Origin: Ruaniaceae bacterium KH17
GTDB taxonomy: Bacteria; Actinomycetota; Actinomycetes; Actinomycetales; Actinomycetaceae
Direction: 5' to 3'
Assembly (NCBI GenBank): GCA_900199505.1
Contig: FZQV01000008.1
Span: 1 to 64,000 of the forward strand
Length of the DNA: 64,000 nucleotides
Shown here: positions 1 to 64,000 of the stretch, piece by piece
How positions within the stretch are numbered: the first letter of the stretch is position 1
Layout of the letters: every line of letters begins with the position of its first letter
Notes under the pieces: generated by a model
The model's input: only the letters and a program-made list of their open reading frames with translations
Database searches by the model: none
Told to the model about the DNA's origin: nothing
Translations under genes and position numbers: made by a program

Positions 1-602
1 TAGGAACGGTTCCCGCCGTCGCGGTTGTACCCACCACGGTTGTCATCACGGCGCTGGTAACCACCCTCGCGGCGATCACCGTCACGCTTCTGGTAGCCAC
101 CGTCACGGTTGTATCCGCCACGGTTGTCATCGCGCCTCTGGTAGCCACCGCGGTCGCCGTCACGCTTCTGGTACCCGCCCTCACGGCGATCACCGTCGCG
201 GTTGTACCCGCCGCGTTTATCGTCGCGGCGCTGGTAGCCGCCGCGGTCGCCGTCACGCTTCTGGTACCCGCCCTCACGGCGATCATTTCCGTAGCCGCGA
301 TTCCCACCATCGCGGTTATAGCCACCGCGATTGTCATCCCGACGCTGGTAACCGCCCTCGCGGCGGTCGTTCCCGCGGTACCTGCCATCGCGGTTGTACC
401 CACCGCGGTCATTGTCTCCGCGCTGATGCTCGCCACGATCACCGTCGCGCTTCTGGTATCCACCGCGCTCGCCGTCGCGGCGCTGGTAGTTGTCTCTGTT
501 GTTGCCGCTCTCACGGCGCTCGTTCGGCCGGCCTGTGCGGTTCGAGAAGGAGCGGAATTGCTGCGACTCCTCGTTCTGGGAGCCGTTCTCGGCGTCCGTC
601 AT
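1..602 (-). CDS. Arg/Gly/Tyr-rich repeat protein, N-terminal part (3' end beyond window)
   Basis: Open minus-strand frame from ATG at 602 (AGGA-type ribosome site about 7 nt upstream) to the left edge with no stop, so the C-terminus is outside the window. After about 25 ordinary acidic residues the protein becomes a series of roughly ten-residue units of the types YQKRDGDRGG, YQRRDDNRGG and YNRDGG, with irregular insertions. The DNA repeats in step. Such RG/RGY tracts are known from RNA-binding proteins, so nucleic-acid binding or a disordered linker is plausible. From memory, TPR-like actinobacterial proteins near tyrS can carry such N-termini; the missing part would decide. The function is unknown from what is visible. 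Confidence 0.7.
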   Translation of the reverse strand, partial: MTDAENGSQNEESQQFRSFSNRTGRPNERRESGNNRDNYQRRDGERGGYQKRDGDRGEHQRGDNDRGGYNRDGRYRGNDRREGGYQRRDDNRGGYNRDGGNRGYGNDRREGGYQKRDGDRGGYQRRDDKRGGYNRDGDRREGGYQKRDGDRGGYQRRDDNRGGYNRDGGYQKRDGDRREGGYQRRDDNRGGYNRDGGNRS

Positions 603-770
603 GATGCGTCCTCTGTTCTGTTTGGAATCCCACCAAGCCTAGCGGCTGCGCCATTCCGACAACAGCGCGCAGCGCGCCAAAGGACTGTGTGACTGCACAC
701 CACAGGCAGTTCTCCTTCGATGACTCGGCGCGCCCACACGGCATGCTCGCCAAAATGCGGAATTCGACAC

Positions 771-785
771 GGCCCACTCCGGGCC
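771..785 (-). terminator. Short GC hairpin after cassette 1
   Basis: GGCCC-ACTCC-GGGCC lies directly after the permease stop at 790 in the direction of transcription. There is no T-run, so this is only a weak terminator candidate. Confidence 0.25.
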
Positions 786-789
786 CAGG

Positions 790-1869
790 CTATCTGTTGC
801 GGAAGTAGTGGAAGAGTTGGCGTTCGCGGATGGTCGCAAGGGCGAGGAGGGTGCCGAGGACGACGCCGGTGAGGGCATGGCCGGTGCCGCGGATGGCTGC
901 CCAGGTCAGTGAGTGCGCGGTGATGGGGCTGGCCAGGGCAAGGTAGACGGCGGCGGGCGCGATGATCAGGACCGCGCAGAGCAGAGCAGCGAGTGTTTCG
1001 GTGAGTGTGGTGGCGTACTGGTCCGGTACACGGACGCCGACGTGCCGTGCGGAGGCGAGTTCCAATCGCCTGCCACGCACATGGAAGTAGGTGGCGGTCG
1101 CGGCCAGGCCGAGGGCGGCGAGGCCAGCCCAGGTCCAGATCAGGCGTTCGTTGGCATCACTGAAGTAGCTGCCGAGGGTGGTGTTTGCGCGGAGGATCTC
1201 GGGTTGCACGCCAGGCTGTGCGGCGTTGGCGTCGAACGCGAGACGGGCGAGGCCGTCAACTTCGGAGTCTTGCGGCCACACGGCAACCCAACATTCGTCA
1301 AAACGCGCCCCGCCGGGGGTGGCTTCAGCCAGGAGGGAGTAAGTGAAAGAGGGACGCCGTCCGTCATCAGGGTAGGCAAACACGCCCGTCACACCCACCG
1401 GGCCTGCGTCCTTGATCGTGATGCTCTCGCCCGTTGCCACGTTCAGGGTACGGGCGACTTCCTCGGACAGCAGCAGCCCCGCAACGCGTGGGGTGACGTT
1501 CAGGACGCGCGCGAAGCCCGGTGAGACATCGAATGTGCGTATCGAGGTGGAGGGGAGCAGGGCGAGTCGTGCGCCATCCGTTTCGCGTGACGCACCAACA
1601 GCCGTGACGTTGGGTAGCGAGGCGAGCGCTTCACAGCGCCGCCCGTCGATCGCGTCGTTGGCCCGCACCACAATCGTGGCCGCCCCGGCGGCTTGGAACT
1701 CCAACGCCCTGGTGGTCGCGATTGTGATTGCGAGCTGGGGTGCGACCACCCCGATACCGAGCGCGAGGGCGAGTAGCAGGATCAGCCAGACGATGCCACC
1801 CACCCCGGCGGCCAGGTTGCGGCGGGCTTCACCGAATACGTCCCGCATGGTCATTGATCGGCGTGTCAT
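790..1869 (-). CDS. FtsX/MacB-like ABC transporter permease (cassette 1)
   Basis: The 359-aa membrane protein has one N-terminal membrane segment (about residues 20-45), an extracytoplasmic domain of about 190 residues, and three C-terminal segments (about 243-262, 286-310, 322-345). This is the topology of FtsX/MacB-type permeases, which usually work by mechanotransmission or extrusion rather than bulk import. The start ATG overlaps the stop of the upstream ATPase gene as ATGA, so the two are translationally coupled. It closes an operon-like series: secreted protein, lipoprotein, adaptor, ATPase, permease. The closest relative in the window is the permease at 19062-20123, with the same size and topology. 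The substrate is unknown; the neighbouring secreted Cys-containing protein is the obvious candidate. Confidence 0.8.
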   Translation of the reverse strand: MTRRSMTMRDVFGEARRNLAAGVGGIVWLILLLALALGIGVVAPQLAITIATTRALEFQAAGAATIVVRANDAIDGRRCEALASLPNVTAVGASRETDGARLALLPSTSIRTFDVSPGFARVLNVTPRVAGLLLSEEVARTLNVATGESITIKDAGPVGVTGVFAYPDDGRRPSFTYSLLAEATPGGARFDECWVAVWPQDSEVDGLARLAFDANAAQPGVQPEILRANTTLGSYFSDANERLIWTWAGLAALGLAATATYFHVRGRRLELASARHVGVRVPDQYATTLTETLAALLCAVLIIAPAAVYLALASPITAHSLTWAAIRGTGHALTGVVLGTLLALATIRERQLFHYFRNR

Positions 1870-2468
1870 TGGTAGTCCGCCAGAGAGATGTGGTCTGTGC
1901 AGGCATCCCGCGTGTCCGGGTCGTGAGTCGCGACCACGACGATCGTGCCCCGGCCTGCCATTGCACCCAGCGAGGCATTCACGGACATCGACGTCGCGGC
2001 GTCGAGCTGCGCAGTCGGCTCATCGACCAGCAACAATGCTGGCTCGGCCGCGACCGCCCGCGCCAACAAGAGGCGTTGAGCTTCACCACCGGAGAGCTTG
2101 GAGAAGACCGCGTGTGCCCGGTGGGCGAGCCCGAAATCTTCGAGCAGGACAAGTGCATGCTGCTCGGCATCGCCCCGCCGGATGCCGCGCGCGATGAATG
2201 GCAGGGAGACGTGGTCCAGTGCCGTGCGCTGATACACGCCGTGGGGGTTTTGGAACACCCAGCCCACGTCCCCGCCCGCAGGCCGCTCCACCGTGCCCTC
2301 GGTGGGCGTGATCCAGCCAGCGAGGATCCCCAACAGCGTCGACTTTCCGGAACCGGACGGGCCGATCACCGCATAGGTGCGCCCCTCCGCGAGATCAAGA
2401 TCAAGCCCGCGGAACAAGAACGGCTGCTCGGGGAACTGGTGGCCCAGCCCGGACGCCGTCACCGGCAT
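1866..2468 (-). CDS. ABC transporter ATPase (cassette 1)
   Basis: A 200-aa single nucleotide-binding domain. Visible motifs are Walker A GPSGSGKST (about residues 36-44), Q-loop WVFQN, signature LSGGEAQR, Walker B LLLVDEPT and the H-loop THD. The size and motifs fit the LolD/MacB-type subfamily that pairs with FtsX-like permeases. Its start overlaps the end of the adaptor gene by 10 bp, in the register TGC CGG TGA against ATG CCG GTG. The same junction, with one-base changes, is found in cassette 2. The stop overlaps the permease start by 3 bases. Confidence 0.9.
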   Translation of the reverse strand: MPVTASGLGHQFPEQPFLFRGLDLDLAEGRTYAVIGPSGSGKSTLLGILAGWITPTEGTVERPAGGDVGWVFQNPHGVYQRTALDHVSLPFIARGIRRGDAEQHALVLLEDFGLAHRAHAVFSKLSGGEAQRLLLARAVAAEPALLLVDEPTAQLDAATSMSVNASLGAMAGRGTIVVVATHDPDTRDACTDHISLADYQ

Positions 2469-3478
2469 TCCAAACCCGCCTCCGGATTCAGCGCGACCGA
2501 GGACAGCGAGACGCCCGGATCTGCCGCGCGCACATACGCCTCACCCAACTGGGAGGCCAGCACATCCACCACAACCGTTACACCGCCGTCGACCACACAC
2601 GCCGCCCCACCAGACTCAACGATCGCCCTCGGCGGCACCGGGAAGATCACCACGGGCTCCGCCAGTGCCAGGCGTCCCATGATTGGGATCGCCGGGGTCG
2701 CGGAGGTCGCATACACGAACGTGGGAGTAGCCGCGAGACGATCCAGATCCTCCACCGCGATCTCTCCGGCCTCACTGATCGTGAACGCCTCGTCGTCCAC
2801 GAGTAACACCCGCTCACCGGGAGCGAGATTCTCCGGTATCAGAGAGAGCCTCGCGCCCGTCACCACCGACGGCAGCTCCGCCAAGACCTCACCCGCGGCG
2901 ACGGGCGTTCCGACACCGATCGGGCAGGCGGTCACCAGCATCTCCGCCTCCGGGAGCCACGCACTACGCGCTAACTCCACCCCATACACGTTCTTCGCAA
3001 TACCACCGACCTCGGCCACGAGATCACGGTAGATCGAACGGGTATAAGTCGTGAACGAGTCACCCGGCACGAGGTCCCCACCCAGACGCGCTAACTCTTC
3101 CTGAACGGAGAGCACATCAGGCCCCTTCGACCCCGGTGCGAGGTCACGCCAGAGGGGTACGTCCGTGGCCAGCAACACCACCGGCTCACCATCAATCCAG
3201 AATGGCGCCGTACCCGAGGTGAACACCCCACCCGGCTCACACTCTGCGGTCGTCACCACGCCACCCGCAGGTGCTAGGAGCGAACGCTCAGGACCCTCGA
3301 TGACCCGCACCTCAACATCCCGCACATCAGCGAACTCAGAACTCACCACCTGGAGATACTCATTCACCTCAGCCTCAGCCAGCGGCTCCGGCAAAGGCAA
3401 CGACACCGCCGCGATACCGGCAGCCGCACCAACACACGCGGCTACCACCAGGCCCACCGCCACCATCGACCTACTCAC
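2459..3478 (-). CDS. Membrane-anchored adaptor protein, HlyD/peptidoglycan-binding-like (cassette 1)
   Basis: A 339-aa protein starting at GTG 3478 with a strong GGAGGA site 7 nt upstream. It has an N-terminal membrane anchor (about residues 5-25) and an extracytoplasmic body. A degenerate peptidoglycan-binding-like stretch is visible around residues 115-155 (GSKGPDVLSVQEELARLGG). The C-terminal half resembles the beta-rich part of periplasmic adaptor (HlyD-like) proteins. It matches in size and place the protein at 20746-21822, whose peptidoglycan-binding domain is much clearer. The likely role is to link the ABC permease to the cell wall or substrate, by inference from adaptor families. Confidence 0.65.
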   Translation of the reverse strand: MSRSMVAVGLVVAACVGAAAGIAAVSLPLPEPLAEAEVNEYLQVVSSEFADVRDVEVRVIEGPERSLLAPAGGVVTTAECEPGGVFTSGTAPFWIDGEPVVLLATDVPLWRDLAPGSKGPDVLSVQEELARLGGDLVPGDSFTTYTRSIYRDLVAEVGGIAKNVYGVELARSAWLPEAEMLVTACPIGVGTPVAAGEVLAELPSVVTGARLSLIPENLAPGERVLLVDDEAFTISEAGEIAVEDLDRLAATPTFVYATSATPAIPIMGRLALAEPVVIFPVPPRAIVESGGAACVVDGGVTVVVDVLASQLGEAYVRAADPGVSLSSVALNPEAGLECR

Positions 3479-3736
3479 AGTATGCTCCTCCGCACGTCAC
3501 CCTGGTTGAAGGACTCGTCGCAATCAGTCTGAGACACCACATCACCTTCAGGAACCACTATCTCAAAGTCACTGAACTCGATTGAGTTGCTAGACACTTC
3601 GAGCACACGGTCAACACGAGGAATCTCCGGCTCAGTAGATGTGGACCACCCCATCAGCAGAGCGCATGCACCGACGACTATCCCTCTGGGACCAAGGCCC
3701 CACCGCTGCTTTGTAGAGGAGACGAGGGAATCACAT
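3475..3736 (-). pseudogene. Truncated, decayed copy of the adjacent lipoprotein gene
   Basis: This stretch is a degenerate duplicate of the 5' third of the lipoprotein gene just upstream (3765-4373). Shared features are ICALLVGCS against ACALLMGWS, SEPEVARVDRIL against TEPEIPRVDRVL, and DGVVSQAEYDEAF against GDVVSQTDCDESF. The lipobox cysteine codon TGC has become TGG (Trp). The copy loses homology after the DEAF-equivalent and stops directly at the next gene. The position matching the original ATG (3736) is followed at once by TGA, so the reading frame is also broken at its start. It is best read as a tandem duplication followed by deletion; a short chimeric protein from another start cannot be excluded. 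Confidence 0.7.
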
Positions 3737-3764
3737 GCGTGGCACGACGTCACAGTTCTCGGCG

Positions 3765-4373
3765 TCACTGCTTTGGGGAGACCCGGAACGGGTTGATCTG
3801 ACACTCCCGAGCTTCCTCGTTCTCGTGCCCCCACGGCGGTGGATATGGAAGATCGAAGTAGTCCTCACGCGTGAAGCCCTTCTCCACGAGGCCCGCGTCA
3901 ACGAGACACTCCGCGATACCGTCAAACCAATCACGAGACTCGGGATTCAACACCTGATCGCGATAGACGTTGTCAATGAAGATCCACGTCCCTTGGCTGC
4001 ACTCATGAACATCGCGGCGCATCTGCTCGTCCTCCTCCGCGGAGTCGTTCACTGACGTAATCGTGTTTTGCCAATAGAACCCGAACTCGTCACGCCCCGT
4101 GTCACCTACCTGGACGCCGCGCTCCTTCACGCATGCCGCCCACAGGCCGAATGCTTCGTCGTACTCAGCCTGAGACACCACACCGTCCTCAAAGACCTTC
4201 CGCTCGAAATCGCTGAGTTCAACGGAATCACCACCCATCGAGAGGATCCGATCCACGCGCGCAACCTCCGGCTCGCTGGAGTCCGAGCACCCCACCAGAA
4301 GAGCGCATATTCCGACAACCACTACGCCCGTGAGCATGTAGCGGTCCCGGACCAGAAATGAGTTCAGTCTCAT
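3765..4373 (-). CDS. Predicted lipoprotein with four spaced cysteines (cassette 1)
   Basis: A 202-aa protein with an N-terminal signal (about residues 10-28) ending in a lipobox LVGC, so it is probably lipid-anchored to the outer face of the membrane. The mature part is acidic and alpha-helical looking, with cysteines in the contexts AACVKERG, HECS, ECLVDAGL and ECQINPF. The same four-cysteine spacing recurs in the lipoprotein of cassette 2 (21819-22388), though overall identity is low, which suggests a family with two conserved disulphides. I do not recognise a named domain. Immunity, substrate capture or signalling for the secreted protein are all possible roles. A GGGAG site lies 9 nt before the ATG. 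Confidence 0.75.
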   Translation of the reverse strand: MRLNSFLVRDRYMLTGVVVVGICALLVGCSDSSEPEVARVDRILSMGGDSVELSDFERKVFEDGVVSQAEYDEAFGLWAACVKERGVQVGDTGRDEFGFYWQNTITSVNDSAEEDEQMRRDVHECSQGTWIFIDNVYRDQVLNPESRDWFDGIAECLVDAGLVEKGFTREDYFDLPYPPPWGHENEEARECQINPFRVSPKQ

Positions 4374-4484
4374 TGTTGAGGACTCCCAAGAAATCTGTCA
4401 GCAGTATGAGCCGTCGAGGTGGGCGGCTCCCGCGTAGTCAAGAGAACAGCCTCGACCGTCATTGTCTGAAAGGACCCGAACAAC

Positions 4485-4526
4485 ACGGTCAGGTCTCCCT
4501 GAAGAATCAAAGGACCTCCTGACCGT
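4485..4526. promoter_or_regulatory. Inverted repeat between secreted-protein gene and lipoprotein gene
   Basis: ACGGTCAGG (4485-4493) and CCTGACCGT (4518-4526) are perfect 9-bp complements. A second pairing AGGTC/GACCT lies just inside and extends or competes with the stem. The element sits in the 199-bp gap between the cassette 1 secreted-protein gene and the lipoprotein gene. It could attenuate or process the transcript so that the secreted protein is made in excess. Nothing else was seen in the gap. Confidence 0.45.
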
Positions 4527-4572
4527 ATGCTTCGACGGAAGGCTCAGAGACTCAGAACTATTCTGCAACCAA

Positions 4573-4890
4573 CTAGTATGTGTCGTACCCGGCAGTTCGA
4601 GGCATGTAGCTTCCATTTGAGGCCACTGACCACTCGTTCGTGTACGCATATTTGCCATAGCTCCAGGACACCTGTCCATTGCCGGTATTGATACGACTCA
4701 CGTACGCCCTTGAGTACACGCAGGGACCGCTTATCAACTTGGACTCCGAGTAGGTCTTGGCTGGATTCACGTAGCTCGTGACGTTGCAGCTTGCTGCTGA
4801 CGTGCTGGTGGGAATGCCCAGCACGCCGACCCCGACGAGTAGCGCTCCGGGCGCAACCATGCTGAGCATCTTCTTTGCTGTAACTCCCAT
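4573..4890 (-). CDS. Small secreted protein, putative bacteriocin or signal precursor (cassette 1)
   Basis: A 105-aa protein with strong AGGAGG 8 nt before ATG 4890. Residues 1-32 form a classical Sec signal peptide (basic start, hydrophobic core, TSTSA-A cut site). The mature part (about 73 residues) is rich in Tyr, Ser and Asn and has two cysteines, near its start (SCNV) and in GPCVYS, then WSYGKYAYTNEW. Heading an ABC/adaptor/lipoprotein series, it resembles the organisation of lactococcin-972-type loci, but I do not see that family's glycine/tryptophan motif clearly. Similar in layout to the protein at 22382-22798. It is secreted; whether it is a toxin, a signal or an envelope component is unknown. 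Confidence 0.65.
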   Translation of the reverse strand: MGVTAKKMLSMVAPGALLVGVGVLGIPTSTSAASCNVTSYVNPAKTYSESKLISGPCVYSRAYVSRINTGNGQVSWSYGKYAYTNEWSVASNGSYMPRTAGYDTY

Positions 4891-4935
4891 GAGAACACCC
4901 TCCTAGTGTCTCGAAGACTGCATCTGCAGCGAGCC

Positions 4936-4954
4936 ATGCTGCCGAGGGCAGCAT
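4936..4954 (-). promoter_or_regulatory. Leader hairpin upstream of cassette 1
   Basis: ATGCTGCC-GAG-GGCAGCAT, 8-bp perfect arms with a 3-nt loop, lies 46 nt before the secreted-protein start, probably in its 5' UTR. It may stabilise or regulate the message. The remaining gap to tyrS (4955-5078) shows no clear feature. Confidence 0.35.
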
Positions 4955-5078
4955 CTTCGCCACCTCGCCCGACAGGGCATATTGGTACGATAACACCCGC
5001 ATAGACGTGCGGCAACCGAGGTGTGTCTGAGCAAATTGACCAGTTGGGGGCTGGCGCTGTTCTCAGATTGCGGTGCGA

Positions 5079-6341
5079 TCAGCCGATCCGGCCGACCGCC
5101 AGCTTCTTCTTGCCCCGGCGCACCAGCACGAACTGCCCGCCGATCAGATCGGTCTCGGCCAGTACGGCGTCCTCGTCCACGATCTTCACGTTGTTCAGGT
5201 ACGCGCCGCCGTCCTTGATCATGCGGCGGGCGGCACTGCGTCCGTCCTCCATCCCCACGGCGATGATCAGGTCCACCATGGAGGTCTCACCAACAGTCAC
5301 GGTCCCAGACTCAAGGTGGGCGACGGCGTCGGCAAGAGCCGAGGCATCCACCTCACGTGGATCGTTGCTCCCGAAGAGCACGGCGGCAGCAGCCTCCACG
5401 CCCGCAGTCGCATCCGCCCCGTGAACGAGCGTGGTCACCTCGCGGGCAAGCGCCCGCTGCGCCTCGCGCCTGAACGGCGCCTCAGCCACGGCCGTCTCCA
5501 GCCGCCCGATCTCCTCGCGCGAGAGGAAGGTGAAGGTCTTCAGGTAGCCCACCACATCGGCGTCATCCGTGTTCAGCCAGAACTGGAAGAACTCGTACGG
5601 GCTCATCATGTCCGGGGCGAGCCACACGGCCCCGCCCTCGGTCTTGCCGAACTTCGTGCCATCCGACTTCGTGATGAGGGGGGTGGTCAGCACGTGGACC
5701 GAATCGCCGTCGGCCTTGCGGATCAGGTCGAGGCCCGCCACAAGGTTGCCCCACTGGTCGTTGCCGCCGGTCTGGAGCGCGCAGCCGTAGCGGCGGTGCA
5801 ACTCGCGGTAGTCGTTGGCTTGCAGCAGCGAGTAGGAGAACTCGGTGAAGCTCATCCCCTCCTCGCTCTCGAGGCGGCGCGCCACGGTGTCCTTTGCGAG
5901 CATCGTGCCGAGCCGGAAGTGCTTGCCGATGTCCCGTAACAGGTCGATCGCGGAGAGCTCGCCGGTCCAGTCGAGGTTGTTCACCATCCGCGCGGCGTTC
6001 TCGCCCTCGAAGGAGAGGAACGGCTCGATCTGAGCGCGCAGGCGATCGGTCCACTCGGCCACGACCTCTTTGGGGTTCAGCGTGCGTTCGCCGCTCATGC
6101 GCGGGTCGCCGATCATCCCGGTGGCACCACCAACGAGCGCGATCGGGTTGTTCCCGGCAAGCTGGAGATGGCGCAGCAGGATGAGCTGAACGAGGTGGCC
6201 GTGGTGCAGCGACGGCGCGGTGGGGTCGAAGCCGCAGTAATACGTGATCGGTCCGCTCGCGAGAGCCTCGCGCAGCGCATCGAGCCCGGAAGACTGCGCG
6301 ATCAGCCCGCGCCACTCCAGTTCGTCGACAAGATCCGTCAC
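5079..6341 (-). CDS. tyrS: Tyrosyl-tRNA synthetase
   Basis: Class I aminoacyl-tRNA synthetase that charges tRNA-Tyr in the cytoplasm. The 420-aa frame from GTG 6341 gives the usual N-terminus MTDLVDELEWRGLIAQ. AAAGG lies 7-10 nt upstream, so the longer ATG starts further upstream are less likely. HIGH-type motif HHGH at residues 46-49, tyrosine-binding region QTGGNDQWGN near 190-199, KMSKS-type loop KFGKT at 230-234, and a C-terminal S4-like RNA-binding domain (about 355-420). The length is normal for bacterial TyrRS. No T-box-like leader was recognised. Its 5' flank overlaps the VOC gene remnant on the other strand. Confidence 0.97.
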   Translation of the reverse strand: MTDLVDELEWRGLIAQSSGLDALREALASGPITYYCGFDPTAPSLHHGHLVQLILLRHLQLAGNNPIALVGGATGMIGDPRMSGERTLNPKEVVAEWTDRLRAQIEPFLSFEGENAARMVNNLDWTGELSAIDLLRDIGKHFRLGTMLAKDTVARRLESEEGMSFTEFSYSLLQANDYRELHRRYGCALQTGGNDQWGNLVAGLDLIRKADGDSVHVLTTPLITKSDGTKFGKTEGGAVWLAPDMMSPYEFFQFWLNTDDADVVGYLKTFTFLSREEIGRLETAVAEAPFRREAQRALAREVTTLVHGADATAGVEAAAAVLFGSNDPREVDASALADAVAHLESGTVTVGETSMVDLIIAVGMEDGRSAARRMIKDGGAYLNNVKIVDEDAVLAETDLIGGQFVLVRRGKKKLAVGRIG

Positions 6342-6386
6342 GTCATCACCTTTCGTCATGAACCACCCCGGCATATCTGCGGGGCC

Positions 6387-6629
6387 TTGGGAAGTCTATC
6401 GCCCGACGCCGGATGGGCCGAGTTCGATGGGAACGGCATCCTCGCGATCCATCACGCGGGCGACGAGGGCGCCGGCAGTACCCAGCTGAACCTCCTGGTC
6501 GAGGATGTGGCCGCCACGGTCTACGACGAGGCCTACAACCGCACTCTCCACGTGACCACGCCGGATGGCGACACGCTCTGGATCAACGGTACCCAGACCG
6601 ATCTCCACGGCTATACCCGCCTGAACTAG
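6387..6629 (+). pseudogene. C-terminal remnant of a VOC (glyoxalase/bleomycin-resistance-like) gene
   Basis: The plus-strand frame reads GWAEFDGNGILAIHH, then a QLNLLVEDV strand, then TPDGDTLWING and TDLHGY. This is the second half of a VOC-fold protein, which is normally about 120 residues. Only about 80 codons remain. The frame has no homologous N-terminal half or good start; TTG 6387 would be the nearest. It begins 45 bp from the divergent tyrS start and ends overlapping the AHSA1 gene stop by 4 bp. It is probably a deletion remnant. Confidence 0.55.
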
Positions 6630-7597
6630 GCCAGCACGGATTCGAGGCGGGCGTAGCTTGTCTCCATTCCGTCCACCATGCCTGTAGCGAGAATCTGATC
6701 GCGCAACTCGGCATCGGGATAGGTGATCACGATGCTCAGCAGCGTGTTGCCGCCAACCTCCGTGAGCGTCAGCTCATTTACGGTACCCGGCCCATCCATC
6801 CCCACCATAGCCTCGGTGGTCACCGATCGATGCGGCGGGTCGATCGCGAGCACCTCACCGGTAAACCCGAATGCCTGGCTCGGATCGGAATCGAGCTGCC
6901 ATCCGTAGTGGTATTTCTGCCCGACGGCGGTGGCTACGTCGCAGATCGGCATGGACCAGCCGTCTGGGCCCAGTTGCCAGCGGCGGAGCAGATCGGGATC
7001 GTGGTGTGCCCGCCACACTGCCTCGACGCCGCCCCGGATGATCCGCGAGACGCGCACCTTCGTATCCGAGAGGTACTGCAGCTCGGTCCCCCGCCCGGCA
7101 GCAAACGAGGCGAGATCCGCAAGTACCGCATCGATCTGGCTCATGGCGGAGGTCATGCCTTCCTCCATGCCCGTCGCAATCAACTGCTCGAGCTCCTCGA
7201 GCGAGGCGAAGTGGGTGGTGCAGGTCATTCGAGAGCCGGACTCGGTCTCGTCGAATGCGAACGTCATTCGCATTGTGGGCAGCTCGAGGTTCGGGTTGCC
7301 GTCAAGATCGGCGAAGCCATCCAGCACTTCGAATCCGAACCCGGGGATCACTGAAAGGAACTCCCAGAACCCGGCCGAGGTATCGCCGTCGGGCCCAGTC
7401 ATGAAGTAATGCGAGCGGCCACCGGGGAACACGTCGTGCCGAGTGAACGTGGCCGGCCACTCGACCGGCCCCCAAAACTTCTCGATCTGGCGCGGGTCCG
7501 TGTACGCCTCCCAGAGGCGCTGGCGCGTGGCCGGGAAATCGGCGACCACGGTCATGGTCAGGGCGTCGAGGTCTTTCGTAACGGAGGTGATCGGCAT
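6626..7597 (-). CDS. Tandem AHSA1/SRPBCC (START-like) domain protein
   Basis: A 323-aa protein made of two copies of the AHSA1-type SRPBCC fold. The first spans about residues 10-160 (REIEKFWGP-like entry, FPGGRSHYFM strand, then a helix with ASLEELEQLIATGMEEGM). The second spans about 178-323 (RIIRGGVEAVWRAHHDPDLLRRW and a closing LRDQILATGMVDGMETSY). Each copy ends with the same helix type, so the gene arose by duplication and fusion; AHSA1 proteins usually have a single domain. The fold binds hydrophobic ligands. It is paired with the ArsR-type regulator 11 bp upstream, a very common actinobacterial arrangement. The ligand is unknown. Confidence 0.85.
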   Translation of the reverse strand: MPITSVTKDLDALTMTVVADFPATRQRLWEAYTDPRQIEKFWGPVEWPATFTRHDVFPGGRSHYFMTGPDGDTSAGFWEFLSVIPGFGFEVLDGFADLDGNPNLELPTMRMTFAFDETESGSRMTCTTHFASLEELEQLIATGMEEGMTSAMSQIDAVLADLASFAAGRGTELQYLSDTKVRVSRIIRGGVEAVWRAHHDPDLLRRWQLGPDGWSMPICDVATAVGQKYHYGWQLDSDPSQAFGFTGEVLAIDPPHRSVTTEAMVGMDGPGTVNELTLTEVGGNTLLSIVITYPDAELRDQILATGMVDGMETSYARLESVLA

Positions 7598-7608
7598 GAT
7601 GCCGCCTT

Positions 7609-7944
7609 TCAGTCGCTGGCGAGGAGCGCGTCGAGTCGATCGACGCGGCCCCGCCAGACCTGTTCGTAGCGATCAAGCAGCGCCCGTACGCGCCGGATCG
7701 CCTCGGGGTTGCCGTGAACGATGCGTTCACGGCCATGAGGACGCTTCGTCACGAGACCAGCCTCCTCCAATACAGCGACGTGCTTCTGCACTGCGGCGAA
7801 GGACATCTCGTACGCCTCCGCGAGTACCGAAACCGAGGTGCCGCTTGCGAGAGTCCGACGCACGATGTCGCGGCGGGTCGAATCGGCGAGGGCCCGGAAG
7901 ATCCGGTCCACCTCGGCGTCACTGAGTTCTACATATGAAACCAT
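7609..7944 (-). CDS. ArsR/SmtB-family transcriptional regulator
   Basis: A 111-aa winged-helix protein: FRALADSTRRDIVRRTL (helices 1-2), SVSVLAEAYEMSFAAVQKHVAVLEEAGLV (recognition helix region, about 38-66), then the wing KRPHGRERIVHG. No metal-binding ELCVCDL-type motif, so it belongs to the non-metal ArsR group that partners AHSA1 genes. It probably represses itself and the downstream AHSA1 gene. There is no ribosome site before ATG 7944. The flanking AACCA-TT-TGGTT palindrome (7940-7951) overlaps the start codon and would suit an operator on a leaderless promoter. Confidence 0.9.
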   Translation of the reverse strand: MVSYVELSDAEVDRIFRALADSTRRDIVRRTLASGTSVSVLAEAYEMSFAAVQKHVAVLEEAGLVTKRPHGRERIVHGNPEAIRRVRALLDRYEQVWRGRVDRLDALLASD

Positions 7945-7999
7945 TTGGTTGTACGTTAGCCCGCTCCGACGCCGTCGTCAAGGGTGTTGGGAAAAGGGT

Positions 8000-8064
8000 G
8001 AGCCACCGCCGTTGGACAGAATCGGGCAATGCCCGTGGAATGAAGTCACAACGTGCGGTGGCTC
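8000..8064. repeat. 65-nt long-stem inverted repeat
   Basis: The left arm 8000-8014 (GAGCCACCGCCGTTG) pairs with the right arm 8049-8064 (CAACGTGCGGTGGCTC) over 15 bp with a single bulged T. An inner small hairpin CGGGC-AAT-GCCCG lies near the middle. It sits between the ArsR gene and the end of argH. It could be a strong transcription barrier, a small structured RNA or a miniature mobile element; there is no coding capacity. Confidence 0.5.
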
Positions 8065-8100
8065 GTTAACGAGTTTATCGCATCCGGCTGGTCTTCCGGG

Positions 8101-8122
8101 ATCCTGCGACTTCGCGCAGGAT
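8101..8122. repeat. Hairpin repeat, copy 1 (after argH)
   Basis: ATCCTGCG-ACTTCG-CGCAGGAT: 8-bp arms with a 6-nt loop, 7 nt after the argH stop. An identical copy, including the flanking GG before it and G after it, lies at 9577-9598. It could be a terminator for argH or a REP-like dispersed element. Confidence 0.6.
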
Positions 8123-8129
8123 GGCCGGG

Positions 8130-9660
<1,531 letters not shown>

Positions 9661-9662
9661 AC

Positions 9663-9678
9663 GAGAGACGCGTCTCTC
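9663..9678. terminator. Perfect 16-bp palindrome after argR
   Basis: GAGAGACGCGTCTCTC is fully self-complementary and lies 20 bp after the argR stop codon. It has no T-run. It could be a terminator stem or a protein-binding site. Confidence 0.35.
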
Positions 9679-9698
9679 ACGTAAACCCCACGAGGCGA

Positions 9699-10220
9699 TC
9701 AACTGCGTTCGGATTCTGCGAGGGCGCGGATCATTACGTCGAAGGCGTCCGCAGCGGCGGCGGTGCGGGCAATCACCAGAATCGTGTCATCGCCCGCCAC
9801 GGTGCCGAGGATGCCCTCGAGCGCAGCGCGATCGATGTGCCAGGCCAGATACTGGGCGCTACCGGCGGTTGTCTGCACCACCGCAAGGTTCCCGGTGAGA
9901 TCCGTGGAAATCACCACCTCAGAGGCGAGCCGCGCAAACCGCGAATCGGCGGCTGAGGCATCGATCGGCATGGTGGCGCCACGCACCGTCCCGGCCACGC
10001 CCTCCTCCGGCACGGCATAGATCAGCTCGCCGCCGGGAACCCGCATCTTCTGCGCGCGGAGTTCCACCAAGTCCCGCGAGAGCGTGGCCTGCGTGGTCTC
10101 GATTCCCCGCTCGGCAAGCAGCGCGGCAAGCTCGCCCTGTGAGTGCACGGCCTGGTGCGTGAGAAGCTCGACGATCACGGATTGCCGGGCGGACTTGGAT
10201 TGCAGCGCGCGTTCGGACAT
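9699..10220 (-). CDS. argR: Arginine repressor
   Basis: A 173-aa ArgR. The N-terminal winged-helix DNA-binding domain (about residues 10-75) has the recognition region [14 protein letters not shown]. The C-terminal hexamerisation and arginine-binding domain (about 95-170) contains [11 protein letters not shown] and [13 protein letters not shown], the strand carrying the arginine-contacting aspartates. With arginine bound it represses the arg genes; the ARG-box-like site before argC is a likely target. The start follows the argF stop by 3 bp. Confidence 0.96.
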
Positions 10221-10223
10221 GCC

Positions 10224-11219
10224 CTAACTCCCGAGCGTGGCCACCATGACGGCCTTGATCGTGTGCATCCGGTTCTCGGCCTGATCGAACACGATCGACG
10301 CGCGCGATTCGAACACCTCGTCCGTGACCTCCAGCCCCTCCATGCCGGTGAGCTGGTAGATCTCCTCGCCAATCGCCGTCTTGCGATCGTGATAGGCGGG
10401 CAGGCAGTGCAGGAACTTCACGTCCGGGTTCCCCGAGGCGGCCATCAGCTGCGCGTTCACCTGGTACGGCGTGAGCAGCTCGATCCGCTCCGCCCACACG
10501 TCCTTCGGCTCCCCCATCGACACCCACACGTCCGTGTAGATGAAGTCGGCCCCCGCGACGGCGTCCAGCGGGTCCGAGGTCTGGGTGATCTTCGCGCCCG
10601 TCTGGGAGGCGATCTCTTGCGCCAGCATCGTGGTTTCGGCGTCGTTCCAGAGCTTCGCGGGGGCGGCGATTCGCACGTCCACACCCATCAGCGCGGAGGA
10701 GATCAGCAACGAGTTGCCCACGTTGTTGCGCGCGTCGCCGAGATAGGCAAGAGAGATCTCCGAGAGCGGCTTGTCCGAGTGCTCGAGCATGGTGAGCTGA
10801 TCGGCGAGCGACTGCGTGGGGTGCCAGTCGTCCGTCAACCCGTTCCAGACGGGCACACCGGAGAGTTCGGCGAGCGTGTCCACATCGGACTGCAGCGACC
10901 CACGGAACTGGATGCCGTCGTAGAAGCGTCCGAGCACGCGTGCGGTATCCGGGACGGATTCCTTGTGCCCAATCTGCGAGCCCGAGGGATCGAGATACGT
11001 CACCCGCGCGCCCTGATCGTAGGCGGCCACCTCGAACGAGCATCGGGTGCGCGTAGAAGTCTTCGCGAAGACCAGCGCGATGTTCTTCCCGAGGAGCCTT
11101 TGTTCCTCACGCCCCGCCTTCTTCGCCGCCTTCAGCTCGGCGGCGAGGTCGAGGAATGAAGCCCACTCCTCCGGTGTGAAATCGGCGTCCTTGAGGAAGC
11201 TCCGTCCTTGCAGACTCAC
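10224..11219 (-). CDS. argF: Ornithine carbamoyltransferase
   Basis: A 331-aa enzyme joining ornithine and carbamoyl phosphate to citrulline (biosynthesis), or running in reverse in the arginine deiminase pathway. Carbamoyl-phosphate loop STRTRCSFE (about residues 54-62), HPTQ near 132-135, and ornithine loop HCLPA near 270. The GTG start overlaps the arcA stop as GTGA. Its position directly after arginine deiminase is also that of a catabolic arcB, and sequence alone does not show which direction dominates. It is the only ornithine carbamoyltransferase in the window. Confidence 0.96.
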
Positions 11220-12463
11220 AGCGATGTCTCCTTCTGCGGCGGCGCCGCATCGCGAATGGTGGGGCAGCTCATGCAGCGCGGCCCACCGCGCCCACGGCCA
11301 AGTTCACTTCCGGGCACGGCGCGCACATCGATCCCCTGCGCGGTGAGGTACTCGTTCGTGGTGACGTTCCGTTCATAGCCGACGACGACGCCCGGCCGGA
11401 TCGCGAGGAAGTTGCAGCCGTCATCCCATTGCTCGCGCTGGGCAGCGAGCGAATCCTGCGGGGTAATCAGCACCCGCGGGTCGCCGATTCCGGCGGCCGC
11501 CCCAATCACCGAAAACATGTCCGCGTCCTCGTTCCGCGTGATGTCGAGTTTCTCGGGCGACGCACCGGGACGGATCGTGACCGAGGGCAGGTTGCCCAGG
11601 TTCTGGTACACCGTGAACGTGTCCTCATCGAGCATCGTGAGAACCGTGTCCAGGTGCATCATCTCGCGCTTGGCAGGCATGTTAAGGGCGACGACGGTCT
11701 CGGCCTCTCCCGATTCGAACAATCGCCGTGCGAAGCGTTCGGCTCCCTGCGGCGTGGAGCGCTCGGAAAGCCCCACCACCACGGAGCCGTTGCCCGTCAC
11801 CAGCACATCCCCACCTTCGAGCACCGCCGGGCCGTCATCGTCCCCGAGCGACCAACGTTGAAAATCGGCCGTCGCAAAACGGGGGTGGTAGGTGTAGATC
11901 GTCTCGAAGTTGAGCGTCTCGCGCCGCCGGGCCTCTTTGCGCATCGAGTTCACCGCAACGCCGCCGTATGCCCATGCCGAGGTGTCCCGAGTGAAAAGGT
12001 GGTTTGGCAGCGGGGGCAGGACCAGATCGTCGTCGTCCATCAAGTCGATGAGGACGCTGCGCGGGGTACCCACGCGATCCAAAAGCTCGGCCTTCGTGAT
12101 CCCGGCGATCAGCAGATCGGCCAGCTCCCACCCGGAGGAGCCCTCGGCGAGAGTCCAGAGGGCATCCGTGAGCCCGGGGCCGAATGCGCGTTCGTCGAAG
12201 GCGTGCTCCAGTGCGAACTTGCGGGCGGCCGTGTCCTCAAGCGTCTCGCCGAGTAGCTCGGCGAAGTAGAGCACCTCGACGCCCTCTGAGCGGAGCACGT
12301 TCGCGAACGCGTCGTGCTCCGCCTGGGCTTCAGCAAGCCACAAGAGGTCGTCGAAGAGGAGTTCGTCCTTGTTGCTCGGGGTGAGCCTCGTCATCTCGCG
12401 GCCGGGCCGGTGCAGGATGACCTGCCGGAGCTCGCCCACCTCCGAATCAACGCGGTATCTCAT
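11216..12463 (-). CDS. arcA: Arginine deiminase
   Basis: A 415-aa guanidino-group hydrolase that converts arginine to citrulline and ammonia. Recognisable parts are the N-terminal [14 protein letters not shown], the substrate segment LFTRDTSAW (about 159-167), the catalytic-His region [10 protein letters not shown] (about 265-274) and the C-terminal GGPRCMSCP with the nucleophile cysteine (about 399). The length is normal for bacterial ADI. It lies between argG and argF inside an otherwise biosynthetic cluster. No arcC (carbamate kinase) or arcD (antiporter) is present in the window. Confidence 0.95.
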
Positions 12464-12473
12464 GGGGTCGAGC

Positions 12474-13702
<1,229 letters not shown>

Positions 13703-13706
<4 letters not shown>

Positions 13707-14872
13707 GAGTTATCTCCTTCGTTTGCTGCCTCCAGGACGTCCCGGAGGGTGGTTGTGAACTCAGCCGCCTGTTCGGCGGTGATGATGAGGGGTGGGGCGA
13801 GCCGTATGGTCTGCGACGCCACCGCATTGGTGATGAGTCCGGCATCGAGTAGGGCCGCCTGTACCGGTGCCGCGTCACGATCGAGGTCGACGGCGATCAG
13901 CAAGCCCGCGCCGCGCACCTCCAGCACTCCGGGGACCTTGGCAAGGTCCGCGCGCCAGGACTCCCCCAGCTCGGCAATGTGGGGTAGCAGAGCATGCACT
14001 TCGCGTGTCACCGCAAGGGCCGCAGCGGCGGCCAACGGGTTCCCACCGAATGTGGTGCCGTGTTGTCCGGGCGAGAGCGCGTCCGCAGCGGAGGGCCGGG
14101 CGATCACGGCGCCGATCGGCACGCCACCGGCGAGACCCTTGGCCATGGTGACCAGATCCGGCTCCACGATGCCTTCGTGCGCGAACCACGTGCCCGTCCG
14201 GCCCACGCCTGTCTGGACCTCGTCGATCACGAGGAGTGCTCCGGCGTCGTGCGCGAGCTGCTGCGCCGCCGTCAGGTACTCGGGATCGAGCGAGCGCACG
14301 CCCGCCTCACCCTGGATGACCTCCATGAAGACTGCGGCCACGGTTTCGTCGAGCTCGGCGGCCAGCGCGTCGATGTCATTTGCGGGGACGAAGGTGGTGT
14401 TCCCGGTCATCGGCTCAAACGGCTCGCGATACTGCGACTTGTAGGTGATCGAGAGCGCGCCGAGCGTGCGCCCGTGGAAGGCGTTCTCCAACGCGATCAG
14501 CCTGCCGCCAGGGCGGTGCCGCAGCGCGATCTTGATCGCGGCCTCGTTCGCCTCGGCGCCGGAGTTCGTAAAGAACACCTTCGATCCCTCGGGGAAATCG
14601 CCGTACTTCTTCAGCGCCGCGGCCAGCTCCAGTTGGGGCGGGCTGGCGAAGAAGTTCGAGACGTGCGCGAGCGTGGCCACCTGCGTGGAGACCGCCTCAA
14701 TAAGCGCGGGGTGTGCGTGCCCGAGCGCGTTCACGGCGATGCCCGCGAGCAGGTCCAGGTAGCGGTTGCCATCCTGATCCCACACGTAGCAACCCTCGCC
14801 ACGCACGAGCTCGCGCTGCGGCCGGCCGAACACGCCAACGAGATCGCGGCCGTAATCCTCTTGCCAGGTCAT
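13703..14872 (-). CDS. argD: Acetylornithine aminotransferase
   Basis: A 389-aa class III PLP-dependent aminotransferase for N-acetylglutamate semialdehyde. Seen: [15 protein letters not shown] (about 94-108, PLP phosphate binding), [19 protein letters not shown] (about 207-219) and the PLP-lysine in [12 protein letters not shown] (about 236). It overlaps argB upstream and argG downstream by 4 bp each, giving one coupled operon. Confidence 0.96.
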
Positions 14873-15810
14873 CCCTGCACCCCCGGCGGGTTCCAGCGCA
14901 GCTGCGAGAGCGGCACCTTTGAGACGGAGTGCTCGAAGCCGTCGCCGTTGATGGCGGTGCCCGAACCCTTATCTGTGAAGATCTCGATCAGGAGCGCGTG
15001 CGGGATCCGGCCGTCAATCACGTGCGCCTGCGTCACGCCGCCATGCAACGCGGCGATGCACGCCTCCATCTTGGGACGCATCCCCGATTCGAGGCTCGGT
15101 AGCAGCTCCTCCACCTCGGACAGGGTGATCTCGGAGGCGAGCGACTCCGGATCCGGCCAGTCGCGATAGAGCCCGGCCACGTCCGTCATCATCACGAGCT
15201 TGTAGGCACCGCAGGCCATTGCGATGGCGCCCGCAGCGGTGTCTGCGTTGATGTTCAGAATCTCGTGTTCGTCGTCGGGAGCGAGGGTAGAAATCACGGG
15301 GATGCGGCCGGCCGCGAGCAGGTCATCGATCGCTTCGGTCTTGACCTCGACCACTTCACCCACGAGGCCCACGTCCACGTGTTCGCCGTTCACGATGGCC
15401 GTGCGGCGCTTGGCGCGCATGAGGCCACCATCCTGGCCGGAGATGCCGACGGCGTACGGCCGCACCTCGTTGATGAGCGAGATAAGTTCGCGCTGGACCT
15501 GGCCGATCAGGACCATCTGCGCGATGTCCCGGACCTCGGGGGTGGTCACGCGCAGGCCGCCGCGGAACTCGGATTCGACGCCGAGCCGCTTCAGCATGTC
15601 GCTGATCTGCGGGCCGCCGCCATGCACCACGATCGGGTAGAGCCCCACCTGGCGCAGGAACTGCACGTCCTGGGCGAAGGCGCGCTTCAGGTCATCGTTG
15701 ATCATGGCGTTGCCGCCGTACTTGATGACCACGCGCTGGCCGGAGAAGCGCTGCAACCAGGGCAGGGCCTCCAGCAGGATGTCGGATTTCTGTTCGGGTG
15801 AAAGGCTCAT
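14869..15810 (-). CDS. argB: Acetylglutamate kinase
   Basis: A 313-aa amino-acid kinase that phosphorylates N-acetylglutamate. VIKYGGNAM near residues 28-36, [10 protein letters not shown] near 62-71, the substrate loop FRGGLRVTT near 83-91, and [11 protein letters not shown] near 197-207 match the family. The N-terminal helix before residue 25 is the type found in arginine-inhibited, hexameric NAGKs, so feedback control by arginine is likely (inference). 4-bp overlaps on both sides. Confidence 0.97.
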
Positions 15811-16976
15811 GTCGAATACGCGCTGTTCTCGTGGACGTAATCGTGCGTGAGGTCATTGGTCCAGATCGTTGCGGTGGCCTCGCCCGCGTGCAGATCGATC
15901 TCGATCGTCACTTCACGCGGCGTGAGGTCCACGAGGTCGCGGGACGTGCCCACTCCCCCGGCACGCGCCACCTGGATGCCGTTCATGTAGACGTCGAGCT
16001 GATCCGCCTCGAACGGCGCCACGTTCTCCGGGACCGTTCCCACAGCGGCGAGAACGCGGCCCCAGTTCGGGTCGTTGCCGAAGATGGCGGCCTTGAGCAG
16101 GTTCGAGGATGTGACCGCCCGTGCCACCGCAACGGCGGCCGCCTCGCTGGAGGCATTCCGCACGGTGACGGCGATATCGTGGCTGGCCCCCTCGGCGTCG
16201 GCAATGAGCTGACGGGCAAGCGAGGCGCAGACCTCGGTGAGCACCGCGGCGAACTCCTCGCCGCTCGGGGTGGCACCCGAGGCTCCCGAGGCCAGCAGCA
16301 ACACCGTGTCATTGGTGGACATGCAGCCATCGGAATCGAGCCGGTTGAACGTGGTCTCGACCGCCGTCTCCAGCGCGGCCTGCGCGGTGCTGGCATCGAG
16401 GCTGGCGTCGGTGGTGATCACCACGAGCATCGTGGCGAGTGCCGGGTTCAGCATGCCCGCACCCTTGGCCATCCCGCCGACGGCGTACCCCGCGCCCGCG
16501 CTCGTGGCCTCCTTGGGGACGGTGTCCGTGGTCATGATGGCCTGCGCGGCTGCCGGGCCGCCGTCGGCCGAGAGTTGCTCGGCTGCGGCGGTGACACCGG
16601 CGGTGAGCTTCGGCATGTCGAGGAGCTCGCCGATCAGGCCGGTGGAGCAGACCATCACGTCGCCCGCGCCCACCTCATCCGCACCGAGCGTCTCGGAGAC
16701 AAACTCGGCCGTGGTGTGCGTGTCGAGGAAGCCCTGGGATCCGGTACAGGCGTTGGCGCCGCCGGAGTTCAGGATCACAGCGCGCGCGGCGCCGTCGGAG
16801 ATGGCCTGGCGGGTCCAGACCACGGGTGCCGCGACCACACGGTTCGTAGTGAAGACGCCGGCCGCGGTGTACTCGGGGCCGTCGTTGACCACGAGGGCCA
16901 CATCCGGCTTGCCCGAGGCCTTGAGCCCGGCGGTCACGCCCGCGGCGCGGAAGCCAGCTGCTGCGGTGACGCTCAT
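15807..16976 (-). CDS. argJ: Glutamate N-acetyltransferase / amino-acid acetyltransferase
   Basis: A 389-aa ArgJ that transfers acetyl from N-acetylornithine to glutamate and makes the acetyl cycle possible. The self-cleavage site is visible as [13 protein letters not shown] (about 172-184). Cleavage before the Thr of ATM yields the two chains and frees the catalytic threonine. The C-terminal part has FGNDPNWGR (about 294-302). No separate argA is present in the window. Overlaps the argC stop by 4 bp. Confidence 0.96.
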
Positions 16977-18013
16977 GGAGCCACTCCAATCGTTGTAAGG
17001 CCGAGGGTTTCGGGCATCCCGAGTGCGAGGTTCAGCGACTGAACGAGGCCGCCCGCGGTGCCCTTCACGAGATTATCGACGGCCGCCATTGCGATCACGC
17101 GGCCGGCGTGCTCGTCCACGGCCACCTGCACGAGGCAGGAGTTGCTGCCCGTCACCATCGCCGTGGTAGGCCACTGACCTTCGGGGAGCAACTCCACGAA
17201 GGGCTCGTCCGCATACGTCTCTTCCCATGCGCCGCGCACATCCGCCGCGTTGCCCGTGAGTGGGGCGGTGACGCTGGCGAGGATGCCGCGGGACATCGGC
17301 ACGAGGATCGGTTGAAAGTGGATCCGCGGGTTGGCGGCGCCGGCGATCTTCAGGTTCTGCTCGATCTCGGGGATGTGCCGGTGCGTGCCACCCACGGCGT
17401 AGGGGGCCGCGGACCCGAAGGCCTCGGAAGCCATCAGGTGCGGCTTCATGGCCTTGCCCGCACCGGAGTAGCCCACGGCGAGGGTCGCAACGATGTCCGT
17501 CTCGTCGATCAGATCGAGCCCGGGCTGGATCGCGAGCGTCACCGTGCCAGCGTTGCAGCCGTTCACGGCGATTCGGCGGGCGTCTGCGAGGAGCGCGCGC
17601 TGGGCAGTGGCGGTCCGCTCGCCCGCGTGCAGGAGTTCGGGGAGGCCGTAGGGCCAGGTGCCGGCGTGCTCGGAGCCGTAGTACTGCTGCCAATCGGCGG
17701 GATCGGTGAGCCGGAAGTCCGCGCCCACATCGATCACGAGGGAATCGCCCAGCTGGGCCGCCACCTCGCCGGAGGCGCCATGAGGCAGAGCCAACACGAC
17801 AACGTCGGCCTCGGCAACGGCCTCAGGGGTCGTGGGGAGCAGCACACGATCGGCGAGCGAACGCAGGTGTGGGTGGTGCACGCCGAGCGCAGTGCCCGCG
17901 CTCGAAGCCGCAGTGAGCGGACCAATCTCCACCTCGGGATGCGCCGCGAGGAGTCGCAACACCTCGCCTCCGGCATACCCGGACGCGCCAACAACAGCCA
18001 CTGAAACACTCAT
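16973..18013 (-). CDS. argC: N-acetyl-gamma-glutamyl-phosphate reductase
   Basis: A 346-aa NADPH-dependent reductase and the first gene of the arginine operon. Nucleotide-binding VVGASGYAGGE (about 6-16), catalytic cysteine in VNGCNAGT (about 150), and VPMSRGILAS near 240. Two in-frame ATGs lie 6 bp apart (18019 and 18013). The second gives the usual N-terminus MSVSVAVVGASG and lies 7 nt after a TATTCT -10-like box, i.e. a leaderless start. The first would use AGGGG 9 nt upstream. Confidence 0.95.
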   Translation of the reverse strand: MSVSVAVVGASGYAGGEVLRLLAAHPEVEIGPLTAASSAGTALGVHHPHLRSLADRVLLPTTPEAVAEADVVVLALPHGASGEVAAQLGDSLVIDVGADFRLTDPADWQQYYGSEHAGTWPYGLPELLHAGERTATAQRALLADARRIAVNGCNAGTVTLAIQPGLDLIDETDIVATLAVGYSGAGKAMKPHLMASEAFGSAAPYAVGGTHRHIPEIEQNLKIAGAANPRIHFQPILVPMSRGILASVTAPLTGNAADVRGAWEETYADEPFVELLPEGQWPTTAMVTGSNSCLVQVAVDEHAGRVIAMAAVDNLVKGTAGGLVQSLNLALGMPETLGLTTIGVAP

Positions 18014-18014
18014 C

Positions 18015-18040
18015 TGCATAAGAATACACCCCTATGCATA
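18015..18040 (-). promoter_or_regulatory. ARG-box-like operator and -10 region of argC
   Basis: TGCATA (18015-18020) and TATGCA (18033-18038) form an inverted pair 12 bp apart, the half-site type bound by ArgR in actinobacteria. Between them lies TATTCT (minus strand, 18021-18026), a good -10 hexamer 7 nt from ATG 18013. ArgR binding here would cover the promoter of the whole cluster. Confidence 0.55.
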
Positions 18041-18078
18041 CTTGCCCCAAACTGAATACGCGGGCGCACAATGGACTC

Positions 18079-19059
18079 ATGCGTGCAATTCAAGCCATGT
18101 CCCCCGGTTCTGCTGATGTTCTCGCCTGGAACGAGGTTGATCGCCCCGCGTGTGGCCCCGACGACGTCATCGTCCAACTCCACGCGGCCGGTGTGAACTT
18201 CATCGACACCTACCGCCGATCAGGCGTGTACCCGATGGACTACCCACATATCCCCGGCGCTGAAGGCTCGGGCACGGTGGTCGAGGCGGGCGCGAACGCG
18301 GACATCGCCGTGGGCGCGAAGGTTGCCTGGGCGTTCAGCCACTCCAGCTACGCCGAGTTCGTTGCGGTCCCGGCGAAGGAGTGCATCCCGGTGCCCGACG
18401 GCGTGGACCTGGACATCGCTGCCGCACTCCCCTTGCAGGGCCTTACCGCGCACTATCTCGTCCGCTCCACCTATGAGGTAAAGGCGGGCGACACGATCCT
18501 GATCACTGCCGGTGCCGGTGGCGTGGGCGGCCTCGTGATCCAGCTCGCGAAGCTGCACGGCGCCCAGGTGATCACCACGGTGGGCTCACCCGAAAAGGCG
18601 GAGATCGCCGTCGGGCATGGGGCGGACCACGTGCTGGACCTCTCCACAATGAGCGACCTGACCACCGAGATCCCGGCAGCCGTGCGCGCGATCGTGCCCG
18701 AGGGCCTCGCCGCGTCATACGACGGCATCGGCAAAGACACCTTCGATGGCACGCTCGCCTGCGTGAAGCCGCGCGGCATCCAGGTGCTCTTCGGCGGAGC
18801 CTCCGGCCAGGTGGCGCCATTCGACTTGCAGCGCCTCAACGCGGCGGGCTCGATCTTCATCACCCGCCCGTCGCTGGGCGCCTACATCGCCACGCGCGAG
18901 GAACTACGGTGGCGCGCGGAGGAGCTGTTCTCGGCAATCGCCGCTGGTGACCTCAACGTCCCAATCGGCCTCGCACTACCGCTCTCCGAAGCACAACGCG
19001 CGCACGAGGCGCTTGAGGGCCGCGAGACCACCGGAAAGGTGATCCTCCGAGCCCACTGA
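18079..19059 (+). CDS. NADPH:quinone oxidoreductase-like (MDR superfamily, zeta-crystallin type)
   Basis: A 326-aa zinc-free medium-chain reductase. The N-terminal GroES-like domain has NFIDTYRRSGVYP, typical of quinone reductases, and HIPGAEGSGTV. The Rossmann motif AGAGGVGGL (about 140-148) binds NADPH. There are no zinc-site cysteines. ATG 18079 gives the expected N-terminus MRAIQAMSPG; it is divergent from argC with only 65 bp between the starts and has no ribosome site, so it may be leaderless. It ends 2 bp before the converging cassette 2 permease. Confidence 0.9.
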   Translation: MRAIQAMSPGSADVLAWNEVDRPACGPDDVIVQLHAAGVNFIDTYRRSGVYPMDYPHIPGAEGSGTVVEAGANADIAVGAKVAWAFSHSSYAEFVAVPAKECIPVPDGVDLDIAAALPLQGLTAHYLVRSTYEVKAGDTILITAGAGGVGGLVIQLAKLHGAQVITTVGSPEKAEIAVGHGADHVLDLSTMSDLTTEIPAAVRAIVPEGLAASYDGIGKDTFDGTLACVKPRGIQVLFGGASGQVAPFDLQRLNAAGSIFITRPSLGAYIATREELRWRAEELFSAIAAGDLNVPIGLALPLSEAQRAHEALEGRETTGKVILRAH

Positions 19060-19061
19060 AC

Positions 19062-20123
19062 CTATTCGCGGATGGCGTTGGCCACTGCGCCGAGGGCAGT
19101 CAGGGTGGGCAGCAGGACGGCGAGCACAAGTGAACCTAGCAGGAACACTACGACCGGCTGGAGCAGGTACATCCCTAGATCCGGACCCCACGCATCACCC
19201 AGCATGATGTAGGCCAGGATGCTCCCGACGACGGCGAGACACGCGAGCGGAAGCGCAACGACCACGAAGCGGATCAACAAGAGCGCCGCGAACTCCGCGC
19301 GGCTCGTGCCGAGCGAGCGGTAGACGGCGGTCTCACGACGGTCCATGATGCCGATCGCCGCCCATAGGAGCACCGCAATCCCGAGCGCGATCGGCCAGGC
19401 GAGTCCGCTCGGCCCGCTGGTGAGGATCTCGCGTGGCGTGATGCTTCCGGTCCCAGGTTCGAGGAAGGGCTTCGTTCCGACCAGCTGATTCGGGAAGGCG
19501 GCCGAAGCGAGCTCATCGAGCGGGCCGGCGGCTCCGGGCGCTGTGCGGTACCAGCACTCCGTTGCGTTACCCGAAGCGGGGACCACCCGGACCACACTCG
19601 CCTGCACGATCGAGGACTTCACGGTCTCCGGAAGTGTCCCTTGCACGGTCAATGGAACACCGTCGATCGTCACGCTCGCACTCTCGCCAATACCGATCGT
19701 GGCGGCGAGATCGCTCCCTACGAAGAGCCCTCCGGCCGCGGGGGCGTCTGGCCACCAGACCTGAAGCGCACCCAGGGTGAGGTCCACGATCTGGACGCGG
19801 ATACCCGAGGGCTGCCACTCGGCGTCAGCCGTGGTGTTCTCGCCCATGTACCCGCCCGCTGCGAGCACCCCGTTGCCAGATGCGATCCGGGCACATGCGG
19901 CGGCATCGAGCGGGTCGTTGGGGTTCATCGTCTGCGCGACGTAGACCGAGATGCCGCCTTCCTCCAGCGTGTGGCGGTGGGCGATTGCGCGGGATAGATC
20001 GAGGGCGCTGACGGCGATCAGGCCAACGCAGACGAGTGCCGTGATGATTCCCGCAGCGATGTGGCGGTATCCGATGGATCGGACGGCCTCGTCGCGCAGC
20101 TCACCGAGCCTCCAGCCGGTCAC
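19062..20123 (-). CDS. FtsX/MacB-like ABC transporter permease (cassette 2)
   Basis: A 353-aa permease. The true start is GTG 20123, overlapping the ATPase stop (GTGA); the longer open frame upstream is only the ATPase gene read in another frame. One N-terminal membrane segment (about residues 20-42), a large extracytoplasmic domain, and three C-terminal segments (about 239-258, 281-307, 315-340). It corresponds in length, topology and gene position to the permease at 790-1869. Both begin with a short basic/acidic cytoplasmic tail before the first segment. Confidence 0.82.
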   Translation of the reverse strand: MTGWRLGELRDEAVRSIGYRHIAAGIITALVCVGLIAVSALDLSRAIAHRHTLEEGGISVYVAQTMNPNDPLDAAACARIASGNGVLAAGGYMGENTTADAEWQPSGIRVQIVDLTLGALQVWWPDAPAAGGLFVGSDLAATIGIGESASVTIDGVPLTVQGTLPETVKSSIVQASVVRVVPASGNATECWYRTAPGAAGPLDELASAAFPNQLVGTKPFLEPGTGSITPREILTSGPSGLAWPIALGIAVLLWAAIGIMDRRETAVYRSLGTSRAEFAALLLIRFVVVALPLACLAVVGSILAYIMLGDAWGPDLGMYLLQPVVVFLLGSLVLAVLLPTLTALGAVANAIRE

Positions 20124-20755
20124 GTCGTCTCCCGAAGTCGACCGTGACGCAGTTCCAGAACCCGCTTCATGTGACCGGCGACGGTGGGATCGTGGGTCGC
20201 GACGATGACCACCGCCTCGGGGAACGCAGAGTTCAGCGTGGCGGCCACATGATCGGCGTTGGCGCGATCGAGGTTGGCGGTGGGCTCGTCCGCGAGGACG
20301 ATGGCGGGGCGCCGGGCGGAGGCACGGGCGAGTGCCACTCGCTGTGCCTGTCCGCCGGAGAGATCCCGCACGCGGCGGTCTGCGAAATCGGCCACGCCGA
20401 AGAGGTCGAGTGCGTCCGCAGCCCGGTGAACGGCGTCGTCCCAGCGAGCGCCGAGGGCGAGCAGACCGATCGCCACGTTGTCGCGGGCCGTGCGACGCGG
20501 GATCAGATGCATCGCCTGGAACACCCATGAAACCGAACCGGAAGGGACCCGATTGCCTGCGAGATCGGTCAGCCTGACGCTCCCTGCCTGGGGCGGTCGC
20601 AATCCCCCGATCACCGTGAGGAGCGTGGACTTCCCCACACCGGAGGGTGACATGACCGCAACTGTCTCGCCGTGGTCCACGGTCAGGTCGAGGCCGTCGA
20701 GGATCGCCTCGCCGCCGGGATACGCGAAGGTGACTCCGCTCGCGACTACCGGCAC
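20120..20755 (-). CDS. ABC transporter ATPase (cassette 2)
   Basis: A 211-aa nucleotide-binding domain: Walker A SPSGVGKST (about 35-43), Q-loop WVFQAM, signature LSGGQAQRVALARA, Walker B IVLADEPTANLD and H-loop ATHD. LolD/MacB-like. The GTG start overlaps the adaptor gene end in the register TGC CGG TAG against GTG CCG GTA, the same 10-bp junction as in cassette 1. Confidence 0.92.
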   Translation of the reverse strand: MPVVASGVTFAYPGGEAILDGLDLTVDHGETVAVMSPSGVGKSTLLTVIGGLRPPQAGSVRLTDLAGNRVPSGSVSWVFQAMHLIPRRTARDNVAIGLLALGARWDDAVHRAADALDLFGVADFADRRVRDLSGGQAQRVALARASARRPAIVLADEPTANLDRANADHVAATLNSAFPEAVVIVATHDPTVAGHMKRVLELRHGRLRETT

Positions 20756-21822
20756 GTCCGGTCCCCCACATGTCGCGCGGCGTCGAGGAGTACCTGTTCT
20801 CCGGCGAGTTCTGGTGCGTCGACCGTGACGGCGCCCGACGCCGAGGTTCCTGACACGCGCACCGGCACCCCCGTGAACTCAGCGCCACTGCCGATCCAGG
20901 CGCACGCGCCGTCTGTATCGCCAGTTAGTGCGGAGGCGGGGAGCACGAGCGTGGGTACCGGCTCGGCGAATGCTAGTCGACCGTCGATGCGGACCTCGGC
21001 GGGAGGCGCACTCGCGCCTTGGACTTCCGGCGACGGCGAGCCTCCCGCCGCCGCTCTCGCCAGGGCGATCATTTCCGCGTCATCGGCGGCACTCGAGGTT
21101 CTCCAGGTCTCGCCGTCCGTGGTGAGGCCGATACGTGAGCCAGAGCTCACGAAGACGTAGCTCCCCGCTTCCGCGCCGGGCGTGACCGCAACGTCACCCA
21201 CGACAGGATGGCCTCTCAGGATCACAGCCCCGAGTGTCGGCGCACTCTGCCCGACGGCAACATCGACCGTTGCCACCGCGAACTCGCCATCGATCCGGAG
21301 CAGGTGAGTGGGATCGAAGACGCCGGTCGCGGGCGCCTTCACCGAGGCCTGCCAGGCCTTCACCAGCGTGGCTGTTGCGGGGCCGAAGCGGCCGTCCACC
21401 GCAACCTCCCGATCGAGCGCATCGGCAAGGAACTCCTGGAGCTGTGTCACGTCCTCCCCGCGAGCGCCCGTGCTCAACGTGCGGAAGAACGGGATCGCGG
21501 ACTCATACGCGATCACGGGAACGCCATCGGACGCGAACACGGGAACACCGTCGGCCACCGTCTCGCCCGGCTCAAGAAACACCTCGGTGACGATCCCGGA
21601 CCCACCCGAACTCGTCGCCGTCGGCGCCGGCTCGAAGTAGGCCACCAGCGTCGCCGCGCGGTTCGCGTCCGTGAGGTCCTCGACCACGGGCGCAAACGCC
21701 GCCGTCGGCGCGGGTTCCACTGTATTCGGGACGGGCTTGCCAATGACGGCCGCGGCCATGAGCGCCCCGGCCGCCAACGCCGTCGTCGCGAGGACGATCA
21801 GCATCGCGCCCGTTCCTTTCAC
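20746..21822 (-). CDS. Membrane-anchored adaptor with peptidoglycan-binding domain (cassette 2)
   Basis: A 358-aa protein with an N-terminal membrane anchor (about residues 7-27). HlyD-like segments flank a PG_binding_1 domain around residues 115-160 (DVTQLQEFLADAL, DGRFGPATATLVKAWQ). ExPG-domain adaptors of this build accompany FtsX-like exporters in Gram-positive bacteria and probably tether the transporter to the wall. GTG 21822 overlaps the lipoprotein stop (GTGA); ATG 21804 is an alternative start. Homologous in place and plan to 2459-3478, where the peptidoglycan-binding motif is eroded. Confidence 0.8.
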   Translation of the reverse strand: MKGTGAMLIVLATTALAAGALMAAAVIGKPVPNTVEPAPTAAFAPVVEDLTDANRAATLVAYFEPAPTATSSGGSGIVTEVFLEPGETVADGVPVFASDGVPVIAYESAIPFFRTLSTGARGEDVTQLQEFLADALDREVAVDGRFGPATATLVKAWQASVKAPATGVFDPTHLLRIDGEFAVATVDVAVGQSAPTLGAVILRGHPVVGDVAVTPGAEAGSYVFVSSGSRIGLTTDGETWRTSSAADDAEMIALARAAAGGSPSPEVQGASAPPAEVRIDGRLAFAEPVPTLVLPASALTGDTDGACAWIGSGAEFTGVPVRVSGTSASGAVTVDAPELAGEQVLLDAARHVGDRTCR

Positions 21823-22388
21823 GGAGCCTCCGTCACGCCGAACATGCCATCAGGGTAGACGAACGGATATTGGTCGAGGCAGATCTGCGCGAGACCCACT
21901 CGCTCAAGCGTCTCCGGTGTGGACTCGCCACCCCCACCAGGCTGATCCGCACCCGTGATCTGCGCCAGGAGGTCCGTCGCGGTCCCTGCTCGCCGTAGCC
22001 CCTTCAGCCCGGCGGCGTCCATGCACTGATACAGGTCATCCATCATCGCCTCGCGCTCGGCGCCGGTGGGCACGTGCTGCCACCACCACGTCTTCTCGAT
22101 CTCGAAGAGGTGCTCCTCGTAGCACTCATCATAAGCACGCCCTGCGCTCTCGATCTCGGCATCACTCGCGCCGCCGATTCCAAACGAAAGGAGCACACCA
22201 TCGGGCGCCTCATCGATCTTCGACACTTCGAAACCCTTCGCAACCACGCACTCGGCCGTCACCTCGACCGCTGTGCGGTACTTGGCCGCAGTGACCGCGC
22301 CCCCGCTGGGAGTACTGGTGTCAGTTCCCGCACACGAGCACAGCAAGAGAACGCCGAGCGAGCATCCCGCCATTCGGGAAATCAGCAC
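21819..22388 (-). CDS. Predicted lipoprotein with four spaced cysteines (cassette 2)
   Basis: A protein of about 189 aa (GTG 22388; ATG 22373 also possible) with a short signal ending in a lipobox LCSC-AGT, so it is membrane-anchored outside the cell. The mature region has cysteines in TAECVVAKG, YDECYEE, YQCMDAAGLKG and QICLDQYPF. These four sites align with those of the cassette 1 lipoprotein, including the shared C-x2-DAGL-type context. No named family recognised. The start overlaps the secreted-protein stop, unlike in cassette 1 where 199 bp separate them. Confidence 0.72.
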   Translation of the reverse strand: MLISRMAGCSLGVLLLCSCAGTDTSTPSGGAVTAAKYRTAVEVTAECVVAKGFEVSKIDEAPDGVLLSFGIGGASDAEIESAGRAYDECYEEHLFEIEKTWWWQHVPTGAEREAMMDDLYQCMDAAGLKGLRRAGTATDLLAQITGADQPGGGGESTPETLERVGLAQICLDQYPFVYPDGMFGVTEAP

Positions 22389-22798
22389 GTGAGCGACTTG
22401 CTGGCGGAGTTCTTGGTCGTTGTCGCCTGATCGCTCGACCGCCCAAACCCGACGGCACGCCAGTTGGCCTTGCCCATGCCATTGCAGTTGAAGCTCGTGG
22501 TGGCCGAGAGAGTCTGTGTCCCGGCGGAGTTGCGATAAGTCCAGCTTGTGGCATCACTCCACACGAGTAGGCTCTGCTTCTGGATCTTGCTTCCGGTGGT
22601 CACCGCCATCGGTTCCCAGTACTTGTCACACGTGACGGTTGCAGTAGCGTACATTCGCACCCCGTCCGTAGCCGGCAATCCGGGATTGAGATAGCAGTTC
22701 GCGTGCATCGCAGCCGAGGCAGGTACGGCCCCTCCAAGCATGCTTGCGAGGATCAGCGCCACCGTAGCCAACGTCGCTTTGGTTCGATTCTTCAACAA
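22382..22798 (-). CDS. Small secreted protein, putative bacteriocin or signal precursor (cassette 2)
   Basis: A protein of about 138 aa. The best start is one of two adjacent TTG codons (22798, 22795) placed 6 and 9 nt after GGAGG; the upstream ATG lacks a ribosome site. A Sec signal of about 28 residues (basic KNRTK, hydrophobic core, cut near VPASA-A) leaves a mature chain of about 110 residues with four cysteines: NCYLNPG, VTCDKY, FNCNG and the C-terminal residue. The early Cys-(L/V)NP-about 19 residues-Cys pattern resembles the cassette 1 protein. Ser, Thr and Asn rich. Secreted; activity unknown. Confidence 0.62.
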   Translation of the reverse strand: MLKNRTKATLATVALILASMLGGAVPASAAMHANCYLNPGLPATDGVRMYATATVTCDKYWEPMAVTTGSKIQKQSLLVWSDATSWTYRNSAGTQTLSATTSFNCNGMGKANWRAVGFGRSSDQATTTKNSASKSLTC

Positions 22799-22982
22799 GG
22801 TAATCCTCCCCACCTGAGTGTCTGGCAGATGTCCAGGACTCTTCAATAGTCCCCTGAAAGGAGACCTACGTGCTAGCGACTTTGGTATCGACTTTCGGAG
22901 AGAGTTCCCCTCATTCGCCGAGCAGAATAGATTCGGGAGTAAAAAGTCGACAGCTACATTCAGCTATTCGGGCGAATGTGTT

Positions 22983-24173
22983 CTATTCCGACGGCAGCGT
23001 GACCGTGACAAGCCAGCCTCCGTCCGCTGGAGTTGCGGAGAACGTTCCATCGAGCAGTGCGACCCGTTCCGCCATTCTCGCAATGCCGCGGCCCTTCCTT
23101 GACTGCGACGAGGGCGACGAGGGCGACGAGGGCGACGAGGGCGACGAAGTATCATTCCACACTGCTAGCAAATTGCAGTCACCATGCGATGTGAGCTCAA
23201 ATCTGACTCGCCTCGCCGGGCCGCAGTGTCGAAGAACGTTCGTAACGCACTCGTTGACAACGTGCCATAACGTCGTCGCAACACTCTGTGATACATCAAG
23301 AGTCGTAGGTACATCAACATCAACTGCAAACCCTGCTGAGACAAGTTGCTGAGCTTTCTCCCGAATCTGGGCACACACGTCGTGGACCACGGCCACTTCG
23401 CCACTCTGAGACGACTCCCCCGATCCCTGAAAGATCCTCATCGTTCGCCGAGTGTCGGTCAACGCTTGCTCAGCGGCGGTCAGCACGGCTTCGAGTGAGT
23501 GTTCGCGCGTAGCAGCATCTTCCGATCTCTGAAGAGCTCTGGCATGCATGACGACCACCGTGAGATCGTGCGCAATCACGTCATGTAGCTCATCAGCGAT
23601 GCGAGCTCGCTCGTCACGAACACTATCGACAACGTGTTCGTGGAGCAGTTCTTCGCGATCGCGACTCCGCACGAAAGCCAATCCAATCAGACCGGACGTC
23701 AGCATTATCACGACCACGCCGAGCGATCCTGCCTCCACCATAGTGGTATCCACCAGCTGAGCGGTCAGTGCAATTAGGACGACTATGACCGCGTAGGAGA
23801 GCGCGAACAAACTTGAGCATGTGTAGACAACGAGCCCAGTAGCGAGTGCCAGCATCACCGCTTCTGAGGCGCCCCCGCCAATAGTCACCGCGACGATCGC
23901 TGACGCCACCATCACGCCAGCTGCAAATGGTGGGTGCCACACGATAAGCGCCATCCCGACCATTACAAGGCCGCCAGCTAGATCGAGAAGGGAGTACTCC
24001 GACACTCCACCGTCGACCATTACGTCCACAAGCAAGGTGGCAACAATCACCACAAGCAACGAGGCACTAGCCAAATGCGGCATCGGCTGGTACGACCATA
24101 AGTCTCGGGTCATGCAAGCGAATCGACGCCCGTTCCTACTACGGAGCGACAGTGGTTCTCTCGAATCTGTCAC
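22983..24173 (-). CDS. Sensor histidine kinase (NarL/DesK-type)
   Basis: A protein of about 396 aa with five or six membrane segments in the first 150 residues, then a HisKA_3 dimerisation domain with the phospho-accepting His in ADELHDVIAHDL and a HATPase domain (N-box NECVTNVLRH, G-box GRGIARMAERV). It partners the divergent response regulator. The start chosen is GTG 24173: TACTAT lies 6 nt upstream, matching the leaderless pattern of other genes here. ATG 24113 and ATG 24407 are alternatives. A Ser-Ser-Pro repeat from a 9-bp tandem repeat interrupts the ATP-lid region. Upstream of the cassette 2 secreted-protein gene on the same strand, so it probably controls it. Confidence 0.85.
   Translation of the reverse strand: MTDSREPLSLRSRNGRRFACMTRDLWSYQPMPHLASASLLVVIVATLLVDVMVDGGVSEYSLLDLAGGLVMVGMALIVWHPPFAAGVMVASAIVAVTIGGGASEAVMLALATGLVVYTCSSLFALSYAVIVVLIALTAQLVDTTMVEAGSLGVVVIMLTSGLIGLAFVRSRDREELLHEHVVDSVRDERARIADELHDVIAHDLTVVVMHARALQRSEDAATREHSLEAVLTAAEQALTDTRRTMRIFQGSGESSQSGEVAVVHDVCAQIREKAQQLVSAGFAVDVDVPTTLDVSQSVATTLWHVVNECVTNVLRHCGPARRVRFELTSHGDCNLLAVWNDTSSPSSPSSPSSPSSQSRKGRGIARMAERVALLDGTFSATPADGGWLVTVTLPSE
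23105..23149 (-). repeat. 9-bp tandem repeat inside the kinase gene
   Basis: Four perfect copies of GCGACGAGG (plus strand) and a fifth with one change, in frame, encoding Ser-Ser-Pro repeats. Copy-number change would lengthen or shorten the linker without a frameshift. Confidence 0.85.
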
Positions 24174-24179
24174 TCCCAT

Positions 24180-24212
24180 ATAGTAGCGGGAAGCGTAGAG
24201 AGATATCTCTAC
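24180..24212 (-). promoter_or_regulatory. Kinase promoter with overlapping palindrome
   Basis: TACTAT at 24180-24185 (minus strand) sits 6 nt before GTG 24173. The inverted repeat GTAGAGA-GATA-TCTCTAC (24195-24212) covers the place of the -35 box. It looks like an operator for the partner response regulator. Confidence 0.4.
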
Positions 24213-24354
24213 TTGCAGATCCCAAGGAGTTTGCAGAGCAAGTCGCCTGGGCCGAAAGGCTCGAAGAACGGTAAGTATCCGAAAACTAGCATCTCTTTCA
24301 GTCCTCCCTGCGAGTTCAACAGTCGAAGGATTCCCCACAAAGCATGCCGACATG

Positions 24355-24422
24355 TAGATACCTAAGTCGCCGAGCAATAGATACTTTCGTCGCTGTATCT
24401 GCGTCATGCGCTGACATAGGCT
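24355..24422 (+). promoter_or_regulatory. Response-regulator promoter with TAGATAC repeats
   Basis: TAGGCT (24417-24422) lies 6 nt before ATG 24429. Upstream are direct repeats TAGATAC at 24355-24361 and 24378-24384 and an inverted GTATCT at 24395-24400. Together with the kinase promoter this fills the 255-bp gap between the two divergent genes. Confidence 0.35.
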
Positions 24423-24428
24423 TCACCC

Positions 24429-25088
24429 ATGGATCCAGTCCGCGTTCTCATTGCTGACGATGAAGCACTTATCCGCAGTGCATTACGGATCTTCGTTGAT
24501 GGTGATCCTCGTACTACCGTCGTCGGCGAAGCCATGAATGGGGGTGAGGCCGTCGATCGCTCCGCACGGATTGCTCCGGACGTAATACTCATGGACCTGC
24601 AAATGCCCATGATGGGCGGGATAGCCGCAACGGAATCGATTACCGGGAGTCAGCCAGATGTCCGGGTTCTCGCGCTCACCACATTCTCCTCTGAGCGCCA
24701 TGTTGTGTCGGCTTTGCGTGCGGGGGCTACCGGCTATCTCACGAAGGACACTCCGCCAGAGCAACTCATTGAGGCGATACTCGATGTCAACGTCGGAGAG
24801 TTCGTTCTCTCTCCCCAAATAAGCCGTAAGCTCGCTGAGGCCGTCAGGGCGGCTGGCTCTGGGCGGAGACTTCAAGTCGGCCCCGAACACACACAGCTCA
24901 CAGCGCGCGAACTCGATATTGTTCGCTTGCTCTCGGAGGGCATGTCGAACGCGGAGATCGGCAGAAGCCTCTCGATCGCCGAACCGACGGTAAAGGCGAC
25001 ACTGGGCCGGATCATGGCCAAGTGGAACGTTCGCGACCGCGTCCAGGTCCTCATCCGCGCCGTCCAGACTGGCCTCGTCAACCTCTGA
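24429..25088 (+). CDS. NarL/LuxR-family response regulator
   Basis: A 219-aa two-component regulator. The receiver domain (about 1-125) has the acidic pair DDE (10-12), phospho-acceptor Asp in ILMDLQMP (about 55), ALTTF (switch Thr) and the LTKD lysine. The C-terminal LuxR-type HTH (about 155-215) reads LTARELDIVRLLSEGMSNAEIGRSLSIAEPTVKATLGRIMAK. Apparently leaderless. Divergent from the kinase gene; probably activates the kinase and/or cassette 2. Confidence 0.93.
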   Translation: MDPVRVLIADDEALIRSALRIFVDGDPRTTVVGEAMNGGEAVDRSARIAPDVILMDLQMPMMGGIAATESITGSQPDVRVLALTTFSSERHVVSALRAGATGYLTKDTPPEQLIEAILDVNVGEFVLSPQISRKLAEAVRAAGSGRRLQVGPEHTQLTARELDIVRLLSEGMSNAEIGRSLSIAEPTVKATLGRIMAKWNVRDRVQVLIRAVQTGLVNL

Positions 25089-25101
25089 TCGAAGCGGGTG
25101 C

Positions 25102-25614
25102 TCAGCCTTCGGGAGTGTGTTCCTTGAGGTCCTGGACGATCTGGTTCGCCCAGGCGCGGATCTTGTCCCACTCGCGGTAGTCGCCCTCGGGCGCCGCACC
25201 CATGCGGGCGATCGAACGCTCGCGCAGGTTCAGGTTCGTCAGCTCGAGGCGGCCCTTGAATGTCTGGTGATCGATCGCATTAATGTCCAGCAGCGCCGGG
25301 CCCACACGCCGCGGGTCCTGCGCCTCGCCATTCGGCACGCCCGCCAAGCCACACGAGAACGCCCACACCGGAACCGTCCGCAACTGCTCGCGGAACCGCG
25401 AAATAAACGCCCGCGCATTCTCCGTCCACTGCGTCATATACACAGCGGAACCGAGCACCACGGCGTCGTACCCATCGATCGACTCCACCTCCGTGGGCGC
25501 GATGAGATCCACATCGAAACCACCGCGCGTGATCTCTTTGGCGATCGCCTCGGCAATCTCCGCGGTTGCACCATGCTTGGACGAAGCAGTAACGAGAACC
25601 TTCATGCGGATCAT
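25102..25614 (-). CDS. Flavodoxin-domain protein
   Basis: A 170-aa flavodoxin-fold protein: FMN-phosphate loop TASSKHGATAEIAEAI (about residues 10-25) and the second loop VVLGSAVYMTQW. The family includes HemG-like protoporphyrinogen oxidases, but the C-terminal half gives no clear assignment. ATG 25614 overlaps the SDR stop (ATGA) and is chosen for coupling; ATG 25605 starts directly at MKVLVTAS. Confidence 0.8.
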   Translation of the reverse strand: MIRMKVLVTASSKHGATAEIAEAIAKEITRGGFDVDLIAPTEVESIDGYDAVVLGSAVYMTQWTENARAFISRFREQLRTVPVWAFSCGLAGVPNGEAQDPRRVGPALLDINAIDHQTFKGRLELTNLNLRERSIARMGAAPEGDYREWDKIRAWANQIVQDLKEHTPEG

Positions 25615-26354
25615 TCTTGCACGATGCCGAGACTCCGGCGTGGGACTTTCAGATTCGCCGGCTCCGTCACCCCCGCGCGCACGTACGTCCCCGAGAGGTG
25701 GTCCGCATCGCCAGAGGCCAGTGTGAGCGCGAGTTGGACGACGTCGTCGGGATCGGTCCAATCCTTGCGCCCATCATGCGCTCGCATCGAGCTGGTCATG
25801 TCAGTGCGCACCACGCCCGGCGCCATCTCGAAGGCACGGATGCCCAGGTCATAGCCCGCAGCGTGGAGCGAGCCGCCGATCCGGAACAGCGCCGTCTTGG
25901 ATGCTGTGTACGCCGTGGCGACCTCGAAATCTCGCGTGCCGGAGCCCGAGTTGATGTCGATCACGCGGCCGCCACCTCGCGCGATCATCCGGGGCACGAG
26001 ATGCCGCGCAAACAGGAACGGTCCGCGCACATTCGTCTCCATGACGTCCCACCACTCGTCCGGGTCCGCCTCCCACAGCGGCACCTCGGCGTCGATCCGG
26101 CCGGCGTTGGAGATCAGTACGTCGATCGGGCCGAGCGCCTCCTCGGCGTTCTCGATCGCTCGGACCACGTCCGCTTCGCGGCGCACATCCACGGCCAGCC
26201 CGACGGCGTTCGCCCCCAGAGCGCGGATCTCCTTCACAACGCTCTCAGGCACCGAGGTCGCCGCAGCGGCCACCTCATAGCCCGCGGCAGCAAAGCCGCG
26301 CGCTAGGTGCGCCCCAATCCCACGCGAGGCGCCGGTGATCAGGACGGCCGTCAT
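25611..26354 (-). CDS. Short-chain dehydrogenase/reductase
   Basis: A 247-aa classical SDR: cofactor motif TGASRGIG (residues 7-14), structural ISNAG, catalytic Ser in INSGSG and the YTASK pair (about 150-154). Substrate not predictable. The start overlaps the pheT stop by 4 bp and the stop overlaps the flavodoxin gene, so pheS-pheT-SDR-flavodoxin probably form one transcript. Confidence 0.92.
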   Translation of the reverse strand: MTAVLITGASRGIGAHLARGFAAAGYEVAAAATSVPESVVKEIRALGANAVGLAVDVRREADVVRAIENAEEALGPIDVLISNAGRIDAEVPLWEADPDEWWDVMETNVRGPFLFARHLVPRMIARGGGRVIDINSGSGTRDFEVATAYTASKTALFRIGGSLHAAGYDLGIRAFEMAPGVVRTDMTSSMRAHDGRKDWTDPDDVVQLALTLASGDADHLSGTYVRAGVTEPANLKVPRRSLGIVQE

Positions 26355-28881
26355 CGCAGTGTTGCCCCCAGCTTGTCCGCAGCCGCATCGAGCACGGCCT
26401 GGCGCACGGCGGCAGTCTCTTCCGCGGAGAGCGTGTGATCGGCGCGCATGCGGAGCGCGAACGCCAGCGACTTCTTGCCGCCGAGCGCCTCCGAGCGGTA
26501 CTCGTCGAAGATCCGCACCTCTTCCGCCACGTCACCGGCGGCGGCGCGGACCACGGCCAGCGCCTCACCGTTCGGGATCGCGGCGTCCATCACGAGTGCG
26601 ATGTCTTCCTTAGCGAGCGGGTGCGTCGAGACGGCCTTCGGCGCGATCGGCGCGGGATCCGCCGCGGCGAAGAGCGCGTCGAGATCAAGCTCGAAGGCGA
26701 CCGAACGTTCGGGCAGGCCGAGCTCGGCCACGGCGCGCGGGTGCAACTCACCCGCATACCCGATCACGACGTCCCCCACCGAGAGCGCGGCACAGCGGCC
26801 GGGGTGCCAGGGAGCGAGATCGGCGGCGCTAGGAGTGAGTGTCACACCGATCGCCGAGCCGGCAAGCTGCGCAAGTTCGATGGCGTCCGCCCAGTCCACG
26901 CGGCGCGTGGCTCCGAGGATCCCGCCGCGCGCGAGCGTGCCGCCCGCGACGCCAGCCACATGCAGCGGCTGGTTCGGGACCGTCGCATGAATCGCATCGA
27001 GATCCTCGGACGCGGGCAGCGTACCCACGGCGGGCAGCGGCGATGCACCGAGAGACTTCCCCTCGGTCACCATGCCGATCTCGACCAGCGCCACGTCGTT
27101 GCCACGGCCCGCATTGCGGCGGGCTGCGTCCAGAAGAGACGCCAGAAGTGTGGAGCGCATGAACGGAGCGTCGTCGGCAATCGGGTTGGCAAGCTTCACC
27201 ATCGCTCGGCGCGGGTCGCCCTCAGGTACCTCAATGCGGTCGTAGATGTCGCCCACGAACGGATAGCTCAGCACCTCGTTGAGGCCGTGCTCTGCAAGCG
27301 TGCGAATCACGGCGCGGCGCTGCTGCTGGTTCCGCGTGAGGCCGGTCCCGACGGCGCCCGTGGGCACCACAGAGGGAACCTGGTCATAGCCGCGCAAGCG
27401 CACGACTTCCTCGATCAGGTCCTCGGGGTTACGCAGATCCGAGCGCCACGTGGGCGGCGTAACCTGGAACAGGCCCTCCCCCTCAGCCACCTCTGCACCG
27501 AGCAGGCGCAGGGTCTCGGCCACCTCGTCGTCGGTGTACGGGACACCAACAAGTCGCGACGCCTGCTGCGGATCGAACGAGATAGGCGACGGCGGCCGGA
27601 CCTCGTTCAGATCAAAGACGCGGGTGTCGATCGTGCCGCCACCGAACTCCACCAGGAGTTCCGCCGCGCGCTGCGCGGCCACCGCCGGAAGCTGCGGGTC
27701 CACGCCCCGCTCGAAGCGCTTGGCGGCTTCGCTCGGAAGCTTGTGCCGGCGGGCCGTGCGGGCCACCGTGATCGGGTCGAAGTGTGCGGCCTCGAGGAGC
27801 ACGTCCGAGGTTCCCTCATCGATCTCCGTGGAGGCTCCGCCCATCACTCCGGCCAGAGCGAGAACCCTGGCACCGTCGTCGTCCGTAATGAGTAGGTCTT
27901 CGGGATCGAGGGTGCGCTCCACGTCATCGAGCGTCACGAGCGTCTCCCCACCGGCGGCTCGACGCACCACGATCGGCTCGCGCATCTTGGCGAGATCGTA
28001 GGCGTGCATGGGCTGGCCGAGATCGAGCATCACGTAGTTGGAGATGTCCACGGCGAGCGAGATCGGGCGCATACCCGCCTGGCGGAGCCTGCGGACCATC
28101 CACTCGGGGCTGGCGGCGTTCGGGTCGATGCCGCGCACCACGCGGGTGACGAAGCGGTCGCAACCCACCTGACCATGGATCGGCGAATCGTCCCGCACCT
28201 CCACGCGGAAGCCGTCCGCGGTGGGCTCGGGCGCGGTGTATCGCGAGGCCGGATCCACGAAGGCGGCGCCGGTCGAGTGCGAGAACTCGCGGGCCACGCC
28301 ACGCATCGAGAAGCAGTAGCCGCGGTCCGGCGTCACGTTGATCTCGAGCAACTCCTCGCCGAGGCCGAGCAGCGGCAGCACGTTCGTGCCGGGCTCGGGG
28401 ATCTCGTCCCAGCGCCGCTCCAACACGATGATGCCGCCATGGTCCTCGCCGAGGCCAAGCTCGCGCTCGGAACAGATCATGCCGTCCGAGACGTGACCAT
28501 AGGTCTTGCGCGCCGCGATCGCGAACGGGCCGGGCAGCACGGTGCCGGGCAGTGCCACGACCACATGATCGCCCACCTCGAAGTTGTGCGCGCCGCAGAT
28601 GATCCCGCGACTTGCCAACTCGGACTTCTCCTTGCCGGTGCCGGGAGCGTCATTGAAGGGGCCGACGTCGACCCGGCAGTAGTTGACCGTCTTGCCGTTG
28701 GAGTGAGTCTCCTTGACGAGCGAGAGGACCCTACCCACCACGAGATCGCCGGTCACGGCCGCGGCATGGATTTCCTCTTCCTCCAGGCCCACCTTCACAA
28801 GGGCAGCTGCCAGCGCGGGCACATCGAGCCCTGCGGGAACCTCGGCGTGCTCGCCGAGCCATTCGAGCGGTACGTACGGCA

Positions 28882-28882
<1 letters not shown>
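26351..28882 (-). CDS. pheT: Phenylalanyl-tRNA synthetase beta subunit
   Basis: An 843-aa subunit of the heterotetrameric enzyme. Order visible: N-terminal region with the EMAP/tRNA-binding-like domain (about 40-155), B3/4 editing domain (about 215-385), B5 domain, catalytic-like core and a C-terminal ferredoxin-like anticodon-binding domain (about 750-843, DEYRSEALGGKKSLAF). Normal length for the family. ATG 28882 overlaps the pheS stop by one base (TGATG). Confidence 0.97.
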
Positions 28883-30006
<1,124 letters not shown>

Positions 30007-30007
30007 T

Positions 30008-30013
30008 TACGTT
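30008..30013 (+). promoter_or_regulatory. -10-like box of leaderless CBS gene
   Basis: TACGTT, 6 nt (GATCAC) before ATG 30020. No ribosome site is present between them. No convincing -35. Confidence 0.4.
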
Positions 30014-30019
30014 GATCAC

Positions 30020-30436
30020 ATGCGAGTTTCGGACATTATCAGCGCCAAGAGTGGCGTGGTCACGCTTCCGCCAACCGCAACAATCACCGAGTTGATCGCG
30101 GTGCTTGCCGAGCGCCGCATCGGAGCTGTGGTGATTGTTGACGAGCTGGGACTCGCGGGGATCGTCTCCGAGCGGGACGTGATCCGCTACATCAACGGCA
30201 CCGAGAATCCGGCTGATCCCGTTGCCGACATCATGACCACCACCGTCCACACCTGCCGCCCCACGGATGATCTCGGCGAACTTGCCTCCGTGATGACAAA
30301 CGAGCGCATCCGCCACCTGCCCGTGCTCGAGGGAGGCAATCTCGTGGGTATCGTCTCGATCGGCGATGTGGTGAAAGCTCGGCTCGACGATCTCGAGGCC
30401 GAGCGCGACCACCTGGAGCGCTACGTCCACGGCTGA
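30020..30436 (+). CDS. CBS-domain pair protein
   Basis: A 138-aa protein made only of two CBS motifs (about residues 8-60 and 72-127: VIVDELGLAGIVSERDVIRYI; LPVLEGGNLVGIVSIGDVVKARL) plus a short C-terminal helix. CBS pairs bind adenosyl ligands such as AMP or ATP and act as energy sensors. Stand-alone CBS proteins of this size are common in actinobacteria, often stress-linked. Divergent from pheS with 94 bp between starts; probably leaderless. Confidence 0.92.
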   Translation: MRVSDIISAKSGVVTLPPTATITELIAVLAERRIGAVVIVDELGLAGIVSERDVIRYINGTENPADPVADIMTTTVHTCRPTDDLGELASVMTNERIRHLPVLEGGNLVGIVSIGDVVKARLDDLEAERDHLERYVHG

Positions 30437-30477
30437 TCGCGCAACGAGTGCAGTTGCAGGATCTACCAACGCGATTC

Positions 30478-30554
30478 CGCTGAAATACGTACACCAGTCA
30501 CCCAAAACACCCCCCACACAGCCATTTCCCGCGCCTGGTGTACGGATTTCAGCG
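30478..30554. repeat. Near-perfect 20-bp inverted repeat
   Basis: The left arm 30478-30497 (CGCTGAAATACGTACACCAG) pairs with the right arm 30535-30554 with one mismatch (A/C at the tenth base), around a 37-nt C-rich spacer. It lies between the CBS and PfkB genes and ends 20 bp before the PfkB -10-like box. No T-run. Candidate terminator, operator or small mobile element. Confidence 0.6.
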
Positions 30555-30574
30555 CATCCGCGAGATGACGGATA

Positions 30575-30580
30575 TAGCGT
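30575..30580 (+). promoter_or_regulatory. -10-like box of leaderless PfkB gene
   Basis: TAGCGT, 6 nt (GGCCGT) before ATG 30587; no ribosome site. Confidence 0.35.
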
Positions 30581-30586
30581 GGCCGT

Positions 30587-31411
30587 ATGACTTCGGTGTG
30601 GGCGTGCGGACTCTCGACCCTCGACCTGACCTATCGCGTGCCCGCTCCCCCGCCCCCCGGCATCAAGATCGCCGCCGAGAGCGCCGCAGTGGATGCTGGC
30701 GGCCCGGCGCTGAACGCCGCACGCACCGCGCGTGCCTTGGGTGCAGAAGTCACGCTCGTGACTGCACTTGGTAACACGCCCGTGAGTTCCCTGATCCGCG
30801 AGTTCCTCGGCGGTGTCACGGTGCATGATGTCGCCGAGTCCGGCTACCGCGCACCTGTCTCCTCGGCCGCGGTGGATGTGACCGGCGCCCGGACCATCGT
30901 GTCCGCAAACGCAGAAGGAGCGCAGTTCATCACGCCGCCACATCTCGGCCCGTGCGACGCACTCCTGATTGACGGTCATCTGATGGATCCCTCGATCGAA
31001 CTGGCGCGCACCGCCCGCGAACGCGGCATCCCGGTGATTCTCGATGGCGGCTCGTGGAAAGACGGGCTCGACGAGTTGGCGCCGCTCCTGACGGTGGCCG
31101 CGCTCTCGGATGACTTTGCCGTGCCGGGCACGAGCGATCCGCTCGCCTGGTGCGCGGAGCACGGAATCGGCGTCGTGCTTCAGACCCATGGCGCCGGCGT
31201 GATCGAGGTCCTCTCCGACGGCGAGCGCTCGCGGATCGAGGTCCCGCAGGTCGAGGTGGTGGACACCCTCGGCGCCGGGGACGTGTTCCATGGGGCACTG
31301 GCGTACGCGCTCGCTACGGGCTCCCCGATTGGCGACGCGATCCGTGGTGCCGCCGTGATCGCCTCCGAGTCCGTACGCCACGAGGGCGCCTTGACCTGGG
31401 CAGTCCGCTGA
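30587..31411 (+). CDS. PfkB-family carbohydrate kinase
   Basis: A 274-aa ribokinase-like sugar kinase. The N-terminal substrate region has GGPALNAARTARALGA (about 39-54), and the catalytic signature DTLGAGDVFHGALAYALA lies near 226-243 with Asp in GAGD as the base. Shorter than typical ribokinase (about 300 aa). Sugar specificity cannot be told. Its neighbour is a GH13 enzyme, so the two may act on released or phosphorylated sugars (inference). Confidence 0.88.
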   Translation: MTSVWACGLSTLDLTYRVPAPPPPGIKIAAESAAVDAGGPALNAARTARALGAEVTLVTALGNTPVSSLIREFLGGVTVHDVAESGYRAPVSSAAVDVTGARTIVSANAEGAQFITPPHLGPCDALLIDGHLMDPSIELARTARERGIPVILDGGSWKDGLDELAPLLTVAALSDDFAVPGTSDPLAWCAEHGIGVVLQTHGAGVIEVLSDGERSRIEVPQVEVVDTLGAGDVFHGALAYALATGSPIGDAIRGAAVIASESVRHEGALTWAVR

Positions 31412-31420
31412 TTGAGCGGA

Positions 31421-31433
31421 GTCGCAACGCGAC
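31421..31433 (+). terminator. Small hairpin after PfkB gene
   Basis: GTCGC-AAC-GCGAC, 10 bp after the stop. No T-run; weak evidence. The rest of the gap up to 31564 has no clear feature apart from AAGGAG before the next gene. Confidence 0.25.
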
Positions 31434-31564
31434 GGAGCGCCGTGCTGAGCGAGCAGTTGCGAGTCGAAGTATCAAAATCATGGTGAGAGAATCAGATTTC
31501 ACACGATGGTTTCCACTTCGGCCTGCGGCCTCCGGTCAACCAACGAGAGTTCTGAAGGAGCCAA

Positions 31565-32791
31565 ATGTCCTGGACTGAGCACGTCATCTGGTGGCACGCC
31601 TACCCCCTCGGCTTCGTGGGTGCGCCGATCCGCGAGCCCGACGGCGCTGGCCCCCACCACCGGCTGAGGCGCCTGGTCCCGTGGCTCGACCACATCACGC
31701 GGCTCGGCGCGAATGGCCTCCTGCTGGGACCGATCTTCGCCTCCACGACCCACGGCTACGACACCGAGGACTTTTTCCGAATCGATCCTCGGCTCGGTGA
31801 CGAATCAGATTTCGACGCGCTGGTTGCCGCCGCCCACGAGCGTGGCATCAAGGTGTGCCTGGATGGCGTGTTCAACCATGTCTCGGAGCACCACCCTTTC
31901 GTGCGCGACGCCCTCGCGAACGGTCCGGGCAGCGAGTACGGACAGTGGTTCCGAATCGACTGGAGTCACCCCGAGGGGCCGCGGCCGGACGTTTTCGAGG
32001 GGCACGGTTCCCTCGTGGCGCTCAACCATGCGCACCCGCCCGTACAGGAGTATGTGGCGCAGGTGATCGGGTACTGGTCGGATCGCGGGGTGGATGCCTG
32101 GCGGCTCGACGCCGCCTACTCGGTGGATTCGGCGTTCTGGAGGGCGGTGCTCCCCCGCGCCCGCGAGCGCCAGCCGCACCTCTGGTTCCTCGGCGAGGTG
32201 ATCCACGGCGACTACCCGGCGATCGTCGAGGCGGCCACGTTCGATTCGGTGACGCAGTACGAACTGTGGAAGGCCATGTGGTCCTCACTCAAGGACGGCA
32301 ACTTCTTCGAGCTCGATCACGCACTACAGCGGCACAACGAGTTCCTTGATACGTTCGCCCCGAATACCTTCATTGGGAACCACGACGTCACTCGCATCGC
32401 CACCCAGATCGGTACCGATAAGGCCGTGCTCGCGCTGGTGCTGCTGATGACCGTGGGCGGCGTGCCCTCCATCTACGCCGGCGACGAGCTCGGCTATGAG
32501 GGACTCAAGGAGGAGCGCTGGGGTGGCGATGACGCGATCCGCCCCGAGTTCCCGGAGACGCGACCCACCAGCGACCCCACCCTGGATCGGTACAAAGCCA
32601 TGGTAAGTATTCGCCGTCGGTATCCGTGGCTCCATTCCGCGCGAACGAAGACGCTCAAGCTTGAGAACACTGAGTATTCCTACCAGCTGTATGACGGCGA
32701 GGGCCATGCGCTCACGATCGATCTCGGCCTGGAGCCGCGACCGAACGCCGTCATCCGAAACGAGCGGGGCGAAACCCTCTTCGGGTTCTAG
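31565..32791 (+). CDS. GH13 alpha-amylase-family glycosidase, cytoplasmic
   Basis: A 408-aa (beta/alpha)8 enzyme without signal peptide, AAGGAG 4 nt before ATG. GH13 conserved regions in order: DGVFNHV (about 99-105), GVDAWRLDAAY with the nucleophile Asp (about 175-185), FLGEVIHG with the acid/base Glu (about 210) and FIGNHDVTR with the transition-state Asp (about 265-273). It is short: there is little beta-domain after the barrel. Likely substrates are small alpha-glucosides or maltodextrins, but specificity is open. The last 4 bp overlap the converging dehydrogenase gene. Confidence 0.9.
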   Translation: MSWTEHVIWWHAYPLGFVGAPIREPDGAGPHHRLRRLVPWLDHITRLGANGLLLGPIFASTTHGYDTEDFFRIDPRLGDESDFDALVAAAHERGIKVCLDGVFNHVSEHHPFVRDALANGPGSEYGQWFRIDWSHPEGPRPDVFEGHGSLVALNHAHPPVQEYVAQVIGYWSDRGVDAWRLDAAYSVDSAFWRAVLPRARERQPHLWFLGEVIHGDYPAIVEAATFDSVTQYELWKAMWSSLKDGNFFELDHALQRHNEFLDTFAPNTFIGNHDVTRIATQIGTDKAVLALVLLMTVGGVPSIYAGDELGYEGLKEERWGGDDAIRPEFPETRPTSDPTLDRYKAMVSIRRRYPWLHSARTKTLKLENTEYSYQLYDGEGHALTIDLGLEPRPNAVIRNERGETLFGF

Positions 32792-33831
32792 CCGAACGTC
32801 GCCGCATCGATCACGAAGCGGAAGCGGACATCCGAGGCGAGCACGCGCGCCCAGGCCTCGTTGATCTGCTCGGCGCCGATGATCTCGACCTCGGGGGCGA
32901 TGCCATGCTCGGCGCAGAAATCGAGCATCTCTTGGGTCTCGGCGATGCCGCCGATCGTGGATGCGGCAATCGACCGGCGATTGTTCTGCAGCGTGAACTC
33001 CACGATCTCAATAGGCTCTGGCGAGGCCGCAACGGTGATGAACGTGCCGTCGAGGGCGAGCAGCTTCAGGAACGCGTTCGTGTCGAGCGACTGGCTGATC
33101 GTGTTGAGGATAACGTCGAAGCTGCCCTTGAGTTCGGTGAACGTTGCCGGGTCGCTGGTGGCGTAGTAGTGGCTGGCGCCCATCGCGAGGCCGTCCTCCC
33201 GCTTGGAGAGGGTGCGCGAGAGCACGGTGACCTCGGCGCCGAGCGCGTGCGCAATCTTCACGGCCATGTGGCCAAGCCCGCCCAGCCCGACGACGGCCAC
33301 TCGCGTTCCGGGGCCCACGTTCCAGTGGCGAAGGGGCGAGTAGGTGGTGATTCCCGCGCAAAGGAGCGGCGCCACCTTCTCGTACGGGATCGACTCGGGG
33401 ACACGAAGCACGAAGTCTTCGTCCACCACGATCTCGGTGGAGTAGCCGCCCTGCGTGATTGTGCCGTCGAGGTCGGTGCCGCCGTAGGTCTGGATGTTCC
33501 CCTTCTCGCAGTACTGCTCGAGGCCCGCACGGCACGCATCGCATTCGCGGCAGGAGTTCACCATGCAACCAACACCCACGCGGTCGCCGACGGCGTGCTT
33601 GGTCACTTCGGCACCCACCTCGGCCACGGTTCCCGCGATCTCGTGGCCCACCGTGAGCGGGTACGTCTGCGGACCCCAGTCGCCGCGGACCGTGTGAATG
33701 TCCGAGTGACAGATGCCCGCCCACGCGATCGCGATCCGCACATCCTTCGGGCCCACAGCGCGGCGCGTCACCGTGCCCGGCTCGAGCGGGGCCTCCACGG
33801 ACGGGGCAACAATGGCGGGAACGGTGGTCAT
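32788..33831 (-). CDS. Zinc-dependent NAD(P) alcohol dehydrogenase (YahK/CAD-like)
   Basis: A 347-aa medium-chain dehydrogenase. Catalytic zinc: CHSD (Cys 41), GHE (His 63) and the later LLCAG cysteine. The structural-zinc loop has cysteines in NSCRECDACRAGLEQYC (about 93-109). The Rossmann motif VVGLGGLGHMAV (about 180-191) and the RHW/NNRRSI segments match the cinnamyl-alcohol/YahK-type aldehyde reductase subgroup. GGAGGA precedes ATG 33831. Confidence 0.93.
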   Translation of the reverse strand: MTTVPAIVAPSVEAPLEPGTVTRRAVGPKDVRIAIAWAGICHSDIHTVRGDWGPQTYPLTVGHEIAGTVAEVGAEVTKHAVGDRVGVGCMVNSCRECDACRAGLEQYCEKGNIQTYGGTDLDGTITQGGYSTEIVVDEDFVLRVPESIPYEKVAPLLCAGITTYSPLRHWNVGPGTRVAVVGLGGLGHMAVKIAHALGAEVTVLSRTLSKREDGLAMGASHYYATSDPATFTELKGSFDVILNTISQSLDTNAFLKLLALDGTFITVAASPEPIEIVEFTLQNNRRSIAASTIGGIAETQEMLDFCAEHGIAPEVEIIGAEQINEAWARVLASDVRFRFVIDAATFG

Positions 33832-33907
33832 GGGTCCTCCAGAGCGTCGGGCGATTCTTCTCTCCCAGCCTAGTCCTCACCACTGAGCCTGGAAGACATC
33901 AGCAGGT

Positions 33908-34166
33908 AAGTTATCCGGCTCTCCTGACGTATCTGTGGGTTAGTTGCGTCCGGGGAGTGTGGGGCGGTATCCGCCGAGGTGGAGCATGGCGAGTGCGATG
34001 AGTGGTTCTGGGCTGTGGAATCCGAAGGCGATGCGGGTGATGAGTCGGATCTTGGTGTTCACTGATTCGACCAGTCCGTCACCGAGTTCTCGACGCCCAA
34101 AGCAGCACGCCATAGTCTGGAGTCACGCACGCCACCCACAGATACGTCAGGAGAGCCGGAAAACTT
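33908..34166. mobile_element. Deleted ISL3-family element (non-autonomous remnant)
   Basis: A 259-bp element with 32-bp terminal inverted repeats (33908-33939 and 34135-34166) that differ at one base. The inner 25 bases, starting CCGGCTCTCCTGACG, are perfect. Inside is only the 3' end of a transposase gene. ISL3-type ends begin GGCTCT, as here. No clear 8-bp target duplication was seen: the flanking bases inside the 32-bp arms are inverted rather than direct. It could be mobilised by a complete copy elsewhere. Confidence 0.8.
33940..34095 (-). pseudogene. ISL3-family transposase, C-terminal fragment
   Basis: The frame reads LVESVNTKIRLITRIAF followed by GFHSPEPLIALAML and LPGRN-stop, the C-terminal signature of ISL3-type DDE transposases (VE..N.KI...). 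About 51 codons remain out of roughly 400; the DDE core is gone. Confidence 0.8.
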
Positions 34167-34181
34167 CGACAAGGCTTGCGT

Positions 34182-34210
34182 GGTTTCGTCTCGCTGCGCT
34201 CGCTCTACCC
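34182..34210. repeat. Dispersed intergenic repeat, copy 2
   Basis: A near-copy of 9631-9660 (GGTTTCGTCTCGCT...CGCTC.ACCC). It lies between the IS remnant and the rRNA methyltransferase stop. Confidence 0.5.
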
Positions 34211-34222
34211 AAAGCAGCCAGG

Positions 34223-35020
34223 TCAGTGCTGGGCGGCGGCTGAGGCGTAGAGGCAGACGGCGGCCGCTGCCGCCACGTTGAGCGACTCGGCCTTGCCGAA
34301 GAGCGGGATCGAGGCAGTCGCGTCGCAGGCCGCAAGTTCATCGTCGGAGATGCCGTGCGCCTCATTGCCGAACACCCAGGCGGTCGGCTCCGCCAGCCAA
34401 GGAGCGCCCTCGAGCACATTGAGGGAGCCACCGCCGTCGGCAGCAATCACCGCGAGCCCGGCCGCATGGGCAGCAGCTGCGGCCTCGTCGAAGGACACGC
34501 CCGTCACGATCGGCAGGTGGAAAAGCGAACCGGTCGTGGCCCGCACTACTTTGGGGTTCGTCACCTCGGCGCTCCCCGAGCACACGACGACGGCGTCCGC
34601 ACCCGCAGCATCGGCGATCCGAATCAGGGTGCCCAGGTTTCCAGGGTCCGAGGCTTGCGGCAGCAGCATGACCAGCCGCGCGCCGTCGAGCACATCCAGA
34701 CCCACGGCAGCAGGAATCCGAGCTACCGCGAGCAGCCCTTGTGCGTCCCCGCTCATCGCGGCGATCACCTCACGCGTGGCCAGGTGGACATACAGACCAG
34801 CCTCCCGCGCGGCGAGCACTGTCAAATCATTCGCGAGATCCACGGCAACGTAGAGATCTCGCACGAGTTCGGGCGCGTGCGCCACGAGTTCGCTGACGGC
34901 TCCGGGCCCCTCCACGAGAAACTGCCGGTGCCGGGAACGCGCCGAGCGCCCGGAGAGGGAAGCCACCTTCTTCACGCGATCGGCGTGAACGTTGGCGAGC
35001 ATCTCCGGGCGCTCGGTCAT
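34223..35020 (-). CDS. TrmH/SpoU-family RNA 2'-O-methyltransferase
   Basis: A 265-aa SPOUT methyltransferase. The N-terminal substrate-binding domain starts KKVASLSGRSARSRHRQFLVEGPGAV (shown in part); the C-terminal knot has motif 1 DPGNLGTLIRIADAAGA (about 124-140), motif 2 WVFGNEAHGIS (about 216-226) and motif 3 IPLFGKAESLNVAAAAAVCLY. The order after rplT is the usual one in actinobacteria, where the enzyme is annotated as a 23S rRNA methyltransferase. The exact target base is not determined. Confidence 0.93.
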   Translation of the reverse strand: MTERPEMLANVHADRVKKVASLSGRSARSRHRQFLVEGPGAVSELVAHAPELVRDLYVAVDLANDLTVLAAREAGLYVHLATREVIAAMSGDAQGLLAVARIPAAVGLDVLDGARLVMLLPQASDPGNLGTLIRIADAAGADAVVVCSGSAEVTNPKVVRATTGSLFHLPIVTGVSFDEAAAAAHAAGLAVIAADGGGSLNVLEGAPWLAEPTAWVFGNEAHGISDDELAACDATASIPLFGKAESLNVAAAAAVCLYASAAAQH

Positions 35021-35035
35021 GAGTGTGCGTAGAAC

Positions 35036-35416
35036 CTACGCCGCGGGGGCGTTGACGTCCTCCGGCAGAGCCTTCTTCGCGGCCTCAACGAGGACCGAGA
35101 ACGCGGCCGGGTCGTTGACGGCGAGATCGGACATCATGCGACGGTCCACCTCGATGCCGGCGAGCTTGAGGCCCTGGATGAAACGGTTGTAGGTCATGCC
35201 CTCGGCGCGGACAGCGGCATTGATGCGCTGGATCCACAGCTTGCGGAACTCGCCCTTCTTGTCCTTGCGGTGGTCGTAGGAGTAGACGCCCGAGTGCAGG
35301 GTCTGCTCCTTCGCCTTGCGGTACAGGCGCGAACGCTGACCGCGGTAGCCCGAGGCCTGCTCGAGAACTGAACGACGCTTCTTCTTGGCGTTAACTGAAC
35401 GCTTTACACGTGCCAT
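35036..35416 (-). CDS. rplT: Ribosomal protein L20
   Basis: A 126-aa, strongly basic protein; [19 protein letters not shown] at the start and the globular C-terminal half with [20 protein letters not shown] are typical. Binds 23S rRNA early in large-subunit assembly. Third gene of infC-rpmI-rplT, 11 bp after rpmI. Confidence 0.98.
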
Positions 35417-35427
35417 GAGTGTTCCCC

Positions 35428-35622
35428 TTAGATTCCCAGCAGCTTCTTGGCTGTCTTACGGTCGCCGCCGAGCAGTTCCTTCTCCTGGGAGAGGCTGCGC
35501 TTGCGCTTGGACGACTTGTGCTCGAGCAGGTGGCGCTTGTTGCGCTGCTCGTGCATGATCTTGCCGCTTCCAGTCACCTTGAAGCGCTTCTTCGCACCGG
35601 AGTGCGTCTTGTTCTTGGGCAT
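35428..35622 (-). CDS. rpmI: Ribosomal protein L35
   Basis: A 64-aa basic protein beginning [20 protein letters not shown], with the conserved ..[12 protein letters not shown] core. Between infC and rplT as usual. Confidence 0.98.
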
Positions 35623-35640
35623 CTCGTGTCCTTTTCCTTA

Positions 35641-36234
35641 TTACTCAGCCGTGGGCTTCTCGGCCTCTGCGGCCTCGGCCTCGCGGGCCTCGCGCCTGCG
35701 GCGCTGCTCGCTCTTGGCCTGGGTCTTCTTCTTCAGCGGTCCGATCACCATCGTCATGTTGCGGCCGTCAAGGCGCGGCTGCGACTCAACGGTGCCGTAC
35801 TCGGCGATGTCCTCCGCGAGGCGCTGCAGGAGCCGCGCACCCATTTCGGGGCGGGACTGCTCGCGACCGCGGAACATGATCATGACCTTGACCTTGTCGC
35901 CACCTTCGAGGAAGCGAACCACATGGCCCTTCTTGGTCTCGAAGTCGTGGTCGTCGATCTTGAGGCGGAACCGGATCTCCTTGAGCTGCGTGTTCGCCTG
36001 ATTACGGCGGGCATCGCGTGCCTTCATGGCCGACTCGTACTTGAACTTGCCGTAATCCATGAGGCGGGCAACCGGCGGCTTAGCCTCCGGGGCAACCTCG
36101 ACCAGGTCGAGATCGGCGTCGGCAGCGAGGCGAAGGGCCTCCTCGATACGGACGATGCCAACCTGCTCGCCCGAGGGTCCCACGAGGCGTACCTCGGGGA
36201 CTCGAATCCGATCATTGATGCGGGGTTCGCTGAT
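35641..36234 (-). CDS. infC: Translation initiation factor IF-3
   Basis: A protein of about 197 aa. The N-domain starts [19 protein letters not shown]; the C-domain contains the RGRE segment and the [14 protein letters not shown] end. The start is placed at ATC 36234: AAGGAG is 9 nt before it and IF-3 homologues begin at this residue. The apparent ATG 36315 lies inside the leader. infC is known for AUU/AUC starts that let IF-3 repress its own translation by start-codon discrimination. The acidic/alanine C-terminal tail (about 20 aa) is an extension seen in actinobacteria. Confidence 0.93.
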
Positions 36235-36395
36235 GAGAGAACTCTCCTTGTTTCGTTGTCTGTGGCTAGCACAGGGTTGTCCGCGCATAAAAAAACCCGT
36301 GCGCGGTTGCGACACGGAACAGGACTCACGAGGAGCCCGTGACCTAGAACCCGGCCCCCGTGAGGGAACCTAGGTGGGAGTGATCCGCTTCGCAT
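36235..36395 (-). ncRNA. infC leader with candidate attenuator
   Basis: The untranslated leader is rich in mutually complementary CACGG/CCGTG strings. One hairpin TCACG-AGGAGCC-CGTGA (36326-36342) precedes the terminator stem at 36296-36317. Its arms offer alternative pairings with the terminator's CCGTG arm, so a terminator/antiterminator switch is possible. Comparable leaders control infC-rpmI-rplT in other bacteria through L20 or attenuation. Confidence 0.45.
36289..36317 (-). terminator. Intrinsic terminator (attenuator) upstream of infC
   Basis: On the minus strand CCGTG-T-CGC-AACC-GCG-CACGG followed by G and seven T residues (positions 36317 down to 36289), 55 nt before the infC start. 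Stem of 8 bp with one bulge plus a T-run: a good Rho-independent terminator placed inside the leader. Confidence 0.7.
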
Positions 36396-36415
36396 GATAC
36401 GCCGGGTGGCGTATC
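36396..36415. promoter_or_regulatory. Inverted repeat between sseB-like gene and infC
   Basis: GATACGCC-GGGT-GGCGTATC, perfect 8-bp arms with a 4-nt loop, 51 bp after the upstream gene's stop. Either the terminator of the his transcript (no T-run) or an operator for infC. Confidence 0.45.
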
Positions 36416-36465
36416 TGGCCGAGCACAATGCTACCAGAGGCCGACGGCGATGGGTGGGGCCGCGC

Positions 36466-37224
36466 TTACTCGGGCAGTGACGTTGGATACAGTTCGATCG
36501 AATCGACACGCTCGCGGAGCAGTTCCGCCGCCCCAATCGCCTCTGAGGCGCGCGTGATCGCCGAACGCAACTGACCGGCATCGAGACCGCGGCGGAGCGC
36601 CAGCACGATCCGCACCTCCGTGGACTGGCCCACCTCGACGCGAGCCGCGCCCACCTCTTCGATCCCCACGAGCGAGGAAATCACGGCGTTGGTGACCTCG
36701 GGGTCCTCCCACGCTGGAATCCACGGGACCTCGTTCGCCAGGGCCAAGGTGGCTGGCCTTCCGATCAGGACGGCCTCGTCGTCGGGATCGAGCAGCAGCA
36801 TGTGGATGCCCGAGTTCAGGGCCGTGCGGGCCGCTCCCACGCCGTAGACGGGCACAGGCCGCGCCTCGGCGTTCCACGCAGTCATTGCCGGGAACGAACT
36901 AAAGACCGGCAGCGCGTGCCGCCCATCGCCCACCTCCACGGTGATCATGGGCGGCGGATCGCAATCCTCCTCGTGCTCGCCATTCGGCCCCACATAGGAC
37001 GGGCGCTCGTGCGGCATCATCGGCACCAGCACGCGGGAGGACCCCAACACGCTCACGACGGCGGGGGTGCGCCCAGGCGGGGCAACCTCCTTGGCGGCGG
37101 TGATGGCGGGTGGTTGCGTGCCGTCATCGTTCGAGAACGGGTTCGGCGCCAGCTTCGGGTTGTTCTTCAGCGGCGTGGGCGGCACGGGTGCCGCGACCTC
37201 CGCGGGGATGCCAAGCTCAGCCAT
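36466..37224 (-). CDS. SseB-family protein
   Basis: A protein of about 252 aa from ATG 37224, which overlaps the hisA stop by 8 bp; the longer frame upstream is only hisA in another frame. After a Pro/Asn-rich start (about residues 10-40) come two SseB-like units: VLVPMMP...[15 protein letters not shown] with [18 protein letters not shown] (about 65-140), and a C-terminal domain (about 165-250). SseB-like proteins commonly follow his genes in actinobacteria; their function is not known. Confidence 0.85.
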
Positions 37225-37939
37225 TAGCCACCTCCAGGGCCTCCTCGAGCGTGAATCGACCGGCGTAGAGCGCCTTGCCCACGATCGCTCCCTCGATGCC
37301 CTGCGGCACGAGCGCCGCGAGCTGGGCGATGTCATCGAGGTTCGAGATACCGCCGGAGGCCACTACGGGCGCGCCGGTCTTCGAGGCAACCTCCACGAGC
37401 AGGTCCACGTTTGGGCCGCGTAGCGTACCGTCCTTGGTCACGTCCGTGACCACGTAGCGCGAGCAGCCGTCCTTCTCCAGGCGGTCCAGGACCTCCCAGA
37501 GATCGCCGCCCTCGCGTGTCCAGCCGCGCGCTGCGAGCGTTGTGCCGCGAACATCGAGCCCCACGGCCACGCGGTCGCCGAACTCGCCGATCGCCCGCGA
37601 GGTCCACTCGGGGTCCTCGAGCGCGGCGGTGCCGAGGTTCACGCGCGCGGCGCCCGAACCGAGAGCGCGGCGCAGCGACTCGTCATCACGGATACCACCT
37701 GAGAGCTCCACCTTTACGCCGAGCTCGCCCACGATGCGCGCGAGCAGTTCGGCGTTCGAGCCGCGGCCAAAAGCCGCATCGAGGTCCACGAGGTGGATCC
37801 ACTCGGCGCCCGCATCCACCCACGCCTGGGCGGCGGCCATCGGATCGCCGTAGCCCGTCTCGGTGCCGGCCTCTCCTTGGGTGAGGCGGACGGCCTGGCC
37901 GTCGACGACGTCGACCGCGGGCAGCAGAACGAGAGACAT
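37217..37939 (-). CDS. hisA: HisA/PriA phosphoribosyl isomerase
   Basis: A 240-aa (beta/alpha)8 isomerase converting ProFAR to PRFAR. Catalytic Asp in LPAVDVVDG (residue 9) and the second in VGLDVRG (about 128). Phosphate sites [13 protein letters not shown] and [11 protein letters not shown]. The segments [16 protein letters not shown] and KDGTLRGPN are of the actinobacterial PriA type, which also does the TrpF reaction of tryptophan synthesis, so a dual role is likely (family knowledge). 18 bp after hisH. Confidence 0.96.
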
Positions 37940-37957
37940 GGTGACCTTTCGGGGTAC

Positions 37958-38587
37958 TTACAGGGTGCCGATCCAGTTTGCCAGGAGCTGCGCCCCGGCA
38001 TCGCCGGACTTCTCAGGGTGGAACTGGGTGGCCGCCAGCGGCCCGTTTTCGACGGCGGCCACGAAGTCCACGCCGTGCGTGGCCCAGGTGGCACGCGGCG
38101 GATTGGTGGGCCCCACCATTCCTTCGGCCGGATCCGTGAGGACGCCGTAGGAGTGGACGAAGTAGAAGCGTTCGTTGCGAACGCCGTCGAACAGGATCGA
38201 GTTCTCAGGTGGGCGCACCTCGGACCAGCCCATGTGCGGCACCACCGGGGCATCGAGGCGCACCACGTCACCGTGCCACTCGCCGAGGCCCGGCGTCACA
38301 CGGCCGTGCTCGTGGCCGGAATCGAAGAGCACCTGGAGGCCCACGCAGATCCCGAGCACCGGGCGGCCGCCCGCAAGCCGGCGGTCGATCAGGCGCGGTG
38401 CGTCAACGGCGCGCAAGCCTTTCATCACCGCGTCGAAGGCGCCCACACCGGGCACCACGAGTCCATCGCATTCGCCGACGGCGTTCGGATCGGCCGTGAG
38501 CTCTACGGTGGCACCCACGCGCTCGAGCGCGCGCACGGCGGAGCGAACGTTGCCCGATCCGTAATCGAGCACCACAACGTTTGGCAC
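37958..38587 (-). CDS. hisH: Imidazole glycerol phosphate synthase, glutaminase subunit
   Basis: A 209-aa class I glutamine amidotransferase. Start [15 protein letters not shown], nucleophile Cys in [12 protein letters not shown] (about 81), His-x-Glu of the triad in QFHPEKSGD (about 190-192). Supplies ammonia to HisF, which is not in this window. The start overlaps the stop of the preceding unknown gene by one base. Confidence 0.96.
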
Positions 38588-39096
38588 TACTTCTTCCTCT
38601 TCTTCAGCCCGCGCGTGAACATGCGTGTGGCCTTCCAGCGTGGCAGGGTGGAGGTGTCGATGAGGTCCAGATCGTCGATGCTCGTCTCGCCGATCAGGAA
38701 GTCCTCCACGTTCGAGTCGATCGATGCCACCACGAGTCCAGGTGCGATGGATTCCTCGGGATCGTCATCTTTGATCCGCCAGGCCTCCATGGTCCCATCG
38801 GTGCCCGGATTGAGCGTGGAGACGAGTAACACCACTTCGGTGTGAATAAGGTGTGTGAGCGAGCGCGCGAGGCTCGCGGCCTCCTCAGGTGCGGCGCCCG
38901 TGAGTGCCGCGAACGGGTCCACGTCCTCGCCCAGCTCCATCACCACGGCCGCGCCAGTACTGGACGCAAGCACGCGCGTTTTCAGGTCGGAGAGTGCGGC
39001 GAGCCCAGCGAGCGCCTCCCCCGAGGCGACCGGGGTCAGCACGCACGCCACACGGCGCGGGCCAATGCTCGCAACGAGTTCGTCGAACTCGTCCAC
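38587..39096 (-). CDS. Conserved-looking unknown protein in the his operon
   Basis: A 169-aa protein with no motif I recognise: an alpha/beta-looking N-terminal half ([22 protein letters not shown], shown in part as seen at residues 14-34), acidic C-terminal half, and a basic end ([10 protein letters not shown]). It sits between hisB and hisH with 2-bp and 1-bp spacings, so it is translated with them. A gene of this size between hisB and hisH is seen in several actinobacteria, as I recall; no role in histidine synthesis is established. Confidence 0.7.
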
Positions 39097-39098
39097 CG

Positions 39099-39695
39099 TT
39101 ACAGGGCTCCCTTGGTCGAGGGAATCCCCTCAACACGCGGGTCGGGAGCCACGGCCGCACGTAGTGCCCGCGCGAGCGCCTTGAACTGCGCCTCCACGAT
39201 GTGGTGCGGGTCCCGACCGGCGAGCACGGTGACGTGCAGGCAGATGCCGGCATTCAACGCGAGAGACTCGAAGACGTGCCGCGTGAGCGCTCCCGTGTAG
39301 TGCCCGCCGATCAGGTGGTACTCCTGGCCCTCGGGCTCGCCCGTGTGCACAACGTAAGGCCGCCCGGCCACGTCCACGACGGCGCACGCGAGCGCCTCGT
39401 CCAGCGGCACGGTGGCGTCGCCAAAGCGCGAGATCCCGGCCTTGTCGCCGAGCGCCTCTCGCAGGGCCTGTCCGAGGCAGATCGCGGTGTCCTCCACGGT
39501 GTGGTGCACGTCGATTTCGGTGTCCCCCGTGGCGCGCACGGTGATGTCGATCAGCGAGTGCTTGGCGAGCGCCGTCAGCATGTGGTCGTAGAACGGCACG
39601 GTGGTGGAGATATCCGCGCGGCCGGAACCGTCGAGGTTGATCTCAACGGTCACGTTCGATTCGCTCGTGACGCGCTCAATGCGTGCAGTCCTCAT
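39099..39695 (-). CDS. hisB: Imidazoleglycerol-phosphate dehydratase
   Basis: A 198-aa monofunctional dehydratase. Manganese-binding duplicated motifs: [33 protein letters not shown] and [20 protein letters not shown] 39695 gives the normal length and overlaps the hisC stop by 4 bp; the upstream extension is hisC in another frame. Confidence 0.97.
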
Positions 39696-40789
39696 GTGAC
39701 CTCCAATAGTGCGGTGCGGAACGCAGCCATTTCCTCGGGTGACCCAACCGTAACCCGCAGATGTCCCGGCGGCCCCACCTCGCGAATGAGAATACCGCGT
39801 GCGAGCAGTTCGTCCCACACCTTGCGGCGGTCGTCGAGCGGTCCGAAGAGCACGAAGTTCGCGTCCGACGGCGCCGGGCTGAAGCCGTTTTCCACCAGCC
39901 ACTCGACCAGTTGGTCGCGTTCGGCGCGCAACGAGGCGATCTGCGCCATCAGCGTCTCCGAGTGCGAGAGAGCCGCCCGCGCGACCGCCTGAGTGAAGGC
40001 CGAGAGGTGATACGGCAACCGCACCACGGTGAGCGCATCCACCACGGGCCGCTGTGCGGCGAGGTAGCCGAGCCGGAGCCCGGCCATGCCGAACGCCTTG
40101 GACATGGTTCGCGTGACCACGAGGTGCGGGTAGACCTCACGCAGTGCGAGCGCCGAGGGCGTATCGGCACGCCGGAACTCGCCGTAGGCCTCGTCGATCA
40201 CCACCACGGTGTCGGTTCCCTCGGGACCGGCCCCGCGCGCGGCCTCGGCGATCGCCTCAATCTCTGCGAGGCTCAGCGCCGTCCCAGTCGGGTTGTTCGG
40301 CGAGGCCAGCAGCACCACCGAGGGCGAGAGTTCGGCGATCGCGGCGAGGGCCGCGTCGCGATCGATCGTGAAGTCCGCGCGGCGCGGGAGCGTACGCCAT
40401 TCCGTGAGCGAGTCCCGCGCGTACTCGGGGTACATCGAGTAGGTGGGATCGAAACCGAGCGCGATCCGGCCCGGCCCGCCGAACGCCGTCAGCAAGTGCA
40501 GCATGATCTCGTTCGAACCATTCCCCGCCCAGATCTGCTCGGCAGGAATCTCGACGCCAGATTCCTTCAGGAGGTATGCGGCGAGATCGCGGCGTAACTC
40601 CATGAAGTCGCGGTCCGGGTATCGGTTGGCGCCGAGCGCGGCTTGGGCGGCGGCGTCGGCGATATCCCGCACCACCTCAGGGGCGGGCGCATACGGGTTC
40701 TCGTTGACGTTCAAGATCACGGGCACGTCGATCTGGGGTGCGCCGTAGGGCTCGAAGCCCTCGAGGTCCTTGCGGAGGGGAAGCGTCAC
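39692..40789 (-). CDS. hisC: Histidinol-phosphate aminotransferase
   Basis: A 365-aa class I/II aminotransferase: VNENPYAP near the start, [11 protein letters not shown] (about 164-174), VIDEAYGEF (about 200-208) and the PLP lysine in [17 protein letters not shown] (about 236). Overlaps hisD upstream by 4 bp. Confidence 0.97.
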
Positions 40790-42060
40790 GCGTCACCTCG
40801 CACTCGTGCCGCGAAGCCGTGCGCAGGCAGATTCTCCGCCTCGGCGAGAGCCGTGAGTGGATCAGTGACCTTCGCGAGCGCGGCGCGATCGTACTCGATC
40901 ACCTGCACGGGCTTGATGTAGCTCATCGCCGAGAGCCCGGCCGCGAACCGTGCCGTACCGCCGGTGGGCAGCACGTGATTCGAGCCCGAGATGTAGTCGC
41001 CGAGCGGCACCGGACTATACGGGCCCACGAAGATCGCACCGGCGTTGTGGATGCGGCGCGAGACCGCTGCGGCGTCGGCCGTCTGGATCTCGAGGTGCTC
41101 GGCCGCGTAAGCGTTGGCGGCGTCGATCGACTCATCGAGGTTCGCGGTCAGGACTATTCCGGACTGCGAACCGCCGAGCGCCGTCGAGATCCGCTCCGAG
41201 TGCGTCATCTGCGGCACGAGCTCGGCCAGCGCGGCCTCGACTGCGTCCGCGAGCTCCACGCTGTGTGTGATCAGCACCGAGGCGGCGGCGGGATCGTGCT
41301 CGGCCTGCGAGATCAGGTCCGCTGCCACGTACCGCGGATCGGCCGTCGCATCCGCGATGATCGCGATCTCGGTGGTGCCGGCCTCCGCGTCGATGCCCAC
41401 GGTGCCCATCACGGCGCGCTTAGCGGCGGCCACGTAGATGTTGCCGGGGCCGGTGACCACGTCCACGGGGACGCACTCCCCCGCGCCATAGGCAAACATG
41501 GCGATGGCGCTCGCGCCGCCCGCGGCGTAGACCTCGTCCACGCCGAGTAGCGCGCAAGTGGCGAGGATGGTGGGGTGCACGCTCCCGAACTCGCGCTGAA
41601 CCGGCGAGGCGACCGCGAGCGAGGCGACACCAGCGGCCTGCGCCGCCACCACATTCATCACCACGGATGAGGGGTACACGGCGAGCCCGCCGGGCACGTA
41701 CAGACCCACGCGCTGCACGGGAACCCAGCGCTGCGTGATCGTGCCGCCGGGAATGATCTCGGTGACGGTCTCGGGCGGAACCTGGACGCCGTGGCCGGCG
41801 CGGGCGTGCGCGATCGAGATCTCGAGGGCCTCACGAACGGCCGAGTCGAGCGTGGCCAATGCGGAGTCGAGTTCTGCCTGCGGCACTCGCAGCGTTGCCG
41901 GGCGGACGCCGTCGAACTTTTCGGAGGACTCCATGACGGCGTCCTCTCCGCGATGGCGCACGTCCTCGATGAGCGGGCCGACGGCGTCCAGCGCGCCAGC
42001 GATGTCGAGTCCAGCCCGCGGGAGGGCCATTCCGGGTGAATAGGTGAGACGCCGAAGCAT
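40786..42060 (-). CDS. hisD: Histidinol dehydrogenase
   Basis: A 424-aa zinc enzyme that oxidises histidinol to histidine. [18 protein letters not shown] (about 200-217), [17 protein letters not shown] and the [16 protein letters not shown] region near 367-382 are typical. First gene of the his cluster. No ribosome site before ATG 42060; TAGACT lies 6 nt upstream, so it is probably leaderless. Confidence 0.97.
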
Positions 42061-42066
42061 GTGCCA

Positions 42067-42072
42067 AGTCTA
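42067..42072 (-). promoter_or_regulatory. -10-like box of leaderless hisD
   Basis: TAGACT on the minus strand, 6 nt (TGGCAC) before ATG 42060. No convincing -35. Confidence 0.45.
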
Positions 42073-42120
42073 TGGTGCCTCGCGCGCGGCCCGGGTGCCC
42101 GTCCAGTTATCCGGACACCG

Positions 42121-45100
42121 CTAGCCGAGGCAACCGGGGCCGAGGAGCGCCTTGAGATCGCCGGAGAGGTCCGGGCCCGGCTCCACGCGGTAGCGGTCGC
42201 CGAGTTGCACCAAGTGGGAGCCGTCTCGTGCCACGACTCTCATGAACATGGGCGTATCGCCGGGGTGTCGCAACAGCAGGTCCCGCAGTTCCGTAATCAA
42301 CGGTTCGGTGCAGCGCGGCTCGGCGATTCGTAACGTGATCGGCGCAGACTTCGCGGCGTCCAGGGTGTTGAGGACTTCCAGTTCCTGCCCAATTGGTGTG
42401 GGCGCATCATCTCGAACTTGGATTCGGGCGGTCACCTTCACGACCTGGTCCGCCGCTAACGTGACCGCCACCTTCTGGTACTGGCCTGGGAAGAACATCA
42501 CCTCGGTCTCACCGGAGAGGTCCTCGACGGTCGCGATTGCCCAGGTCTTGCCCTGCTTCGTCACGCGCCGGGACACCGCGGTGACCAGTCCGGCGAGCGT
42601 CACGGTCGCGCCATCGCCGGGGCCGTCCAGGAGTTCTCCAATTTGGATCGACGCGGATCGGTCCAGTAGGTTCTCCAGCCCAAACAGCGGGTGATCGGAC
42701 ACGTAGAGGCCCAGCATTTCGCGCTCGAAGCCCAGCTTGTCGCTCTTCTCCCATTCCTCCAGATCGGGCACGGTGACCGTCATGGTCGGCTCGGCCGCCT
42801 CGTCCATCGAGAACAGATCGAATTGCCCGGCGGCCTCATTCCGCTTGATCGAAATGATCTCGTCGATCGCTTCTTCGTGGATCGCAACGAGTGCACGCCG
42901 GGTGTGGCCGAGCGAATCGAGCGCGCCCGCCTTCGTGAGCGATTCGATCACGCGCTTGTTGCAGACCTGGATCGGAACCTTCGAGAGGAAGTCCGAGAAC
43001 GAGGTGTACTCCCCCGCTTCACGTCCCTCGATGATCCCTTCGACCACGTGGATGCCCACGTTCCGGATGCCGGCAAGCCCGAACCGGATGTCCGTTCCCA
43101 CCGGGGTGAAGTTCTCGGATGAGGCATTCACATCGGGGGTGAGCACGGTGATCCCCATGCGGCGGCACTCGGAGAGGTAGGCGGCCATCTTGTCCTTGTT
43201 GCCCTGCGTGGAGGTCAACAGCGCCGCCATGTACTCCGTAGGGTAATTCGCCTTCAGGTAGGCGGTGTAATACGCGACGAGGGCGTAGGCGGCGGAGTGC
43301 GACTTGTTGAATGCGTAGCCGGAGAACGGGACGAGGATCTCCCAGAGCTTGTCGATGCATGCATCAGAATAACCGTTCTTGAGCATGCCTTCGCGGAAGG
43401 GAATCTTCTCCTTGTCGAGGATCTCCTTCTTCTTCTTACCCATGGCGCGCCGCAACATGTCTGCGCCACCGAGCGAGTAGCCAGCCACCTTCTGCGCGAT
43501 CGCCATGACCTGCTCTTGATAGACGATCAGGCCGTAGGTCGTGTCGAGGATCTCCGCGAGCGGCTCGGCGAGCTCGGGGTGGATCGGCTCCACCTTCTGC
43601 TGACCGTTCTTACGTAGTGCGTAGTTGGTGTGCGAGTTCGCGTCCATCGGGCCGGGCCGGTAGAGCGCAATGGTCGCCGAGATGTCCTCGAAGTTGTCCG
43701 GGCGCATCTGCCGCAGGAGTGTGCGGAGGCCACCACCGTCGAGCTGGAACACACCCAGCGAATCGCCGCGCGCGAGGAGCTGGTACGTGGGCTTGTCGTC
43801 AAATGGGAGGTGCTCCAGATCGGGCACGTCCTTACCGTTTGCCTCAATGTTCTCCAACGCGTCGGAGATCACCGTGAGGTTGCGCAGGCCGAGGAAGTCC
43901 ATCTTCAGCAGGCCGAGGTCCTCGCACAGTGGATACTCGAACTGCGTGATCTGGTAACCCTCCTTTGGGTGGCGCATCACGGGAATGATGTCCGTGAGCG
44001 GCTCCGAGGACATGATCACGGCGCAGGCATGCACGCCCCAGTTGCGCTTGATTCCTTCGAGCCCGGTCGCGAGATCGATGACCTTCTTGACGTCCGGGTC
44101 CTCGTGATAGAGCTGGCGTAGCCCCGTCGCTTCCCCATAGCGCTCGTAGGTCGAGTCAAACAGCTTGCCGAGCGGAATGTCTTTCGCCGCGACGGCGGGC
44201 GGGAACGCCTTAGAGATCGTGTCGCCCATCGCGTATGGGTAGCCGAGCACTCGTGCCGAGTCTTTGACGGCGGCCTTCGGCTTCATAGTGCCGAAGGTGA
44301 CCACCTGCGCCACGCGATCGTCGCCGTACTTCTCGGTCACGTACTCCATGACCTCGTCCCTGCGGCGATCATCGAAGTCCACATCGAAGTCCGGCATCGA
44401 GACGCGCTCCGGGTTGAGGAAGCGCTCGAAGAGCAGGCCATGCTCGATCGGATCCAGGTCCGTGATGCGCAGGGCGTAGGCAACCATCGAGCCGGGACCG
44501 GAGCCACGGCCGGGTCCCACGCGAATGCCGCGGTCTTTCGCCCAGTTGATGAAGTCCGCAACCACGAGGAAGTAGGCCGGGAATCCCATCTGCAGGATGA
44601 TCCCGGTTTCGTACTCGGCACGCTGGCGCACCTCCGAGGTGACACCCTCTGGGTAGCGGTACTCGAGGCCGCGCTCAACCTCCTTAATGAACCAACTCGT
44701 GACATCCTCACCCGCGGGGACCGGGAAGTTGGGCATGTAGTTGGCGCCGTCGGCCGTGGTACGGAACGAGACGTCGCATTGCTCGGCGATCAGGAGCGTG
44801 TTCGTGAGGGCTTCGGGGACATCCGCGAACGTGCGATACATGTCGTCCGTCTCGCGCAGATAGTACGTGTTGCCTTCGAAGGCAAATCGATCGGGATCGT
44901 CGAGCGTGGTGCCCGTGGCCAGACAGAGCATCGCCGCGTGCGTGTCCTGCTCATCGGCACTCACATAGTGTGAGTCGTTGGTGGCCACGAGTGGCGCGCC
45001 GATCTTCTTGGCGAGCTCGATCAGGTCCTTCTTGGTACGGTGCTCGATCTCGATCCCGTGGTCCATCAGCTCCACGTAGAAGTTCTCGCGGCCGAAGATG

Positions 45101-45636
45101 TCCTGAAACTCCCCCGCCGCGTCGATCGCCTCGTCGAGTTGCCCGAGCCGCAGCCGAGTCTGAACCTCACCGGAGGGGCATCCGGTTGTGGCGATCAATC
45201 CTTCGCCGTACGTGTTCAACAGCTCGCGGTCCATGCGCGGCCATTTGCCCCATTGTCCCTCCAACGAGGCGTGTGAACCCATCCGCATCAGATTGTGGAG
45301 ACCGGTGTTGTTCTTCGCCCACATCGTCATGTGGGTATATGAACCACGCGAGGAGACGTCATCTTTGCTCTGCTCGGGCGTACCCCAGGTAACCCTGGTG
45401 CGATCCCGCCGCGATGTCCCTGGTGTCAGGTACGCTTCGATCCCAATGATTGGCTTCACACCGTACTTCTGGGCAGTCTTGTAGAAGTCGTACGCGCCAA
45501 AGAGATAGCCGTGATCGGTGATCCCGAGCGACTTCTGGCCGTTCTCAACCGCCTTCTGAAAGAGCGGGTCCAGCTTCGCCGCCCCGTCCAGCATCGAGTA
45601 CTCGGTGTGAACGTGGAGGTGAGCAAAATCCGGCAT
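42121..45636 (-). CDS. dnaE: DNA polymerase III alpha subunit
   Basis: A 1171-aa C-family replicative polymerase. The PHP domain begins FAHLHVHTEYSMLDGA (ATG 45636, not the upstream start). The polymerase core contains GPGRGSGPGSMVAYALRITDLDP and PDFDVDFDDRRRDEVMEYV with the catalytic aspartates (about residues 390-430), then a helix-hairpin-helix region and a C-terminal OB-fold (about 985-1060). It is the DnaE1 type of high-GC Gram positives. -10-like TACACT 7 nt before the ATG. Confidence 0.98.
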   Translation of the reverse strand: MPDFAHLHVHTEYSMLDGAAKLDPLFQKAVENGQKSLGITDHGYLFGAYDFYKTAQKYGVKPIIGIEAYLTPGTSRRDRTRVTWGTPEQSKDDVSSRGSYTHMTMWAKNNTGLHNLMRMGSHASLEGQWGKWPRMDRELLNTYGEGLIATTGCPSGEVQTRLRLGQLDEAIDAAGEFQDIFGRENFYVELMDHGIEIEHRTKKDLIELAKKIGAPLVATNDSHYVSADEQDTHAAMLCLATGTTLDDPDRFAFEGNTYYLRETDDMYRTFADVPEALTNTLLIAEQCDVSFRTTADGANYMPNFPVPAGEDVTSWFIKEVERGLEYRYPEGVTSEVRQRAEYETGIILQMGFPAYFLVVADFINWAKDRGIRVGPGRGSGPGSMVAYALRITDLDPIEHGLLFERFLNPERVSMPDFDVDFDDRRRDEVMEYVTEKYGDDRVAQVVTFGTMKPKAAVKDSARVLGYPYAMGDTISKAFPPAVAAKDIPLGKLFDSTYERYGEATGLRQLYHEDPDVKKVIDLATGLEGIKRNWGVHACAVIMSSEPLTDIIPVMRHPKEGYQITQFEYPLCEDLGLLKMDFLGLRNLTVISDALENIEANGKDVPDLEHLPFDDKPTYQLLARGDSLGVFQLDGGGLRTLLRQMRPDNFEDISATIALYRPGPMDANSHTNYALRKNGQQKVEPIHPELAEPLAEILDTTYGLIVYQEQVMAIAQKVAGYSLGGADMLRRAMGKKKKEILDKEKIPFREGMLKNGYSDACIDKLWEILVPFSGYAFNKSHSAAYALVAYYTAYLKANYPTEYMAALLTSTQGNKDKMAAYLSECRRMGITVLTPDVNASSENFTPVGTDIRFGLAGIRNVGIHVVEGIIEGREAGEYTSFSDFLSKVPIQVCNKRVIESLTKAGALDSLGHTRRALVAIHEEAIDEIISIKRNEAAGQFDLFSMDEAAEPTMTVTVPDLEEWEKSDKLGFEREMLGLYVSDHPLFGLENLLDRSASIQIGELLDGPGDGATVTLAGLVTAVSRRVTKQGKTWAIATVEDLSGETEVMFFPGQYQKVAVTLAADQVVKVTARIQVRDDAPTPIGQELEVLNTLDAAKSAPITLRIAEPRCTEPLITELRDLLLRHPGDTPMFMRVVARDGSHLVQLGDRYRVEPGPDLSGDLKALLGPGCLG

Positions 45637-45643
45637 GTGATCC

Positions 45644-45649
45644 AGTGTA
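45644..45649 (-). promoter_or_regulatory. -10-like box of leaderless dnaE
   Basis: TACACT on the minus strand, 7 nt (GGATCAC) before ATG 45636. Confidence 0.45.
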
Positions 45650-45761
45650 AGGACCGCCGCCCACACGTGCGTGAAGCGTCCGGCACACGGCCCACCCGCC
45701 GCGTAACAACGCCCAATTACGGCGTGTCGACAAACACCCGCTCAGCCATAGAGACACCGGC

Positions 45762-46049
45762 TTAGTCGAGTCCCTCCGCCGTCCGCCCAAGAGATACCCC
45801 AGACTGCGGGCCGTGAGCATCGTCGAGCTCAGCGAGCAGCGCTCGCCGTTCCTCCTTCAGTAGCTCGATCAACTGACGAGTGTCCTCCTGGTCAGCGATA
45901 TCCCGAACTACTTCTGCTCCATGCATGCCCAGCTGTACGTCAAGTGCTGACTCTTGACTTGCCAGTCGACGCTCAACCGCTGTGAGTCGGCGCTCGACGT
46001 CGACGGGAGTGTCCTGCGTACCCAGCAAATCGCACCAGTGGTCAGTCAC
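45762..46049 (-). CDS. Small coiled-coil protein of unknown function
   Basis: 95 aa from GTG 46049, which has AGGGG 8 nt upstream; an upstream TTG start would lack a ribosome site. Charged, heptad-like helix (VERRLTAVERRLASQE and LIELLKEERRALLAELDD), no signal peptide. Divergent from the DUF6308-like gene, 135 bp away. A similar small coiled-coil ORF stands in the same place at the second copy of the module, suggesting a functional pair. Confidence 0.6.
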   Translation of the reverse strand: MTDHWCDLLGTQDTPVDVERRLTAVERRLASQESALDVQLGMHGAEVVRDIADQEDTRQLIELLKEERRALLAELDDAHGPQSGVSLGRTAEGLD

Positions 46050-46078
46050 CGAGTCTTCCCCTCTCGCCTTTCGAAACA

Positions 46079-46138
46079 CGCTATATCGGAGCACTGACAA
46101 GAGCCCTCCGCGCCGTGTGGGTGGCCTGCCCTAAGCTC
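46079..46138. repeat. Duplicated intergenic segment, copy 1
   Basis: A 60-bp segment from CGCTAT to CTAAGCTC, about 75-80 % matched by 47779-47837. It lies upstream of the first DUF6308-like gene and probably carries the shared promoter region. Confidence 0.6.
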
Positions 46139-46184
46139 GAAATCGCAAGCAATAAGTGTGCCAATCAAACGGAAGGGCAGCGCG

Positions 46185-46889
46185 ATGAAGCCCGCACCCA
46201 CGATCCCAGAGATCCTCCTAGACGAAGACCTCCCGGCGGAGCTCCTACGTGACTACTTCAACCTCCGTAATCCTCAGACCCTGCCCTACTTCTCTGGAGC
46301 CAAGTTCGAGACGCTCGGTCACCGTTGGGATCAAGCCTCCACGACGAACAAAATCACTCCGGAGGATCTCCTCGCAGTCTCATGCTTGGCTGTGAATATC
46401 CCGGGCCGCGCAGCAATCAACATTCTTGAAGAGCAGAAGAAGGACATCACGAAGCTGCTCGAGCAGATACCCGACACTAGCTTGACCTTGTGGGACGCCA
46501 GAGAGAGCGACATCGACACGAGCTCTGCCATGAACAACCTTTGGAATCTACTCAACTCGAATCACAACATGGGCCCGACGACGATCAGTAAGCTGATGGC
46601 TCGCAAACGCCCCAATTTGATTCCCATTTTCGACAGTGTTGTCAGTTCCGCACTCGACCTAAAGAAGTCAACGAACCACTGGACAACGATGCGCGATCTG
46701 ATGGTGACATCTGTCGAAGGCGAACTGCTCCATATCCGACTCCAGCGCCTCGTCGACAAGATCGAACTCGACTATGTGACACCACTTCGAGCATTCGACG
46801 TGATCGTGTGGTACTTCAAGAATCCGAGGCTCAATAAGCGACGACATGAGGAGGGCCTGACTCTGGCATCGGAGCGACCCATTGGGTGA
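46185..46889 (+). CDS. DUF6308-like protein, intact copy
   Basis: 234 aa from ATG 46185 with GGAAGGG 8 nt upstream. Recognisable segments: YFSGAKFETLGHRWDQ, KITPEDLLAVSCLAVNIPG, SKLMARKRPNLIPIFDSVV (about 140-158) and LDYVTPLRAFDVIVWYFKNPR (near the end, shown in part). I believe this is the family listed as DUF6308, mostly actinobacterial and without known function; the match is from memory. No membrane or signal segments. Paralogous to 47904-48570. Confidence 0.7.
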   Translation: MKPAPTIPEILLDEDLPAELLRDYFNLRNPQTLPYFSGAKFETLGHRWDQASTTNKITPEDLLAVSCLAVNIPGRAAINILEEQKKDITKLLEQIPDTSLTLWDARESDIDTSSAMNNLWNLLNSNHNMGPTTISKLMARKRPNLIPIFDSVVSSALDLKKSTNHWTTMRDLMVTSVEGELLHIRLQRLVDKIELDYVTPLRAFDVIVWYFKNPRLNKRRHEEGLTLASERPIG

Positions 46890-47056
46890 GCCCGTCTGAA
46901 CTTGCTGCCAACCCCCGCTCTGAATCGCCGTTGCCCGAAGTACGGAATGTGCGTGGACGGCTGGATGCTCACCTGGTTTCGACTTCAGCCCCTCCGGGCC
47001 TTCGCTCACGAGAACATGCGCCATGCCTTGGTGCCAGTCGGGTGGTCTCAGAGTGT

Positions 47057-47551
47057 TCATTCTTCTTCAACGAGTTCCGCCACTACGTCTTCGATTAGAC
47101 CAGTGAGGGCTTGACCAAAGGCTCTAGTCTCGCTCTCGGTGTCGAGGAAGACGAACTGAGTGCCATCGAGACTTGCGCCCATATAGGCTCGGCCACCTTC
47201 AGGCCCTGAAGGACTCGCGATTAGCGCGACTCGTGAATCGACCCCAAACTCTTCATCTAGGGGATCGATGACGGGGAGATCAGAAGCGAGATCAACGGCA
47301 ACTGCGAGATCATCGTTCCACGAGCTTATTGACGCCCTATAGCGCTCAAGCGCTGAACGTACGTTCGCAGATATCTCGCTGCGCAGTGTCACTGTCGCCG
47401 TCTCAGATGAGTTCTTCCCCTCAGTGACAACACCCATGGATAGCCAGGCCACATATGCTTCGTGCTTCTCCCGGAGCGCCTTGTTGTACGCATCGAAGAC
47501 AGATCTCTCTTCCTCGCGTGCATTCTGAATCGCATCCTCTGCCTCATCCAC
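47057..47551 (-). CDS. Unknown acidic protein
   Basis: 164 aa from GTG 47551. N-terminal helical region (about 1-35, IQNAREEERSVFDAYNKAL), middle region with helices, and a C-terminal alpha/beta part ending DVVAELVEEE. No recognised family. It starts 15 bp after the stop of a 54-aa gene on the same strand and has no good ribosome site, so translation may depend on that gene. The 167-bp gap before it (46890-47056) shows no feature. Confidence 0.55.
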   Translation of the reverse strand: MDEAEDAIQNAREEERSVFDAYNKALREKHEAYVAWLSMGVVTEGKNSSETATVTLRSEISANVRSALERYRASISSWNDDLAVAVDLASDLPVIDPLDEEFGVDSRVALIASPSGPEGGRAYMGASLDGTQFVFLDTESETRAFGQALTGLIEDVVAELVEEE

Positions 47552-47566
47552 CGTGATGGGGATAAA

Positions 47567-47731
47567 CTACCCGGAGTCCTTGAAGTACTTCCTAGGTTTC
47601 TCGACGCGGAGGACTGGCGAGAGCTCGGCACTGATCGTTGCTTTCTCAGCCCCCTCCAGTTCTGTAGCCAGAACCTGAACCTTCTCCGATACCCGTTGCA
47701 ACTCACTGAATAGCTCATCTTTCGATGGCAT
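47567..47731 (-). CDS. 54-aa coiled-coil protein
   Basis: ATG 47731 with AGGAG 7 nt upstream, TAG at 47567. The product starts MPSKDELFSELQRVSEKVQV and continues as a charged helix, ending KYFKDSG. Strong ribosome site and position equivalent to the small ORF of the first module support a real gene. Confidence 0.55.
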   Translation of the reverse strand: MPSKDELFSELQRVSEKVQVLATELEGAEKATISAELSPVLRVEKPRKYFKDSG

Positions 47732-47778
47732 CGCCCGGCTCCTGCCCAGTCATGACTCACCCATGCTGACCCTGTGAA

Positions 47779-47837
47779 CGCTATGCCGGACCACTGACAC
47801 GAACTCCCCACGCCGTGTCGTGGCCCGTCCTAAGCTC
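47779..47837. repeat. Duplicated intergenic segment, copy 2
   Basis: Counterpart of 46079-46138, upstream of the second DUF6308-like gene; shares CACTGACA, CGCCGTGT, GTGGCC and CCTAAGCTC at matching positions. Confidence 0.6.
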
Positions 47838-47903
47838 TGAAGTACAGACAGTTGGTACTCATCCGCAAAGCCGCTGGGTGCCACTCAGCGAAAGGCCCCT
47901 GCA

Positions 47904-48570
47904 ATGAGTTCGACGGCTTCCCTTCCTGCGATCCTCCATCCGGAGAATGATGCCCGAGCACGGGAGCTACTCAGCGACTACTTCACGTCACAGGATTGGG
48001 AAGGACATCCCAAGTTCAGCGGAGCGAAGTTCGAGAGCCTCGGCCACGCTTGGAACGAGACGGAGACGTCCAACAAGATCACTGCTTCTGACCTTCTCGC
48101 GGTGTCGTGTCTTTCCGTCAATGTTCCCGCAACCGCAACGATTGACATCCTCGGCGCCTCCGCAAGGGGAATCTCCGAGCTCCTCGCAGCAGTCCCGGAC
48201 ACGAATCTACCTATATGGGCTCCTGAAGCTGCCTACCAGATAGACGATCCTGAGTCCGAGATGCAACAGCTTTGGCGCCATCTTCGCAGTTACAAGGACA
48301 TGGGACCGGTGAAGACCAGCAAGCTAATGGCTCGAAAGCGTCCAAACCTCATTCCGATCTACGACGATGTAGTCGGAGCCGCGCTGGGAATTCCGAACTC
48401 ACTGGGACACTGGACCACCATGCGAGAGCAGATGCTAATCGAGCAGAGCGGGGGTTCCGTTGCACGAACGTCTCAAGGCAATGATCGAAGAGGAGAGTCT
48501 CGAATACGTGACCCCTCTGCGTGCCTACGATGTCATCGTCTGGTCCGCAAACAACCCCCGTCTCCAGTAG
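47904..48570 (+). pseudogene. DUF6308-like gene, second copy, frameshifted
   Basis: ATG 47904 (GAAAGG 8 nt upstream) reads as a paralogue of 46185-46889 (FSGAKFESLGHAWNE, DLLAVSCLSVNVPA, SKLMARKRPNLIPIYDDVV) until a run of five G at 48450-48454. Removing one G restores HERLKAMIEEESLEYVTPLRA and AYDVIVWSANNPRL up to TAG 48568-48570. As written the frame continues unrelated to 48593. Either a real mutation, a switchable homopolymer, or a sequencing error. Confidence 0.75.
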
Positions 48571-48635
48571 GGAGACCGAGGTTGTCCCGCTAGCTTCTGT
48601 GACAGTACACCTTCACTGTTCCGCTGACGATGCCT

Positions 48636-48682
48636 GATCTTGGCAGTCAGTGAACGCTATGCGTTCATTTCGCGCCAAGATC
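48636..48682. repeat. 47-nt nested palindrome, copy 1
   Basis: Outer arms GATCTTGGC/GCCAAGATC and an inner palindrome GAACGC-TAT-GCGTTC. Same length and architecture as 48787-48833; the bases between stems vary while both stems are kept. Confidence 0.75.
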
Positions 48683-48758
48683 GGGCCGCCAACCACTAAT
48701 TGGATCGTTCAACACGCACCAGGTTTCGTCCCCGGCCATCCGGGCCTGCGCTCAACGA

Positions 48759-49310
48759 TCAACCGAGATCTGGTGACTCGGTGCGGGATCTTGGCAGTGG
48801 ACGAACGCTATGCGTTCGCTGAGTGCCAAGATCATGCTGGGTCGGGCACCGCGACGAGGAAGAGACCACCTTGGACATGTCGTGGTGCCAGATGCCGGCG
48901 TCCAGGTAGCGCTCGCCCGAGACCGGTGCGTAACCGAGCCGACTGTAGAACTCCATCGCGTGTTCCTGCGAGGAGAGCACGATTGTCACCGCACCGTCCA
49001 CGGCATATCGTTCCGCAGCCCGCCGCTCCAAGTACTCCATCAGCCCGACGCCGATCCCGCGCCCCCGCGCAGCCGCCCGCACCGCGAGCCGTCCAATATG
49101 CACGTGCCCAGGAGAATCGAACAGCACCCGACCCGTCCCGAGGCACACGCCGTCGGACAGAGCCAGCGCATGAATCGTGGTGGGCTCCAGATCGAGCGCG
49201 TCCACTTCTTCCTCGATCGGCACCTTCTGCTCGTCCACGAACACTTCGTGCCGCACGGCCCAGGCCAGGTTCATGTCGCCGTGCGAGGCAACGTCCCGGT
49301 ACTCCGTCAT
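48759..49310 (-). CDS. GNAT-family N-acetyltransferase
   Basis: 183 aa. Acetyl-CoA site [23 protein letters not shown] (motif A, about 72-94) and [10 protein letters not shown] (motif B, about 121-130); ElaA/GNAT-like, substrate unknown. The conserved domain ends near [14 protein letters not shown] (about 150). The last 30 or so residues are encoded by the 47-nt palindrome and its flank and look like an accidental tail. ATG 49310 overlaps the rluD stop (ATGA). Confidence 0.88.
48787..48833. repeat. 47-nt nested palindrome, copy 2 (inside GNAT 3' end)
   Basis: Outer arms GATCTTGGCA/TGCCAAGATC (10 bp) and the same inner GAACGC-TAT-GCGTTC. It lies within the last 75 bases of the GNAT reading frame. 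Confidence 0.75.
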
Positions 49311-50227
49311 CCGCGCAGCACCTCCAGTGCGTGCGCCAAGTCCTCCGGATACTCCGACGTGAACGTGACGGTCTTACCCGTGAGCGGATGCTCAAATGAC
49401 AGCTCGACGGCGTGCAACCACTGCCGAATCAACCCCACCTCGCGCGCGAGCTTAGGATCGGCGCCATACATCGTGTCCCCCACGCAGGGATGCTTCGTGG
49501 CGGCCATGTGCACGCGGATCTGGTGCGTGCGCCCCGTCTCCAGATGCACCTCGAGTAGCGTGGCCCGCGGCATCATCTCCAGCGTCGAGTAATGCGTGAT
49601 CGACGGCCTGCCATTCGCCGTCACCGCCATCTTGAAATCCGCGCCGGGGTGCCGCCCGATCGGCGCGTCAATCGTGCCCTCGGACGGGTCCGGGTGCCCC
49701 TGCACCAGTGCGTGGTAGATCTTGCGCGGCGTGCGGTCGCGGAAGGCCTGCTTCAGGATCGAATACGCCTGCTCGGACTGCGCGAGCACCATCACGCCGG
49801 ACGTCCCCACATCGAGCCGCTGCACGATCCCCTGGCGCTCCGTGGCGCCTGATGTGGTGATCGGATACCCGGCCGCAAGAAGTGCACCGAGTACGGTGGG
49901 CCCCTCCCACCCAGGCGACGCATGCGCAGCCACGCCCACGGGCTTATCGATCACGATGATGTCGTCGTCCTGGTACAGAATCGTGAAGCCCTCGACTGGC
50001 GTGGGCACCACCTCGAGGCTGGGCTCATCGGGAATCGTCACGTCGAGGATCGTGCCCGCGCGCAACTTGTCCGATTTCGAGAGGGGACGGCCCTCGCAGA
50101 GCACGCCACCGCCGTCGGCCATGGCTGCCACCTTCGCCCGCGAGAGGCCCAGCATCCGCGCCAGCGCGGCATCGACTCGCTGGCCGTCCAGGCCATCGGG
50201 AACGGGTAGAAAACGAGATTCAGTCAT
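49307..50227 (-). CDS. rluD: RluD-family 23S rRNA pseudouridine synthase
   Basis: 306 aa from ATG 50227. N-terminal S4-like domain (about 13-65: [21 protein letters not shown]) and the catalytic motif HRLD-equivalent written [15 protein letters not shown] with the active Asp (about 136). The usual His of H-R-L-D is Gln here; this is seen in some family members. The start overlaps the lspA stop by 8 bp. Confidence 0.94.
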
Positions 50228-50825
50228 TCTCGGGGAGAATCGACTCCCGGCGCACGGGGCCGGGATCGTCGTCGGGTGGCGTGGACTTACTGGGGCGGGA
50301 GCCGTCGATCTCAATTCCCAGCACGGCCAGCATGGCAATGCCGACGGCGGCCAGCACGATCGCGATATCCGCGACGTTGCCGACGAAGAAGTTGCCATAC
50401 GCGATGAAGTCCACCACGTGCCCCTGGCCGAAGGACGGCTCACGGAAGAGCCGGTCAATCAGGTTACCGCCAGCCCCTCCCAGGAGCAGGCCGAGGCAGA
50501 CGGACCACCACACTGAGCCGAGTTGCCGGGCAACTCTGATCACGACGGCGATCACAACCAGGGCGATGATCGTAAAGATCCAGGTGGCCCCCGAGGCAAA
50601 CGAGAAGGCCGCGCCCGGGTTGAACACCAAGTAGAGGGTGAGCCAGTCCGCGATCAGGTTGATGCGGGACCCATCCGATAGAGCATGAACGGCCAGGAAC
50701 TTGGTGACCTGGTCGACGATAAGAACCCCCACGGAAACCAGCAGAACGATCCACACCAGGCGTCCGCTCGGCGCAGGCTTTCGCGTGCGCGGGGCGGCAC
50801 CAGGCTCGATGCTGTGGCGTCCCAT
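50220..50825 (-). CDS. lspA: Lipoprotein signal peptidase
   Basis: 201 aa, four membrane segments. Family boxes: [10 protein letters not shown] (first), [20 protein letters not shown] and VVDFIAY...NVADIAI with the two catalytic aspartates (about 116 and 145). It processes prolipoproteins such as those encoded at 3765 and 21819. Cytoplasmic Pro/basic N-tail and an acidic C-tail of about 25 residues. GGAGGA precedes the ATG. Confidence 0.96.
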
Positions 50826-50841
50826 CGGGTCCTCCTCAGGC

Positions 50842-50879
50842 GGAAGACGGCGACGCCAATGTGGGCGTCGCCGTCTTCC
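50842..50879 (-). terminator. 16-bp perfect hairpin between divIVA and lspA
   Basis: Arms GGAAGACGGCGACGCC and GGCGTCGCCGTCTTCC with a 6-nt loop, 7 bp after the divIVA stop. Very stable but without a T-run; it directly precedes the lspA ribosome site. A terminator for the division cluster or a processing/insulating stem. Confidence 0.6.
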
Positions 50880-50886
50880 GTTGACA

Positions 50887-51516
50887 CTAAATCTCGGGCG
50901 ACTCGAGGTCGCTCGCGTCCATGTCGGACAGCAACTTCCCGAGGTAGTCCTTCATCCGCTGACGGTAGGTGCGCTCGTAGTTGCGGAGCTCGTCAATCTT
51001 GTGCTCCAGGCTGCTACGCTCGTCGTTCAGTTGCGTCAACGTCGTGTCGCGGGTGCTCTCGGCCTCGCTCACAATCTGCTCCGCCGTCGCCCGCGCCTCC
51101 GCGATGATGCGGTCCGACTCCTCGCGGCCTTCGGCCACGTACTGGTCGTGTAGCTTCTGTGCGAGAGCGAGCATGCCGGTCGCCGAATCCGAAGCGGGAA
51201 CCGCAACGGGTGCTGCCGCCGCGACCGGAGCCGCCTCGACAACAGGCTCCGGTTCGGGCTCGGGCTCTGGGGCGGGAGCCTCGGCCGGAGCGGGTGCGAA
51301 CGCTGCGTCCGCTGACTCGCTACGCGACAACTCGGCGATGCGCCCTTCAGCGGCACCCAGCTTCGCCTTCAACTCCTCGTTCTCGGCGTAGACAGCACGC
51401 ATGGTGCTGACAACCTCGTCGAGGAAGTCATCCACCTCGTCCTGGTCGTAGCCATCCCGGAACTTGGTCGTCTGGAAGCTCTTGTTGAGAACGTCGTCTG
51501 CGCTGAGCAGCGCCAT
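50887..51516 (-). CDS. divIVA: DivIVA/Wag31 polar growth protein
   Basis: 209 aa. N-terminal DivIVA membrane-binding domain (about 1-60: SADDVLNKSFQTTKFRDGYD then VDDFLDEV), a Pro/Glu/Ala linker with a PEPEPEP stretch (about 75-110), and a long coiled coil (about 115-200). Marks poles and septa and directs cell-wall growth in actinobacteria. Last gene of the division series in transcription order. Confidence 0.96.
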   Translation of the reverse strand: MALLSADDVLNKSFQTTKFRDGYDQDEVDDFLDEVVSTMRAVYAENEELKAKLGAAEGRIAELSRSESADAAFAPAPAEAPAPEPEPEPEPVVEAAPVAAAAPVAVPASDSATGMLALAQKLHDQYVAEGREESDRIIAEARATAEQIVSEAESTRDTTLTQLNDERSSLEHKIDELRNYERTYRQRMKDYLGKLLSDMDASDLESPEI

Positions 51517-51595
51517 GTCGCCTCCTAGTAAGTGGTCCGATACGAGCGTTAGTTGCCCGCTCGTCTCACTTTAGCGGATTGCAACCATTTCGCCC

Positions 51596-51892
51596 CTACA
51601 AAGCGTACGCAAATGCCAAGAGTACTGATCTCACAACGAGCAACACCACCAACACGACCATGAAACCGAGGTCAAGGGAGATGCCACCGAGATTCAGAGG
51701 AGGGAGAACACGGCGCAGGGCATTAATGGGCGGATCGGTCAGTGCATATGAGATGTTCGCGAGCACGAGGACGATGCCCGATGGCCGCCAGGACCGCGCA
51801 AAACCACGGATCCAGTCGAAGATGGCACGGGCCATCAGCAACACAATCAGAACAGAGATCGCAAATGCGAGAATCTGCAGAAGAGCGCTCAT
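51596..51892 (-). CDS. YggT-family membrane protein
   Basis: 98 aa with two hydrophobic segments (about 5-27 and 70-95) and the family PPINALRRVLPPLNLGGISLDLG loop (partly quoted). Sits between sepF and divIVA as in most actinobacteria; linked to division or envelope functions but not well defined. The start directly abuts the sepF stop. Confidence 0.92.
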   Translation of the reverse strand: MSALLQILAFAISVLIVLLMARAIFDWIRGFARSWRPSGIVLVLANISYALTDPPINALRRVLPPLNLGGISLDLGFMVVLVVLLVVRSVLLAFAYAL

Positions 51893-52309
51893 CTAGCCCT
51901 GGTTGAAGAAATGTGCTTCAGCGTGCTCACCATTGATCGCAACATGTGATGGTGAGAGCAGGAACACACGATTCGTGACCCGCTCAATCACGCCGTGCAG
52001 GCCGAACACAAGGCCCGCGGAGAAATCCACCATCCGCTTTGCTTCGGCTTCGCTCATGCCGGTGAGGTTCATGATCACGGGCACGCCATCACGAAAAGCC
52101 TCGCCGATTTCGCGCGCCTCGTTGTATGTCGTCGGGTGGATTGTGACAATTCTCGAAAGCTCGGCCTCGGCGTGTCGCAACGGCGTCACGACACGCGAGG
52201 GCGCCTCGACGGCATCCTCCTCATAGGCCTCAACCTCGTTGTACTCGGTGTCCTGGTCTCCCTCGGCCCACCCGAAGTACTCCATGGTCTTTCGCAGAGT
52301 TCCCGCCAT
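51893..52309 (-). CDS. sepF: SepF cell-division protein
   Basis: 138 aa from ATG 52309 ([16 protein letters not shown], membrane-binding amphipathic helix). Acidic linker, then the SepF core (about 50-138: [38 protein letters not shown]). Anchors FtsZ to the membrane in bacteria without FtsA, as here. Confidence 0.95.
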
Positions 52310-52369
52310 CACGCGCCCTTTCTCTCGTGCCTGACGCTATTTCAGACACGTCGAGTTCCCGTGGATTAG

Positions 52370-53032
52370 CTACGGCGTGTCGAGGACAGCAATCCCCGCA
52401 AATCGGCCGGTGACGGCGTCCCGCCGATACGAGAAGAGTTGCTCGGACTCGAAAGTACAGATATCGATCTCCGAATAGCTGACTCCGTCGAGTTGATTCC
52501 GAACTCCCGCCGCAAGATCGATCGACGGCGTTCCCCACCGTGTGGTGGCCGCGCCATGGACCGCCGCGGCCTCCTCGGAGAGTTCCGCGCTCACTTCGTA
52601 ACAGCCGCCACAGATACTCGGTCCAATCACTCCGTAGACCTGCTCATCGGTGAGTTCCCGGATCACGCGCAATGCCTCGGGCACGACGCCGTCCACAAGC
52701 CCACGCCGGCCAATGTGTACCGCGGCGCGCACGCTTCCCGTCTCATTTGCGAGCAGGAGCGGGAGACAATCGGCCATGATCACCGCCGGTGAAAGGCCGG
52801 GCGCGTGTACGACGAGGCCATCGGCGTCGCCTCTCTCTCCCGGCTCATCGACCACGATGACATTCGTGCCATGCACTTCTGTCATCCATGCCAACTCACC
52901 GAGTTCGGCGGTCAGCCGTGCCCGATTCGCCACCAGTTCAGCGGGATCATGCGCCACCTGGCTCGCCAGGTTCCCCCACTCACGCGTGGTGAAACACGCG
53001 ATCGCACCGGGAGAGATCCTGCGCCGAAGCAT
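52370..53032 (-). CDS. pgeF: PgeF/YfiH-family (peptidoglycan editing / polyphenol oxidase) protein
   Basis: 220 aa. Family sites EVHGTNV, ADCLPLLL with the zinc-site Cys (about 88), AAVHIGRRGLVDG with the His (usually HAGRRG) and the CTF...YRRD end. YfiH-type proteins remove mis-inserted amino acids from cell-wall precursors or act as purine nucleosides enzymes in other species. It abuts ftsZ directly, the usual actinobacterial position. Confidence 0.92.
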   Translation of the reverse strand: MLRRRISPGAIACFTTREWGNLASQVAHDPAELVANRARLTAELGELAWMTEVHGTNVIVVDEPGERGDADGLVVHAPGLSPAVIMADCLPLLLANETGSVRAAVHIGRRGLVDGVVPEALRVIRELTDEQVYGVIGPSICGGCYEVSAELSEEAAAVHGAATTRWGTPSIDLAAGVRNQLDGVSYSEIDICTFESEQLFSYRRDAVTGRFAGIAVLDTP

Positions 53033-54163
53033 TTACTTCAGGAAGTCAGGGATATCGAGGTCTTCAACCTTCTTGAACTCACGTGGGATCTCGAACACCG
53101 GCGCAGGCTGCTCCTCAACAACAGGCTCCGTCGGCTCGGGGCTCGGCACCGAGGCCACGACGGGCTCCGGCGCTGAGGCAACGGCGGGCTTAACGGTGAC
53201 CGGGGCAGCCGTGGTGGGAGTGGCGTCAAAGCCCGCGGCAATCACGGTCACGCGCGCCTCATCGCCGAGCGCGTCGTCGATCACGGCACCGAAGATGATG
53301 TTCGCCTCCGGGTGCGCGGCCTCCTGGACGAGGCGTGCGGCCTCGTGGATCTCGAACAGGCCGAGGTCCGAACCGCCCTGGATCGACAGCAGCACGCCGT
53401 GCGCGCCGTCAATCGAGGCCTCAAGCAACGGCGATGAAATCGCCAGCTCCGCCGCCTCGACCGCGCGGCCCTCCCCGCGCGCCGCACCGATACCCATGAG
53501 GGCGCTGCCGGCGTCCTTCATCACGGACTTCACGTCCGCAAAGTCGAGGTTAATCAGGCCGGGCGTCGTAATTAGGTCGGTGATTCCCTGAACACCGGAG
53601 AGCAGCACCTGGTCCGCCGAGCGGAACGCGTCAAGCACGGAAACGTTGCGGTCCGAGATCGAGAGCAGGCGGTCGTTCGGGATCACGATCAACGTGTCCA
53701 CCTCATCCCGCAGCGCGTCGATGCCATCGTCCGCTTGCGTCGAGCGGCGGCGCCCCTCGAAGGTGAACGGACGTGTGACCACACCAATGGTCAGTGCACC
53801 GAGTTCGCGGGCGATCCGTGCGACCACGGGTGCGCCGCCAGTACCGGTCCCGCCACCCTCACCCGCCGTGACGAAGACCATGTCCGCACCACTGAGGACA
53901 TCCTTCAACTCTTCGGCGTGATCCTCGGCGGCCTTCCGCCCCACAGCCGGGTCCGCACCGGCGCCCAGCCCGCGGGTCAGATCGCGGCCCACATCGAGCT
54001 TCACATCGGCGTCAGACATGAGTAGTGCCTGGGCGTCAGTGTTCACTGCAACGAACTCGACGCCCTTCAGGCCGACCTCGATCATGCGGTTCACTGCGTT
54101 CACACCGCCACCGCCGATGCCAACGACCTTGATGACTGCCAAGTAGTTCTGGGGTGATGCCAC
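53033..54163 (-). CDS. ftsZ: Cell-division GTPase FtsZ
   Basis: 376 aa tubulin homologue. GTP site [15 protein letters not shown] (about 16-30) and the tubulin signature [13 protein letters not shown] (about 101-113). T7 synergy-loop segment [12 protein letters not shown]-terminal linker rich in Pro/Val/Glu, then the conserved tail DLDIPDFLK, which binds SepF/FtsW. GTG start with GAGAGG 8 nt upstream. Confidence 0.98.
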
Positions 54164-54179
54164 GGGAGCTGCCTCTCTT

Positions 54180-54197
54180 AACCCTCAAGTTGAGGTT
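54180..54197 (-). promoter_or_regulatory. Inverted repeat just upstream of ftsZ
   Basis: AACCCTCAA-G-TTGAGGTT (plus strand), 8-bp arms with one extra C, ending 16 bp before the ftsZ start and close to its ribosome site. The 120-bp ftsQ-ftsZ gap is the only sizeable gap of the division cluster and is a common place for ftsZ promoters. Confidence 0.4.
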
Positions 54198-54283
54198 TCG
54201 ACTTTCGTCGGACTTTGCCGCGCAGACGCTATGCGCCAAGCGGGCTCAGAACAATCACATCGCGCGGTGTGTCGCGTGTCGCT

Positions 54284-55165
54284 CTAAGAAGTGACTGGAG
54301 TGCGTGGCACAGAGACGTCGTAGGTCGATGCATTGGCTTGGCGAAGCGTCTGCAACACGGCCGCCTTCAAGTCGCTCTCGCTCGCGTCTCCCCACTTCAC
54401 CGTGGCGCCGTCGTGCAGTGTGAAGGTGAGCGTCTGTTCGCTCGTGGCACTCATCGTCGCGATCTCGTCACGCAGATCATCGGGAATCGCACCAAGGACG
54501 CTGAGCACGGCATTGATCGTTCGACCCGTGTCCTCGCCCACCTCAGTTGTCACGACCGGTAGCCCCTCGGGGGCCTCCTCCGCCCAACGCAACCCAACGC
54601 CGTCGGAATCGTACAGCTCGAACCCACCCTCCGAGGGGACTGCCGCAATCGGATCACGCGCCGTCACCTCCAGGAGCAGACCATGCGGCCACTGCCTGGT
54701 CACGTCGGCCGCCAGCACCGCCGTGATCTCACTCGCCCGGCGCTCGATCGTGGACGTCCGGATCCGCGGGAGCGGAACGCCGACGTATTCCGCAGCGAGC
54801 TCGTTGACGGCCGTCTTGTCGACGCCCTCACCCCGAATGGTCACCGTGACCTCGTCGCCATGCAACGCGAAGACCGGTGAGAAGAACACGCCCCAGGCGA
54901 GCGCGGCAACGACGATCAGGCATCCGGCGACGATCCCCAGTTTGCGATAGAGCGCCCGATTCTCGGCACGGCGCCTCTCCTCAAGCCGCGGTGTCATCGA
55001 CACGGCCACGTCTGGCGTGCGTGGTGTGACGTCCCGCGTGGGCCTCCGCACGGCGGGCGGTGCCGCGGCGGGCGCGGTGGGAATCTCCGGGAGCGCGGGA
55101 GCCTTCTGCGGGCGGGGCGCGACCGGATCGGAGTTTCGCACGCGGGGTGGCTTGGGTGCCCTCAC
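54284..55165 (-). CDS. ftsQ: FtsQ/DivIB cell-division protein
   Basis: 293 aa. Long Pro-rich cytoplasmic tail (about 1-75), one membrane segment (about 78-98), POTRA domain (about 102-170: FALHGDEVTVTI...) and the beta domain. Part of the FtsQLB complex controlling septal wall synthesis. The start overlaps murC by 4 bp. Confidence 0.93.
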   Translation of the reverse strand: MRAPKPPRVRNSDPVAPRPQKAPALPEIPTAPAAAPPAVRRPTRDVTPRTPDVAVSMTPRLEERRRAENRALYRKLGIVAGCLIVVAALAWGVFFSPVFALHGDEVTVTIRGEGVDKTAVNELAAEYVGVPLPRIRTSTIERRASEITAVLAADVTRQWPHGLLLEVTARDPIAAVPSEGGFELYDSDGVGLRWAEEAPEGLPVVTTEVGEDTGRTINAVLSVLGAIPDDLRDEIATMSATSEQTLTFTLHDGATVKWGDASESDLKAAVLQTLRQANASTYDVSVPRTPVTS

Positions 55166-56481
55166 AGCGTGTCCAGCACCACGGGGACCATCTCGGTGAC
55201 GCTTCCGGAGCCCAGGGTGATCAGGTAATCGCCGGGGCGCGCACGCGACGCCAGTTCCCGTGCAGCGTCGAAGCGATCCGGGATGTACTCCCCCGCCGCC
55301 ATCTTCTCCGTGATGATCTCGGAGGTGAAGCCCATGGGCGCCTCGCGGGAGCCGTAGATGTCGCAGACGATTGCCTCATCCGCCGTGTCGAGTGCGGCGG
55401 CAAACTCCGCGGCGAACTCGATGGTGCGCGTGAACAGTGCCGGCTGGAACAGCACAAGCACCCGGCCCTCGGCGATCTCGCGCGCGGTGGCGATGGTCGC
55501 GGCAACCTCCGTGGGGTGGTGTCCGTAATCGTCCACAACGGTGACGCCGCTCTTCACGCCACGCACCTCGAACCGGCGCCCGGTCCCGGGGTAGCTCGCC
55601 AGTGCCGCTGCCATCTCGGCCGGCGCCACTCCCAACTCACGCGCGACGGCGATCGCGGCCGCCGAATTTAGCTCGTGATGGGAGCCGGGTGTCGTTGGTC
55701 GGAGCGCAACGGTCCAGCCATCCCCCGAGAACTCGCCCTCACCCACGTGGATGTTGAGTCCTTCGGGCGCCACGGTCCGGCCGTACTGGACGGTACGAAC
55801 CGGCGCTTTCTGGGCGACGCGCCGCGCGCCCTCGTCGTCACCACACACCACGAGCAGTCCCTCGGGCCGAATCTGCGCGGCAAACTCGTGGAAGATCTCC
55901 TCGAACTGTTCGTCCGTCTTGTACTTCTGCGGGTGATCGCGCTCAATATTGGTGATCACGCCAATCCGGGTGTCGTAGTTCAGGAACGAGCCATCGGACT
56001 CGTCGGCCTCGGCAACAAACACATTGCCCTTCCCGAGATGAGCGCCGGTGCCAGTACCCGAGAGCTCCCCGCCGATCGCGTACGAGGGATCCAGTCCCAC
56101 CGTGGCGAGGCCGTAGGCGATCATGCCGGTGGTGGAGGTCTTGCCGTGCGAGCCCGCGACGGAGACGAACTCCATGCCCTGCGCGGCAAGCGCCAGCGCC
56201 TCGGAGCGGTGAATCACGCGCTGCCCGCGCTTCCGTGCGATTGCCAGCTCGGGGTTCGCCTCGCTGATCGCCGTGGAGATCACCACCACGGCGTCATCGG
56301 GAACGTTCTCGGCCGCGTGGCCGATGTGCACGGTGATGCCCTCGTCCGCGAGTCCGTGGAGGTGCGAGGCCGGATCGTTGTCCGAGCCCTGCACTGTCTC
56401 GCCCCGGGCCGCGAGCAGCCGGGCGACGACGTTCTGGCCGGATCCACCCAAGCCAATGAAGTGGTAGGTGGTCACAGGCAC
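55162..56481 (-). CDS. murC: UDP-N-acetylmuramate--L-alanine ligase
   Basis: 439 aa Mur ligase. N-terminal UDP-binding domain (HFIGLGGSGQN), ATP site AGSHGKTSTTGM (about 111-122), EADESDGSFL, and VVDDYGHHPTEV (about 318-329). Slightly shorter than usual (about 460). Overlaps murG by 10 bp. Confidence 0.96.
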   Translation of the reverse strand: MPVTTYHFIGLGGSGQNVVARLLAARGETVQGSDNDPASHLHGLADEGITVHIGHAAENVPDDAVVVISTAISEANPELAIARKRGQRVIHRSEALALAAQGMEFVSVAGSHGKTSTTGMIAYGLATVGLDPSYAIGGELSGTGTGAHLGKGNVFVAEADESDGSFLNYDTRIGVITNIERDHPQKYKTDEQFEEIFHEFAAQIRPEGLLVVCGDDEGARRVAQKAPVRTVQYGRTVAPEGLNIHVGEGEFSGDGWTVALRPTTPGSHHELNSAAAIAVARELGVAPAEMAAALASYPGTGRRFEVRGVKSGVTVVDDYGHHPTEVAATIATAREIAEGRVLVLFQPALFTRTIEFAAEFAAALDTADEAIVCDIYGSREAPMGFTSEIITEKMAAGEYIPDRFDAARELASRARPGDYLITLGSGSVTEMVPVVLDTL

Positions 56482-57581
56482 TCCTCTATCGCGTCAACCA
56501 GTCTCTTCGCGCCGTCATGCGGCGCAACGCCTTGGGCTTTCCGGCCAATCTCGTGTGCGGCGGCGGGATCGGAGAGTAGCCCGCCCGCGGTCTCGCGCAC
56601 GAGTTCCGGGCTGAGGTCCTTATCGTCCACCAGGATGCCACCACCCGCAGCGATGGTGTCCGCCGCGTTCAAGCGCTGCTCGCCGTTGCCGATAGGCAGC
56701 GGCACGAATACGCCGGCGATGCCCAGCGCGCCAAGTTCGCTCACCATTCCCGCACCCGATCGCGTCAGGACCACATCCGCCACTGCGTACGCCTGCTCCA
56801 TCACGGTGAGGTAGTCGAGGATGTGGTAGTTCGGCGGCGAGCCCGCCGCCTGCCAGGCCTCGCGCACCGGCGTGTCCTTACCTTTGCCGGTGATGTGCAG
56901 GACCTGCCCGCGCGAGGCGAGATCGGCAATCGCCCCGGAGGCCGCGTTGTTGATCGAGAGCGCTCCGAGTGACCCCCCGGTGATCAGGAGCGTGGGCAGC
57001 ACGGGGTCGAGACCCAAAGCCGCTGCGCCCGATTCGCGCGCCGCGTCGCCGCGTCCGGACGTTCGTTCCTCCACGAGGCGCGCGATCGGCGCGCGCAACG
57101 GGAGCCCAGTCACGAGCGTTGTGCCCTTTTTCGCTACGAGCGGGGTCGAGGGGAAGGTCAGCGCAACAACCTTGGCCGTGCGCGCGCCGTAGCGATTCGC
57201 AAGTCCGGGCCGTGCATTGCCTTCGTGAACCACGATCGGGCGCCCTTTGGCCGCCAAGAATGCCGGGGTGGAGACGTATCCACCAAAGCCGACGACGACG
57301 TCCGGATCGACCCGCTCGACCAACTCCTTGGAGACGCTTACCGCCTTTGCAAGCCGACCCGGCAGTGCGAACCACTCCGGGCTTAGCGAGCGGGGTACAC
57401 GAGCACGCGGCACGAACGTGAGTGGCAGGCCGGCGGCCGGAACCAGCTCGGTCTCGAGGCCGAGCTCGGTGCCGAGCACGTGGAGTTCGGCATCGGGGTG
57501 GCGACGCTGAATCTCGGCCGCCGTGGCGAGCAAGGGATTGACATGTCCCGCGGAACCTCCGCCGGCGAGAACAACGCGCAT
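56472..57581 (-). CDS. murG: UDP-GlcNAc:lipid I N-acetylglucosaminyltransferase
   Basis: 369 aa from ATG 57581, 2 bp after the ftsW stop with AAAGG upstream; the longer open frame is ftsW in another frame. GT-B fold: VLAGGGSAGHVNP (about 4-16), second GGSLGALSIN (about 195-204), and TRSGAGMVSE / GNGEQRLNA sugar-nucleotide sites. Makes lipid II at the inner membrane face. Confidence 0.97.
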   Translation of the reverse strand: MRVVLAGGGSAGHVNPLLATAAEIQRRHPDAELHVLGTELGLETELVPAAGLPLTFVPRARVPRSLSPEWFALPGRLAKAVSVSKELVERVDPDVVVGFGGYVSTPAFLAAKGRPIVVHEGNARPGLANRYGARTAKVVALTFPSTPLVAKKGTTLVTGLPLRAPIARLVEERTSGRGDAARESGAAALGLDPVLPTLLITGGSLGALSINNAASGAIADLASRGQVLHITGKGKDTPVREAWQAAGSPPNYHILDYLTVMEQAYAVADVVLTRSGAGMVSELGALGIAGVFVPLPIGNGEQRLNAADTIAAGGGILVDDKDLSPELVRETAGGLLSDPAAAHEIGRKAQGVAPHDGAKRLVDAIEECL

Positions 57582-57583
57582 GT

Positions 57584-58816
57584 CTAGCGGCCTTTCCGGA
57601 GACGTCCGCCCATCACGGCGAGTGAATTGCGCACCGCTCGGGTACGGGATGACAGCGCTGCCTGTGCGCCCGGCTCGCTGCGCGCGAATGAGAGCATGAT
57701 GCCGAGCGCGATCAGCGTGGCGATCATCGACGAGCCGCCGGCCGAGACGAATGGCAACGGCACACCGAACACGGGCAGAATGCCCACGACGACGGCGATG
57801 TTCATCAGCGCTTGACCGATCAACCAGGCGGTCACCCCTGCCGTGGCGATCTTCACGAACGGATCGGGGTGGCGGGAGATCATTCGCATCAGTCCGGCAG
57901 CGAGAATCCCAAACTGAGCGAGCACGAGGAGTGTGCCCACGAGGCCGAGTTCCTCGCCAAGGATCGCGAAGATGAAGTCGTTGTGGGCTTCCGGGAGATA
58001 GCTCCACTTCTCGTGTGATGCTCCCAGCCCGACGCCGGTCACCCCGCCACTTCCCAGACCCCACAACCCGTGCATGGACTGGTAGCCGAGATCCGTTGGG
58101 TCATCCTCCGGACCCATCCCGAGGAAGTTGAGGATGCGCTGTGTGCGCGATTCGGACATCGCGATGAACATCGTCAAGGGCGCGACACCGAGTATGCCGA
58201 GGCCCACGAACCACCGAATTGGCAGGCCGGCGACGAACATCGCGCCCACCACGATCAGGATCAGGACGAGCGACGTGCCCATGTCGTGGCCGTACAGAAC
58301 CAAGCCAATTGCGGCGAGTGAACCCGCGAGCGCGGTCAGGATGACCCGCCATTCACTCATTCGCGATACGCGGGTACCGAGATACCAGCCGAGCCCGAGA
58401 GCAAGGCCGATCTTCAGGAACTCGGACGGCTGCACCACCTGGCTGGTTCCCGGAATCTTGATCCAGTTCGTGTTGCCACCCACGGACTTCGCCAACGGCG
58501 TGAAGATCAGCATCTGCAAGCCCACCGCGCCAAGGAACGCGAGCGGCGCCAGCTTCTTGTACACGCGCATCGGGAGCGCGGCGGCAAGACCCGCCAACGG
58601 CAAACCAATCAGAACGAACTTTGCCTGCCCCATGAACTGCGCGAACGGATCGCCGTCGTTCACTTTGATCGAGTTGATCGTGGTGGCCGAGAGCACGATC
58701 ACCGTGCCCAGTGTCAGAAGGAGCAGAGCCGCGCCCGCAATCAAGTAGAAGCTAAGCGCGCCCGGGTCCGAGGTGGCACGCGCGGGCTCCGTGCGCCGCG
58801 CTGTTGCCGTGCTCAT
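57584..58816 (-). CDS. ftsW: FtsW/RodA-type septal glycosyltransferase
   Basis: 410 aa SEDS protein with about ten membrane segments. QPSEFLKIGLALGLGWYLG (about 130-148), GHDMGTSLVL near 178, and LPFVSAGGSSMIATLIALG near 345-363 are family-typical. Polymerises lipid II together with FtsI. The start overlaps the murD stop by 4 bp. Confidence 0.95.
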   Translation of the reverse strand: MSTATARRTEPARATSDPGALSFYLIAGAALLLLTLGTVIVLSATTINSIKVNDGDPFAQFMGQAKFVLIGLPLAGLAAALPMRVYKKLAPLAFLGAVGLQMLIFTPLAKSVGGNTNWIKIPGTSQVVQPSEFLKIGLALGLGWYLGTRVSRMSEWRVILTALAGSLAAIGLVLYGHDMGTSLVLILIVVGAMFVAGLPIRWFVGLGILGVAPLTMFIAMSESRTQRILNFLGMGPEDDPTDLGYQSMHGLWGLGSGGVTGVGLGASHEKWSYLPEAHNDFIFAILGEELGLVGTLLVLAQFGILAAGLMRMISRHPDPFVKIATAGVTAWLIGQALMNIAVVVGILPVFGVPLPFVSAGGSSMIATLIALGIMLSFARSEPGAQAALSSRTRAVRNSLAVMGGRLRKGR

Positions 58817-60207
58817 CTCCGCTCCTTCACCGCCTCAGCGAATCGATCGCCGCGCTCCTCGTAATTCCTGAACTGGTCCATGGAGGCACACGCCGGGGCG
58901 AGCAGCACGGTGTCTCCGGGCCGCGCGAGCCGGCTCGCGGCATCCACCGCCAGTCGCATGACCTCTCCATGGTCCGATGTCTCGACCTCGATCCGCGGGA
59001 CATCCGGCGCGTGTCGCCGGAGGGCATCGAGGATCGGGCCCTTGTCGACACCAATCACGACCACCCCACGGAGCCGGTCGCGGACCGTTTCCACGAGGCC
59101 GTCGAAGGCCTGCCCCTTGGCCAGGCCACCGGCGATCCACACGCAGCTTTCCGGCTCCTGTGCGATCAGCGAGGCCTGCGCCGCGTGCCAATTGGTAGCC
59201 TTCGAATCGTCCACGTAGTTGACGCCATCGAGCTCGCCGACGACCTGGATCCGGTGCGAGACGGGCCGGAAGGCGCGTAGCCCCGCACGGACGGCCTCCG
59301 GATCGATGCCGTACGCACGGGTGAGCGCCGCGGACACGATCGCATTCGACGCAACGTGCGGCGCCACCGAGTCATACCCGAGGAAGTCATCGAGCGTGGC
59401 TAGCTCCACGGCCGGCGAAGCGAACGCGCGATCGACGATCATGTTCTCCACCATCCCAATGTCGCCCGGCCCGGGAGTGCCTAGGGTGGCCCCGACAGCG
59501 CGTGCGCCCTCGACGACGTCGGCCTCTTCGACCATCATTCGGGTATCGGGATCGGTGTAGATACAGGCGCGCTGGGTGCGCTCGTAGACCTTCGCCTTAT
59601 TGGCGACATAGTTCTCATAGGTGCCGAACCAGTCGATGTGATCCGGTGCCACGTTGAGGCACACCGATGCCAGCGGCGAGATGGTGTGCGAGGAGTACAG
59701 CTGCAACGCGGAGATCTCCACCACCAGGGCATCCACGCCCCCACTCGCCGCGATCTCGACGATCGGCACGCCCACATTCCCCACCGCAGGAGCCTTCAGC
59801 CCTGCGGTCTCGAGGATCGTGGAGGCCATCGAGACCACCGTGGTCTTGCCGTTCGTACCGGTCACGTTCAGCCACGGCGCCGCCGTGCCGTTCTCGGCTC
59901 CCGCGCGAAGTTGCCACGCGAGCTCCATGTCGCTCCAGATCGGGATGCCACGTTCCCGCGCCAGTGCGTAGATGGGCGCGTGCGAGGGGACGCCGGGTGA
60001 GATGACCACCAGATCGGTCTCCGTCAGCGCGGCCTCGGCCAACGCCGTCGGATCGGAGATCGCGCACAGGTCAAGACCCGGCGCGCGAATCGCGTCCACC
60101 GCCTCCTCGCGCGCATCGAAGCCACGCACGCTCGCACCTTTAGAGCGGAGCACATCGATCGCGGACTGCCCGGTCATTGCCAGGCCGACGACGGACACTC
60201 GCCTCAT
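58813..60207 (-). CDS. murD: UDP-N-acetylmuramoylalanine--D-glutamate ligase
   Basis: 464 aa from ATG 60207 (ATGA overlap with mraY; the upstream ATG 60222 lies inside mraY). [15 protein letters not shown] at the N-terminus, ATP site [13 protein letters not shown] (about 115-127), [11 protein letters not shown] and [10 protein letters not shown] near 330. Adds D-Glu. Confidence 0.96.
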
Positions 60208-61292
60208 GAGAAAGTCAACCATTCGGCGTAGAAGACGCCCGCGCCGAGGGCAACGAAGAGTCCCGCGATGAGCCAGAACCGGATCACGATCGTGACCTCG
60301 CCCCAGCCTTTCAACTCGAAGTGATGATGCAGTGGGGCCATCAGGAAGATGCGTCTACCACCCGTGAGCTTGAAGAAGCCGATCTGGAGCACCGAGCTCA
60401 TCACGACAACCACGAAGAGGCCGCCGATCAGGACACCGAGGAACTCGGTGCGGGTAAGGATCGTTATTCCGGCGACGGCGCCACCGAGCGCCAGCGATCC
60501 TGTGTCACCCATGAAGATCTGGGCGGGCGAGGCGTTCCACCAGAGGAAGCCGAAACACGCACCGGCGATCGCGGCACACAGAATCGCCAAGTCGCGCGGA
60601 TCGCGCACCTCGTAGCAGCCCAGCGTGGGCTCGGCGAGGTACTGGCAGGACTGGCTGGACTGGAAGAAGGTGATCAGGGTGTATGCGAGGAACACGAAGA
60701 TCGAGGCGCCCGTCGCGAGTCCGTCGAGGCCATCGGTGAGATTGACGGCGTTCGACCAGGCCGTGATCAGGAAGTTCGCCCAGATCACGAACAGGACGAT
60801 TCCGATTCCGATCCCCCAGTGGGCCAAATCGATCCCGGTGTCACGAACGACGGAGATCTGCGTGGATGCGGGCCGGCGCAGGTTCTGGTTCGGGAACTGA
60901 AGTGCGAGGATCGCCCAGGTGATGCCCACGGCGGCCTGCCCGATCATTTTGCCGAGCGGATTGAGCCCGAGAGAGCGCTCTCGTGAGATCTTGATGTAGT
61001 CGTCGAGGAAGCCGATCAGTCCAAGCCCCACGATCAGGTAGAGCATCAGCAGCCCCGAGGCGTCCGGCGCCTTACCGGTGAGCACATTGCCCAGCAGGTA
61101 CCCGACGACAACCGCCACGATGATGACCACGCCGCCCATCGTGGGGGTGCCGCGCTTCGTCATGTGCGTTGTGGGGCCATCCTCACGGATGTACTGGCCG
61201 TAGTTCTGGCGAACGAGGAGTCGAATGAATAGTGGCGTCCCGAGCAGGGTGATCACCATGGCGATCGCGGCGCTGACAAGGATCGAGATCAT
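60204..61292 (-). CDS. mraY: Phospho-N-acetylmuramoyl-pentapeptide transferase
   Basis: 362 aa, ten membrane segments. GTPTMGG (about 49-55), FLDDYIK with the catalytic Asp pair (about 95-101), [13 protein letters not shown] (about 184-196), [11 protein letters not shown] (about 262) and [11 protein letters not shown] (about 322). ATG 61292 overlaps the murF stop and has AGGAG 8 nt upstream, so it is preferred over ATG 61301. Makes lipid I. An extracytoplasmic loop with two cysteines (near 220-235) is usual in actinobacteria. Confidence 0.96.
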
Positions 61293-62617
61293 GAAATCCA
61301 CTCCTGAGCCACTTCGTGGAGCCGCGCGCCATTTGAAGACTTAAAGAGCAGCACGTCGCCCGAGCGTACCTGCTCAGCGAGCGCGGCGCGAATGCCGTCG
61401 AGATCCTGGTGGATGTGAGTCTCGATCCCTGCGGGCGCAATTGTGGCCGCGATCGGGCCGAGCAGATGGACGATCTCGACGTGTCGCGCGGCAAGCAATT
61501 CCCCGACCGCCCGGTGCTCCGCCTCGGAGACATCACCCAACTCGAGCATCGGCCCCAGCACAGCGACCGTGCGGCGTCCGCGCCCGATCCGTGCGAGAGC
61601 CTCGATGCCGGACGCCATCGACTGGGGGTTCGCGTTGTAGGAATCGTCGATCACCGTGACTCCATCCGCGCGCTCCACCACGTGCATGCGATGCGGGCTC
61701 GCGGCGACTTGGTCCGAGAGCCGCGCTGCGATCTCCTCGGTGGCGATTCCCACACTCATCGCAGCCGCTGCTGCCGCGAGCGCATTCGCAACGTGATGTG
61801 CCCCCACCAGTCCGAGTTCGACTGGTGCGATTCCGAAAGGCGTGACGAGGTCGAATGACGCGTGATCGCCGGAGTCGAGCCGGAGATTCTCGGCACGCAC
61901 CTCCGCGTCCGCCCCGAAGAACACCACATCGTCCGCGAGCGATGCCATCCCCGCGACCCGCGGATCGTCGGCGTTCAAGACCGCCGTCCCGCCCGGAGTC
62001 AGGCCCTGGATGAGCTCCGACTTCGCCTTCGCAACGGCGCCCACGGTCCCGAACTTCTCCAGGTGCGCGCTCCCAACGGCCAACACAATCCCGAGGTCCG
62101 GAGGCACTAACGATGTGAGGTAGGCGAGGTCTCCAACGCGATCCGCACCCATCTCAAGCACGAGATAGCGCGTCTCAGGGGTGCAACGCAGGCACGTGAG
62201 TGGAACGCCAAGCTCATTGTTCAGCGACTTCTCACTCGCCACCGTTGGCCCCGGGAGTATCCCGGCGAGGAGGTCCTTTGTCGTGGTCTTGCCCATCGAA
62301 CCCGTGACCGCGAGCACCGTGAGATGGCGCCTGTTTGCCGCAACGTGGGCGGCCGCGAGCTTTCCCAACGCCACCGGAACGTCGTCGACCACGATCAACG
62401 GACTCGCATCGACGCGCTCGCTCACAAGGGCAACCCCCGCCCCACCAGCCAGCGCCGGAGCCACATACTGATGCCCGTTCACGCGCTCCCCCGCCACCGC
62501 GGCAAAGATCCCACCCGAGGGAACATCACGCGAGTCAAACGAGGCCTCGACGCTCACCTGGGCGTCGTCGCCCACGAGTGTGCCGGAGACGATCTCGGCA
62601 ACGTGGCTGAGCTTCAC
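61289..62617 (-). CDS. murF: UDP-MurNAc-tripeptide--D-alanyl-D-alanine ligase
   Basis: 442 aa Mur ligase. ATP site [13 protein letters not shown] (about 105-117), [11 protein letters not shown], and [13 protein letters not shown] (about 323-335). Adds D-Ala-D-Ala. Overlaps ftsI upstream by 4 bp and mraY downstream by 4 bp. Confidence 0.96.
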
Positions 62618-64000
62618 TCGTCCTCCTCGATCAGTAGCGGGAACTGGGGTGCCTCACCTTGCGACGGTTCCACCCCGTAAGTATGCAACGCGAACTCGGC
62701 AACCTCCTTGAAGACGGGTGCGGAGACGATGTTTCCCGTGAGCGTTGGATCCGGCTTATAGGCGACAACGGCCAGTGCAAAGCGTGGGTTGTCGGCCGGC
62801 ACCACACCCACGAAATTCGTGACGACCTGGGTGAGCCTACCGTTCGCGTCCGAGGTCTGCGCCGTTCCCGTCTTACCCGCGACTCGGAAACCATCGATAT
62901 ACGCTTTGGTGCCCGTCCCGCCCTCCTGGGGGATCGACTCCATCATGCCGAGAAGGGTCGCAGCGGAGTCCTCGGTGATGACCTGCCTCGGCTCGCTCCG
63001 CTCGGGGACCGTGACCGTACCGTCCGGGTGTGTGATCTGCTCAACGAGGTACGGCGCGTGATACACCCCACCGCTTCCGATCGTCGCCACCATCGCGGCG
63101 TTCTGCACCAAGGTCACGGCATAGGCTTGGCCGAACATCGTGGTGAGGCGGGAGCGTCCGTCCCACGTATCCCACGGCGTCAGGATTCCGGCGCTCTCGC
63201 CCGCGAGCCCGATATCCACTTTCTGCCCGAAGCCGAAAGCCCTCATGTAGTTGTAGCGGGTCTCGTCGCTCATCATGGTGCCGATTTGAACGGTGCCGAC
63301 ATTCGAGGATTTCGCGAGCACGCCCGTCGCCGTCATCTTCCAGTTGGGGTGGTCCATGACGTCATTGATGACCTGGCCGTCGATGGTCTCCCTCGATGAA
63401 CCTTCGACGACGGTGTACTCGTCCACCACCCCTTCGTTGATCGCGGCCGCCATGGTGAGGAGCTTGCCCGTGGAACCGGGTTCATACGGGGAGGAGACCG
63501 AACGGGCAGTGTTGCGCGCGCTCGCGGGGCTCGCTGAAGGATTCGAGGGATCGACCATGCCAGATTCAGCCAGTGCAACGAGCCCGTGCGTCTGAAGATC
63601 GATGACGGCGACGCCTGCCCATTCGGCGCCGTACTTGCTGACGTTCTCGTCGAGTGCCTCCTGCGCCACAAACTGCACATCTCGATTGATCGAGAGCTGT
63701 ACGGTATCCCCAGCAACTGACGCCTCGCTGTCACTCGTCCCCGTGGGGATCACCTGACCGCCTCGCCCGATCTCCACAGTTTCGTAGCCATCGGTTCCGG
63801 TGAGCGCATCGTTGAAGCTGTACTCGACTCCGGCGAGCGGCTCGCCATCCTTGCCGACATAGCCCACAAGGTTTCCGGCGGTGTTCCCGTTCGGGTAGAG
63901 CCGCTCCGAGACCCGCTCCGGCTCGATTCCGGGGATACCAAGAGATCGAATCTCACGCCACACTGTGGGCTCAACGCTCTTCTTGAGATAGACCCAGGTG
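62614..64000 (-). CDS. ftsI: Penicillin-binding protein 3 / FtsI transpeptidase (5' part beyond window)
   Basis: Open to the right edge; the frame continues upstream of the internal GTG at 63963 to position 64000 without stop, so the signal-anchor and first part of the dimerisation domain are missing. Seen: dimerisation-domain segment ERLYPNGNTAGNLVGYVG, active-site serine in YEPGSTGKLLTM (SxxK), SxN as KSSNVG, and KTG as GKTGTAQT. Class B PBP that cross-links septal peptidoglycan with FtsW. Ends in an acidic tail (LLIEEDE). Confidence 0.96.
   Translation of the reverse strand, partial: TWVYLKKSVEPTVWREIRSLGIPGIEPERVSERLYPNGNTAGNLVGYVGKDGEPLAGVEYSFNDALTGTDGYETVEIGRGGQVIPTGTSDSEASVAGDTVQLSINRDVQFVAQEALDENVSKYGAEWAGVAVIDLQTHGLVALAESGMVDPSNPSASPASARNTARSVSSPYEPGSTGKLLTMAAAINEGVVDEYTVVEGSSRETIDGQVINDVMDHPNWKMTATGVLAKSSNVGTVQIGTMMSDETRYNYMRAFGFGQKVDIGLAGESAGILTPWDTWDGRSRLTTMFGQAYAVTLVQNAAMVATIGSGGVYHAPYLVEQITHPDGTVTVPERSEPRQVITEDSAATLLGMMESIPQEGGTGTKAYIDGFRVAGKTGTAQTSDANGRLTQVVTNFVGVVPADNPRFALAVVAYKPDPTLTGNIVSAPVFKEVAEFALHTYGVEPSQGEAPQFPLLIEEDE

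What the first reader, a model, noticed from the sequence alone, without database searches (positions are those of the whole stretch)
45762..48593. Duplicated divergent module: small coiled-coil ORF against a DUF6308-like gene, second copy frameshifted at G5
Two DUF6308-like paralogues share about 60 bp of upstream DNA and each faces a small coiled-coil ORF on the other strand. The second copy loses its conserved C-terminus (YVTPLRAYDVIVW) through one extra G in a G5 run. Extra unknown genes lie between. The pairing of a small helical protein with a larger unknown protein in an accessory island recalls toxin-antitoxin or defence modules, but nothing proves this.
Basis: partly seen in the sequence, partly recalled or inferred. 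Interest (0 to 1): 0.55.

Follow-up and report, generated by a model that had tools for sequence, protein, structure and literature searches.

The report
DNA-damage-inducible glycosylase-like gene pair
Two old copies of an uncharacterised bacterial gene next to the main DNA polymerase gene appear to sit under DNA-damage promoters and to encode a protein folded like DNA-repair glycosylases, and the second copy is probably decaying.

Summary
Two DUF6308 genes (46185-46889 and 47904-48593, +) sit beside dnaE. They share 65 aligned upstream columns (52 identical), and copy 2 loses its C-terminus by a frame change near 48427-48457. The "small coiled-coil ORF" of copy 2 is the start of a longer frame cut by one TAG (47569), so copy 2 carries two lesions.

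The shared DNA explains the module: it holds back-to-back promoters of the RecA-NDp/PafBC DNA-damage type, exact toward the small ORFs, imperfect toward DUF6308. The genome has 22 exact sites (0 for the reversed pattern), in front of recA, uvrB, uvrD, dnaB and dnaX among others, and it encodes PafB and PafC.

Two confident DUF6308 models match mainly HhH-GPD DNA glycosylases (33 of 43 and 50 of 50 rows shown; middling Z). The motif Asp is kept in 21 of 31 members found without using that motif, and is lost in a divergent branch. Neighbours elsewhere include restriction and helicase genes; relatives of these small ORFs appear in 0 of 86 DUF6308 loci.

Best reading: a damage-induced HhH-GPD-fold protein acting on DNA, probably a divergent glycosylase for repair or defence. 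A toxin-antitoxin pair is not supported. Induction and activity are untested.

The parts
   Evidence: no match in 148 other genomes or below E 0.6 in 86 loci
46078..46099 (-). exact RecA-NDp/PafBC promoter motif TGTCAGTG-N8-TAGCGT, ending 28 nt before the cc1 GTG
   Evidence: consensus in PMC5656591 (passage) and PMC8151990 (passage)
46116..46137 (+). RecA-NDp-like motif with one mismatch (TGTGGGTG-N8-TAAGCT), toward DUF6308 copy 1
46185..46889 (+). DUF6308 copy 1, 234 aa from ATG (GTG at 46158 possible); intact, HhH-GPD-like fold
47778..47799 (-). exact RecA-NDp/PafBC promoter motif TGTCAGTG-N8-TAGCGT, before the copy-2 partner
47815..47836 (+). degenerate RecA-NDp-like motif toward DUF6308 copy 2
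   Evidence: 2 mismatches in one form, 5 in the published form at its fixed spacing
47904..48593 (+). DUF6308 copy 2, frame broken between 48427 and 48457; likely decaying
42121..45636 (-). dnaE, neighbour; DUF6308 also lies beside dnaE in 4 other loci

Best explanation
Each module is a divergent pair under back-to-back DNA-damage promoters of the RecA-NDp type, activated by PafBC. When single-stranded DNA accumulates, PafBC would switch on the DUF6308 gene and its small divergent neighbour together with recA, uvrB, uvrD, dnaB and dnaX. DUF6308 is a divergent HhH-GPD-fold protein. It probably binds DNA through its hairpin and a conserved Arg-Lys-Arg, and most likely excises or otherwise acts on an abnormal or foreign (phage- or plasmid-borne) base in a monofunctional, MutY-like way, with the motif Asp (D150) and the nearly invariant D61 as catalytic pair. 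Module 1 is intact; module 2 is an old paralogue now decaying on both strands. Shown: DUF6308 membership, promoter motifs, PafBC genes, the set of sites, both breaks, conserved residues. Well supported: the fold. Inferred: damage induction of these genes, DNA binding, catalysis, substrate, the role of the small ORF.
For: Promoters: 22 exact TGTCRGTG-N8-TANNNT sites in the genome, 0 for the reversed control. Of 17 ORFs behind them that I scanned, 14 have a Pfam match, among them RecA, UvrB, UvrD, DnaB, DnaX, an RNase_T exonuclease and a PDDEXK_1 nuclease. Two of the 22 lie in the shared block. The two WYL genes found in the genome match PafB and PafC chains at E 2.6e-37 and 2.4e-22. The block is 80% identical while third codon positions are 35% identical. 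Orthologues: a motif with at most 2 mismatches in 9 of 55 DUF6308 upstreams against 13 of 445 others, p 2e-4; published hexamer with at most 1 mismatch, 9 of 55 against 17 of 445, p 9e-4 (the same nine loci). Fold: model pLDDT 93.9, first 33 of 43 rows HhH-GPD enzymes (32 so named), Z 6.7 to 3.1; second member pLDDT 94.6, 50 of 50 rows shown, Z 6.8 to 3.7. hhalign puts D150 on the catalytic-Asp column of Nth/MutY relatives, P 1.8e-4 to 6.8e-4. In members found without the motif, D61 is kept in 30 of 31 (one gap) and D150 in 21 of 31.
Against: Z is middling (under 8) and VIA-align only re-ranks Foldseek's picks; Foldseek alone is weak (best E 0.64). The first unrelated row (Fic, Z 3.0) ties with the last glycosylase rows. 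HMMER finds no PF00730 match at E up to 1; hhalign probabilities are 27 to 49%, 4% for a third subgroup, and no hhalign negative control was run. The catalytic Lys of bifunctional members is absent. D150 is kept in only 7 of 16 members of related genomes; seven of the nine without it also lack R202 and D205. The 58-row counts are biased, because the scan that found 45 of the 58 asked for SKLMARKR or the LIPxxD stretch. The promoters toward DUF6308 are imperfect. 46 of 55 orthologue upstreams lack a close motif, the nine include near relatives, and the control regions include genes inside operons. D61 as the acid rests on spacing and recalled MutY numbering.
Confidence: 0.55

Rival explanations
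1. Toxin-antitoxin-like pair: DUF6308 is a DNA-damaging toxin and the small helical ORF its antitoxin, both damage-induced.
For: Divergent pair with promoters kept twice; small helical-looking partner; DUF6308 on 14 plasmid records.
Against: No match of the 112-aa and 164-aa ORFs in 148 other genomes, no match of any of the small ORFs below E 0.6 in 86 DUF6308 loci; the two small ORFs are unlike each other; upstream gene on the same strand in 38 of 53 loci; intact DUF6308 stands beside very different genes.
Confidence: 0.08
2. HhH-GPD-fold protein without glycosylase activity: a DNA-binding or base-modifying accessory of repair or restriction machines (as the 5-hydroxymethyl-dU DNA kinases, which I recall as related to this fold).
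For: Weak similarity beyond the hairpin; neighbours are helicases, nucleases and methylases, which suggests an accessory to many systems; catalytic Lys absent; 10 of 31 members found without the motif lack D150.
Against: D61 is kept in 30 of 31; D150 is kept in both window copies and in all 7 plasmid members.
Confidence: 0.3
3. Ordinary accessory gene of no special function; the shared upstream DNA is only remains of a duplication.
For: Patchy presence: own genome and 18 of 148 others, own genome and 18 of 395 others of the phylum; several broken copies.
Against: The block is far better kept than silent sites (80% against 35%), and two exact sites of a 22-site set lie in it.
Confidence: 0.08
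4. The breaks in copy 2 are assembly errors and copy 2 is a working gene.
For: The tail beyond the break keeps the conserved motif and coding potential in the other frame; the genome is in 72 contigs and no reads are at hand.
Against: A second independent lesion, the in-frame TAG at 47569 in the divergent partner; other members are also broken (L103 and L107 internal stops; L037 and L039 split).
Confidence: 0.25

Closest known systems
HhH-GPD DNA glycosylases (MagIII, MutY, Nth, Ogg, AGOG)
   Same: Predicted fold over most of the chain; G-x-G hairpin then P-x-x-D at the catalytic Asp column
   Different: No PF00730 match; hairpin continues into a conserved R-K-R-P stretch; no catalytic Lys; the Asp is lost in a divergent branch; no activity known
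PafBC / RecA-NDp regulon of Actinobacteria (PMC5656591, PMC6789036, PMC8151990, PMC8223512, PMC11804915; passages read)
   Same: Exact promoter motif, PafB and PafC encoded, classical repair genes behind the sites
   Different: DUF6308 is named in no passage I read; here the sites are arranged back to back; induction not measured
Brig1 phage-defence DNA glycosylase (PMC11078745; passages read)
   Same: Idea of a glycosylase as defence, found near other defence genes
   Different: [quoted passage not shown] DUF6308 is HhH-GPD-like
DUF6308 (PF19827)
   Same: Both copies are members
   Different: No paper in the library searched holds DUF6308 or PF19827

Membership tests
DUF6308 (PF19827) | match above Pfam's curated cut-off | tested here: met
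   191.1 and 139 bits against 27.3
HhH-GPD superfamily | alpha-helical two-lobe glycosylase fold | tested here: met
   two models; 33 of 43 and 50 of 50 rows shown; Z up to 6.7 and 6.8, middling
HhH-GPD superfamily | helix-hairpin-helix G-h-G followed by the conserved Asp | tested here: met
   both window copies carry it; hhalign alignment; D150 in 21 of 31 members found without the motif
HhH-GPD superfamily | match to the Pfam model PF00730 (a usual label, not a strict requirement) | tested here: not met
   none at E up to 1
Bifunctional HhH-GPD lyases (Nth/Ogg type) | catalytic Lys in the hairpin | tested here: not met
   Thr aligned to the Nth Lys in the window protein; the Lys role is recalled
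HhH-GPD superfamily | base excision activity | not testable with these tools
   needs purified protein
PafBC regulon | TGTCRG-N10-TA-N3-T promoter | tested here: met
   exact for cc1 and the copy-2 partner; 1 mismatch for DUF6308 copy 1; degenerate for copy 2
PafBC regulon | PafB and PafC in the genome | tested here: met
PafBC regulon | PafBC-dependent induction by DNA damage | not testable with these tools
   needs expression data
Toxin-antitoxin system | conserved two-gene unit | tested here: not met
   0 of 86 loci have a match to any of the small ORFs below E 0.6
Uracil DNA glycosylase superfamily (Brig1) | match to PF03167 | tested here: not met
   none at E up to 1
ZacABC defence system (PADLOC name) | window proteins match a component model | tested here: not met
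   no PADLOC match at E up to 1; in L036 ZacA, ZacB and ZacC matches precede DUF6308

The most novel reading that the evidence does not exclude
DUF6308 is a new family of HhH-GPD-fold DNA glycosylases that serve as DNA-damage-triggered anti-phage or anti-plasmid enzymes, removing modified or foreign bases, plugged into many restriction and helicase systems in Actinobacteria and placed under PafBC, so that the SOS-independent damage response also arms immunity.
Probability: 0.2. Interest if true: 0.78.

Novelty: new variant of a known kind. Interest (0 to 1): 0.5.

Why it matters
It gives a family of unknown function a testable fold, residues, regulator and setting. If right, it adds a glycosylase-like branch to the PafBC damage response and links that response to defence genes; in this genome exact PafBC-type sites also precede a BrxA gene and a likely DNA methylase gene. 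Glycosylase-based immunity has one described example in what I read, Brig1 of another superfamily (passages).

Tried and rejected
Sequence search of solved structures for DUF6308 found nothing useful (best E 0.96 for the protein, 1.5 for the profile). Phage records and viral contigs gave no relative, the latter scanned with one protein and so for close relatives only. The viral fold library gave no match at E 0.001 or better. PADLOC had no match for the window proteins and NCBIfam only one weak one (E 0.039, far under its cut-off) for the 112-aa ORF. The idea that the upstream block is a dyad operator was dropped: 494 and 98 of 500 shuffles reach the observed score. The block as a whole is not found upstream of 34 orthologues beyond chance (best rank 5% of shuffles); only the short promoter motif is. 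dnaE adjacency (4 of 60 loci) was first taken as an inherited place, but the rows are not one clade (at least 4 changes forced; 95 of 500 shuffles as low). Neighbour enrichment was not calibrated: 277 PADLOC families matched among 106 neighbours, but the table lists 25 families and not how many neighbours matched; Pfam names among the same neighbours include plain housekeeping families.

Rows dropped: of 60 loci, 45 entered the main alignments (A3, A4); 15 were left out as near copies, fused, partial, or with a stop in the coordinates I used. A3 also holds 5 of 16 intact relative members; the rest, mostly divergent, were left out and were counted later. Upstream scans used 55 of 60 (not L074, L102, L110, L112, L113). 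Six loci had no called DUF6308 gene.
Full report
What is there. The window lies on a contig of an unnamed actinobacterium (inferred from the matches; 2.72 Mb, 72 contigs). Between dnaE (42121-45636, -) and a run that I read as GNAT, rluD and lspA (48759-50825, -) lie two + strand DUF6308 genes, 46185-46889 and 47904-48593, each facing a - strand ORF. Copy 1 covers the whole Pfam profile. Copy 2 stops matching at position 156 of 193 and continues in another frame. The lost part still has coding character in that other frame, so the break is recent or an error of the assembly. Two lesions on opposite strands make decay more likely than one sequencing error, though no reads are at hand.

Age and the upstream block. 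The paralogues are 50% identical in protein and 35% at third codon positions, so silent sites are close to randomised. Yet 52 of 65 aligned columns upstream are identical, with a score that none of 500 shuffles reached. Such DNA is kept by selection (inference).

What the block is. It carries two promoters of the published type tTGTCRgtg-8nt-TannnT (PMC5656591, passage; TGTCRG-N10-TA-N3-T in PMC8151990, passage), which PafBC activates in mycobacteria after binding single-stranded DNA (PMC6789036 and PMC11804915, passages). Toward the small ORFs both copies are exact (46078-46099 and 47778-47799); toward DUF6308 copy 1 has one mismatch and copy 2 is degenerate. The genome holds 22 exact sites and none of the reversed pattern. 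I took the longest ORF of at least 60 aa started within 250 bases of each site (none at two sites) and scanned 17 of them besides those of the window: 14 have a Pfam match. They include RecA, UvrB, UvrD, DnaB, DnaX, an RNase_T exonuclease, a PDDEXK_1 nuclease, and also BrxA, a likely DNA methylase, a DUF4062 protein, a HATPase and a LysM protein. The two WYL genes found in the genome are adjacent and match PafB and PafC structures best. The regulon is well supported by sequence; expression is not measured.

Is it a habit of DUF6308? Among 55 of 60 homologous loci, 9 have a motif within two mismatches in the 200 bases upstream, against 13 of 445 other upstream regions of the same loci (p 2e-4). 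With the published hexamer and at most one mismatch it is 9 of 55 (the same nine) against 17 of 445 (p 9e-4), and for exact sites 4 of 55 against 5 of 445 (p 0.011). The controls include genes inside operons, which favours my reading. The nine include a Cellulomonadaceae, a Scrofimicrobium and several Arthrobacter genes, some near copies. Of ten operon heads scanned where DUF6308 follows another gene, three have a site within one mismatch, one exact in Mycolicibacterium (no separate control). Fifteen loci of relatives and plasmids had none within two mismatches. So damage control is likely for part of the family only.

Fold. An alignment of 47 sequences gave a model of mean pLDDT 93.9. Foldseek alone is weak (best E 0.64) but ranks MutY and Ogg first. 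Realigned by VIA-align, which only re-ranks Foldseek's picks, the first 33 of 43 rows are HhH-GPD enzymes (32 so named; row 26 is unnamed and recalled as AGOG), Z 6.7 to 3.1; the next row, a Fic protein, is at 3.0. A second member (Cellulomonas, pLDDT 94.6) gave 50 HhH-GPD rows of 50 shown, Z 6.8 to 3.7. Z under 8 can mean a common arrangement, but lists this pure are hard to get by chance (inference). Profile comparison with Nth and MutY relatives drawn from related genomes aligns the hairpin GxGPTxxSKLMARKRPxLIPxxD with GVGxxTAxxVL...VD, placing D150 on the catalytic Asp column (P 6.8e-4, 3.3e-4, 3.2e-4, 1.8e-4), weaker for a third subgroup (P 9.6e-3).

Conserved residues. In the 58 rows of A3, D61, R140, K141, R142 and P147 are invariant, D150 is in 56, and R202, D205 and W209 are in 57 with one gap. 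These counts flatter the motif, because 45 of the 58 rows come from a scan that asked for SKLMARKR or LIP[IV][YFW]D[SD]V[VI]. In 31 members found by Pfam profile or tblastn instead (16 of related genomes, 7 of plasmids, 8 of the phylum), D61 is kept in 30 (one gap) and D150 in 21: 7 of 16, 7 of 7 and 7 of 8. Seven of the nine relatives without D150 have also lost R202 and D205 but keep D61, R140 and R142. This joint loss fits one active site that a divergent branch has given up (inference). Both window copies keep D61 (N-terminal numbering of copy 1), the Arg-Lys-Arg and D150. The Lys of bifunctional enzymes is a Thr in the window protein. D61 lies where MutY has its catalytic Glu by spacing (recalled numbering, inference).

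Setting elsewhere. DUF6308 is patchy: the own genome and 18 of 148 others, the own genome and 18 of 395 others drawn from the phylum, one of these under the cut-off, 14 actinobacterial plasmid records, 0 phage records. The titles of the 60 loci are all actinobacterial as far as I know the names. Genes next to it include Mrr and HsdM (L093), RAMA/HSDR_N (L105), SIR2 (L083), UvrD (L091), NERD-UvrD (L103), DnaB_C (L111), EVE/Mrr (L068) and a weak UDG-like gene overlapping DUF6308 (L061, E 0.0046), and ZacA, ZacB and ZacC matches just upstream in L036. CBASS genes and a methyltransferase lie within a few kb on two plasmids. Other neighbours are plain housekeeping genes, and enrichment was not calibrated. 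I found no constant partner.

dnaE. DUF6308 lies beside dnaE in 4 of 60 loci besides the window (L056, L095, L104, L111; L111 also shares rluD and lspA). On the tree these are not one clade, so the place was reached more than once or kept and often lost.

Verdict. The toxin-antitoxin reading fails its own test; the defence reading is possible. The most likely account is a damage-induced HhH-GPD-fold protein acting on DNA bases, with the function still to be shown. No paper in the library holds DUF6308, DUF6361 or their Pfam numbers.

Noticed in passing
48632-48686 and 48787-48833: Palindromic repeats GATCTTGGC..GAACGCTATGCGTTC..GCCAAGATC, part of a dispersed set with 15 places in the genome within one mismatch of the core.
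   Followed up: partly
L175, L179, L184, L172 (own genome): Exact PafBC-type sites precede a BrxA gene, a likely DNA methylase, a DUF4062 gene and a PDDEXK_5 nuclease: defence-type genes inside the presumed damage regulon.
   Followed up: partly
L030, L034, L036: DUF6361 / PLD-like / helicase triad next to divergent DUF6308 genes; scanned as ZacABC only in L036, the others by resemblance of their starts.
   Followed up: partly
L038, L040-L045: A divergent DUF6308 branch in related genomes that has lost D150, R202 and D205 together but keeps D61, R140 and R142.
   Followed up: partly
L169 and L171: The same 22-base PafBC-type site stands at two places of the genome with no ORF of 60 aa started within 250 bases.
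   Followed up: no
L062, L065, L067, L070, L101: A gene 2 bp after DUF6308 in Arthrobacter; the L062 copy has a weak NucS_C and a PDC-S11 match.
   Followed up: partly
L050, L051: On two plasmids DUF6308 follows, by 14 bp, a small gene that looks like an OB fold by eye; the L050 copy has no Pfam match.
   Followed up: partly
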